Source: a virus. From it: a stretch of 40,732 nt of DNA. Made by a program: the position numbers and the translations under genes. This document shows positions 1-40,732 of this stretch, piece by piece; position 1 is the stretch's first letter; the number at the start of each line of letters is the position of its first letter. The notes under the pieces were generated by a model that did not search any database, was not told the DNA's origin, and saw nothing but the letters and a program-made list of their open reading frames with translations. The stretch covers positions 1-40,732 of IMG/VR virus record IMGVR_UViG_3300025424_000003; one strand, 5' to 3'.

Positions 1-99
1 TCAAATTATGGGATATCTTGGTACAAAGCCATTCCAAGAAGTTTTTCAATTGATTGATGCTGTTCAAAAAGAAGCAGCTAATCAACAACAAACACCTCC
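1..99. repeat. terminal direct repeat, left copy
   Basis: Bases 1-99 are identical to 40634-40732. A gene reads in frame through the joint, so this is the overlap of a circular assembly, not a biological repeat inside the molecule. It shows that the window is one whole genome of 40,633 bp. It does not show whether the virion DNA is circularly permuted or has fixed ends elsewhere. Confidence 0.95.
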
Positions 100-115
100 C
101 ACATCTTTAGAGTAA
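2..115 (+). CDS. 3' part of the small protein split by the joint
   Basis: This is the end of a 49-residue protein that begins at 40599. Joined across the overlap it runs from MEKLTLSTQL to TPPTSLE with a TAA stop at 113-115. The sequence is predicted to be mostly helical with a Gln/Asn-rich end and has no membrane segment or catalytic motif. It follows a fibre gene and a 76-residue protein in the late unit, so it may be a small accessory of the virion or fibre. I do not recognise the family. Only the part after the joint is listed here. Confidence 0.75.
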   Translation, partial: QIMGYLGTKPFQEVFQLIDAVQKEAANQQQTPPTSLE

Positions 116-133
116 TCTGGTATACTTGAAAGC

Positions 134-616
134 ATGAATATAGATCAACTTAAATCATGCTTTCGATATGACCCAGAAACTGGAAACATTTTTTGGGTTG
201 CAAAAGGCAAGGGAAAAATAAAGAAAAAACCTGCTGGTTCAAAACTTTATACAGGTTACATTGGTATTTGTATGGGCCCAAAACGTATTTTGGCTCATAG
301 AATTGCTTGGGCTTTGCATAGTGGATCATGGCCTGATAAGCAAATAGATCATATAAATGGAATAAAAACCGATAATAGAATTAAAAATCTAAGATTGGCT
401 ACAAATTCTCAAAATGGAAAAAACCACGGCAAAAACAAAAACAATACTTCAGGATACCAAGGAGTTAGTTGGGATAAGATTAATAACAAGTGGCGAGCTT
501 TAATAAAAGTTGACAAAAAAAGCATATGTCTTGGAAGACATGTTTTATTTGAAGATGCTGTTAAAGCAAGGCAAGAAGCAGAAGAAAAGTACTTTGGCGA
601 ATGGGCAAGAAAATGA
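134..616 (+). CDS. HNH homing endonuclease with AP2 domain
   Basis: A 160-residue protein of the free-standing HNH_3/AP2 homing endonuclease type. An N-terminal YDPETGNIFW box is followed by the HNH core: AHRIAW at about 54-59, IDHINGIKTDNRIKNLR at about 71-87 (D72, H73, N75, N81 as likely metal and catalytic residues). An AP2-like DNA-binding domain, SGYQGVSWDK to the end, begins near residue 106. Such genes cut intron-less or gene-less alleles and spread by repair. It sits inside the late structural unit, between a small protein and a glycosyltransferase, a typical insertion site between genes. Its A-rich, Lys/Asn-rich composition differs from the flanking structural genes. A second member of the family lies at 23049-23507. 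Confidence 0.9.
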   Translation: MNIDQLKSCFRYDPETGNIFWVAKGKGKIKKKPAGSKLYTGYIGICMGPKRILAHRIAWALHSGSWPDKQIDHINGIKTDNRIKNLRLATNSQNGKNHGKNKNNTSGYQGVSWDKINNKWRALIKVDKKSICLGRHVLFEDAVKARQEAEEKYFGEWARK

Positions 617-1665
617 AAATAGCAATCTCGGCAATTTCAAAAAATGAAGCTCAATTTGTTAAAAGATTTATAGCATCTTGCAAAGACGCTGACCATATAA
701 GTATTGCGGATACTGGTTCTACTGATGAAACTGTAAAACTTGCCAAAAAGTACGGTGCTACAGTGCATGAAATATGTATAACCCCTTGGAGATTTGATTT
801 AGCTAGAAACGCTGCCCTTTCTCTTTTACCAAAAGACATTGATGTTGTTATTTCATTAGACTTAGATGAGGTATTAGAAGATGGTTGGCGAGAAGAAATT
901 GAGCGTGTATGGACTGAGAATACTACTCGTCTTAGGTATAAGTTTGACTGGGGTTGTGGGATTAGTTTTTATTACGAAAAGATTTTTAGTAGGATTGGCT
1001 ACAGGTTCCACCATCCTGTTCACGAATATCCTGTCCCTGATGGCAGAATACAAGAAGTCTACGCACATACTGACAAACTACTGGTAAGCCACCATCCTGA
1101 CCCCACCAAGTCCCGTGGTCAATACATGCCTATGTTAGAGCTAGCGGTCAAGGAAGACCCTAGATGCCCTAGAAACGCTTTTTACCACGCCCGTGAGTTA
1201 ACCTTCTACTGTAGATGGGAAGAAGCTATAGAGGCTTTAAATCGGTATTTAGAGATGCCTGAGGCCACCTGGCAAAACGAACGATGCTATGCCATGCGCT
1301 TATTAGGCAAAAGCTACGAAGAAACAGGATTTGATAGTGAAGCACTAAAATGGTACAGATTGGCATGTGCTGAAGCGCCTTTTACCCGTGAACCTTGGGT
1401 TGATCTGTCTATGTACTGTTACAGACGGTCTATGTGGTCAGAAAGCTTGTTTTGCGCTACCCAAGCCTTAGGGGTTGTGGATAGAGCATTGGTATATACC
1501 TGCGATCCATCGGTTTGGACAGAAAAACCCTATGATTTGGCTTCTATAGCATCTTGGCATCTAGGAATGAAAGATCAGGCTATCGCATATTGTAAGGAAG
1601 CATTAAAATTAAACCCAGACGATCAGCGCCTTCAAGATAACCTAAAAAGCATGGAAACAGTATGA
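613..1665 (+). CDS. family 2 glycosyltransferase with C-terminal TPR repeats
   Basis: A 350-residue protein. The N-terminal half is a GT-A fold glycosyltransferase: MKIAISAISKNEAQFVKRFI, then ADTGSTDET for sugar-nucleotide binding and a DLDEVL box standing in for the DxD metal-binding motif. The C-terminal half, from about residue 190, has helical tetratricopeptide-like repeats (EAIEALNRYLEMPE, EALKWYRLA, QAIAYCKEALKLNPDD). The ATG at 613 overlaps the preceding stop as ATGA; an in-frame ATG at 601 would add four residues. Such proteins transfer sugars to proteins or surface polymers. Its place among tail genes suggests modification of virion proteins or of the host surface, but the acceptor is unknown. 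Confidence 0.85.
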   Translation: MKIAISAISKNEAQFVKRFIASCKDADHISIADTGSTDETVKLAKKYGATVHEICITPWRFDLARNAALSLLPKDIDVVISLDLDEVLEDGWREEIERVWTENTTRLRYKFDWGCGISFYYEKIFSRIGYRFHHPVHEYPVPDGRIQEVYAHTDKLLVSHHPDPTKSRGQYMPMLELAVKEDPRCPRNAFYHARELTFYCRWEEAIEALNRYLEMPEATWQNERCYAMRLLGKSYEETGFDSEALKWYRLACAEAPFTREPWVDLSMYCYRRSMWSESLFCATQALGVVDRALVYTCDPSVWTEKPYDLASIASWHLGMKDQAIAYCKEALKLNPDDQRLQDNLKSMETV

Positions 1666-3299
1666 GCGACTATATTCCTTTAAGGTCACCTCTATCCAAT
1701 ATGAGCTTCACGCCAGACGTGCCAAGCAATGCTTTAGGCCCATCTGAATACAACTCAGGGAAGAATGTAGAGACTGACGTTAGGGGGATTAAAAAGATCT
1801 ATGGAGAGAACTATGCCTTATCTGCGATACCAGGACATGTTATCTTTATTGACGGAGGATTTAGAAATGGTTCATGGGTCTATATCGTGGCAACACGGGA
1901 AGGCGTGTGGTACATGGTCACATCCTCTGGAATCTCGAACATCACACCTGGAGTTGGAGCAAACCCATCCGTCACTCTTTCTGGGTACTCAGATGACACA
2001 CGAATCACCGCTTCTTGGGTAGGATCAGTATTCTTTATTAACGACCAATTGCGTCCTCCAATGTACTTTGGGGTGTACTACCAATCTGGTGGCGCACAGA
2101 CTGAAATCGCCATTTACGGTACAGGTCCTGATAACTTTGTTTGGAATTACGAAAGCGGTCTATCTCCTGCGGTTAATTCAGTAACTGCTGGGTTTGTCAG
2201 AAACTATTCCTCTCCCAACCTTGGAAACCTTTTGGTTGCAGGAAACTTAACTAAAGCGTACTCTACGGGTGTCACTGTGAACTACCCAACCACCATCCGT
2301 TGGTCACAGCAGTTTCCGATTACTGGAGTACCGACAACGTGGCAGCCAACCTTATCGAACGTAGCAAATGAGCAAGAAGTCAATGTCAGAGGTCCTCTCA
2401 TTGACGGGTTTTTCATTGGCGGTAGCTTTTATGTGTGTTCTTATTGGGATACCGTTGTTCTTGCACCTCTTAACTATCAGAACTCTTCAGCACCTGTTTT
2501 TGCTGTTAAGCAGTTTTGTCAAGGGCGTGGGCTGATCAACCAAAACGCTTGGTGTCAAGCTGATACTGTGGTTTACGGGGTCGATTCTAGAGACATTTGG
2601 ATGTTTGACGGAACCAACTTTACTCCTTTGGGAAACCAGACCGTTAAGAACTATTTCTACAATAATCTTAATTCTGCATATGTCGACCGTATATTTATGG
2701 TCAACAACACCCAAAAGTACCAAATGGAACTTTACTATCCTGATCTGACATCAACAGGATGGTGCAATAAGATGCTTTCGTATCGCTACGATTTACAAGT
2801 CTGGAACGCTCCAAAAGACGTTCAGAACGCTTGTAACGGCTGTGAAGGCCCTTACTACTCTGGGTCGTTCAACAATGCTTTACGCACCGTTGTATACGCT
2901 CAAGGAAGCGTTTCTAGCTCACAAATCATACAAACCAATACTGGAAACTCATTCTGTGGAAACACTATAGATGCACTGTTCCAGCGTGACAACATTGAGT
3001 TGATCACTCCTGATGGCCCAGTGCCGTTTTCGTCTAAGGTTTACATTCATAGATTGCTACCTGAAATCAGCGGAAGCGGTGTGGTGACGGTAACTGTCGG
3101 AGGGGCCAACTCTACTGCTCAAACCCCTGTTTTTGGTCAAACAGGAACCATGACAATTAATACTGATAGCCCTTGGGTGACCACTCAACAGAACACAGTA
3201 AGAACGGTTTCCCTGAAAATCGAAACCAACGATTCCACAAGCACATGGAATGCTACTGCTATTAACTGGCAAGCCACGATCACTGAGGATGCGTTCTAA
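1662..3299 (+). CDS. tail structural protein, possible P22 gp10/T7 gp12-like nozzle
   Basis: A 545-residue, beta-rich protein without signal peptide or membrane segment. It starts MSDYIPLRSPLSNMS, overlaps the previous stop as ATGA, and contains many Trp/Tyr-rich strands (IFIDGGFRNGSWVYIV, REGVWYMV, DIWMFDGTNF) like the blades of a beta-propeller. The C-terminal part resembles a beta-sandwich (SGVVTVTVGG, VRTVSLKIETNDSTSTWNA). Length and gene order, after portal, capsid and adaptor and directly before a fibre, fit the tail hub or nozzle proteins of short-tailed phages. The role is inferred from architecture and context, with no diagnostic motif. Confidence 0.6.
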   Translation: MSDYIPLRSPLSNMSFTPDVPSNALGPSEYNSGKNVETDVRGIKKIYGENYALSAIPGHVIFIDGGFRNGSWVYIVATREGVWYMVTSSGISNITPGVGANPSVTLSGYSDDTRITASWVGSVFFINDQLRPPMYFGVYYQSGGAQTEIAIYGTGPDNFVWNYESGLSPAVNSVTAGFVRNYSSPNLGNLLVAGNLTKAYSTGVTVNYPTTIRWSQQFPITGVPTTWQPTLSNVANEQEVNVRGPLIDGFFIGGSFYVCSYWDTVVLAPLNYQNSSAPVFAVKQFCQGRGLINQNAWCQADTVVYGVDSRDIWMFDGTNFTPLGNQTVKNYFYNNLNSAYVDRIFMVNNTQKYQMELYYPDLTSTGWCNKMLSYRYDLQVWNAPKDVQNACNGCEGPYYSGSFNNALRTVVYAQGSVSSSQIIQTNTGNSFCGNTIDALFQRDNIELITPDGPVPFSSKVYIHRLLPEISGSGVVTVTVGGANSTAQTPVFGQTGTMTINTDSPWVTTQQNTVRTVSLKIETNDSTSTWNATAINWQATITEDAF

Positions 3300-5479
3300 T
3301 GCTTTTCTCCTTACCATCCAACCCAACACCTTCTGACGTATCAGAAGCTCTCAATTATTTATTGAATAACTTTGGGTCTAATGTAAGTATCAATTCAGGT
3401 ACAGGATCGGTGGCTGGACCTACTGGGAATATATCTTATTTATATCAGTACTTAGATGTTAAGTACGCCACTAGTTATGACGGATCGGTGGGGTTTTCCA
3501 ATGTCCCAACTAACGCCTTCTATTTCGGCATCCGAAATGCCAACTCATCTGTTGAATCCACCAACCCTTCTGATTACCTTTGGCAACAAGTAACTGGTGG
3601 TTTTGGTACTACTAAATTCCTTTATTACGCAACTGGCGGTGGACGCACCATTAACTTCCAAGTGGCTTCAACAAGCCCTGGTGGAGCGTATGTACAAGAT
3701 ACTGGGTCAGCCATCAATCTAGACATCGTTACTGGGGTAAACGCCTATAACGCTGCACTACCCACCATCTATCAATGGACTACAGGATCAGCCCCTGCTA
3801 GACCGTCCACAACTTCTACCTATACTTTTGCCACAGCGTCCTTTACGCCTCCATCTGGTTGGTATTCAAGCATCCCATCAGACTCTATTCCTGGTGACAC
3901 TTTATGGGCCATTTCGATTCCTTTGATCGTATTGGCTAACGTAGCAACGGCTTTATTGGATTGGACCAATACGGGTTATCCTATTGTCCAAGTGTCTAAG
4001 AACGGATCCACAGGCCCAGCAGGGTCTACAGGAGCCACAGGACTTAGTTCTATAACCGCCTACAAAGTACAGACTCAATCAGCATCTCCTCCTGCTACAC
4101 CAAGCAATACTACTGGCGCAACTGCTCCTAGCGGATGGTCATTGACGGCCCCCACGGTGTCTGTTGGAAGTGTGCTTTACTATACTTTTGGACAATACAA
4201 CGGGTCTAGTTCTACGATCAACGGAATCCCTGCCAACCAAACCCAATGGGGAACACCTACGGCAGCATCTGTTTTTCAAGATATTGAATCTGATAACTGG
4301 AATGGATCTGTACCTCCGACCTACGGAACACCTAGCACTTATGGAACTACTGGATATTACATATCTAGAAGCACTGGTAACTGTTACTTTAACAACGGTG
4401 TTTTTAGGGGTGATATCAACACCAACGGTCAGGGTATATTTTTAGGAAGAAACTATCAAGCTAGTTCAGTTTATATTGGTGGAACAACATATTCAACTCA
4501 ATTTGCTGTTGCAGGTTTAGCCACAACATCGCCTACATCTTCTTCATATACTCGAAGTGGTTTATATGGTTTGTGCCAAGCATCAAATTCTCAATTTAAC
4601 GTAGGAGTTGTTGGTCAAGGAATTTCTGACATTTTTAGTGGCATACTTAATGGAATTGGTGTTGTTGGCACAGGGGATCTTTTTGGAGGGTATTTTTCCA
4701 ATGGAAGTTTTGGGTCAACTACTGTTGGATTGGCTGCTAATCATTCTTTGGGTGGTGTCGCTTTTCAAATTGGTACAGGACAATTTCAATTTGGAACAAC
4801 ATATATTCAACAACCACCAAATAATTCAGGTTATTTTTTAAGAGGTGATGGTCAATGGATTGCACTATCTACCATTACTTCTGGCGTATCAAGTTTTAAC
4901 ACAAGAACAGGTGCAGTCACTTTAAGTGTTTCTGACCTAATTGCAACTGCACCAGGGCCTGGTTATTTGCTTGAAAGTGGTGGTTGGGTCAATGATGCTA
5001 TTGTTCCTACTTCTTTTCCAACAAATTCTGGTACAGCAACTGTTGCATCCAACACATTAAATTTATTGGGAAGCACATCTACAGGCATAGCTGGAGCATA
5101 CATTGGAGTTACTGGATCTGGAAATACTGCCACTTTTGGCGTTCAAACCACATCTCCATCTGATATACGCCTTAAAGAAGAAGTGGCTGACATTGACGTT
5201 GGATTGGATTTTGTAAAGAAGCTTAGACCTGTTTCTTACAAGCTTAAAGCAGATCCTAAACACCAAAAAGGGTATGGATTTATTGCCGATGAGGTCGAGC
5301 CACTAGTAGAAAAAGACACTTCTTTGGTCTATTTTGAGCCTGATTGGCAAGTTGGGGACCAAACTGGGTTTAAAACGATCCATTACCCATCTTATGTGGC
5401 TGTTTTAACCAAGGCTATTCAGGAATTAAGTGCCGAAGTTGAACAACTAAAGTTGGCATTGAATCAGAAATCTAGCTAA
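3299..5479 (+). CDS. tail fibre or spike with S74 intramolecular chaperone
   Basis: A 726-residue fibre protein. It starts at a TAATG overlap with the tail gene. The first 230 residues include two related modules of the type (Q/T)xx(S/A)xPAxP followed by PSGW, and a short collagen-like stretch (GSTGPAGSTGATG) near 237-250. The middle is Gly/Ser/Thr/Asn-rich beta structure. From about residue 620 there is a peptidase S74/endosialidase chaperone domain (SDIRLKEEVADIDVGLDFVKKLRPVSYKL...GFIADEVE) ending in a coiled coil (AIQELSAEVEQLKLAL). In this family the domain trimerises the fibre and then usually cleaves itself off. It probably takes part in host recognition, together with the larger fibre at 36687-40364. 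Confidence 0.85.
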   Translation: MLFSLPSNPTPSDVSEALNYLLNNFGSNVSINSGTGSVAGPTGNISYLYQYLDVKYATSYDGSVGFSNVPTNAFYFGIRNANSSVESTNPSDYLWQQVTGGFGTTKFLYYATGGGRTINFQVASTSPGGAYVQDTGSAINLDIVTGVNAYNAALPTIYQWTTGSAPARPSTTSTYTFATASFTPPSGWYSSIPSDSIPGDTLWAISIPLIVLANVATALLDWTNTGYPIVQVSKNGSTGPAGSTGATGLSSITAYKVQTQSASPPATPSNTTGATAPSGWSLTAPTVSVGSVLYYTFGQYNGSSSTINGIPANQTQWGTPTAASVFQDIESDNWNGSVPPTYGTPSTYGTTGYYISRSTGNCYFNNGVFRGDINTNGQGIFLGRNYQASSVYIGGTTYSTQFAVAGLATTSPTSSSYTRSGLYGLCQASNSQFNVGVVGQGISDIFSGILNGIGVVGTGDLFGGYFSNGSFGSTTVGLAANHSLGGVAFQIGTGQFQFGTTYIQQPPNNSGYFLRGDGQWIALSTITSGVSSFNTRTGAVTLSVSDLIATAPGPGYLLESGGWVNDAIVPTSFPTNSGTATVASNTLNLLGSTSTGIAGAYIGVTGSGNTATFGVQTTSPSDIRLKEEVADIDVGLDFVKKLRPVSYKLKADPKHQKGYGFIADEVEPLVEKDTSLVYFEPDWQVGDQTGFKTIHYPSYVAVLTKAIQELSAEVEQLKLALNQKSS

Positions 5480-5499
5480 AATTCAACAAAAGGATTGAC

Positions 5500-5712
5500 A
5501 TGGGTGCATCTTTACAAAATCAACCGCCAGTGACTGGGATGAGCAATCCCAATCCACCTGTCTACCCTACGATTCAGTCTACTAATGGTCAAATGAATCA
5601 AACTCCCAATATGCCTATGGGCAAGGGGAACGTCACCAATTCAGCAACATCAGGCATACCAATGATGGGACAGCCAAACAATAATGCCACTTCTGGTGGA
5701 TTAGGGGGTTAA
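5500..5712 (+). CDS. small Asn/Pro/Gln-rich virion-associated protein
   Basis: A 70-residue low-complexity protein (MGASLQNQPPVTGMSNPNPP) rich in Asn, Gln, Pro, Met and Gly, with no predicted globular fold. AAAGGATTGAC directly precedes the ATG. It lies between a fibre gene and three to four candidate ejection proteins and is separated from the next gene by 2 bp, so it is probably co-translated with them. The function is unknown; a disordered linker or accessory of the virion is possible. Confidence 0.65.
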   Translation: MGASLQNQPPVTGMSNPNPPVYPTIQSTNGQMNQTPNMPMGKGNVTNSATSGIPMMGQPNNNATSGGLGG

Positions 5713-5714
5713 TT

Positions 5715-6404
5715 ATGGGATACAGTTCAGGCTCGCAATCTGCCGCACCAACACCAGAACAAACGCAACAAATGCAACTGACGAACCAGTTGCTAGGCAC
5801 TTTAGTTCCAACTTATCAAGGTGTTACTACTGGCGCACAAAACGCTTATAACACTGCAAGCCCTTATGTTAACCAAGCCGCTCTTCAAGGCTTTAATACT
5901 GCCCAAGACGTAGGAAAGAATTTAACTTATAAAGGTGCTGATGCTTTAGGTGCAGCAGGTAGTTCTTTGCAAAATTTAGTAACTCCAGGATATGCTCAAC
6001 AAATTATCCAAGGCGCTGAACAACCAGTAATTGAAGCCAATCGTGAACTGCAAAATCAACAAAACGCTTCATACGGTGCGGCAGGTGGCTTAGGTTCATC
6101 TAGACAAGCTTTGGCTGATGCAAGCCTTTCTGGGTTAAATACAGCCCGTGAAAGTGCAGCGGGCGCTAATGCTCTTGCTCAGATCACTGGACAACAAATT
6201 CAAGGTGCGTCTAATTTGGGAACATTGGCGCAAGGTGCAGTTAATGCTGGTCAATCTGCTAATCAAGCTGCCCTTAATTTCGCAAATGCTCCACAATCAG
6301 CATATGCACAATATGCCAATACAGTATTTGGTGTTCCAACTGGTGCTTCTACTGGTAATTTTAGTGGCACTCAAGGAACATCTTCAAAAGGTTTCAAGAT
6401 TTAA
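5715..6404 (+). CDS. Ala/Gln-rich virion protein, candidate DNA-ejection protein
   Basis: A 229-residue protein dominated by Ala, Gln, Gly, Asn and Ser with long amphipathic helices (about 20-200) and a Gly/Ser-rich C-terminus. It has no enzyme motif. This composition and the position downstream of the tail and fibre genes, before two longer helical proteins and the lysis cassette, resemble the ejected internal proteins of short-tailed phages (P22 gp7/gp20 type). The assignment rests on composition and gene order only. Confidence 0.6.
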   Translation: MGYSSGSQSAAPTPEQTQQMQLTNQLLGTLVPTYQGVTTGAQNAYNTASPYVNQAALQGFNTAQDVGKNLTYKGADALGAAGSSLQNLVTPGYAQQIIQGAEQPVIEANRELQNQQNASYGAAGGLGSSRQALADASLSGLNTARESAAGANALAQITGQQIQGASNLGTLAQGAVNAGQSANQAALNFANAPQSAYAQYANTVFGVPTGASTGNFSGTQGTSSKGFKI

Positions 6405-6413
6405 GGATCTATC

Positions 6414-6767
6414 ATGGCTGGATTAGGAAGCATTGGTTTATCAATGGGTCAAGATTGGCAGAACATAGGTTCTGACGATACTATTGGTCAATCTGCTCAA
6501 AGATATCTTGCTGACCAAGCTGGATTGATTGATTCATCAGATCCTACACAATTAAAAAACATTCAAAAAAATGGCGTTTTAGGCGCTGTTAAAAGTAATT
6601 TTTTACAAAATCAAATGGGGTTTGCTCCTCCTAATCAAGCGCCTGTTTCGCAAGGAATAGTTACTCCTGTGCAAACACCTTCTTTGGGAGCAAATCCTGC
6701 CAATGCAATGTCTACGGGCGATGGTGGCTTGTTAGATGCTGTAGGCTCTTTTTTATTTGGAGGCTAA
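6414..6767 (+). CDS. small structural protein in the ejection-protein cluster
   Basis: A 117-residue protein starting MAGLGSIGLSMGQDWQNIG, with a glycine-rich start, a helical middle and a Pro/Gln-rich tail ending DAVGSFLFGG. No motif was recognised. It is embedded between two candidate ejection proteins and its end carries the GGAGG ribosome site (6759-6763) of the next gene. It is probably a small internal or tail-associated protein. Confidence 0.65.
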   Translation: MAGLGSIGLSMGQDWQNIGSDDTIGQSAQRYLADQAGLIDSSDPTQLKNIQKNGVLGAVKSNFLQNQMGFAPPNQAPVSQGIVTPVQTPSLGANPANAMSTGDGGLLDAVGSFLFGG

Positions 6768-6768
6768 T

Positions 6769-8328
6769 ATGCCTGATGACGCATTAGAAATAGGACAAGG
6801 TTTAAAAGTTGCTCCAACAAGTCTTGGCTGGGGTGGCAACCCTGAACTGGATCAATTAAACAAAACTGTAGAAGCACAACACTACGAAGAACATGCTCCT
6901 GTAGCTAAAGCTTTGATGAAGGCCACAGAGCCTACTGCTACTGGTGAAGATCACTTAAACGCTGCCAACATTGTTAAAAACGTATCGACATCTGACGAAT
7001 TTAGATTGTCTGATTTGCTAGGGTCTTTGATGAAAAAAGACTTTGGTGGAATTGTTAAAGCTATCAATGGTGGAAGTGATGTCACCAAAGAAGCTTATGA
7101 CTCTAATGGGAATAGATATTTAAAAGTTTATAACCAAAGGGTAAGCACTGCCAATCCATTGGGTGAACTAAGAAGATATATGACTCCTGATGGTCGCACA
7201 TTGACACCTCAGGAAATTCAAAAGATTGGGCCTATTGCCACCATTGATGAAATACCAATGGATCAACAGCCTTTCTTTAAAGCCAATCAAGTAACAGCCA
7301 AAGATGTTGCTCAAACTCAAGCCAAAGATTGGTTAGGTAAGCAAACCGTTGGCGCTAAAGCATTAATTAATTCTGGTGTTATTCGTGATGCTGCGAATGA
7401 AAACAAACAATTAACCAAACAATTGTTGCCCTATTCAATTAACCCTGCCACAAATGAATTGTTGGCTGGCGCTAATGAAATTAAAACTGGATCATCTAGA
7501 AACGTACAAGCACAACAGGAAGTCTTAAATAGACTTGCTACAGGCAAAGCTACCCAATCTGAATGGGAAGACTTCAAAAAGAAAAATGGTGGCATAAACA
7601 TTCCTTTTAGTTACCACGAAGGAAGTGGATTAACCAAAGGTTCTGGCGAAAAAGCCAATAGGGAAGATTTAGATCAAATTCAAACAAGCCTACAAAAAGG
7701 CGCAATGAATGAATCTGCAATTACTGCTAAACGTGATGACTTATTGGAAAAAGCCAGGATGTTGGCTGCTCAAGGCAAGATTGAAAACTTTGATTTGTAT
7801 GCAAGATACATCAACAATCAATACAAGATTGCTAGGGCTATGGGTGATATTGAATCCAATGGCGGCATTGGAATTATGCAACCCAACCTTGAATACCAAA
7901 AAGGGGATAGTTTTTCTTTAGCACACACTAAAGCAGTGCTTGATGAAACCTATGCTGATTTGGCTGAACAATTTGGCAAAAAAGTTATTGATGTTAAAAA
8001 TAGATACGGTAACAATGTTCCAGGAATTGGTACTGTCGAAAGTGAATTGGCTTTAGATCCTACTGTTGTTGGAAGAAAAAAATCAGCACAATCTGAAGTA
8101 GAAAAGTTTTTAACTGAAAACGCTCCAACTTTGGAAAAACTCAACAAGCAAGGCGTAAATCCTTCTTTGTTGACTCAACCTGCTTCACAAGCGGTAGCAC
8201 CTCCAGAGCCATCAGTAGAAGTTAAATCTAGACCTATTGAAGGTTCTGTTCAACCTAAACCTTCTAAAGCAGAAGAGAAAAAGGTTAAAAGGGCTTTAAA
8301 TGAATTGATACCTAAGAAGGGTAAATAA
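6769..8328 (+). CDS. large helical virion protein, candidate ejection protein
   Basis: A 519-residue, mostly helical, charged protein. The start is the ATG at 6769 (MPDDALEIGQGL), five bases after a perfect GGAGG; an upstream TTG at 6757 is not needed. I see no Walker, lytic transglycosylase or protease motif. Residues 280-420 look like long helices (NESAITAKRDDLLEKARMLA), and the last 50 residues are Pro/Lys-rich and disordered. Size and position, between the 117-residue protein and another large membrane-tipped protein, fit an internal protein injected with the DNA. The function is inferred from context. Confidence 0.6.
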   Translation: MPDDALEIGQGLKVAPTSLGWGGNPELDQLNKTVEAQHYEEHAPVAKALMKATEPTATGEDHLNAANIVKNVSTSDEFRLSDLLGSLMKKDFGGIVKAINGGSDVTKEAYDSNGNRYLKVYNQRVSTANPLGELRRYMTPDGRTLTPQEIQKIGPIATIDEIPMDQQPFFKANQVTAKDVAQTQAKDWLGKQTVGAKALINSGVIRDAANENKQLTKQLLPYSINPATNELLAGANEIKTGSSRNVQAQQEVLNRLATGKATQSEWEDFKKKNGGINIPFSYHEGSGLTKGSGEKANREDLDQIQTSLQKGAMNESAITAKRDDLLEKARMLAAQGKIENFDLYARYINNQYKIARAMGDIESNGGIGIMQPNLEYQKGDSFSLAHTKAVLDETYADLAEQFGKKVIDVKNRYGNNVPGIGTVESELALDPTVVGRKKSAQSEVEKFLTENAPTLEKLNKQGVNPSLLTQPASQAVAPPEPSVEVKSRPIEGSVQPKPSKAEEKKVKRALNELIPKKGK

Positions 8329-8329
8329 A

Positions 8330-9904
8330 ATGGATGAAATTAAAGCTCAAGTAGAGGCAGCCCGTAAGGAGGGATATACCGATGATGAGATTCGTAATTA
8401 CTTATCTTCTTCTGAAGACCCTGCTCACAAAGAATACGCCAAAACATTTGGTCAACAAAATGACCAATCCGACTACAAGATGGCACCTCCTCCTTCACAA
8501 GGACCAGCAACCCCCTTATTAAACGCACAATCTAATGCTGCACAAGCATTTTCGGATCTTCCTGTTAATAAACAATTGGCTATTGGAGCAGGAGCTGCCG
8601 CAGGATTAACTGGATTAGGTTTGGTTGGATATGCTGGTAAAGAATATATTAAAAACAAAATTGCCAATGCAAATACAAATCCTGAATTTAAGCGTCAAAA
8701 TGATTTGATTGCTCAGAAAAATGCGATTGCAGAAAGAAACATTGCACTTCAAGAACAAAATTTAGGACAACCAACAGAACTAAGTCCATTGGAACAAGCT
8801 AGGGTTGAAGTAGAAAAAGCCAAAGCTGAACGCATTCGACAGCAATTGGAGATGGATAAACAACTCCATGAGCACAAGATCAAAACTTTGGCTCAAAAAG
8901 CCACCAAAGCAATTACACCAACTCCTGAAGAACTTCAAGCTGCCACTGCTCACGAAGGTGCACAAAGCGGTGAAATAATTAAGAAAGCATTAGGACCTGT
9001 TGATTCAAGACAAACCGCAGAAATCATTGGCAAATCTTTAGGAATGAAGACTGCTGACGAATTGGCTGCACAAAGTCCTGTTGCGCCTCCTACTCAAACA
9101 AATGCTCCAGTAGCGCCCACACAGCCATCTACACCCCAATCTATGGGGCCAAATGTGACAGAAGACAATTGGGCTAATCAAACACCTCAAGAAGTGGCTC
9201 AAGCAAAAGCCCCAGAAGCCCCCATTCCTCAAGCCACAAGCCCTCAAGAAGCTCAAACAATAGCAACAGTACAAAAGGCAGCAGAAACACCTACAGAGCG
9301 TATTTCTGCCCCTTCAACAGAAGTCAAGGGTGCTATTAAACCTTTAATGACTGGATCTGGAATGCCAGCGATCCAAGGTACTGCTCCTCCTGGAACCAAA
9401 TTTAAAAGTAATTTTGCTGGTCCTCACGAATTGCCTGAAACACATGTATTTGTTCCTGGCGGTCAATACATGGATACCGTTCGCAATGGTGTTGGTCAAG
9501 AAGCTTTTACTGCAAGTCTTAAAAATGCTGGTGGATATCCACAAACCCAAAAAGAAGCAGAAGCTTTGTCACGTTCTATAAACGAAAATATGGGTAGACT
9601 ACCTAGAGATGTTGCTAAAGAACTTAGAATTGGTTTGGGCGAAGGAACCAAAGGAATTACTAGAGCTGTTTCTGGTAAAAAATTGGTTCAAATGGGTGGC
9701 ATTCCTGGTGCAATCATTGCTGCCGCTGACCTTGCTAACGCAGGTCAAAGCATGAATAACAAAGATACTCAGATGGCTGTTGCTAATGCATCTCAATTGT
9801 TAAACATGGTTCCTGTTTTTGGGCCAGCATTAGGTAGCCTTTTGACAACAACTCCTGAGGAGTTGGAAGCCCTTAGACGTATTGACAAACAAAAGAAGAA
9901 ATAG
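8330..9904 (+). CDS. large virion protein with hydrophobic segment, candidate ejection protein
   Basis: A 524-residue protein. It begins with a UBA-like helical motif (VEAARKEGYTDDEIRNYLSS), then a Gly/Ala-rich hydrophobic segment near 80-105 (LAIGAGAAAGLTGLGLVGYAG) that could insert in a membrane, a long charged coiled coil (about 105-210), a Pro/Thr/Gln-rich linker (about 245-345) and a helical C-terminal domain with a second Gly/Ala-rich stretch. A membrane-active segment plus coiled coil is expected of a protein that forms a trans-envelope channel during DNA delivery. It starts 1 bp after the previous stop. Confidence 0.6.
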   Translation: MDEIKAQVEAARKEGYTDDEIRNYLSSSEDPAHKEYAKTFGQQNDQSDYKMAPPPSQGPATPLLNAQSNAAQAFSDLPVNKQLAIGAGAAAGLTGLGLVGYAGKEYIKNKIANANTNPEFKRQNDLIAQKNAIAERNIALQEQNLGQPTELSPLEQARVEVEKAKAERIRQQLEMDKQLHEHKIKTLAQKATKAITPTPEELQAATAHEGAQSGEIIKKALGPVDSRQTAEIIGKSLGMKTADELAAQSPVAPPTQTNAPVAPTQPSTPQSMGPNVTEDNWANQTPQEVAQAKAPEAPIPQATSPQEAQTIATVQKAAETPTERISAPSTEVKGAIKPLMTGSGMPAIQGTAPPGTKFKSNFAGPHELPETHVFVPGGQYMDTVRNGVGQEAFTASLKNAGGYPQTQKEAEALSRSINENMGRLPRDVAKELRIGLGEGTKGITRAVSGKKLVQMGGIPGAIIAAADLANAGQSMNNKDTQMAVANASQLLNMVPVFGPALGSLLTTTPEELEALRRIDKQKKK

Positions 9905-9906
9905 CT

Positions 9907-10137
9907 ATGGAAACTTCACAAGTAACCCATGAGCAAATCTACGAACGCCTTTGCGAAGTAGAAAAAAAAGTCACCGAAATTGATGACAACACCAAGGTTC
10001 TTGTGGAGATTGCTAAGAATCTAGAAGGTTTTATTAATGTTTGTAGATTCATTGGTAAGCTTTCTACTCCAATTCTATGGTTGGCTGCTGTTGTCAGCGC
10101 TATAGCCATGATGTGGCAGACCTTCAAAGGAAAGTGA
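9907..10137 (+). CDS. small coiled-coil protein with C-terminal membrane anchor, possible XhlA-like
   Basis: A 76-residue protein: an N-terminal amphipathic helix or coiled coil (HEQIYERLCEVEKKVTEIDDN) followed by one membrane helix near 50-70 (STPILWLAAVVSAIAMMW) and a short basic tail. This architecture is like XhlA-type lysis accessory proteins, but it is too generic for a firm call. It is the first of a chain of small membrane proteins that precedes the spanins and endolysin, which supports a role in lysis or in the host membrane. Confidence 0.6.
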   Translation: METSQVTHEQIYERLCEVEKKVTEIDDNTKVLVEIAKNLEGFINVCRFIGKLSTPILWLAAVVSAIAMMWQTFKGK

Positions 10138-10204
10138 AATTGACCCGTTTACCCTTGTTGCACTTGCGTCAGGAGCCTTTAAGCTTATTAAGGACTCCTG
10201 TGAG

Positions 10205-10852
10205 ATGTACAAAGAGGGTAGACAGATCATTGTCGATGCCAAAAAAGAGATTGATGGAGTAATTAAAGATGTCAAGGAAGTTAAGAAGACAGCGAATGGA
10301 CTATTTGGATTTCTTACTTCTATCTTTAATAAAAAAGAAGTTGTTGAACCCACAAAGGATGTGGCTCCAGTAAAGAAAAAGAAGAAGGAACCACCTCCTG
10401 AGTTTGATGAAAATCTGATTTACGCACAAGTAGCAGAGGCTTTAACAAAGTTCTTTCAAGCCTATAACGGTCTAAAGAATTATGTTAAAGAACAAGAAGA
10501 GATAGCACTTCACCAAAGTGATGAGGAAGGTCAAGAGACCGCCATCAAGTTGGTCATTGCTAATCTTCAAATGGAAAAGCTAAACAGTGAGCTATCCGAC
10601 TATATGGTCTATCACGTTCCTATTGAACTAAAAGACCTTTATACAAGGGTAAACCACACCATTGGCGATATTGCAACTAAACAAGCATTGGCACGAAGAG
10701 AGGAGTTACTGGCTAAAAGGAGAGCACAATGGCTACGGGAGCAAAAGGCAGACCAGTTCCGCAATCGAGTGGCGGTTTCTCTAACTACTCTGCTAATACT
10801 TCTGTGGACATGGGGGCTGATCCTAAGTCTGACTCGATGGCACAATTTCTGA
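10205..10852 (+). CDS. membrane-tipped helical protein of the lysis region (start uncertain)
   Basis: From the ATG at 10205 the protein has 215 residues: amphipathic helices, a Lys/Pro linker (VAPVKKKKKEPPPEFDE), a helical domain, and one C-terminal membrane helix near 190-210 (SLTTLLILLWTWGLILSL). The open frame continues upstream to a TGA at 10109-10111 and encodes a protein-like stretch, IDPFTLVALASGAFKLIKDS, just before the ATG. The only plausible earlier start is an ATT at 10139, preceded by AAAGGAAAG. The last 124 bases also encode the start of the next gene in another frame. The function is unknown; holin-like or virion-membrane roles are possible. Confidence 0.65.
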   Translation: MYKEGRQIIVDAKKEIDGVIKDVKEVKKTANGLFGFLTSIFNKKEVVEPTKDVAPVKKKKKEPPPEFDENLIYAQVAEALTKFFQAYNGLKNYVKEQEEIALHQSDEEGQETAIKLVIANLQMEKLNSELSDYMVYHVPIELKDLYTRVNHTIGDIATKQALARREELLAKRRAQWLREQKADQFRNRVAVSLTTLLILLWTWGLILSLTRWHNF

Positions 10853-10968
10853 TTGCCTTCTTTATGGTTGTGATTCTTTTAATTTTGCCCTTAGAAGCAT
10901 GGATGTACATTGAGATCAATTCAGCTTTAATTAGGGTTGATAAAGCATTGAAAAGGTTAGAGAAATGA
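10729..10968 (+). CDS. small membrane protein overlapping the previous gene
   Basis: A 79-residue protein (MATGAKGRPVPQ start) with a disordered N-terminus, one strong membrane helix near 38-62 (MAQFLIAFFMVVILLILPLEAWMYI) and a charged C-terminal helix. AAGGAG lies six bases before the ATG, a better ribosome site than most in this cassette, so initiation inside the upstream gene is credible. It shares 124 bp with that gene in another frame and overlaps the following lipoprotein as ATGA. It is a candidate holin or antiholin from topology and context. Confidence 0.65.
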   Translation: MATGAKGRPVPQSSGGFSNYSANTSVDMGADPKSDSMAQFLIAFFMVVILLILPLEAWMYIEINSALIRVDKALKRLEK

Positions 10969-11213
10969 TCAAAAAACGCATTTTTTTATATATATGTTCT
11001 TGTATATGTATAGTTTTTGCAGGATGTGATGACAGAGTAAGATATTTTTGCCAAGATCCTGATAACTTTAAGGCAGAAAGATGCCAAAAGCCTCGGTGTG
11101 AGTTCAATCAAGACTGCCCCGAATATTTAGTAGCCCCCATACTGGAGAAAAAGATTGAAGGAACTCCTACTAGCATTCCTCAACAGCCCCAAGGAACGCC
11201 TCAATGCCGATGA
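10965..11213 (+). CDS. small Cys-rich lipoprotein
   Basis: An 82-residue protein with a basic start (MIKKR), a hydrophobic signal helix and a lipobox-like VFAGC ending at Cys21, followed by a domain with several Cys residues (FCQDP, RCQKPRCEF, DCPEY) and a Pro/Gln tail. This suggests signal peptidase II processing and periplasmic anchoring. The -3 residue (Phe) is not ideal for a lipobox. The 3' end overlaps the next gene by 59 bp. It is not the o-spanin, which is found separately at 11920-12147; its role is unknown. Confidence 0.65.
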   Translation: MIKKRIFLYICSCICIVFAGCDDRVRYFCQDPDNFKAERCQKPRCEFNQDCPEYLVAPILEKKIEGTPTSIPQQPQGTPQCR

Positions 11214-11607
11214 GATAGAGATCAGGGTCCGATCCTTTGTGATCATTGTGGTGACTCTGATACTGGCCTTCATCGTGATGGCCCTACTCTATTCGGTAAC
11301 CTTTGTAAGCCAGCCAATCAAGGCTATGGCTCCTATTGACCAGGCTTATACCAAGATGCTCAATGACATTGTATTGCTCATTGTGGGCGGTATAGGAGGC
11401 ATTCTGACCAAGGGTTTGACCAATGAAGCTCAGAACATGATGAATGCTGCCAAATCAAATAAGGACGCATATGTCGCACCGCCACCACCTGCTCCTATTA
11501 TTGTTTCTAGCCCTAATTGGACGGCTCCTCCACCACCTCAAGCACCGCCAACGCTAGAGGCTGACCATGAGAGGGAGAGAATGGCACAAGCAAGGGCGGG
11601 GCTATGA
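11155..11607 (+). CDS. two-helix membrane protein, candidate holin
   Basis: A 150-residue protein that starts at a TTG (11155) with GGAG seven bases upstream, within the 3' end of the lipoprotein gene. It has membrane helices near 28-50 (FVIIVVTLILAFIVMALLY) and 70-88 (DIVLLIVGGIGGILTKG) and a Pro-rich cytoplasmic-type tail (APPPPAPIIV) ending in charged residues. Two helices, small size and the position directly before the spanin and endolysin genes make it the best holin candidate here. No family-specific motif was recognised. It ends in an ATGA overlap with the spanin gene. Confidence 0.65.
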   Translation: MKELLLAFLNSPKERLNADEIEIRVRSFVIIVVTLILAFIVMALLYSVTFVSQPIKAMAPIDQAYTKMLNDIVLLIVGGIGGILTKGLTNEAQNMMNAAKSNKDAYVAPPPPAPIIVSSPNWTAPPPPQAPPTLEADHERERMAQARAGL

Positions 11608-12176
11608 TTTCCTGGTTGTTTGGTGACCTGATCTACTGGCTGACCCTGTTGGCCTTTGTAGCAGGGATTGTGGCTTTTGTAGCGTCATTCCTTGTTGGTT
11701 TTTTGCCCATGTTAAAAGCTCACGCCATGATCTTGAAGTATGGTGGGATGGTTTTGATTGTAGGATCTGTTTATTTTTTAGGAGACAGAAATGGATATCA
11801 AAGACGTGTTGATGAAGATAAAGCAGAAATTGAGCGACTTAATGGTGAGGCTAGGGCTAAAGAAGCAGAGCTAAAGGTAAGCTTAACCAAGGCTACTAAT
11901 CAATTGAGAAAGGCAAAAGATGAAATTAAAGTTAAACAGGCTAGTATTGATTCTAGGGTTGATTCTGGCGAGTTGCGCTTCCCGTCCACCTGTGGTGTAC
12001 AAGCCAGTTCAGGTTCCACCGATGGAGATCAAGCCAATGGACCCGACTCTACTCGACAGGCTATTAAAGATATTGTCGCAATCGCCTCAGACGGAGACAA
12101 AGCCATCACCAAGCTCAACGCCTGTATTGCCCAGTACAACCAAGTGATGCAGACTGTCAATGAGGGGGTTAAATGA
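11604..12176 (+). CDS. Rz: i-spanin (Rz-like)
   Basis: A 190-residue protein with two N-terminal hydrophobic segments (about 8-35 and 44-60) followed by a periplasmic coiled coil (RVDEDKAEIERLNGEARAKEAELKVS, about 68-120) and a Cys-containing C-terminal domain. With the o-spanin nested in the +1 frame at 11920-12147, this is the standard Rz/Rz1 arrangement: the pair links inner and outer membranes and fuses them after murein is cut. It differs from lambda Rz in having two, not one, hydrophobic segments. The stop overlaps the endolysin start. Confidence 0.8.
   Translation: MISWLFGDLIYWLTLLAFVAGIVAFVASFLVGFLPMLKAHAMILKYGGMVLIVGSVYFLGDRNGYQRRVDEDKAEIERLNGEARAKEAELKVSLTKATNQLRKAKDEIKVKQASIDSRVDSGELRFPSTCGVQASSGSTDGDQANGPDSTRQAIKDIVAIASDGDKAITKLNACIAQYNQVMQTVNEGVK
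11920..12147 (+). CDS. Rz1: o-spanin lipoprotein (Rz1-like), nested in Rz
   Basis: A 75-residue lipoprotein encoded wholly within the i-spanin gene in the +1 frame. It has a basic start (MKLKLNR), a hydrophobic stretch and a lipobox LASC with Cys19, then a Pro-rich periplasmic part (RPPVVYKPVQVPPMEIKP) as in Rz1 proteins. After lipid attachment it would sit in the outer membrane and bind the C-terminus of the i-spanin. The full nesting and Pro content are typical for the family. Confidence 0.85.
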   Translation: MKLKLNRLVLILGLILASCASRPPVVYKPVQVPPMEIKPMDPTLLDRLLKILSQSPQTETKPSPSSTPVLPSTTK

Positions 12177-12766
12177 TTACAGTAGAAAAACTACATGCTC
12201 TCAATATTGGTCCAGAATGGGTGGAACCTTTAAATGCAACAATTCAAAAGTTCAGCATTTTTACCGTCAAAGAACAGGCCGCCTTTATCGGACAGCTTTC
12301 ACATGAGTGCAACCACTTCCGAACACTGGAAGAAAATCTTAACTATAGAGCTGAAACCCTTCAAGCCCTGTTTCATACTCACTTTAAACCAGAAGAGTAT
12401 GCCCTTTTTGCCCATCAACCTCAAAAGATTGCCAACAGAATTTATGCCAATCGAGGAGGAAACAGGAATGAAGCAAGTGGGGATGGGTTTATGTACAGGG
12501 GAAGAGGGACGATCCAGCTTACCTTTCACGATAACTACTGGCACTGTGGACAAGCTCTTGGTCAGGATTTTGTGAGGAACCCAGACCTAGTAAAAACCCC
12601 TATGTATGCTGCACTGAGTGGGGGTTGGTTTTGGGCCACACACGGGTGCAATTTACTGGCTGAATCAGGCAATGAAGAGGCCCTATGTAAACGAATAAAC
12701 GGGGGCTTGTTTGGTTTAGAAGAAAGAGTAAAATTAACTAATCAAGCAGTTGCCGTATTGTCTTGA
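12173..12766 (+). CDS. endolysin, glycoside hydrolase family 19 (chitinase-like)
   Basis: A 197-residue muralytic enzyme of the GH19 fold. The first catalytic acid is Glu45 in GQLSHECNHF, followed by NLNYRAETL, a FMYRGRGTIQLTFHDNY substrate-binding stretch near 106-121 and the late GGWFWATHGCN and CKRINGG motifs. It cleaves the glycan of peptidoglycan. It has no signal peptide, so release needs a holin. It is the last gene of the late unit and is followed by a strong terminator 18 bp downstream. The length is normal for phage enzymes of this type. Confidence 0.93.
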   Translation: MITVEKLHALNIGPEWVEPLNATIQKFSIFTVKEQAAFIGQLSHECNHFRTLEENLNYRAETLQALFHTHFKPEEYALFAHQPQKIANRIYANRGGNRNEASGDGFMYRGRGTIQLTFHDNYWHCGQALGQDFVRNPDLVKTPMYAALSGGWFWATHGCNLLAESGNEEALCKRINGGLFGLEERVKLTNQAVAVLS

Positions 12767-12783
12767 TTGCAAAGAGAAAGTTT

Positions 12784-12810
12784 AGGAGGGGTAATTCCCT
12801 CCTTTTTTTT
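12784..12810 (+). terminator. rho-independent terminator of the late unit
   Basis: AGGAGGG (12784-12790) and CCCTCCT (12797-12803) form a perfect 7-bp, GC-rich stem with a GTAATT loop, followed by a run of T to 12810. It lies 18 bp after the endolysin stop and closes the long late transcript. Confidence 0.92.
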
Positions 12811-12867
12811 GGTCATAAAAGTGTCTTTAGAGGTGATTAACATTTAAGCAATCACATAAGATCTTGT

Positions 12868-13287
12868 ATGAAAATCAAGCATATAGACACTTCTGTTGGC
12901 GAAAACATTGAACTTTTAAACAAGTTACAGAGGGAGTGTCTTCCTAGTGATACGCTATATGACGTTCGTCTTGGAGATTGGTGGGTTGCTGTTCAGAATG
13001 GCAAGGCTGTTGGTTTTGCAGGGATTGTTCGCTCTGCTAGGTGGATTGATACTGGTTATCTTTGTCGTTCTGGGGTCGTTCGTGGCGCTCGTGGACACGG
13101 AATTCAGAAAAGACTTATTCGAGTGCGTGCACTATTTGCTCGAAAAATGGGGTGGGCGTGGTTAATTACTGACACCTATGACAACCCTCCCTCTTCAAAT
13201 TCCCTCATTTCTTGTGGTTTTAAACTCTTCAACCCTTCTGTAGAGTGGGGCGCAAAGGGTACACTTTATTGGAGAAAGAAGTTATGA
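12868..13287 (+). CDS. GNAT-family N-acetyltransferase
   Basis: A 139-residue protein with GNAT features: a beta-4 strand DWWVAVQNGKAVGFAGIV, the acetyl-CoA binding signature RSGVVRGARGHGIQKRLI (Q/RxxGxG/A type, near 68-85), and the C-terminal NPPSSNSLISCGFKL loop with a conserved Asn and Gly-Phe. It transfers an acetyl group from acetyl-CoA to an amine; the substrate is unknown. It lies behind the late terminator and overlaps the phosphoesterase gene as ATGA, so the two form a separate small unit. No clear ribosome site precedes its ATG. Confidence 0.85.
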   Translation: MKIKHIDTSVGENIELLNKLQRECLPSDTLYDVRLGDWWVAVQNGKAVGFAGIVRSARWIDTGYLCRSGVVRGARGHGIQKRLIRVRALFARKMGWAWLITDTYDNPPSSNSLISCGFKLFNPSVEWGAKGTLYWRKKL

Positions 13288-14234
13288 AGTACCTGTCAGA
13301 CGAAGAGTTTATTATGCTTTTTCAGATGTACAAAAGCCCTAGCATCATGGCTGCCGAGCTTGGTGTATCTGAAAGGTCCATATATGCCCGTAGAAACGCT
13401 TTAGAGATCCGCTATCAAATCCAATTAGAAACCGTAGAGGTCAAGAACAGGATTGATCCAAAGCCCCCACAGATCGATTTAGGCATTCTGAACGGCACAG
13501 TCATTGTTTTCTCTGATGCACACTTTTGGCCTGGTATCCGCACCACTGCCTACGATGGTTTGATTTGGGCCATCAAGAACTTAGAGAACGTCAAGGCCGT
13601 AATTAATAATGGTGACGCTTTTGACGGGGCATCCATCAGTCGGTTCCCCAGAATCGGGTGGGACAAGACACCTAGTCTCATTGATGAAGTGAGAGCATGT
13701 GAAATCGCTTTAGGCGAGATTGAAGATGAGGCCAAAAAAGTTAACAGAAATATTAAGCTGATGTGGCCTCTAGGGAACCACGATGCACGCTTTGAGAACC
13801 GATTGGCTGCCAACGCTCCCCAGTATGAGCACATCCAAGGGTTTAGCCTCAAGGACCACTTTCCTGCATGGCATCCCTGTTGGTCAGTGTGGTTGAACAA
13901 TACTGTTGTGGTTAAACACCGTTGGAAGGGTGGTATTCACGCAACACACGCCAATACCCTAAATGCTGGTGTTTCTATGGTGACAGGGCATCTTCATAGC
14001 CTCAAGGTCACGCCTTATGATGACTATAACGGCACACGATACGGGGTAGATACAGGGACCCTTGCGGAACCTTCTGGACCCCAGTTTGAGAATTATTTAG
14101 AGCATGCACCGACAAATTGGAGATCAGGATTTGCGGTTTTGACGTTTCACAAGGGCGTATTGTTATGGCCTGAGGTTGTGAAAGTATTTGACAAGGATCA
14201 CATTGAGTTTAGGGGACAAGTTATTCGTGTTTGA
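13284..14234 (+). CDS. calcineurin-like metallophosphoesterase with N-terminal HTH
   Basis: A 316-residue protein from the ATG at 13284 (GGAG at 13271-13274). Residues 1-45 look like a helix-turn-helix (SPSIMAAELGVSERSIYARRNAL). The catalytic domain shows the metallophosphoesterase motif set: FSDAH (D78, H80), NNGDAF (D111), GNHD (164-167), GGIHATH (H219) and TGHLH (234-238). The family hydrolyses phosphomono- or phosphodiesters with two metal ions. A DNA-binding-like N-terminus fused to this enzyme suggests a nucleic-acid substrate, but that is inference. An alternative in-frame start at 13245 would put 13 residues inside the acetyltransferase gene. Confidence 0.87.
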   Translation: MKYLSDEEFIMLFQMYKSPSIMAAELGVSERSIYARRNALEIRYQIQLETVEVKNRIDPKPPQIDLGILNGTVIVFSDAHFWPGIRTTAYDGLIWAIKNLENVKAVINNGDAFDGASISRFPRIGWDKTPSLIDEVRACEIALGEIEDEAKKVNRNIKLMWPLGNHDARFENRLAANAPQYEHIQGFSLKDHFPAWHPCWSVWLNNTVVVKHRWKGGIHATHANTLNAGVSMVTGHLHSLKVTPYDDYNGTRYGVDTGTLAEPSGPQFENYLEHAPTNWRSGFAVLTFHKGVLLWPEVVKVFDKDHIEFRGQVIRV

Positions 14235-14286
14235 CATCCAGGTGTCCCTTATGCACCATTTCTAGCACACAAGGAACATTCCTATA

Positions 14287-14463
14287 TCACTTCTTCTTTT
14301 TGGTGACGATGATTTCTTCTTCTTCCTCGTCTTCTTCTTCATCTCTGTTAACGTGGTACTCATAAGTTGCTTTAATAATTGCTTGCAACATGAGTAGCAA
14401 TTTGAAATCTTCAGTCTCAATTTTGACGTCAAGGTTGTAGTGGTTGATTTCAAGTGTGTACAT
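14287..14463 (-). CDS. small acidic protein with Lys-rich end
   Basis: A 58-residue protein starting MYTLEINHYNLDVKIETEDF. After a short alpha/beta part it has an acidic run of Asp/Glu (about 41-50) and ends VTKKKK. AAAGGAG precedes the ATG by six bases. It is the last gene of the leftward early unit. No family was recognised; the acidic stretch may mimic DNA or bind a basic partner, but this is speculation. A longer open frame over the same bases in another register lacks a ribosome site. Confidence 0.7.
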   Translation of the reverse strand: MYTLEINHYNLDVKIETEDFKLLLMLQAIIKATYEYHVNRDEEEDEEEEEIIVTKKKK

Positions 14464-14474
14464 ACTAACTCCTT

Positions 14475-14801
14475 TTAAAATTGCATTGTTTCGTAGGATT
14501 GTGCAACTTTCATTACAAATTGCGGTTTTCCTGCTTTTCCTAGTCTTTTCTCATCCGTGGTCACAATCAGACCCTTGCGTTTTAATGCTGCATAACGTCC
14601 TGTAACGGACCCATACGGCATGTTGTGAAGCTCTGCCAAGACCTCATCAGAAATACACCCCTCAGGATGGCTTCTAATGACCTCATAGACGATTTCTTCA
14701 AGGGTCTTGGTATCTACAGTAGTCCCAGCCACTACGGAAGTTTCTGGGGCGTTTTTGCGGATCAGAAATTTAGGGATTGTTCCAAATATGTTGTCAAACA
14801 T
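14475..14801 (-). CDS. winged-helix-like DNA-binding protein
   Basis: A 108-residue protein. Residues 28-95 resemble a winged helix: TKTLEEIVYEVIRSHPEGCISDEVLAEL (helices 1-2), YGSVTGRYAALKRKGLIV (recognition helix) and a beta wing TTDEKRLGKAGKPQFVMKV. This is the layout of small phage regulators or replication accessory proteins. It lies downstream of the annealing protein and a candidate ssDNA-binding protein in the same leftward unit. Its target is unknown. Confidence 0.75.
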   Translation of the reverse strand: MFDNIFGTIPKFLIRKNAPETSVVAGTTVDTKTLEEIVYEVIRSHPEGCISDEVLAELHNMPYGSVTGRYAALKRKGLIVTTDEKRLGKAGKPQFVMKVAQSYETMQF

Positions 14802-14809
14802 AAGTCACC

Positions 14810-15073
14810 TCAAAAGGGCACATCGTCATCTAATTGGATAGATTTGCGTGTTGGTTGATCACTTTGTCTATCTTTGGGTTGGACAGATAGGGACATGAAC
14901 TTGGTTCCTTGTTTACTGGTTTTGAGCCAAGCTGAAATCCAAAAGTCTTGACCATTGACATTGAGCTGACCTTTATAGTCAGGATGTCCGTCTGTTTCTT
15001 TCTTGTCGTTTTTGAACAACGATCCTCTGTTGGTGTTATCGAACTCTTTAGTGGTGGTGCGTGAATATGACAT
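14810..15073 (-). CDS. small beta-barrel protein, candidate ssDNA-binding/DUF736-like
   Basis: An 87-residue protein with pattern GSLFKNDKKETDGHPDYKGQLNVNGQDFWISAWLK... KFMSLSVQPKD, i.e. alternating strands and an acidic end (QLDDDVPF). The strand pattern and acidic C-terminal tip are reminiscent of small OB-fold ssDNA-binding proteins and of the DUF736-type family. It abuts the DUF1071 annealing protein gene, the usual partner of such proteins. No diagnostic residue proves ssDNA binding. Confidence 0.65.
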   Translation of the reverse strand: MSYSRTTTKEFDNTNRGSLFKNDKKETDGHPDYKGQLNVNGQDFWISAWLKTSKQGTKFMSLSVQPKDRQSDQPTRKSIQLDDDVPF

Positions 15074-15682
15074 TTAGTTTCCTTTGATTGATTCACCGTG
15101 TTTTTTAAGTGCAGACCTAACCTTTGAGTCCAATAGACTCCAGAGGTAAGTCTTCTCCTCTGAATCAGTTACCTGAATTGCTTCCTCATACGCTCCAATG
15201 ATGTCATCTCTTGAGAAATGTTCATTAATAGCATCTGCAACATCGTGCATTTGAGATACTTGTTTATCGTCAACAAAAGCACCTTTTGTGGCGCTGATGG
15301 TTTTGGGTGCGTCCTCAGGAAGGTCCTCGCCTGAGTAGATATAGAGTCCAAGGCCAAACAACGACAGACATTTGGTCATACAACGCATGATGGCGGTGTT
15401 GACGGCAAAGGCATCGGGTTTGGGTATGGCTTTGTTTCTAAAGTCCATCACGGGCAATTGGCAGGTCCTAGTGATGTTGAACATCTTGACAGACACAAAC
15501 ACCATCGCAGTGCCGTTGACATCCATGTAGGGCTTGCCATCAAAGACAGCAACATCATAAACCACCTCAGGATCAGCTTTAAGGGCCTCTGCCCACGCCC
15601 AAGCCCATGATAGATAGGTAAGGTTACCTTTCTTTTCTGTGTGCTCGTTGACGTTTAATTTAAGTAGGTTTGCTACGCTCAT
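15074..15682 (-). CDS. single-strand annealing protein, DUF1071/Sak3-like
   Basis: A 202-residue protein from the ATG at 15682 (MSVANLLKLNVNEHTEKKG). It matches the DUF1071 pattern: KKGNLTYLSWAWAWAEALK near 17-35, DVNGTAMVFVSVKM, LPVMDFRNKAIPKP and AFAVNTAIMRCMTKCLSLFGLGLYIYSGEDLPE. This family belongs to the phage recombinases that anneal complementary single strands. The C-terminal third is a helical extension. Its start overlaps the previous stop as ATGA and it abuts the candidate ssDNA-binding protein gene. An upstream extension to 15823 is in frame but lies entirely over another gene and lacks a better ribosome site. Confidence 0.88.
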   Translation of the reverse strand: MSVANLLKLNVNEHTEKKGNLTYLSWAWAWAEALKADPEVVYDVAVFDGKPYMDVNGTAMVFVSVKMFNITRTCQLPVMDFRNKAIPKPDAFAVNTAIMRCMTKCLSLFGLGLYIYSGEDLPEDAPKTISATKGAFVDDKQVSQMHDVADAINEHFSRDDIIGAYEEAIQVTDSEEKTYLWSLLDSKVRSALKKHGESIKGN

Positions 15683-15846
15683 TCTTCTCTTTCTCGCATC
15701 ATTAAATCTGCATAGTGATAAGCCAATCCTGTGATCAGCTCTTCTTTGGTTAAGTGAAAATCTCCTGCTGCTTTGGTCAGCTCTTGATTGATGAGGGTCT
15801 GCATGGCAAGTCCTGCAAACCAATCTCTGAGTTCAGGATCATTCAT
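15679..15846 (-). CDS. small helical protein upstream of the annealing protein
   Basis: A 55-residue protein starting MNDPELRDWFAGLAMQTLIN, helical and acidic, ending MMREREE. GGAGTATCACG precedes the ATG, and both ends overlap neighbours as ATGA, which strongly supports translation. Proteins with a similar start (EL-RDWFAG-A-Q) are common in phages next to recombination genes, as I remember. The function is unknown. Confidence 0.8.
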   Translation of the reverse strand: MNDPELRDWFAGLAMQTLINQELTKAAGDFHLTKEELITGLAYHYADLMMREREE

Positions 15847-16055
15847 CGTGATACTCCAAATGCTTGATCATATTCTTCTTCCATCAATGCTCTTTGAGTG
15901 ATGTCATCGAGGTCCTTGAAAGATATCCAATTGATATCTTCACAACAGTTGAGTCTTCCTGCTTTAGGTGTAAGGCAGTAAGCGCAATACTGAGTAGTGG
16001 CGTTTTCTACAAAGTATCTTTCAGCAAAGTCTGAGAGTGCTAATTTCATTTTCAT
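15843..16055 (-). CDS. small Cys-containing protein, possible zinc-binding
   Basis: A 70-residue protein with YCAYCLTP and LNCCED (CxxC and CC near residues 23-26 and 37-38), which could form one zinc site, and an acidic helical C-terminus. GGAG lies seven bases before the ATG at 16055. It overlaps both neighbours by four bases. The function is unknown. Confidence 0.72.
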   Translation of the reverse strand: MKMKLALSDFAERYFVENATTQYCAYCLTPKAGRLNCCEDINWISFKDLDDITQRALMEEEYDQAFGVSR

Positions 16056-16252
16056 TTAAATACTCCAATTAATAATGCTCCGATTGCCATCACCACTGCC
16101 CACAAGACGGTCATGTCCTGTTGACTAGCAGGAATCCTGTTGCCCAACAAAAGATCTTGAATGATCTCTTCATCCCTGGTGAACCGTACTGGTTCAAAGG
16201 GCTTAACGTAATCTTTTCCGATCACTACTTTGCCTGTGTTATAGGGTGTCAT
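16052..16252 (-). CDS. small protein with C-terminal membrane helix
   Basis: A 66-residue protein from the ATG at 16252 (GGAG six bases upstream); the TTG at 16255 is less likely. A polar N-terminal part (TGKVVIGKDYVKPFEPVRF) precedes one membrane helix near 47-64 (MTVLWAVVMAIGALLIGVF). It overlaps the next gene of the unit as ATGA. The function is unknown. Confidence 0.68.
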   Translation of the reverse strand: MTPYNTGKVVIGKDYVKPFEPVRFTRDEEIIQDLLLGNRIPASQQDMTVLWAVVMAIGALLIGVFK

Positions 16253-16430
16253 CAATTACTCCCACAGTTACGTTTTTGCTTACACTGTTGATGTAATAGG
16301 TCAATAAACCCATGTGTCCTGCAATGGCGTGCATTTCGTCAAAGTAACTTTGAACATCACCCTTTTCGAGGATTTTGTTGTTTAACTTTTTCATGTCTTC
16401 AAGCATCTGGATTAGTTCACTTAATTTCAT
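16239..16430 (-). CDS. small helical early protein
   Basis: A 63-residue protein from the ATG at 16430 (AAAGGAATTGAA upstream). It is a helical hairpin (MKLSELIQMLEDMKKLNNKI) followed by a Thr/Val-rich end. Fourteen of its last bases overlap the following gene. It may form a dimeric coiled coil. No family was recognised. Confidence 0.68.
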   Translation of the reverse strand: MKLSELIQMLEDMKKLNNKILEKGDVQSYFDEMHAIAGHMGLLTYYINSVSKNVTVGVIDDTL

Positions 16431-16431
16431 T

Positions 16432-16611
16432 TCAATTCCTTTCATATAACATTTGGCTCAAATCACATTCGTATGTTAATTCCTCAAGCACATCACCTTC
16501 AATTGCAGTGCCATCCATGTATAGACCTGATTCAATGTACGCATCTGCGCTATTGACCCATGTACCACCCACAATTACCAAGCTAGACCAATCAATTTCT
16601 TTTGCTTCCAT
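16432..16611 (-). CDS. small acidic protein, first gene of the leftward unit
   Basis: A 59-residue acidic protein starting MEAKEIDWSSLVIVGGTWVN with AAAGGAG six bases before the ATG. It is the promoter-proximal gene of the leftward unit, where phages often keep small host-acting proteins, and its stop lies one base before the next start. It has no motif I recognise. The high Asp/Glu content and small size would suit an inhibitor, but this is only a possibility. Confidence 0.72.
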   Translation of the reverse strand: MEAKEIDWSSLVIVGGTWVNSADAYIESGLYMDGTAIEGDVLEELTYECDLSQMLYERN

Positions 16612-16639
16612 TTCAATCTCCTTTTGTTAAAGCAGGGTC

Positions 16640-16667
16640 AGTGTATCATGGAATATAGTCATTGCAA
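16640..16667 (-). promoter_or_regulatory. leftward early promoter with possible operator
   Basis: On the - strand, TTGCAA (16667-16662) and TACACT (16645-16640), 16 bp apart, give a reasonable sigma-70 promoter for the unit starting at 16611. Two direct copies of ATAGTCA (+ strand, 16655-16661 and 16671-16677), 16 bp apart, overlap the spacer and the bases just upstream. They could be operators for the adjacent Cro-like protein. On the + strand TTGACT (16696-16701) and TAACAT (16718-16723) may serve the divergent gene. Confidence 0.45.
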
Positions 16668-16730
16668 CCAATAGTCACACAAAACACTAGGGTATTTGAC
16701 TCTATTAGATTTTGGAGTAACATATCGCCC

Positions 16731-16907
16731 ATGACAATAACTCAACTAAAACAGTACGCCACACTGTATGAAGTGGCAAAAATTCTGAAACTGACTCCAT
16801 CTTGTGTCTACAAGTGGCAAAAGAATGAGCAGATTCCTCCTTTGAGACTTTATCAATTAAAGGAACTCAGACCCCATTGGTTTAAGGAGGCCAACAATGG
16901 CGAGTGA
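16731..16907 (+). CDS. Cro-like helix-turn-helix regulator
   Basis: A 58-residue protein from the ATG at 16731. The sequence TLYEVAKILKLTPSCVYKWQKNEQIPPLRLYQL is a P22-Cro/YdaS-like helix-turn-helix in which VYKWQK is the recognition helix. It is divergently transcribed from the leftward unit, as expected for a phage switch regulator. No partner repressor or integrase is seen, so it may only turn early genes down. The nearest ribosome-site-like GGAG is 13 bases from the ATG, so the start, or a leaderless message, is uncertain. Confidence 0.8.
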   Translation: MTITQLKQYATLYEVAKILKLTPSCVYKWQKNEQIPPLRLYQLKELRPHWFKEANNGE

Positions 16908-17091
16908 GAAAGACCTTGCTCGCTTGCAACTGAATAAGTTTAAAAAAATGTGGCTGGAAGAGTGGCATGCTCAACCTAACCCGTTTATTGCATGGAAATG
17001 GTGGACTTCTGACGAGCAGAGAGCCCGTAGGAAGGCCGTTTATGATTACTTTGAATGCGAGGTAAAGGATGGAAGAGAAAACGTGTTTTGA
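16897..17091 (+). CDS. small Trp/Lys-rich protein
   Basis: A 64-residue protein (MASEKDLARLQLNKFKKMW) rich in Trp, Lys and Arg, helical, with KWWTSDEQRARRKAVYDYFE. AAGGAGG precedes the ATG by six bases. It overlaps the Cro-like gene and the next gene at its two ends, forming a tight unit. The function is unknown; its basic aromatic character and place before a replication-type protein would suit a DNA- or helicase-binding accessory. Confidence 0.72.
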   Translation: MASEKDLARLQLNKFKKMWLEEWHAQPNPFIAWKWWTSDEQRARRKAVYDYFECEVKDGRENVF

Positions 17092-17452
17092 GTTGTTTTG
17101 GCAAGTTTGGCCTAGATCGCCCAGGAAGGCATCTAAGTCGATTTGCGAAAAGAAATGGAAAGCAAAGAATTTGGATAAGCATTGGAGACAGATCCATAAA
17201 CATGTCACTTGGTTAAAAACAACGGATATGTGGCGAAAATCAGACGGTGCTTTTATTCCTGCTCCATTGGTTTATTTGAATCAAGAGAGATGGGATGGAG
17301 CTGAGATTCCTGAGATAGAAGTAACAGTGACAATGGGATACAAAGACCCTGCGTTAAAGAAGATAGAAGAAGAATCAAAAATGGCAGTAGAAATGCCTGA
17401 AGAAGTAAAAAGAAAGTTGAGAGAGTTAAGAAAACAGATTATTTCTGTATAA
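17069..17452 (+). CDS. replication-protein-like (C-terminal domain of phage O-type initiators)
   Basis: A 127-residue protein. FELFWQVWPRSPRKASKSICEKKWKA ... WRQIHKHVTWLKTTDMWRKSDGAFIPAPLVYLNQERWDG has the pattern seen at the C-terminus of many phage replication initiators and primosome proteins (F-FW--WPR---K--A, then PAP--YLNQ-RWDG). There is no separate N-terminal winged helix, so it is either a short stand-alone version or a helicase-loader-type accessory. The C-terminus is a charged helix. It is the only replication-initiation candidate in the genome. Confidence 0.65.
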   Translation: MEEKTCFELFWQVWPRSPRKASKSICEKKWKAKNLDKHWRQIHKHVTWLKTTDMWRKSDGAFIPAPLVYLNQERWDGAEIPEIEVTVTMGYKDPALKKIEEESKMAVEMPEEVKRKLRELRKQIISV

Positions 17453-17484
17453 TGCAAATCGTTGCCGTCGTAAGCAATAGATTG

Positions 17485-17806
17485 AAAGCCGTTTACACAT
17501 GCATTCTGCTTTATCCAATATTCGTAGGAATATATTGGATAGAGTTACGACCAGGGTGCAGTTGTAAGCGGCTTTTTTCATTTCTGATGACGATGACCGT
17601 ACTCCACACGATAGTAAGACTTAATCCTGAGGGCGTGGAAGAAAAGGGTACACGGTATGCGTAAGCTAGGGGGCAGTTCCCGAACAATCCGTGCGGCTGG
17701 GCGAGTCATCAGGCCGAGGGGCATACGGTATTCAATCCGTAGCATGATGATCCTGTTTATCAGGGGTGAAGCACCTACTCCTTTCTACTCCATGTCTATG
17801 GGGTAG
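17485..17806 (+). ncRNA. candidate structured non-coding RNA upstream of dcm
   Basis: A GC-richer stretch of stem-loops. (1) 17485-17575: 13-bp outer stem AAAGCCGTTTACA / TGTAAGCGGCTTT with one G-U pair; inside it TGCATTCTG / CAGGGTGCA (17500-17508 / 17552-17560) and TATCCAATAT / ATATTGGATA (17512-17521 / 17532-17541); T6 follows. (2) TCCAC / GTGGA (17603-17607 / 17635-17639), inside GTAC / GTAC. (3) CGGCTG / CAGGCCG (17694-17699 / 17710-17716). (4) TACGG / CCGTA (17724-17728 / 17737-17741). (5) CCTG / CAGG (17752-17755 / 17761-17764). (6) GGTG / CACC (17765-17768 / 17772-17775). (7) CTACTCCAT / ATGGGGTAG (17785-17793 / 17798-17806). Two weak frames cross it (17452-17664, 70 aa, starting TAATG; 17657-17806, 49 aa) and cannot be excluded. 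Element 1 alone could be a terminator. I do not recognise the fold. Confidence 0.45.
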
Positions 17807-17870
17807 GGGGGACTTTGGGTGAAAAGGACGCGACAAGTATTATCAATGTTTAAATGCAAAGTGGGGGTGT

Positions 17871-18599
17871 ATGAATGAGTTGGCTTTATTCGCAGGCGCT
17901 GGTGGAGGAATACTTGGGGGACATTTGCTCGGATGGAGAACCGTCTGTGCAGTCGAATGGGAATCTTACCCAGCTAGCGTATTGTGCGCCAGACAAAATG
18001 ACAGATTTCTCCCGCCTTTCCCAATATGGGATGACATTCAAACCTTTGACGGAAGACCTTGGAGAGGAATTGTTGACGTTGTATCTGGGGGTTTTCCATG
18101 TCAAGATTTGTCAGCAGCGGGTGGAAGAGCTGGACTTGATGGATCAAGATCAGGTTTGTGGAAAGAAATGGCAAGGGTGGTTAGCGAAGTACGACCCAGA
18201 TACGTCTTCGTGGAAAACAGCCCAATGCTCGTTAATAACGGACTCGGACGAGTGCTTGGAGATTTATCCGACCTCGGGTTTGATGCGAGATGGACTGTTA
18301 TGGGAGCAAACGAGGTTGGTGGGCAGCACAACAGAGACAGAATTTGGATTGTTGCCCACGCCAACAGCAAGGGACTTCAATGGACACACGATAACCAAAA
18401 AAAGACCAAAAGGGTTCAACAAAGTGTTACCAAACGTTTTCAAGCTGGAATTCCAATTACAAGGTCAATGTTATCCACATCCTACTTTCAGCGAAGGGCT
18501 GATGCTATGGCCTGTTGGATGGACAGACTTAAAGCCATTGGCAATGGACAAGTCCCAATTTGTGCAGCAACTGCGTGGAGAATCCTAAATGAACTATGA
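17871..18599 (+). CDS. DNA cytosine-5 methyltransferase (Dcm-like)
   Basis: A 242-residue C5 methyltransferase. Motif I LALFAGAGGGILGG binds AdoMet; GGFPCQDLSAAG has the catalytic Cys77; VENSPML (motif VI) contains Glu115; QHNRDRIWIVAHA is motif VIII; RLKAIGNGQVPICAATAW is the IX/X end. It is short: only about 45 residues lie between motifs VIII and IX, where the target-recognition domain usually sits, so specificity may be unusual. No restriction partner is present, so it may protect phage DNA from host restriction. The SD-like GGGGG at 17863-17867 is only 3 bases from this ATG but 7 from the ATG of the overlapping frame. Confidence 0.87.
   Translation: MNELALFAGAGGGILGGHLLGWRTVCAVEWESYPASVLCARQNDRFLPPFPIWDDIQTFDGRPWRGIVDVVSGGFPCQDLSAAGGRAGLDGSRSGLWKEMARVVSEVRPRYVFVENSPMLVNNGLGRVLGDLSDLGFDARWTVMGANEVGGQHNRDRIWIVAHANSKGLQWTHDNQKKTKRVQQSVTKRFQAGIPITRSMLSTSYFQRRADAMACWMDRLKAIGNGQVPICAATAWRILNEL
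17875..18588 (+). CDS. overlapping second frame of dcm, possible dual-coding protein
   Basis: A 237-residue open frame in +1 register covering almost the whole methyltransferase gene. It starts MSWLYSQALVEEYLGDICSD, contains TSSWKTAQCSL, LLPTPTARDF and ends MLWPVGWTDLKPLAMDKSQ. Its ATG has a better-spaced ribosome site than that of dcm, and its stop directly precedes the next ATG (18589). From memory, proteins with this start (MSW-(Y/F)S-ALVE), with PTP-A-D motifs and a WP-GWTDL end are widely annotated in phages of proteobacteria beside or in place of Dcm. Conservation of this frame could be a by-product of conserved methyltransferase motifs, so translation is unproven. Confidence 0.5.
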   Translation: MSWLYSQALVEEYLGDICSDGEPSVQSNGNLTQLAYCAPDKMTDFSRLSQYGMTFKPLTEDLGEELLTLYLGVFHVKICQQRVEELDLMDQDQVCGKKWQGWLAKYDPDTSSWKTAQCSLITDSDECLEIYPTSGLMRDGLLWEQTRLVGSTTETEFGLLPTPTARDFNGHTITKKRPKGFNKVLPNVFKLEFQLQGQCYPHPTFSEGLMLWPVGWTDLKPLAMDKSQFVQQLRGES

Positions 18600-18804
18600 A
18601 GATGCAAATCAAGTGTTAAACAATGTGAAGTATGGTTTATTTGAACCTGCTTACAAAATAAACCAAGCCCTACTAATTACTGGAGATCTTGTTGAAAACA
18701 GATTCATTAACGAAAAGCTCAATAGATATGGAACTCTCGACAATTCTGATCGAGAGAAAATTACTGTTGCCTATGTTACAAGACCATCTTATGAGAGTTA
18801 TTGA
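18589..18804 (+). CDS. small early protein after dcm
   Basis: A 71-residue protein starting MNYEDANQVLNNVKYGLFEP. It begins at the base after the stop of the overlapping dcm frame and within the last codons of dcm, suggesting translational coupling. It is mostly helical with a C-terminal VAYVTRPSYESY. No family was recognised. Confidence 0.65.
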   Translation: MNYEDANQVLNNVKYGLFEPAYKINQALLITGDLVENRFINEKLNRYGTLDNSDREKITVAYVTRPSYESY

Positions 18805-18943
18805 GCATTACGCACAAATGGCCTTGAAGCCTGGGTCTATTGACTACGCAAGACAAGCAGTAATGGATTTAGAAAAAGACCCTTCAAATCTTTATAGGGG
18901 GATCGGCAAGAAAATTGGACAACGTATAAAGGAGTTAGCATGA
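18791..18943 (+). CDS. small helical early protein
   Basis: A 50-residue protein from the ATG at 18791 (MRVIEHYAQMALKPGSIDYA); an in-frame ATG at 18773 would add six residues. Neither start has a strong ribosome site. A helical, slightly acidic core is followed by a basic end (GIGKKIGQRIKELA). It overlaps the upstream gene by 14 bp and the next as ATGA. The pattern 'HYA--AL-PGSIDYARQAV--LE' resembles small phage proteins of unknown role. Confidence 0.6.
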   Translation: MRVIEHYAQMALKPGSIDYARQAVMDLEKDPSNLYRGIGKKIGQRIKELA

Positions 18944-19560
18944 GCAAAGATGAAACATTACAACTTGCATTAGAGGTGTTGGAAAAAATAAGTATGGGTG
19001 GCGATCCACGATGGGCAGACCAAGCCATCACCGCCATTAAAGAAGCACTAGAAACAAAAGAAGGACTATTAGACAGAAAATCTTATTTGCTTGGTTTATA
19101 CGATCAAAAATCTAGGTTAGAACTAGAAACAAAAGATGAGCCTGTGGCCATGCGTTATGACTTTGACGGGTATGGATACAAGTACATTGACAATGGAAGT
19201 GGAAGCGATTGGCAGACGAGAATTAAAGATGCTGAACCGCTTTACACCACACCACAACCAAAGCAAGAACAGGTTGAGCCTGTTGCGTGGAGTCGAGCAT
19301 CCTTTATTGAGGACGATTATGGCCGAAGTATAGGAACTGATGACCCTGAGCTTGCGTGGGGCAAAGAACCACCAGATGAATTTGGATGGTGGCCTCTCTA
19401 CACCACACCACAACGCACTTGGATAGGACTGACGCAAGAAGAGTTTGAGAAACTAATTAATGATGCAGGATTTACTCGATCAGATTTACTGATGATGGGC
19501 GCTTGTGTAGAGGAAATTGTCTATTTGGTTGAAGCCAATCTAAAGAAGAAAAACACATGA
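18940..19560 (+). CDS. phage early protein with repeated EPVAW...PLYTTPQ motif
   Basis: A 206-residue protein (AAAGGAG before the ATG). After a helical N-terminus (TLQLALEVLEKISMG, DQAITAIKEALE) it carries two copies of an EPVA(M/W)...PLYTTPQ unit (about 66-105 and 111-157), a motif seen repeated in many phage early proteins of unknown function. The C-terminus contains an EEFEKLINDAGFT helix. The two units may be small beta domains that bind a nucleic acid or partner; this is inference. Confidence 0.75.
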   Translation: MSKDETLQLALEVLEKISMGGDPRWADQAITAIKEALETKEGLLDRKSYLLGLYDQKSRLELETKDEPVAMRYDFDGYGYKYIDNGSGSDWQTRIKDAEPLYTTPQPKQEQVEPVAWSRASFIEDDYGRSIGTDDPELAWGKEPPDEFGWWPLYTTPQRTWIGLTQEEFEKLINDAGFTRSDLLMMGACVEEIVYLVEANLKKKNT

Positions 19561-19652
19561 GCAAAGGATCAAACCCAAGACCCATCCCAAACCCTGAGAA
19601 ATTCAGAGAAAACTGGGACAAGATATTTCCTAAAAAAGAAGAAAAGAAATGA
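19557..19652 (+). CDS. 31-residue phage peptide upstream of rusA
   Basis: A very short gene, MSKGSNPRPIPNPEKFREN followed by WDKIFPKKEEKK, overlapping the previous stop and the next start as ATGA on both sides. Short proteins with the pattern MSKG-(x)-RP---P--F-ENWD-IF are, from memory, frequent next to resolvase genes in proteobacterial phages. The coupling makes it likely to be translated. The function is unknown. Confidence 0.75.
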   Translation: MSKGSNPRPIPNPEKFRENWDKIFPKKEEKK

Positions 19653-20086
19653 CATTTCAAGTCACATTCAAGGTTGACGTTATTCCTAGAGGAAAAGGTA
19701 GAGCAAGACACGCCAGGCGTGGCAACTTCATCTCTACTTATACCGATTCAAAAACACGGTCCTATGAGGAAACAATCAACCTTGCTGCGAAACAAGCAAT
19801 GGGCGCATCAGACCCTCTAGAGGGCCCTGTAGACCTATTTGTCTATGCGTCTATGCCTGTGCCTCAGTCATACTCAAAAACACGCTCAAAAGCCTGTTTA
19901 GAAGGTTATGAGAGACATACAAAGAAGCCTGACATTGATAACATCATTAAAAGCGTGATGGATGCCTGTCAAAAGGTGGTTTTCTTGAATGACACGCAAG
20001 TTGTCAACCTACATGCTACAAAAGTGTATGGTGAGCCTTATCTAGAGATCATGGTGAGGGAAACAGAATGCTTGACCTTGAGATAG
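19649..20086 (+). CDS. rusA: RusA-family Holliday junction resolvase
   Basis: A 145-residue endonuclease of the RusA family: an N-terminal strand with a basic stretch (DVIPRGKGRARHARRG), YTDSKTRSYEE, then the catalytic region KKPDIDNIIKSVMDAC (Asp95, Asp97, Asp105) and VFLNDTQV (Asp115). It cuts four-way DNA junctions as a dimer and would resolve recombination intermediates made by the annealing protein and clear branches before packaging. The length is normal. It overlaps the next gene by 19 bp. Confidence 0.93.
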   Translation: MTFQVTFKVDVIPRGKGRARHARRGNFISTYTDSKTRSYEETINLAAKQAMGASDPLEGPVDLFVYASMPVPQSYSKTRSKACLEGYERHTKKPDIDNIIKSVMDACQKVVFLNDTQVVNLHATKVYGEPYLEIMVRETECLTLR

Positions 20087-20301
20087 TTGAGAAAATCCCT
20101 GAGAAACGTAAGCCTTGGTGGTATACGGGTGTGACTAGCCCTAACTGGGGAGGTAGACGCAAGGGAGCTGGTAGACCAAAGAAAGAAGAGGGGATTCCTG
20201 TAAGACTTGAGTTCAACCCTATTCAACAGAGATTACTGATTGAGTATGGTGGAGGGGACCTTAAAAAAGGAATAGAACGATTAATCAATGAGAACTTCTA
20301 A
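20068..20301 (+). CDS. small basic protein with GGRRKGAGRPKK DNA-binding-type motif
   Basis: A 77-residue protein. The central GGRRKGAGRPKKEE is an AT-hook-like motif (GRPKK core) common at the start of small phage DNA-binding and terminase-associated proteins. The C-terminal FNPIQQRLLIEYGGGDLKKGIERLI resembles a ribbon-helix-helix-like segment. The ATG at 20068 lies inside the end of rusA and is preceded by GAGGGAAACAG. It may be a regulator or a nucleoid-type protein. Confidence 0.72.
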   Translation: MLDLEIVEKIPEKRKPWWYTGVTSPNWGGRRKGAGRPKKEEGIPVRLEFNPIQQRLLIEYGGGDLKKGIERLINENF

Positions 20302-20774
20302 TGAGAAAAAGATCAAAATATAAACCAAAGCCTGTGATTCTAGACACCATGAGCTATGTGATGTCAGGAATGAAACAGATGACCAATCTAAAAGACCAAT
20401 TGATAGCACTTCAATTGAAGAACCATTTGGCGTTAGAGGCCCTTAGAACGGGACAAGCCACTAAAGACGATATAGACACCCTGATTAACGCTTTTAACAT
20501 CACAGAAGCCCTTGCCAAACAAAAGATAGGGGATGACTACAAAGCAGAGATCAAAGAAGCCCAAGATGCCCTATTCGCATGTGCAAAGCGTGGTGTGACC
20601 AACAATTACAGATTTGTAATGAAAGGGACCGAGTTAAAGGCAATCAATTATGTGATGGAGATCCATGATGCCCAACTGGAGGCCAGTACGGTGAAAGATA
20701 TTGAATTGGCAACTCAGTATGTACATAACTGTTTAATGAGCAAAAAAGCAAGACCCGTAATTGAGAGAGTTTGA
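20301..20774 (+). CDS. helical phage protein, unknown function
   Basis: A 157-residue, almost entirely helical protein with a basic start (MRKRSKYKPKPVILDTM). It overlaps the previous stop as TAATG. There are motifs such as LALEALRTGQATKDDIDTLINAFNITEALA and AVKD-type helices, but no catalytic residues are evident. From memory, similar proteins occur in many phages of Burkholderiales near resolvase genes and are sometimes suspected to be late-gene regulators. The stop is the first part of a structured leader (20769-20860). Confidence 0.72.
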   Translation: MRKRSKYKPKPVILDTMSYVMSGMKQMTNLKDQLIALQLKNHLALEALRTGQATKDDIDTLINAFNITEALAKQKIGDDYKAEIKEAQDALFACAKRGVTNNYRFVMKGTELKAINYVMEIHDAQLEASTVKDIELATQYVHNCLMSKKARPVIERV

Positions 20775-20860
20775 CTAGAATCAAACTGGGAGGTTAACCA
20801 GACATTCAAGGATGTCGTACATGGGTAATTTTTCTGGTTTCTGACCCATCTAGTTGAACG
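20769..20860 (+). promoter_or_regulatory. candidate structured RNA leader with pseudoknot
   Basis: The gap between two genes holds several compatible and competing pairings: TTTGACTAGA / TCTAGTTGAA (20770-20779 / 20849-20858, two G-U pairs) as an outer stem; inside it the hairpin GACAT / ATGTC (20801-20805 / 20812-20816), AACCA / TGGTT (20796-20800 / 20835-20839), and ATGGGT / ACCCAT (20821-20826 / 20844-20849), the last two interleaved like an H-type pseudoknot. An alternative hairpin GTTTGA / TCAAAC (20769-20774 / 20781-20786) would break the outer stem. The next gene starts at 20887. Confidence 0.4.
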
Positions 20861-20886
20861 ACCAAATTGACTCCCAAAGGATTAAT

Positions 20887-21084
20887 ATGACTGACGATGA
20901 AATCATAGAAATGTCTAGTAAGGCTGGCTTCAATGGTCTTTTTTCACTGATTGTATTTGCCAGAATGGTAGCAGAGCGTGAACGTGAGGAATGTACAAGG
21001 ATTGCAGATGAATGGGTGCTTGCTTATCCTCATCCATCAAAAACTATTGCTGAACTAATAAGGAAAAGGGGAAATAATGAATAA
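20887..21084 (+). CDS. small early protein, paralogue of 21256-21534
   Basis: A 65-residue protein from the ATG at 20887, preceded by AAAGGATTAAT; an upstream TTG start is unlikely. MTDDEIIEMSSKAGF is followed by FARMVAEREREECTRIADE and a C-terminal IAELIRKRGNN. The same frame, (EIIEM--(K/E)AG), FA(K/R)(M/L)VAE-EREEC, I--RG, recurs in the gene at 21256. This type of protein is frequent in phages; its function is unknown. Confidence 0.75.
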   Translation: MTDDEIIEMSSKAGFNGLFSLIVFARMVAEREREECTRIADEWVLAYPHPSKTIAELIRKRGNNE

Positions 21085-21259
21085 ATTTGGAATGGCAGAA
21101 GTAAAAGGTGAGGGTGAGCCAGTCTTTGGGCATGACTTTGTACCTGATCCAAACGCAGTAGAAACAACATGGATTGAGTTCAGTTTACCTGTGGCGTTGG
21201 AAGATGAATGCTGGGCAATGATTGACGCTTGGCTGAAAGAAAAAGGGTGGCATAAATGA
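21077..21259 (+). CDS. small acidic early protein
   Basis: A 60-residue acidic protein (MNKFGMAEVKGEGEPVFGHD) with VETTWIEFSLPVALEDECWAMIDAWLKEKGW. It overlaps both neighbours by a few bases and AGGAAAAGGGG precedes the ATG. SLPV/TVPV followed by an acidic helix also occurs in the next protein. The function is unknown. Confidence 0.7.
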   Translation: MNKFGMAEVKGEGEPVFGHDFVPDPNAVETTWIEFSLPVALEDECWAMIDAWLKEKGWHK

Positions 21260-21534
21260 CTAAAAAAGAAATTATAGAAATGGTTAGAGAGGCTGGATGG
21301 TCTGGTATTTATACGCAATGGGCAGAGCCAACAGGTGAAGCAGATTGGTCGCCTTATAAAGTTAGCCTGACTGTACCTGTGACGATGGAACAGATTGAAT
21401 CCTTTGCCAAACTGGTAGCAGAAAAAGAACGTGAAGAATGTGCAAATATTTGTGAAACACTTGAATTACCTGAATGGCCTGACAAAGTGCGTCAGCCATT
21501 AGCTAAAGCAATCCGAGCAAGGGGACAAGAATGA
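21256..21534 (+). CDS. small early protein, paralogue of 20887-21084
   Basis: A 92-residue protein: MTKKEIIEMVREAGWSG, then an inserted segment (YKVSLTVPVTMEQIES) and FAKLVAEKEREECANICETLE, ending AIRARGQE. It is a longer copy of the 65-residue protein two genes upstream. The insert TVPVTMEQ resembles SLPVALED in the protein between them, so the three genes may be products of duplication and domain shuffling. Both ends overlap as ATGA. Confidence 0.75.
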   Translation: MTKKEIIEMVREAGWSGIYTQWAEPTGEADWSPYKVSLTVPVTMEQIESFAKLVAEKEREECANICETLELPEWPDKVRQPLAKAIRARGQE

Positions 21535-21860
21535 CAGATGAAATTGACCCACTAAAAGCCATAGACTATATTGCTAGAGAGTCTAAGAACTACGCAGAAG
21601 CCTATGCCAACGCAAACCATCTAGATCGCTATTTAAAGGTCATTAAGAGCGAATTAATGGGCGAGGAAAGCGGTACTTTGGGGGCAAAAGAACAATATGC
21701 CTATGCCCATCCAAGATATTTGGAGACTTTACAAGCATTAAAAGATGCTGAAGCAGTAAAAGAACACCTAAAGTACATGTTGGATGCTGCCAAGCTGAAA
21801 GTGGAAGTTTGGAAAGTATTGGAATACAACCGTAGGGTTGAAATAAAGAATGGAATGTAA
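21531..21860 (+). CDS. helical early protein, unknown function
   Basis: A 109-residue protein starting MTDEIDPLKAIDYIARESKN, nearly all helix, with heptad-like spacing in YLETLQALKDAEAVKEHLKYMLDAAKLKVEVWKVLE. It resembles a family of phage proteins that lie upstream of HNH/YbcO-like nuclease genes and may dimerise through the long helices. ATGA at its start and a one-base overlap at its end (TAATG) place it in the tightly coupled unit. Confidence 0.72.
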   Translation: MTDEIDPLKAIDYIARESKNYAEAYANANHLDRYLKVIKSELMGEESGTLGAKEQYAYAHPRYLETLQALKDAEAVKEHLKYMLDAAKLKVEVWKVLEYNRRVEIKNGM

Positions 21861-22147
21861 TGTATAGAAATCGAAAACTCCTCAATTTACTGTCAACCAT
21901 ACCCTGCCAAAACTGTGGCATTCAAGACGGGACAATAGTGGCTGCACATTCAAACCAACTTAAACACGGGAAAGGGCGTGGCATAAAAGCATCAGATGCG
22001 ATGGTTGCTGCACTTTGCTACCCCTGCCACATGGAGTTGGACCAAGGTTCTAAGATGTCAAAAGAAGAAAGAAAAGAGTTTTTCAACGATGCCTATCAGC
22101 GTACAATGCAATATCTATTTGAAAACGATCTAATCGAGGTGAAATAA
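21860..22147 (+). CDS. YbcO/DUF1364-like zinc-finger nuclease
   Basis: A 95-residue protein with Cys pairs CQNCG (16-19) and CYPCH (53-56, His57) flanking AAHSNQLKHGKGRGIKASD. This is the YbcO (DUF1364) pattern: a zinc-stabilised beta-beta-alpha-metal type nuclease similar to lambda Rap, which nicks branched DNA. His30 in VAAHSN is the likely catalytic His. With RusA and the annealing protein it completes a recombination set. A one-base overlap joins it to the neighbours. Confidence 0.75.
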   Translation: MYRNRKLLNLLSTIPCQNCGIQDGTIVAAHSNQLKHGKGRGIKASDAMVAALCYPCHMELDQGSKMSKEERKEFFNDAYQRTMQYLFENDLIEVK

Positions 22148-22503
22148 TGGACCCTATTGGCGAATTCCTATTGACATTACTGCATGGCGTAACCAATAGC
22201 CATTTACTTCATTGGCAAGAAAAGAATGGTTTCAAGCATAGAGTATTGGGTAAATTCTATGAATTGCTGGGTGAGCTGACAGATGAGTTGGCAGAGGCCA
22301 TGATGGGCGCATATAACATGACCCCAGAGTTCCCTAAGACATACTTCCACCCTGCTAGTACAGGAGAAGAAGAAGTTATGGCATTAAAGGCATATGTTGA
22401 AGAGAACAGAAGCAAGCTCCCTCAAGATACTGCTATTCAAACCTTGGTGGATGCTATTCAGACACAAATCGACCGCACCTTGTATTTGATTAGAAAGGAC
22501 TGA
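22147..22503 (+). CDS. helical-bundle protein (DUF5856/Dps-like)
   Basis: A 118-residue helical protein with the pattern LLHGVTNSHLLHWQEKNGFKHRVLGKFYELLGELTDELAEAMMGAY (about 12-57). The spacing of His, Asp and Glu residues (H19, H22, H31, D45, E49) recalls the ferritin-like/Dps-type fold of the DUF5856 family seen in large phages. It may bind metal or DNA, but metal-ligand geometry cannot be judged here. Confidence 0.65.
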   Translation: MDPIGEFLLTLLHGVTNSHLLHWQEKNGFKHRVLGKFYELLGELTDELAEAMMGAYNMTPEFPKTYFHPASTGEEEVMALKAYVEENRSKLPQDTAIQTLVDAIQTQIDRTLYLIRKD

Positions 22504-22504
22504 A

Positions 22505-22663
22505 ATGAAGCCTGGACTTTATGCCAATATCCATAAAAAGCAAGAAAGAATAAAAAAAGAAAAAGCTGAAGGAAGGAAAGTAGAAAAGATGAGAAAGCCT
22601 GGAACCAAGAACGCTCCTACTGCCAAAGCATTCAAAGACTCTGCAAGGACTGCAAAGAAATGA
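22505..22663 (+). CDS. small Lys-rich phage protein
   Basis: A 52-residue basic protein, MKPGLYANIHKKQERIKKEK at the start and KMRKPGTKNAPTAKAFK later. The two motifs (GLYANIH-K--RI and K-GTKNAPTAKAF) are, from memory, a common signature of small phage proteins near the packaging genes, with no known role. It overlaps the next start as ATGA. The high Lys content suggests DNA or RNA binding. Confidence 0.8.
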   Translation: MKPGLYANIHKKQERIKKEKAEGRKVEKMRKPGTKNAPTAKAFKDSARTAKK

Positions 22664-22929
22664 AACACGATAAACCCATCGCACACAAAACAACAGGTAA
22701 GGGTAAAACATATAACCCTACTGATAAAGGCGCAGGAATGACTGCCAAAGGTCGTGCTGAATACAATAAGAAAAATGGCAGCAATCTAAAGGCTCCAGCA
22801 CCTAATCCCAAAACCGCAAAGGATAAAGGTAGAAAAGCATCATTTTGCGCTAGGATGGAAGGTGTCGTGCGTAATGCAAAAGGTCCAGCAGAAAGAGCTA
22901 AAGCATCCTTAAAGAACTGGAAATGTTAA
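22660..22929 (+). CDS. small basic protein, DUF6321-like
   Basis: An 89-residue basic protein: KGAGMTAKGRAEYNKKNGSNLKAP, then KASFCARMEGVV and a final SLKNWKC. GMT-KG---YN---GSNLK and the SFCARM-G...L--W-C end are the signature of the DUF6321 family, found in many tailed phages and probably DNA-associated. It is the last gene before the second homing endonuclease. Confidence 0.75.
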   Translation: MKHDKPIAHKTTGKGKTYNPTDKGAGMTAKGRAEYNKKNGSNLKAPAPNPKTAKDKGRKASFCARMEGVVRNAKGPAERAKASLKNWKC

Positions 22930-23048
22930 TAGGGGTCAAATTTTTAAGGGACCTATATTTTTTAACTAGGGGGGTCTATAATAGCGAAGACACCCAAGAT
23001 CTTGCAGGATTTTGGGGCTTCTAACCAAACAACTAAAGGGCAGTTGAA

Positions 23049-23507
23049 ATGGCTAATGCTTATTCTAATATCACCCGTGAATACCTATTAGAAAAATATA
23101 ACTATGATCCCGAAACTGGCATAGTAACAACCAAATACACAAGAAAACAAGTTGGATGGAATCATCGCAACTATTTGGCTATTAACCATAAAGGCAAAAA
23201 ACTAAAATTGCATCGTTTAATTTGGCTTATGGTTTACGGTGAATGGCCCGAAATAATTGATCATATAAACTTTGACAAAAAAGACAATCGGTTAGTTAAT
23301 TTGAGAAGCGTTGATGTTGCTACAAATAATGCACATAGAAACAACGATATACCCAAATCAAATGTTCCTTACATTTCTTACATAAAAGTATTGAACAAAT
23401 GGAAAGCAATAGGGTTAATTGGAAAAAAGCAAATTTACCTGGGAGCATTCATTAATTTAGAAGATGCTATTTCTAGGCAAAAAGAGTTTTATTTGACGGG
23501 AAAATAG
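23049..23507 (+). CDS. HNH homing endonuclease with AP2-like C-terminus
   Basis: A 152-residue protein of the same family as the one at 134-616: YDPETGIV, LHRLIWLMVYGEW (His55), IIDHINFDKKDNRLVNLR (Asp71, His72, Asn74, Asn80) and an AP2-like C-terminus (VPYISYIKVLNKWKAIGLIGKKQIYLG). TATAAT at 22977-22982 in its leader could be a -10 box, but no good -35 box is seen. It sits at the end of the rightward early unit, next to a non-coding region, in A-rich sequence, consistent with insertion between transcription units. Confidence 0.9.
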   Translation: MANAYSNITREYLLEKYNYDPETGIVTTKYTRKQVGWNHRNYLAINHKGKKLKLHRLIWLMVYGEWPEIIDHINFDKKDNRLVNLRSVDVATNNAHRNNDIPKSNVPYISYIKVLNKWKAIGLIGKKQIYLGAFINLEDAISRQKEFYLTGK

Positions 23508-23838
23508 TCCATAAAAAAATAACCTCACAAAAAAAATAGGGCCCTCAAAACTTTAAGGGGAGGGGTCCTCTATAAATTCACAAAAATCAATTTTTACCCC
23601 CCAAAACTGGTCAAAAACACAGTGCTACTGTTCAAATATACAGTGGTTTTTATGTCACACTGGACGGATATCGAGTGGTATTTATGCAAATCGCTTAAAA
23701 CGCCCTATAAAGCGCAAGCGCATTATTTAATATATAGATATATACAAGCCTAAAAAACGTCTCAAAAGCCCGTTTAAAGCGCCTTAAATAGATAAGCGCA
23801 TTATATGGTTAAACCACAATTTAAAGGCCCAAAAAAAA
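23508..23838. other. non-coding region between converging units, with repeats
   Basis: No gene is supported here. The stretch is AT-rich and lies where a rightward and a leftward unit meet, so it needs no promoter. It contains TAAAGCGC (23708-23715 and 23775-23782) and AAGCGCATTAT (23716-23726 and 23794-23804) as repeated pairs around a TTTAATATATAGATATATAC tract, and ACAGT/ACTGT inverted elements near 23621-23645. Repeats plus an AT-rich core would suit a replication origin, but this is not proven. Confidence 0.4.
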
Positions 23839-23855
23839 GCCCGTACAAGACGGGC
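23831..23855 (-). terminator. terminator of the leftward accessory unit
   Basis: Read on the - strand, GCCCG (+ strand 23839-23843) pairs with CGGGC (23851-23855) around a 7-base loop and is followed by eight T residues (A run at 23831-23838 on +). It lies 11 bp after the last leftward stop (23867). Confidence 0.85.
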
Positions 23856-23866
23856 CAAAGGGAAAA

Positions 23867-24001
23867 TCAATAAAATAAAACGTGGAATTGATCTAAGGGT
23901 ATTTTTATGATTTTCTTATCCTTGTATCTGTGGCAATAAAGTATTTCATTTTCAATTTTGCACACTATGAGCAGCAGATCTGAGCCGTATTCACTGCCCA
24001 C
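23867..24001 (-). CDS. 44-residue protein with GTG start
   Basis: A short open frame from a GTG at 24001 (GAGGGG four bases upstream): MGSEYGSDLLLIVCKIENEI then LYCHRYKDKKIIKIPLDQF. It has a compact beta-strand-like pattern with two Cys residues and ends just before a terminator, so it fits as the last gene of the leftward unit. There is no nearby ATG in frame. No family was recognised. Confidence 0.55.
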   Translation of the reverse strand: MGSEYGSDLLLIVCKIENEILYCHRYKDKKIIKIPLDQFHVLFY

Positions 24002-24015
24002 TGTGCCCCTCTTAA

Positions 24016-24219
24016 TCAGAGCGGCCCCTGCTGCGCTTTAAATTCCCATGCTCGCTCTTGATCTGCTTCAAGTAACCCGGCATCCCTATAAAATAACTCT
24101 AAATCGTCTAAATTATATTGAGCATAAAAATCTCGAATAATCTCATAGAGTAGATCTGGTTCATTCTCTATAGTATGCTGTGACATAATTTTAATTAACT
24201 CGCTTTTAGAATAATTCAT
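24016..24219 (-). CDS. small acidic helical protein
   Basis: A 67-residue acidic protein from the ATG at 24219, with GAGGGG upstream: MNYSKSELIKIMSQHTIENE then YEIIRDFYAQYNLDDLELFYRDAGLLE. Extension upstream to 24402 would lie over the preceding gene. The pattern SKSEL(I)---S---E--P (helix-turn-helix) is not specific. It could be an anti-host protein by size and acidity, which is only a guess. Confidence 0.65.
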   Translation of the reverse strand: MNYSKSELIKIMSQHTIENEPDLLYEIIRDFYAQYNLDDLELFYRDAGLLEADQERAWEFKAQQGPL

Positions 24220-24229
24220 TTTTAACCCC

Positions 24230-24994
24230 TCAAATAGCATTGATTGAAATAACCCGTTTTTTGTGGCCCAGAGCGTGATCTGCAATAACGATATCTCTTG
24301 CATTTTTAGTGGTTCCACCACAGAGCATACAATTGTCACATGTGGTTTTTTTACCGCTTTCTGCGCTAGCTGGGCATGAAACCTCGCTTTGTTGTTTATC
24401 AACGCCCACGGAAACCCTAAAAACCCTCATACCGTATAAATTCGCTTGTGCTGCTTCGTCTATGGTATCTGCACTTGCCATGGCGAGAGGGGCCCAAGCG
24501 CTATGATCAAAAGAAGGGTTTAACCATTGGTGCGTATAGCCTACATGCCCAGCTGTAAATTGAGTTAATTGTTGCCACACATGTACGGGCGCTGCGGCGC
24601 CGTCCCCATATGTGCCTATTCTCAGTTTTAAACCCGTCAAATACAATGCAACTTCGGAGGGTGAAGCGTAAGCATATGAACCTCGTTTATATGCTTTATA
24701 AACGCTTGCCACTGAGCGGCCCACGTTAACATAGCATGGAGGGGCGCCCGTATAAGCAGCCAATGAGGGACGGTGGATACAATGCCCACATATTGCAGCA
24801 TCGTCACCCGTTTTTAGTGCTTCAACGGGATTAATATCTGAGCGGATAATGAAGCTCTGCACCAATGCGCCCGTTTTCACGTTTTTAGAAGCAGCTCTAA
24901 TTTTATTAATGATAACTACAATAGGTGAGCCGTCTAATAGTGAGGGCCCCTTATAAACAATGTAACCAATAGGTTTTTTTACTTTACTTTGCAT
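24230..24994 (-). CDS. conserved phage/plasmid protein with zinc-type Cys motifs (DUF7227-like)
   Basis: A 254-residue protein. YIVYKGPSLLDGSPIVVI opens the domain; AICGHCIHR (Cys69, Cys72, His74) and CYVNVGRSVASVYKAYKRGSY follow; near the C-terminus Cys207, Cys219, Cys222 and Cys225 (CPAS...TTCDNCMLCGG) form a second likely zinc site. This layout matches a family that I remember from phages and mobile elements (DUF7227), of unknown function. It is by far the largest product of this leftward unit; DNA or RNA binding or a replication-related role is possible. It is Ala-rich and higher in GC than the flanks. Confidence 0.8.
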   Translation of the reverse strand: MQSKVKKPIGYIVYKGPSLLDGSPIVVIINKIRAASKNVKTGALVQSFIIRSDINPVEALKTGDDAAICGHCIHRPSLAAYTGAPPCYVNVGRSVASVYKAYKRGSYAYASPSEVALYLTGLKLRIGTYGDGAAAPVHVWQQLTQFTAGHVGYTHQWLNPSFDHSAWAPLAMASADTIDEAAQANLYGMRVFRVSVGVDKQQSEVSCPASAESGKKTTCDNCMLCGGTTKNARDIVIADHALGHKKRVISINAI

Positions 24995-25006
24995 TTTTAT
25001 TTCCCT

Positions 25007-25222
25007 TTAAATTAAACCACGCTCACGAGCCATGCCTTCATTCATAATTGAATAAATGCGTGTTGTTTTAAAATCTGCGCTTTTGGGTGTGTAAAAATTG
25101 GCCCATATTTGAGCCCGTACTTTTGAATTATTGTTTTCACATTGGCGCTCTGCCCCTTTATGTGTTGCATACCCTTTATGGTTTCCGATTAATTTATTCT
25201 CACAATCAAATATGTAAAACAT
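25007..25222 (-). CDS. small basic protein
   Basis: A 71-residue protein starting MFYIFDCENKLIGNHKGYAT with AAAGGGGAAAAAC before the ATG. A beta-hairpin-like start is followed by GAERQCENNNSKVRAQIWANFY and a helical end. The protein has basic and aromatic residues and two Cys. The function is unknown. Confidence 0.68.
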   Translation of the reverse strand: MFYIFDCENKLIGNHKGYATHKGAERQCENNNSKVRAQIWANFYTPKSADFKTTRIYSIMNEGMARERGLI

Positions 25223-25233
25223 GTTTTTCCCCT

Positions 25234-25383
25234 TTAATTTTCTAGAATTATTTTCTTTAAAGCATTAATGCTTAAACCCGTTAAATTAGACAACTCTTGT
25301 AATGTCATGTTCAAATGTGAATCATATAGTTCTCTTATTTGATCATTAGTTAAGTTTTTATCGATTAAATTGAATTCATTCAT
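25234..25383 (-). CDS. small helix-turn-helix-like protein
   Basis: A 49-residue protein from the ATG at 25383 (AAGGGG upstream). DQIRELYDSHLNMTLQELSNLTGLSINALKKIIL has the shape of an HTH: LQELSNLTGLS as helix 2-turn and INALKKIIL as recognition helix. It could be an autoregulator of this unit. An upstream in-frame extension to 25458 runs over another gene. Confidence 0.7.
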   Translation of the reverse strand: MNEFNLIDKNLTNDQIRELYDSHLNMTLQELSNLTGLSINALKKIILEN

Positions 25384-25394
25384 TTTTAAACCCC

Positions 25395-25475
25395 TTAATA
25401 AATGCAAAAAGAAAAAAGCCAAGCCAAATAAACAATGACACATATAAAAAGTGTCCATTTAATAAAGTCAATCAT
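25395..25475 (-). CDS. 26-residue membrane peptide
   Basis: A one-helix membrane peptide, MIDFIKWTLFICVIVYLAWL then FSFCIY. GAGGTGAG precedes its ATG, and the start overlaps the previous stop as ATGA, which favours real translation. Such tiny membrane proteins in phage early units may act on host membrane proteins. No family can be assigned. Confidence 0.6.
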   Translation of the reverse strand: MIDFIKWTLFICVIVYLAWLFSFCIY

Positions 25476-25639
25476 TTGCTCACCTCTTGATCATCTAATA
25501 CTGTGTCTAATGCTAGGAAAGCGTTTTGAATAACGCTCAATTGGCTAGGTGTGAATGAATCAACTAAAACTTTATCTAGCTCATCAATAGCCCTTTGCAT
25601 GGCCTTTAGTTGCAATTCACTGATTGAATAAAATCTCAT
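25472..25639 (-). CDS. small helical protein, first gene of the leftward accessory unit
   Basis: A 55-residue protein (AAAGGGAAACAAA before the ATG), MRFYSISELQLKAMQRAIDE then LVDSFTPSQLSVIQNAFLAL and an acidic end. It is two helices with a Pro turn. It is the promoter-proximal gene behind a stem-loop leader (25661-25679). The function is unknown. Confidence 0.72.
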   Translation of the reverse strand: MRFYSISELQLKAMQRAIDELDKVLVDSFTPSQLSVIQNAFLALDTVLDDQEVSK

Positions 25640-25660
25640 TTTGTTTCCCTTTAAAAGTTG

Positions 25661-25715
25661 CCAAGGTCTAACGCCTTGGTGTAGTTATTATATGGGTTAG
25701 TGTCATTAAAGACAA
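25661..25715 (-). promoter_or_regulatory. leftward promoter with stem-loop leader
   Basis: On the - strand TTGTCT (25715-25710) and a perfect TATAAT (25692-25687) are 17 bp apart, a good sigma-70 promoter. The leader contains CCAAGG (25674-25679) / CCTTGG (25661-25666), a 6-bp stem near the 5' end of the transcript, of the type that can protect mRNA. A second TTGACA is at 25735-25730 (-) without a well-spaced -10 box. Confidence 0.65.
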
Positions 25716-26153
25716 TAGCATAAAAGACATGTCAACAGTTATTTTCAACATTTATATTTATCGGTTAATCAATTGTTATAGATAAAACCTATTGGAGTGA
25801 ATGCGACACTTGAATTCTAAATAATCAAGTAAAAAACAATGATCACTCAATTGGTGCATAAAACACAGTATGCGGGACAAAAGAAAAACCCTAAAACTTA
25901 ATGTCTTAACGACCTAAACACATAAGAGACAACATAAGCTGCAACATAGGGCGCGAATAGTAAAACCCTATTAAATGAATACTTAAGGTCTCGGAAAACA
26001 ATTAAAACCCTAGGTTTGTCTCATGTTCACACATAGTAAGACACAAGCACCAGTGCCTACACCATTGTCACTTACTCAAACCTAACGACAATAAAAGAGA
26101 TCGGGCCCTATCGCTCAGAGAAAATACTTTCTGACCCTAATTAAATGCACAGT
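25716..26153. other. intergenic region between divergent units, with short repeats
   Basis: No gene is supported over about 440 bp. The segment is AT-rich with three copies of AAAACCCTA (25885-25893, 25962-25970, 26004-26012) and related motifs such as ACGACCTAAACACATAAGAGAC and CCTAACGACAATAAAAGAGA that look like degenerate repeats. Together with the divergent promoters this would be a suitable place for an origin or for regulatory binding, but no known motif is recognised. Confidence 0.4.
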
Positions 26154-26198
26154 GGGGGGGAGGGGGGGTACCACTGGGATTGGGGCGAGGATGGGGGG
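26154..26198 (+). promoter_or_regulatory. G-run tract with G-quadruplex potential
   Basis: Five runs of G on the + strand, lengths 7, 7, 3, 4 and 6, at 26154-26160, 26162-26168, 26176-26178, 26182-26185 and 26193-26198, with separators of 1 to 7 bases, fit the general G-quadruplex pattern. It lies about 40 bp upstream of the late promoter. A DNA fold here could affect late transcription or replication. Confidence 0.6.
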
Positions 26199-26208
26199 CC
26201 CACTCACC

Positions 26209-26259
26209 CGTTCCCAAAATTTTCACAAAACTTTTTTCGTTCCCAAAATTTCTACAAAA
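26209..26259 (+). repeat. 29-bp tandem direct repeat at the late promoter
   Basis: CGTTCCCAAAATTT at 26209-26222 recurs at 26238-26251, with a similar continuation (ACAAAA) in both, giving a period of 29 bp. The second copy holds the -35 box of the late promoter. The spacing of close to three helical turns would place two bound protein dimers on the same face of the DNA. Confidence 0.75.
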
Positions 26260-26268
26260 AGTTATACT
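26240..26268 (+). promoter_or_regulatory. putative late promoter
   Basis: TTCCCA (26240-26245) and TATACT (26263-26268) with a 17-bp spacer lie 20 bp before the first late gene, followed by AAAGGAG for its translation. The -35 is weak and lies in a direct repeat, as expected for a promoter that needs an activator. Confidence 0.55.
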
Positions 26269-26288
26269 GTCGCAAAGGAGAATAGAAA

Positions 26289-26822
26289 ATGAAATGGGAA
26301 CTATTAGATCCGCATGAGGCGGGTAGAGTGATAGATTTGTTTGAGTCTATCTACGGACAGGAGGCAGGCATACTGGAATACAGTAGAGACTTCTTGTTGA
26401 GGAATCTGACGGTTGCGAGTACCTTACAGATATTTGATAAAAGTAAGGAGTTTATTGCGGTATGTAAGGGAAACTTAGAGGTTCCGACTAGGGCAGGAAA
26501 CGTAACCTATACAGATCGGATATTGGGGGCATGTTGGTTTGACAGGGGCGGGTATGCTTCTTACTCGACCAGGGAGATCAGTAATGCAAAGTTTCACCAT
26601 GTGGATTTGACGCTACCGACTACTACAAGAGTCAGGATCATTAATCAGATGATTGACCAACATATATTGTGGGCGCATAATTGGGGCATTCCTGTTGTAT
26701 GTTCTACCTCGGTGAGGAAGGAACATGATGGGTTCATGCGGATACATGAGAAAAGAGGGTTTACTGTTCACGGGTCATTTGCGTGGATAGATACTGAAGA
26801 AGGTATGAAATGGATACGGTAA
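26289..26822 (+). CDS. GNAT-like protein at the head of the late unit
   Basis: A 177-residue protein with a GNAT-like order of elements: DPHEAGRVIDLFESIYG, FIAVCKGN, RILGACWFDRGG, FHHVDLTLPTTTRVRIINQMIDQHILWAHNWGIPVVCSTSVRKEHDGFMRIHEKRGFTVHGSFAWI. The end GFMRIHEKRGF matches the C-terminal loop of acetyltransferases. The acetyl-CoA motif RxxGxG/A is not clear, so activity is uncertain. It lies directly upstream of the small terminase and is thought to be a phage-conserved neighbour of packaging genes. Confidence 0.7.
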   Translation: MKWELLDPHEAGRVIDLFESIYGQEAGILEYSRDFLLRNLTVASTLQIFDKSKEFIAVCKGNLEVPTRAGNVTYTDRILGACWFDRGGYASYSTREISNAKFHHVDLTLPTTTRVRIINQMIDQHILWAHNWGIPVVCSTSVRKEHDGFMRIHEKRGFTVHGSFAWIDTEEGMKWIR

Positions 26823-27172
26823 AAGAAACTCGTAAAGCAATAGAGTTGGCTACTGGTAAGCGTTCGCCAAAGAAGGCGAGTGTGGTCAATAACGTCACGG
26901 AATATGGTGCGTTGTTTAACCGTTTGAATGAGGAAAGACTAGCTAAAGGGTTGCCTCCTTTGAAGACTGCTATGGAAGTATTAATAGATGCGATGCAGTC
27001 CGATGAGTTGGATATGAAGGATAAGGCTAGGATTGCTGATAAATTAGCCCCCTTTGAATCCTCAAGAGCGCCTATAATTTCAATAGAGCATGTTCAGAAC
27101 ATCCAAAAAGAGGAAGAGGAGGATGCTGATACGGCTCTTGATAATTTCCTTGAACAACTGAAAAAGGTCTAA
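26810..27172 (+). CDS. terminase small subunit (putative)
   Basis: A 120-residue protein from the ATG at 26810. A basic N-terminus (KETRKAIELATGKRSPKKA) is followed by LKTAMEVLIDAMQSDELDMKDKARIADKLAPFESSRAPI and an acidic coiled-coil end (QKEEEEDADTALDNFLEQL). The LAPFESSRAP box and acidic C-terminus resemble small terminase-like proteins upstream of large terminase in related phages. It would select and hold the packaging site in the DNA. Four small genes separate it from terL. Confidence 0.65.
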   Translation: MDTVKETRKAIELATGKRSPKKASVVNNVTEYGALFNRLNEERLAKGLPPLKTAMEVLIDAMQSDELDMKDKARIADKLAPFESSRAPIISIEHVQNIQKEEEEDADTALDNFLEQLKKV

Positions 27173-27173
27173 T

Positions 27174-27329
27174 ATGCCGTTAATCAAATCCAAATCTAAG
27201 AAAGCATTTGGCGAGAATATCGCTAAAGAGCGAGAAGCAGGTAAGCCTGAAAAACAAGCTGTTGCCATTGCTTACGCTGTTAAACGTGACGCTGAACATA
27301 AACGCAAAACCCGAAAGGAAAAAAAATGA
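27174..27329 (+). CDS. small basic phage protein (DUF6496-like)
   Basis: A 51-residue basic protein, MPLIKSKSKKAFGENIAKER then PEKQAVAIAYAVKRDAEHKR. The signature (MPLIKS-SKKAF--NI--E--AGKP-KQA-AIAY-V-R) is well known from phages near packaging genes (DUF6496-like), with no defined role. It overlaps the next start as ATGA. Confidence 0.82.
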   Translation: MPLIKSKSKKAFGENIAKEREAGKPEKQAVAIAYAVKRDAEHKRKTRKEKK

Positions 27330-27637
27330 GTGGATATACATCAATGAATCATGCTCCTACAAAGATGAAGGAAGAAGTGATTCGCAAGGGAAATATGGAT
27401 GGCAAGAAGCCTTCCCATAAAGGTGGTGCTACTGACGTAACCCGTCCCCAAGGCGCTACTCACTATGAGAAAGGCCATCAGCGTCCTCCTCATGTGGCTG
27501 GTCACGGTGGTAAAGACGAAGGCGTTACTGCTGGTCGTAAACAAAAGGTTACTGTGTCTCATCCCACACATGAGTACAATACAAAATCCACTAATACTGG
27601 CTACATCCACAAAGATGGTAAGTCATACTTGAAGTGA
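27326..27637 (+). CDS. small Gly/His/Lys-rich protein
   Basis: A 103-residue low-complexity basic protein, MSGYTSMNHAPTKMKEEVIR with KGGATDVTRPQGATHYEKGHQRPPHVAGHGG. It has many His, Gly and Lys residues and little predicted structure, so it may bind nucleic acid or metal. It is in the small-gene run between the terminase subunits. No function is known. Confidence 0.65.
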   Translation: MSGYTSMNHAPTKMKEEVIRKGNMDGKKPSHKGGATDVTRPQGATHYEKGHQRPPHVAGHGGKDEGVTAGRKQKVTVSHPTHEYNTKSTNTGYIHKDGKSYLK

Positions 27638-27644
27638 GATAACC

Positions 27645-27869
27645 ATGCACTACGGAACAATCATTAATGGTGGCGCACAAATGCGTAAGGGCGTTACCAA
27701 GGAAATCAATGATAAGCTAGAGGGGTTGGCTGAAAACAGAGCCAGAGGTGAGAAGATCGCCAAGGCTGTGGAAGATGCTTACAAAGTTAACACTCTTTCT
27801 AGTCAACACACAGACAACGTAAAACAACGTGGTCAGTTTGAAAAACCAAAGCAAGTTAAAAACGTCTAA
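27645..27869 (+). CDS. small helical protein between terminase subunits
   Basis: A 74-residue protein starting MHYGTIINGGAQMRKGVTKE, then a helical charged middle (INDKLEGLAENRARGEKIAKAVEDAY) and a disordered basic end. No family was recognised. Its position suggests a packaging or head accessory role. Confidence 0.65.
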   Translation: MHYGTIINGGAQMRKGVTKEINDKLEGLAENRARGEKIAKAVEDAYKVNTLSSQHTDNVKQRGQFEKPKQVKNV

Positions 27870-27878
27870 AGGAAAGAA

Positions 27879-28535
27879 ATGGCTACTAAAGAAATGGAAC
27901 TATACGATATTGAATCTCTTAAAATTGATTTGCCGACTGCCAAGGAATTATCCCAGTATGTCTATGACAAAACGGGTATTTCTTTGGACCTCATTGGTAA
28001 ACCAAAAGAAGAGCAATACCTTGCTGCAAAGAACGCTTTGGAAGGAAAGAAGGTTCCAGAAGCTTTTGTGAGTGACGAAAACCCTTACGTCAATAAGCAG
28101 GAATTGGTTCCTGTTGATGACATAAGAAAATTGCCTCCCAGAAGTGAAGACCTTCCGCCAGAAGACACAATGGTCCACCATTTCGGTGCTACCAATATGC
28201 CTCATCCTTTGGATCCCCAGTCTGATAAAAAGGTCCACATCACTTTCCGTAAATACGACAGTGGCGTGATCACCTATCAGATTGTTGGCCCTATTGAACC
28301 CATTAACGTGGGAACAAGGATCAATAAGTATGGACAACCCCAACCTGAAAAAATCACTTGGTTGGACCCCCGTACTGAAGAAAGATTGATGAGGCGTGTT
28401 GATGGTTCTTATACCGAACAAGGTAGAAAGCTTCACACATACTGCGTTGGCGAAAAGGGCGCAGGAATTTGGCCTTTGATTGACAGAGACATGGTTTCTG
28501 TTAACTCTAAAAATATTGCTGATCCTTGGGCGTAA
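27879..28535 (+). CDS. conserved phage protein upstream of terL
   Basis: A 218-residue protein (AAAGGAAAGAA before the ATG). An N-terminal helical part (DLPTAKELSQYVYDKTGISLDL) is followed by a Pro-rich linker and a beta-rich C-terminal domain with KKVHITFRKYDSGVITYQIVGPIEPINVG and EERLMRRVDGSYTEQGRKLHTYCV. It has no catalytic signature I recognise. Its place just upstream of the large terminase may indicate a head or packaging function. Confidence 0.68.
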   Translation: MATKEMELYDIESLKIDLPTAKELSQYVYDKTGISLDLIGKPKEEQYLAAKNALEGKKVPEAFVSDENPYVNKQELVPVDDIRKLPPRSEDLPPEDTMVHHFGATNMPHPLDPQSDKKVHITFRKYDSGVITYQIVGPIEPINVGTRINKYGQPQPEKITWLDPRTEERLMRRVDGSYTEQGRKLHTYCVGEKGAGIWPLIDRDMVSVNSKNIADPWA

Positions 28536-28724
28536 ATGGAAGACTACTCAGCGGTCTTTCGTCATAAGCTACATGATCAAACAGAGCTGTGTGCCAGAAA
28601 GAGTTTAGAGATTCTTGAAAAGGATTTAAGGGGCAAGCAGTCCCTTACTCCTGAGGAAATCTATCACCTGGCATCGGCTGCTGAGATCCTATTGGATTTG
28701 TGCGAGAAATATGGCAAAAAGTGA
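28536..28724 (+). CDS. small helical protein overlapping terL
   Basis: A 62-residue helical protein (MEDYSAVFRHKLHDQTELCA) with LTPEEIYHLASAAEILLDLCEKYGKK. It starts immediately after the previous stop and overlaps terL by 14 bp, so it is coupled to it. The function is unknown; it may act with the terminase. Confidence 0.68.
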   Translation: MEDYSAVFRHKLHDQTELCARKSLEILEKDLRGKQSLTPEEIYHLASAAEILLDLCEKYGKK

Positions 28725-30303
28725 AGCCAGTAATTATGTTGCCCCAATCTATAAAGAGAGGGCGCTAAAGTATCTGCTCAAGATTGCTGGCGGTAAGAAA
28801 GCCGTCAAACTGATGAATGATGAGCAAAAGTTTGCCATGAAAGTGGCGAGGGACAAAATAGCTTATGAGATGATGTTTAATCAACTCAAATGGTTTCGTC
28901 CTTTTGAATACCAAAAAAGATTCTTTGCTACTGGCAAAACCCATACCCGTAGGGGGATGATTGCTGCCAACCGTTCTGGTAAAACCATTGCGTCTACTTT
29001 TGAGACTGCCTATCATTTGACTGGAAGATACCCAAATGATTGGAAAGGCAAAAGGTGGGATCAACCCATTATTGCCATGTGTTCTGGTGAATCTTGGGAA
29101 CAAGTTGCAAAAACGCTACAGTCTAAGTTGTTGGGTTGTGACGATATTAAGCAGTCTTACAAGTTGGGTTCTGGGGCTATTCCTAAAGAAACCATTGATG
29201 TAAAGTCTATTCGGTCGGATGGAGCCAACGTATTGGCAATCGAGGTGTGGCATGTATCTGGTGGCAAATCTAAACTCTACTTTTCAAACTATACGCAAGA
29301 AGTCCGTCACCTTCAGGGATATGAGTTGGACCTTGTTGTGCTTGATGAGCAACCTCCTGATGACACCTTCTCCGAACTTGTGGTTCGTACAGCTTCCCGA
29401 AATGGACAGGTTATTTGTTCATTCACTCCTCTCAAGGGCCTCACAGGATTGGTCAGGAAGTTTTGGGACCAAGTAGAGGGTTATTGCCATGTCAGGGTGA
29501 CTTGGAATGATGTACCTTATGAGAATGAATGGGGAGAACCTTTTTTCAGCAAAGATGAGCGAGAACAGCTCTCTAGAGACTTTATGCCTTGGGAAAGAGA
29601 ATGTCGTATCAACGGTATTCCATTGGTGGGCATTGGGGTTGTATTTCCTATTCTTGATTGGCCTATTTATACCTCTAAAGACTATGATTTACGCAATAAC
29701 CCGTTGCTGGAAAGATTGATCAGTTTAGATTTAGGGATTAAAAATGACCCGACCGTTATCTCGTTCTTTTTTCGTGATCCTGTCGAAGAGGTTATATACC
29801 TCCACAGGCAAGTTGAAGTCCCCTCGGGGGAAACGCCTGATGAATACATTCATTACTTGCTCGATAGAGAATCAAAAGGTGTTCCGATTGCGCTACCCCA
29901 TGATGCGGCAACGGCAGGGCGATATACACTTACGGAACAGAGCGTTAGAGAAGTATTTGAAGATAACTATGGCCTTAATTGCATCCCAGGTGCAATCCTT
30001 AACCCAGCCAATGATCAAGGCAAAGTAACTAACCATAAATCTTACGGAATCAATATAATGCGTATGGGATTTGAGCGAAAAACGCTTATGATTCACGAAA
30101 GTTGTAAGAAGTTTTTAGACGAATGCCGAAATTACGCAATTGACGCACAAGGTAGGTTCAGTGATCCTGATGACCATATTGACTCCGCAAGGATTGGCAT
30201 TTTGGCATTGATTCAGGGGCATGGGGAAGCAACGGTGAGTCGTGCTAACACTTTTGAGGCTAAACGATTTACTCCCGTAGAGGGAAAGATCCAAAGGATA
30301 TAA
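28711..30303 (+). CDS. terL: terminase large subunit
   Basis: A 530-residue packaging ATPase-nuclease. The ATPase part shows Walker A AANRSGKT (85-92) and Walker B LDLVVLDE (206-213, with the catalytic Glu213) and a coupling-type motif CSFTPLKG (236-243). The nuclease part shows SLDLGIKNDP (Asp340), LPHDAA (about 397) and DPDDHIDSARIG (about 487-498), the acidic residues of an RNase H-like fold. It would drive DNA into the head and cut the concatemer. The length is normal. It is followed by the portal gene with a 1-bp gap. Confidence 0.95.
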   Translation: MAKSEASNYVAPIYKERALKYLLKIAGGKKAVKLMNDEQKFAMKVARDKIAYEMMFNQLKWFRPFEYQKRFFATGKTHTRRGMIAANRSGKTIASTFETAYHLTGRYPNDWKGKRWDQPIIAMCSGESWEQVAKTLQSKLLGCDDIKQSYKLGSGAIPKETIDVKSIRSDGANVLAIEVWHVSGGKSKLYFSNYTQEVRHLQGYELDLVVLDEQPPDDTFSELVVRTASRNGQVICSFTPLKGLTGLVRKFWDQVEGYCHVRVTWNDVPYENEWGEPFFSKDEREQLSRDFMPWERECRINGIPLVGIGVVFPILDWPIYTSKDYDLRNNPLLERLISLDLGIKNDPTVISFFFRDPVEEVIYLHRQVEVPSGETPDEYIHYLLDRESKGVPIALPHDAATAGRYTLTEQSVREVFEDNYGLNCIPGAILNPANDQGKVTNHKSYGINIMRMGFERKTLMIHESCKKFLDECRNYAIDAQGRFSDPDDHIDSARIGILALIQGHGEATVSRANTFEAKRFTPVEGKIQRI

Positions 30304-30304
30304 C

Positions 30305-32479
30305 ATGTTAGACCAAAAAAACGTAGTCGTTATTAACTTAGCCAGTGAGTCAGGCCATCGTGGTATGGTCGAAAAAGTGGCCCACGAAGTCTACGTCAAG
30401 ATGGTTGATTACCTCCGTCTAACCCAATCCAAAAACACTTACAACCGATTCTCTGATTACCACTATCTTCAGATTCCAGTTTCAAACTCTACCGAGCCAG
30501 TAAGGGGTATTGACTACATCGCCCCCATCGTTACGCCTGGCATTGATTACGCAACTTCTGTTATTACCAAGTGCCTGATGCCTGACGGCAAGGTTAACTT
30601 TGAATTTGAGCGTTTTGACGAAAATGACCAGATGGGAGCCGAGCAAGCCCAGGAAATGGTCATGCACTTTTTAAATGACAAAAACGATCCTTATGCTGTG
30701 ATCAGAGATTGGGCGCAAGATGCGCTTCTCCATAAGAACGGTATTGTGATGGTCATGCCCATTCGTGAGCCAATCACAATGTACAAAGAGGTTACTGGAA
30801 CCCGTGACCAACTAAGATCATTTGAAATTCTGACTGCAGAAAAAGGCTTGGAATCTAAGCGTCAAAACATGCGTAAGATTGACGTTGACCTGCAAGGTAT
30901 TGCACAAGAAATGATGCAACCTGATGAGGCCGAGTCTGAGCAAGAATCCCAGTCTGAAGAGTTGTCAGAAGCCATCAAAAACAACACGGTTTACAAGGCT
31001 AAATACAAACTTACTGGCTACTCAACCAACATCAGAGTTCGCCACGTTGCTCAACATTACTTTGTTTGCAACCCCACCATTCCCCGTATTTCTGACCAAG
31101 ACTTTATCGGCTTTTATGAGCCAATGACCATCCATGAAGCCAAAGTTCTTTATCCTTATATTGATCTTGAGCAATTTGCCGATCATGCTGCTTATGGTCC
31201 TGCTGGCGCTTACCAAGCAGGTGCACTAGAAAACGATCTAGCCCTGCACGCCCGTGACTCTACTCCAGTCCCTGGTCAAGGCGTCATTGCTTCTCAAGGC
31301 GCTGACCGCTATTCTAGAGTTGTGATGTTGACCACCGCATGGGTGCGTAAAGATGTAGACGGTGACGGCAACGAAGAAATCGTTGAAGTCTGCTATTCAG
31401 GTTCATATGTTATTTACGCCAAGGAAGTTGACTTTATTCCTTTGGCTAACATGTGTCCCAAGCCTATCGTTGGTAACTTCTTTGGTTATTCTCTTGCTGA
31501 ACGCCTTGTGCCCATGCAGGAATACGCCACTGGTATCCGCAGGGCTGAACTGTCATTTGCAATGCAAGCCTCTACTCCAAGAATAGGTGTAAACCCTGAT
31601 TTTGTGGATGCTGAAGAAATCCAGCGTGGTGTGTCAGCCATGTTTGTGTTGGACCGCAAATTTGACCCCTTAAAGCACGTTTTTGAGTTTGCCCCACTCC
31701 AAGGTAACCTGCAATACGTTGAAAGCGCTATGAGCCGTTTTGAGGGCGAAAAGATGGCAATGATTGGGATGACATCTCCCAATGACACGCTCAATCCTGA
31801 AGTAATGAAAGACGGCAATTCTGGATTCAAACTCCAGACTGCTATGGGTCCCAATCAGTTGATTCAAGATGAGATGGTCAAAAACTGTGCCATCGGACTC
31901 AAAGATGTGATTTATCTGATTTGGAAAACCATGATTCAATATGCTGATGACTACAACATTCAGCAGTTGGCCCATGCGATTGAACCTGAAGCACAAGGTT
32001 TCTTAGATGCTTTGGCAGTCGAAAATTACCAGTTTATTGATCGCAAAATGATCAATATTGACTTGGCTATGGGCTTTATGTCTGAAGAAAACAGACTAAC
32101 CCGTCAACAATTGATTACTGCTGCCCAACAACAATTTGGTCAAGCCATGCTGATGGTTCCTGCTGAGTTGCCTGAAATGTTTGAAAAAATGAGAAGGCCA
32201 TACGAAGAGACTTTGAGTGTTTTGGGTGTGCGTCACGTTGATGCTTATTTGCCCACGCAAGATGAGTGGATGAAGATACAGAAACTCAAGGCTCAACAGC
32301 CCCCAGGCGCTGAACAACAAGAAATGGAAGCCAAAGCCAAGGTTAATCAAGCCAAAGTTGGTGAGGTTATGGCTAATACTGCGTTAATCAAGAAGAAAAC
32401 TGACGATATTGACACTGACAACATGTTTGAGGCATTGGCTGCTTCAAGAGATAAATTAAGGGCAGTACAAGTGGACTAA
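30305..32479 (+). CDS. portal protein
   Basis: A 724-residue portal of the type found in short-tailed phages: long N-terminal helices, VTPGIDYATSVITKCLMP, RVRHVAQHYFVCNP, then a DVDGDGNEEI box near 350-358 leading into strands of the wing domain, NFFGYSLAERLVPMQEYATGIRRAEL, and a helical, Gln/Lys-rich C-terminal part (barrel-like). Twelve copies would form the packaging channel. Its size is similar to the P22 type and larger than siphophage portals, which supports the podovirus reading. It follows terL directly. Confidence 0.88.
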   Translation: MLDQKNVVVINLASESGHRGMVEKVAHEVYVKMVDYLRLTQSKNTYNRFSDYHYLQIPVSNSTEPVRGIDYIAPIVTPGIDYATSVITKCLMPDGKVNFEFERFDENDQMGAEQAQEMVMHFLNDKNDPYAVIRDWAQDALLHKNGIVMVMPIREPITMYKEVTGTRDQLRSFEILTAEKGLESKRQNMRKIDVDLQGIAQEMMQPDEAESEQESQSEELSEAIKNNTVYKAKYKLTGYSTNIRVRHVAQHYFVCNPTIPRISDQDFIGFYEPMTIHEAKVLYPYIDLEQFADHAAYGPAGAYQAGALENDLALHARDSTPVPGQGVIASQGADRYSRVVMLTTAWVRKDVDGDGNEEIVEVCYSGSYVIYAKEVDFIPLANMCPKPIVGNFFGYSLAERLVPMQEYATGIRRAELSFAMQASTPRIGVNPDFVDAEEIQRGVSAMFVLDRKFDPLKHVFEFAPLQGNLQYVESAMSRFEGEKMAMIGMTSPNDTLNPEVMKDGNSGFKLQTAMGPNQLIQDEMVKNCAIGLKDVIYLIWKTMIQYADDYNIQQLAHAIEPEAQGFLDALAVENYQFIDRKMINIDLAMGFMSEENRLTRQQLITAAQQQFGQAMLMVPAELPEMFEKMRRPYEETLSVLGVRHVDAYLPTQDEWMKIQKLKAQQPPGAEQQEMEAKAKVNQAKVGEVMANTALIKKKTDDIDTDNMFEALAASRDKLRAVQVD

Positions 32480-32488
32480 AGGAGGAAA

Positions 32489-32812
32489 ATGAAAAGTTTA
32501 TTGGACAATATAACGGGCTACTTTAACCAAAGAACTAAGCCAAGAGATATTAGAAGTGAAAAGGTCGAAACGCAATCCAAGTTCATTGAAAATGGCGAGG
32601 TTGCCAGACGGCTTTTATCTAATCAAGATTTCGCCTTAATGTTTAATCTATACCGATTCAGTTTACTGGAGAGATTAGAAGACGATAAGACGGATCTCGA
32701 TAGAGTCAGGGATTCCCATTATGTCGCTGGCGTAAGGGATTTCATTGAATTTATTGAACAAACATTGTATTTGTCAAAAGCTGTCTCGGCAGAACTAGAC
32801 AAAAAAAGTTAA
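32489..32812 (+). CDS. small head-region protein, unknown
   Basis: A 107-residue protein with AAGGAGG before the ATG, mostly helical: MKSLLDNITGYFNQRTKPRD, then ARRLLSNQDFALMFNLYRFSLLERLEDDKTDLDRVRDSHYVAGVRDFIEFIEQTLYL. It lies between portal and scaffold. The pattern 'LLSNQDFALMFNLYRF-LLERLE--K' is repeated in podovirus-type heads at this position, from memory. The function is unknown. Confidence 0.68.
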   Translation: MKSLLDNITGYFNQRTKPRDIRSEKVETQSKFIENGEVARRLLSNQDFALMFNLYRFSLLERLEDDKTDLDRVRDSHYVAGVRDFIEFIEQTLYLSKAVSAELDKKS

Positions 32813-32838
32813 CAATTTTTAAAGAATAGGATAAACTT

Positions 32839-33948
32839 ATGGCAGACGTTATCTCAAATGAGACCGTTACCCAACAAACTGGCGATCCAGTAGCTACCAT
32901 AGCTGAAATGATTGCCGTCAACAGACGGAACAATCCACAGCCAACAGGTAGTACGCCACCGCCAGCAGGACAAGTAGAGGAGTCATCCCCTACCCCTGAG
33001 GCGCAACCTGATGAAGAGAGCGAACCTGAAGAAAGTGCAAGTGAACCTGTAGAAGCTGTAGAAGAAGAGAATGAAGGCGAGTCCTCCACTGGAGATAACG
33101 AACCTGTTAATTTCTTTGATTTTGCAGAAAATAACCCCGATTTAAAGATTCGGATACCCAATAAAAACGCAGAAGGCGGGTTTGTTGAGTTAACGGCTAA
33201 AAAGGCGGCTACTCTTCTTGGGCAAACAAGTGCTTTGGATGAAAATTCACGCAAACTTAAAGCTGAAAAAGCAGAGTTTGAAGAGTTTGAAGCGAAGCGT
33301 AGGGCTGAACTAGACGGATTGCAAATTGGTTTAGAGCTAACAATTGCTCCGCAGTTACAAAAAACTGCTGAAGAATTGGTAACTCTTCAACAATATAACC
33401 AGGAATGGAAGCAAATCCTTCAAAGTGCTACGACTCCTGCCCAACAAGCTGAAGCAGAGGCTGCAATCAGAGCCAATGACAAGCTGATTCAGGAGAAGTC
33501 ACAGTTTATCCAAACGACTCGTCCTAAAGTTGACCAGTTTTATGCTCAAAGAACTGCTTATGTTCAACAAATGATTGAACAATCTAGGCAAGCTTTTACG
33601 GACAGAGAATTGGCTAACAAAGCTAACTTTACCGAATTAAAGGAAAAGTTGGCAAAGGATTGGAAAGGTGCAAACCTAGCGGCTGTTCCAGGTATACCAA
33701 ACATTGATTTGATTACTTCTGATGAACAGATTTTGAGTTTGATTCGGGATGGTTATAAGTTCCGAGAAGGACCCAAAGTCAAAAACGCAGGTGGAAGTTT
33801 GGCTGCTTCTGGTAAGGTTATCGGAAAAAGCAAAACATCAATGCCTGATCCAACTGAAGAACTCCAAAAACGTGCTCAAAAAGGCGATAAGAATGCTCAA
33901 AGGGATCTTTTAGCAACCATGCTTGCGTCACAAAGAAAACGCAAGTAA
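32839..33948 (+). CDS. scaffolding protein
   Basis: A 369-residue protein upstream of the major capsid gene. It has an acidic, disordered N-terminal third (PEAQPDEESEPEESASEP), a short FDFAENNPDLKIRI domain and a long coiled coil (KLKAEKAEFEEFEAKRRAEL, about 135-265) with a basic C-terminal end (KRAQKGDKNAQRDLLATM). Charge layout, coiled coil and position are those of phage scaffolds, which direct capsid assembly and then leave the shell. Confidence 0.83.
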   Translation: MADVISNETVTQQTGDPVATIAEMIAVNRRNNPQPTGSTPPPAGQVEESSPTPEAQPDEESEPEESASEPVEAVEEENEGESSTGDNEPVNFFDFAENNPDLKIRIPNKNAEGGFVELTAKKAATLLGQTSALDENSRKLKAEKAEFEEFEAKRRAELDGLQIGLELTIAPQLQKTAEELVTLQQYNQEWKQILQSATTPAQQAEAEAAIRANDKLIQEKSQFIQTTRPKVDQFYAQRTAYVQQMIEQSRQAFTDRELANKANFTELKEKLAKDWKGANLAAVPGIPNIDLITSDEQILSLIRDGYKFREGPKVKNAGGSLAASGKVIGKSKTSMPDPTEELQKRAQKGDKNAQRDLLATMLASQRKRK

Positions 33949-33964
33949 CTTTAGGAGTATTTAA

Positions 33965-35122
33965 ATGTCGACAATTACATCAACCACATTGGGTAACGGT
34001 AACGGCCCATACGCAACGGACATCGTTGTTAAAGATATGGATTTGACAGTCTCTAACTATGTTAAAGACCGCACACCTATCACTAACATGGCTATGTCCA
34101 AAAAACGCAAAATCAATTCGACTTTGCACATTTGGCCTAATGACTATTTCCGCACACCTTCTATCAACGCTAAGTTGGAAGGCGCTTCTGTAGACGCAAC
34201 TACTGCTGCTTCTAACACACGTTCTAACCTTGGTAACTACACACAGATCTTTACGACTGTGATTGGTGCTACTGGTACTGCCCGTGCTGTTGAGCAAGCT
34301 GGTGGAGATCCCCAAGCATATCAAGAAGTCAAGCAATTGACTGAGATCATGTTTGACGTAGAACTCCAATTGGTGCGTGCTGACGGTGCTTCTATCAAGT
34401 ACTCAGGCCAAAACGCTACTCAAGCTTCTACTCCCAACAACGGTCGTAGATTTGGTTCATTGTTTGCGTTTGCTGGAACACGTTCTGGTAATGACACAGA
34501 CGGTGTTTCCGTATTGAACCTTGCCACTTCTGATAGCAATGACTCAACCACTGTTACAAACACCAATACACCTTTCAACGGTTCATTGGCTAACGCTGGT
34601 TTGGGTTATTTCACATTCAGCACTGGCGTGACACTTCAGCAATTTAGCCCTTTCTTGTACAAGCAATTGGTGACTACTGCTGAACAGCGTTTCAACGCCA
34701 AGATCACTAACATGGTTGTTCCCACATCAATGAGAACCCATATTTCTGATCAATTGCCAACAAGCCGTTCTATCAACAGGTTCAATCCTGCTGACAAGGG
34801 CGATACGATTGGTACATACGAAGGTGACTTCAACTACACATACCAGATCGATGACGACTGGATCATGGACCAAACAGGTTCAGACAATACTTCTGTGTTG
34901 TTCTTGAATCCTGACGTAGTTCAGTGGGGTTCACTCCGTGAGTTGGGACCAAATAACGAAGTGTTCTCAAATGCTGACGCTTCTTTGGACCAGTACATCA
35001 TGGAAGGTACATTGATTGTTCGTAACCCAGCAGGCGTGGCTGTTTTGGCAGCTATCAGCCCAACAGGTGCGGCAGTTACTACACCCCGTCCTTCTACTCA
35101 AGTTCAACGCTACTTGGCATAA
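33965..35122 (+). CDS. major capsid protein (DUF5309/SU10-type, HK97 fold)
   Basis: A 385-residue protein: MSTITSTTLGNGNGPYATDI, then DRTPITNMAMSKKRKINSTLHIWPNDYFRTP, NYTQIFTTVIGATGTARAVEQAGG, EVKQLTEIMFDVELQLVRA, and late strands. This is the DUF5309 capsid pattern (HK97 fold) of SU10-like and related phages: N-arm, E-loop and spine helix in that order. It is preceded by TTTAGGAG. Two stem-loops follow its stop, and the codons look strongly biased as in a highly expressed gene. Confidence 0.9.
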   Translation: MSTITSTTLGNGNGPYATDIVVKDMDLTVSNYVKDRTPITNMAMSKKRKINSTLHIWPNDYFRTPSINAKLEGASVDATTAASNTRSNLGNYTQIFTTVIGATGTARAVEQAGGDPQAYQEVKQLTEIMFDVELQLVRADGASIKYSGQNATQASTPNNGRRFGSLFAFAGTRSGNDTDGVSVLNLATSDSNDSTTVTNTNTPFNGSLANAGLGYFTFSTGVTLQQFSPFLYKQLVTTAEQRFNAKITNMVVPTSMRTHISDQLPTSRSINRFNPADKGDTIGTYEGDFNYTYQIDDDWIMDQTGSDNTSVLFLNPDVVQWGSLRELGPNNEVFSNADASLDQYIMEGTLIVRNPAGVAVLAAISPTGAAVTTPRPSTQVQRYLA

Positions 35123-35124
35123 AC

Positions 35125-35166
35125 TTAGCCCTAGGCTAATTTCTGAAGGGGATCACAAGTCCCCTT
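35125..35166 (+). promoter_or_regulatory. two tandem stem-loops after the capsid gene
   Basis: TTAGCC (35125-35130) / GGCTAA (35134-35139) with a 3-base loop, then AAGGGGA (35146-35152) / TCCCCTT (35160-35166) with a 7-base loop. Both stems are perfect. Only three T residues close the second, so it is a weak terminator at best. They may give partial termination or protect the capsid mRNA from 3' exonucleases. Confidence 0.75.
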
Positions 35167-35182
35167 TGGAAAGGAGCAAAGC

Positions 35183-35686
35183 ATGGAATATGATCAAGTC
35201 CCTGAAATTCAGGAAGACTATTATCTTAAAGGTAACTTAGAAGCTGGCGTTGAAGGCGTTTTACGCAAAAACAACAAGCTTTACAATGAAGTCAAGTCTG
35301 GCACTTGGGAGCAAAACTTTGACACCAAGTTTATCAATTACAAAGTTGGAGCAGTTGACGGTGAAAGATTTGTTCAATGGGAACAAAAGAATGTAGAAGC
35401 CATTCGCACATGGTGTAAGGAAAGAAGAGAGTTTTACAAGGTACATGGTACTGATAACCCATTCTTTGCTGGCACATTTCATGCGATGGAGCTACCTAAA
35501 GCGATTGCTCACGATATCAGCGGAAAGTGGTTTAACAATAGACCTTGGGAACTGATCAAAAGAGACAAAAAAGACAAGATTCTTTTTTACGCAATTGTGA
35601 ACGCATATTACTCAGATTTTGTGTGTCACCCTAGCGGAAAGATCCCATTACCGTATAATCCAATCATTCCAACGCCAAGGACCTGA
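35183..35686 (+). CDS. head-tail region protein, unknown
   Basis: A 167-residue protein with GGAAAGGAG upstream: MEYDQVPEIQEDYYLKGNLE, then TKFINYKVGAVDGERFVQWEQKNVEAIRTWCKERREFYKVHG and AIAHDISGKWFNNRPWELIKRDKKDK. It is a mixed alpha/beta protein with aromatic-rich segments. Genes between capsid and adaptor in short-tailed phages often encode capsid decoration or accessory proteins; that is the best guess. Confidence 0.65.
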   Translation: MEYDQVPEIQEDYYLKGNLEAGVEGVLRKNNKLYNEVKSGTWEQNFDTKFINYKVGAVDGERFVQWEQKNVEAIRTWCKERREFYKVHGTDNPFFAGTFHAMELPKAIAHDISGKWFNNRPWELIKRDKKDKILFYAIVNAYYSDFVCHPSGKIPLPYNPIIPTPRT

Positions 35687-35687
35687 A

Positions 35688-36677
35688 ATGTCGCAATTTA
35701 TCCAATCAGCAAACACCCTTGTCAGTCGTGTAGCAAGTTGGGTAGGAGCCATTTCTAAATCTACAGCAGTCAACGCAACAGCGTATGCTCCCACTACGGG
35801 AATAATCACAACAGCATCATCTTTGGTTGGTGTTATCAACGTGGGAGATTTCATTGGATTCAACCAGTTATATCCTTTCACGGTTGTACTTGCTGTTACC
35901 TCAAGCAGTATTACTGTTAGTGACCCTGATCTTATTTGGAATGGCGCTTCTTTACCTACCGCCATCCTTCAATTACCTACTCAATCAGTTTTAGAGATCC
36001 AAAACTGCATTCAGATGTGCGAACTCAAAATGAGGATATTGGATATCCCAGGCTTGCGTTCTGATCCCTACGATCCCACAAGTCCTTCTATGGTGGTGAC
36101 TAACTCCAATGGTTTAGCCCCCATTCCTGCTGACATGAATTGGCCTATTTTGTTTTTCCAAACAACGCCTAATTCTGATGTTCCTGTTGGCTCTCAAGCT
36201 GCCAATCTTGGCCCTTGGATCATGTATGACAGGGTTGGAGATAGAGAGATTATCCGTAGAAAGATGATTGATCAGCTCTACGTTAAGCCTTTTGGTGTGC
36301 CAAGGGTTATCAGGGCATCTTTTTCTGAGGTTGGACAGAACTACGTTTTCACTCCTAATCCAGGTGCAGGGGTTCAAATTCTTGCGTACTACGTCAAAAC
36401 CTTTCCTTTCCTATTTAGCCCCACAAATGATTCTGCCAATCCTATTGTGCAAAACAATGCGGTGTTGGCTACATTCCCTGAGGGTTACTTTTACGGCACG
36501 TTGGAGACTTATTACGACAAAAATAAGAACACAACTGAAGCTGAAAAGTGGAGAGCAAGATTGGATGAGGCTTACGGTCTGATTGAAGACCAAAACAACA
36601 AAGACCGTTGGTCAGGCGGTGATCGTCACTTATCATCTGAGTTCCAGCCAAGGGATTATCGCTACAACTACAAATGA
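35688..36677 (+). CDS. head-to-tail adaptor (SU10/P22 gp4-like)
   Basis: A 329-residue protein from the ATG at 35688; an upstream frame with a TTG start lies over the previous gene. The N-terminal third is beta-rich (TAYAPTTGIITTASSLVGVINVGD), the middle helical and beta (SVLEIQNCIQMCELKMRILD), the end helical (FPEGYFYGTLETYYDKNKNTTEAEKWRARLDEAYGLIEDQNN). The position after the capsid genes and FPEGYFYGTLETYY...A--LI--N end fit the adaptor or head-completion family in podovirus-like phages. It would join portal and tail. Confidence 0.7.
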   Translation: MSQFIQSANTLVSRVASWVGAISKSTAVNATAYAPTTGIITTASSLVGVINVGDFIGFNQLYPFTVVLAVTSSSITVSDPDLIWNGASLPTAILQLPTQSVLEIQNCIQMCELKMRILDIPGLRSDPYDPTSPSMVVTNSNGLAPIPADMNWPILFFQTTPNSDVPVGSQAANLGPWIMYDRVGDREIIRRKMIDQLYVKPFGVPRVIRASFSEVGQNYVFTPNPGAGVQILAYYVKTFPFLFSPTNDSANPIVQNNAVLATFPEGYFYGTLETYYDKNKNTTEAEKWRARLDEAYGLIEDQNNKDRWSGGDRHLSSEFQPRDYRYNYK

Positions 36678-40364
<3,687 letters not shown>

Positions 40365-40366
40365 AA

Positions 40367-40597
40367 ATGACTGATATTATTGATCAACCAACCGCAGAAG
40401 AAATTGCCAAGCATTATTCTGCAGCAATGGATTCTGTTAACCTCATCAACGGCACAAAGCCTGAAAACGAAACAGACGCAGAATGGACAGCCACTCTGCA
40501 AAGAAACAAAGCACATTTGGAAATCATGGTAGCCAAAACTTATTGGACTACTGAAGATTTAACTCCTTTTCACAACGCAATCGCAAAGGTAAATTAA
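40367..40597 (+). CDS. small helical protein after the large fibre
   Basis: A 76-residue acidic protein, MTDIIDQPTAEEIAKHYSAA with NLINGTKPENETDAEWTATLQRNKAHLEIMVAKTYWTTEDLTPFHNAI. All-helical, likely a chaperone or accessory of the fibre by position. The gene ends 1 bp before the next ATG. No known fibre-assembly family was recognised. Confidence 0.75.
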   Translation: MTDIIDQPTAEEIAKHYSAAMDSVNLINGTKPENETDAEWTATLQRNKAHLEIMVAKTYWTTEDLTPFHNAIAKVN

Positions 40598-40598
40598 A

Positions 40599-40732
40599 AT
40601 GGAAAAGTTAACATTGTCTACTCAACTAGTAAATCAAATTATGGGATATCTTGGTACAAAGCCATTCCAAGAAGTTTTTCAATTGATTGATGCTGTTCAA
40701 AAAGAAGCAGCTAATCAACAACAAACACCTCC
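40599..40732 (+). CDS. 5' part of the small protein split by the joint
   Basis: ATG at 40599, MEKLTLSTQLVNQIMGYLGT, in frame through the end of the window and into base 2 of the start, giving 49 residues. Continuity in frame across the 99-base overlap supports circularity. See the entry for 2-115. Confidence 0.75.
   Translation, partial: MEKLTLSTQLVNQIMGYLGTKPFQEVFQLIDAVQKEAANQQQTP
40634..40732. repeat. terminal direct repeat, right copy
   Basis: Identical to 1-99 (99 bases). One copy should be removed to give the circular 40,633-bp map. Confidence 0.95.

Follow-up and report, generated by a model that had tools for sequence, protein, structure and literature searches.

Two overlapping reading frames of a phage gene very probably encode a two-subunit C5-cytosine DNA methyltransferase

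Two long reading frames occupy the same DNA strand in a virus record of 40,732 bases (IMGVR_UViG_3300025424_000003), the whole of which is called the window here. The locus raises the question of whether the second frame is a passive companion of the methyltransferase gene or encodes a protein of its own, and what that protein may do. The initial annotation had named both possibilities. The two frames and their starts are as follows:

17871..18599, + strand: alpha (frame 0), predicted catalytic polypeptide of a C5-cytosine methyltransferase, 242 aa, from the ATG at 17871 to the stop at 18599, with motifs I-VIII and X (PF00145 and profile matches)
17875..18588, + strand: beta (+1 frame), second polypeptide, 237 aa, from the ATG at 17875 to the stop at 18588, with a conserved N-terminus, a variable stretch containing LPTPTARD, and motif IX
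17871..17877, + strand: overlapping starts ATGAATG, holding the alpha ATG (17871) and the beta ATG (17875)

Both frames were confirmed at the full length first described. The third frame is full of stops, and its longest open run is 36 codons. A TGA in the beta frame stands immediately 5′ of the beta ATG, and the next ATG (18589) begins directly where beta ends, as had been noticed. The approximately 420 bases between a replication-initiation-like gene and alpha (17453-17870) hold no convincing gene.

The chance of such an overlap was estimated with the alpha protein held fixed. The +1 frame stayed open in 3 of 100,000 synonymous codon permutations and in 1 of 100,000 codon resamplings based on the codon usage of the window, and 6-8 stops were expected in it under synonymous shuffling. 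Simulated evolution under the constraint of alpha alone produced 2-10 stops in the +1 frame at the observed divergences. The simulated probability of an open +1 frame was approximately 0.08 or less, the value of 0.08 belonging to the closest relatives with the weakest constraint, and was near 0 for most relatives. The initial annotation had thought two aligned frames of this length unlikely by chance, and a chance origin of the double open frame is excluded.

Relatives were gathered with beta, with an alpha alignment searched against viral contigs and against bacterial genomes, and from annotated phages. Some contigs recurred between searches, and duplicates were removed for later counts. Beta was found in the +1 frame of alpha in all 329 loci examined, including 160 fetched via alpha alone. 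Among the loci with motif IX in the +1 frame (duplicates removed), 254 of 255 were free of +1 stops from motif IV to motif IX; a further three loci are poly-G variants. Where the variable region differs in length, both frames stay open. A broken second frame beside an intact methyltransferase gene had been proposed as the thing to look for, and the alpha-only searches of relatives returned no intact alpha with a missing beta. Against bacterial genome contigs, the alpha protein alone gave no matches and the alpha alignment gave 80 loci. The double use of this DNA occurs in hundreds of related phages and prophages, and the overlap reaches beyond the family of the window.

The phage family that the initial annotation suggested for the second frame does exist. 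The beta frame is a called gene in Pseudomonas phage VB_PaD_phPA-G (XAI65183), Vibrio phage 1.236.O (AUR97051), and SOVA965 (WWO60469). Beta is annotated instead of alpha in public records (L086, L477, and L478) as "DNA-cytosine methyltransferase" or "hypothetical protein"; L086 is Stenotrophomonas phage SOVA965, with the beta-frame call at 1884-2384. Since such records annotate beta and not alpha, either half may be absent from annotation.

Alpha has the features of a catalytic chain. Pfam PF00145 (DNA_methylase) matches its residues 4-186 (E = 4.8e-32), and PHROG 363 "DNA methyltransferase" matches with E = 3.9e-59. The motifs that define a C5-cytosine methyltransferase, namely I, IV (PCQ), VI (ENV-like), VIII, and X, are all present, and Cys77, E115-N116, G224-N225, and Q227-V228 are invariant in the alpha alignment. 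The blocks located by this alignment are:

18087..18104, + strand: alpha motif IV, GGFPCQ, with the invariant catalytic Cys77
18213..18224, + strand: alpha motif VI, ENSP
18330..18356, + strand: alpha motif VIII region, NRDRIWIVA, the last frame-0 block before the handover to the +1 frame
18534..18557, + strand: alpha motif X, AIGNGQVP, overlapped by the C-terminal tail of beta (position 3/position 1 change ratio 2.09)

The best profile matches of alpha, M.HhaI and M.HaeIII, cover motifs I-VIII only. These enzymes are alike to alpha over that part and hold the target-recognition domain (TRD), motif IX, and motif X in one chain and one frame. Neither motif IX nor a TRD was found in the alpha frame; the profile match for motif IX is in the +1 frame, and at the place of motifs IX and X frame 0 of the window family reads MDRLKAIGNGQVP, which is motif X without motif IX.

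Selection was measured in 19 independent pairs, with changes sorted by their effect in both frames. The controls were neighbouring genes of the same phages, taken as non-overlapping longest ORFs. Among alpha-changing substitutions, the ratio of beta-changing to beta-silent changes (pNN/pNS) was 0.46 (95% CI 0.35-0.57), against 0.78 (0.70-0.85) in controls. Among alpha-silent substitutions, the corresponding ratio (pSN/pSS) was 0.39 (0.33-0.48) against 0.62 (0.53-0.74). The ratio of position 3 to position 1 changes was 1.22, compared with 2.97 in control genes. The same test found no comparable constraint in the +2 frame (pNN/pNS 1.29). The N-terminal part of beta (codons 1-165) is constrained at 0.58 (0.48-0.66), and the C-terminal part is more constrained at 0.39 (0.27-0.53). 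Purifying selection thus acts on both frames, beyond what ordinary genes of the same phages show; this was the check that the initial annotation had suggested.

The position 3/position 1 ratio of alpha changes along the gene. It was 1.4-5.2 over codons 1-154, which hold motifs I-VIII, and fell below 1 from about codon 155. It returned to 2.09 over codons 221-242 (motif X), where frame 0 is dominant again. The stretch between them is:

18333..18530, + strand: beta (+1) is the main coding frame, over alpha codons 155-220, with ratios of 0.68, 0.55, and 0.62 in three successive windows of codons

This pattern shows that the main coding frame runs from 0 to +1 and back to 0. Within the +1-dominant stretch lie a variable region with LPTPTARD and a conserved block that ends in WTDL; they are read as target recognition and motif IX.

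These data bear on the second option of the initial annotation, in which the +1 frame is open only since the conserved methyltransferase motifs fix the codons. Frame 0 is indeed dominant over codons 1-154, and the RPRYVFVEN region of alpha accounts for phrases of beta such as YDPDTSSWKT. Because frame 0 dominates over motifs I-VIII, some of the beta N-terminal similarity among distant relatives is a by-product of alpha constraint, and a partial shadow effect exists. As an account of the whole frame this explanation is extremely unlikely. The +1 frame is broken by synonymous shuffling with alpha held fixed and by simulation under alpha constraint, alpha varies freely over codons 155-220 where the +1 frame is constrained, and the +1 constraint exceeds that of control genes. 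Unless the controls are invalid, these tests already refute it.

The conserved block of beta lies at the end of the +1-dominant stretch:

18478..18531, + strand: beta motif IX, HPTFSEGLMLWPVGWTDL, with invariant columns P203, E207, M210, W216, T217, and L219

It resembles the frame-0 sequence NPxFVEYMMGLPxGWVTD that lies just 5′ of motif X in relatives. A profile of the beta C-terminus matched the frame-0 motif IX of Baddon gp4 (E = 2.3e-7, in a small search space). The C-terminal block of beta is taken to be motif IX because Baddon-like relatives carry the same block in frame 0 directly before motif X. The C-terminal third of beta is most likely a target-recognition region plus motif IX, and the TRD probably belongs to beta, as its position, variability, and frame dominance suggest. 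PHROG 1008 "DNA methyltransferase" matches beta (E = 7.6e-17). Pfam and NCBIfam families gave no match to beta, and a PDB profile search gave nothing credible (best E 0.089). AlphaFold2 models from 44-row alignments reached a pLDDT of 51 for alpha and 45 for beta, too poor to support a complex. The family likeness that the initial annotation saw in PTPTARD and the WPVGWTDL end is real; it had missed that the second frame holds motif IX and the variable region. Motif IX in the +1 frame was also seen in remoter methyltransferases (L081, Mycobacterium phage Zerg gp69; L082, Synechococcus phage S-H1; and L342-L348). The +1 beta of Zerg and S-H1 is shorter, has no MSWLYS N-terminus, and apparently begins inside alpha.

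An inhibitor had been offered as one example of a second product, and overlapping phage genes are often unrelated. Beta could then be an inhibitor, a regulator, or an unrelated phage protein that overlaps the methyltransferase by happenstance. This is very unlikely, since beta has the motif IX that is absent from alpha, relatives have motif IX in the alpha chain at the same place, and beta is present with every alpha examined. The inhibitor reading was rejected on the ground of motif IX. The motif IX that alpha lacks, together with the variable region, most likely makes beta a subunit of the methyltransferase, the partner role that had been the other example.

A second arrangement of the two frames was found in the Baddon-like group. 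In Gordonia phage Baddon gp4 and its relatives, motif IX is in frame 0 and is directly followed by motif X, LKMLGNGVVPQQ. The position 3/position 1 ratio in this group is 0.63 between motifs VIII and IX, with 2.51 and 2.74 in the flanks, and 41 of 55 genes have an open +1 frame. The Baddon-like group is a second dual-coding arrangement, with motif IX in frame 0. The patterns of the two groups indicate that the specificity region is in the +1 frame in both, and that motif IX can be in either frame. In loci of the Baddon type (L397-L476, L333, and L334), motifs I-VIII, IX, and X are in frame 0, and the +1 frame over VIII-IX has repeated LLPTPT motifs. Magnar and Baddon had been considered as ordinary single-chain controls with a broken +1 frame, and were rejected as such on the 41 of 55 open frames and the handover over VIII-IX.

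A third pattern concerns a clade of 48 viral contigs (L349-L396), which have a poly-G tract of 10-17 G at the VIII/TRD junction, approximately 495 bases into alpha. Tract length decides to which start, alpha or beta, TRD-IX and motif X are joined. All three possible reading registers are common in the contigs that cover this part in full: 10 have alpha with motif X and beta with motif IX, 11 have alpha fused to motif IX, and 12 have beta fused to motif X. The tract looks like a contingency tract that switches the arrangement, and may point to phase variation of a phage methyltransferase. Assembly error or PCR slippage is a possible source of the length variation. A poly-G tract at this junction was also seen in L010, L024, L026, L039, L041, and L042.

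The start region of beta was compared in 233 distinct loci. The beta ATG is kept in 222 of them, and alpha codon 2 is AAT in 220, even though the rest of alpha uses AAC more often for Asn. In 42 loci none of ATG, GTG, and TTG stands at alpha codon 1, which indicates that alpha starts elsewhere there and that the beta start has not moved. The ribosome-site spacing that the initial annotation cited in favour of beta is weak in the window, where only GTGGGGGTGT stands upstream. The Shine-Dalgarno-like match seen most often in the relatives is separated from alpha codon 1 by 4 bases and hence from the beta ATG by 8, and 93 of the 233 have no clear match.

The main rival explanation is ribosomal frameshifting from alpha, into +1 behind motif VIII and back again ahead of motif X, which would give a single canonical chain with a minor role for the beta start. 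In its favour, the motifs follow the canonical order on the DNA, the handovers fall at VIII/TRD and IX/X, certain tract lengths in the poly-G clade join I-VIII straight to TRD-IX, and the junction of the window and close relatives has seven consecutive A (18397-18403). Frameshifting would not need the conserved beta ATG or the constrained N-terminal half of beta, and the many loci without an alpha start at codon 1 retain the beta ATG. Two shifts in opposite directions would be required, the A run is found in only some of the closest relatives of the window, and M.EcoHK31I functions as two polypeptides. Frameshifting is disfavoured by the conserved start and the constrained N-terminus of beta, and we regard it as unlikely. 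The A run, a possible slippery site in the handover region, is kept in L001, L002, L004, and L005, and the same search did not find it in L006-L008.

We consider it very probable that the gene is dual-coding and specifies a C5-cytosine DNA methyltransferase of two subunits. A methyltransferase partner made by true dual coding was among the proposals of the initial annotation, and the 329 of 329 loci, the two-frame selection, and motif IX in beta support it. Frame 0 would encode alpha, which would bind AdoMet and contains the catalytic Cys and motifs I-VIII and X. Beta, probably translated separately in the +1 frame from its own ATG 4 bases downstream, would supply the small domain, with motif IX and target recognition. 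The motifs stand in canonical order on the DNA (I-VIII, TRD, IX, X), with TRD-IX written in the other frame. Alpha and beta would assemble as a single enzyme that methylates cytosine in a specific site of the phage DNA. A PHROG scan of eight neighbouring genes gave a replication initiation-like protein, RusA, a Sak-like annealing protein, and unknowns, and recognised no endonuclease partner. Because of the phage setting, the replication and recombination neighbours, and the lack of a recognised endonuclease, we speculate that protection of the phage against host restriction is the likeliest role of this methylation.

Split C5-methyltransferases are known. In M.EcoHK31I, the larger subunit has motifs I-VIII and X and the smaller has motif IX (PMC3404938), and the enzyme has been used as a naturally split enzyme (PMC3439449). 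The likeness of M.EcoHK31I (YGGCCR) to the present pair, with a large chain of I-VIII and X and a small chain with motif IX, is one of motif layout. The small chain lies in another frame within the large gene here, and the smaller M.EcoHK31I chain is reportedly encoded in the same way (Lee et al. 1995). The present beta differs in starting 4 bases after alpha and spanning nearly the whole gene (237 of 242 codons). The TRD is assigned here to beta, on the variable region under +1 selection, whereas a published prediction puts the M.EcoHK31I TRD in the larger chain, and no restriction enzyme was recognised beside the phage gene. M.AquI (CYCGRG) is also a C5-methyltransferase in which two chains form one enzyme (PMC3404938). 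It splits inside the variable region and keeps motifs IX and X together in the small chain, whereas in the phage pair each of these motifs is on a separate chain and the genes overlap over nearly their whole length. PHROG 1008 (beta) and PHROG 363 (alpha) are separate families, and the scan output does not connect them as frames of a single gene. A literature search on overlapping phage methyltransferase genes found nothing relevant. The precedent of M.EcoHK31I means that the split arrangement is already known in kind; unusual here are the scale, the offset of 4 bases from the alpha start to the beta start, and the poly-G clade with 10-17 G.

It is rare for overlapping genes of such length to have selection on both products, and such cases usually resist explanation. 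In this gene the motifs allow a function to be assigned to each frame, and the hundreds of homologues make it a model for how two frames share selection. More tentatively, and with slightly less than even confidence, we propose a large and largely unrecognised class of dual-coding C5-methyltransferases in phages and prophages, whose TRD is written in +1 and whose motif IX may be in one frame or the other; one clade would have a hypermutable poly-G phase-variable frame switch. If so, a poly-G switch of the motifs joined in one chain could change activity or specificity. On the two-subunit reading, many records named "DNA cytosine methyltransferase" would be half an enzyme, the annotated frame lacking motif IX and probably the specificity region, with the other half unannotated or called hypothetical. 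The annotated gene, recoded and expressed alone, would fail to reveal the methylation specificity of the phage.
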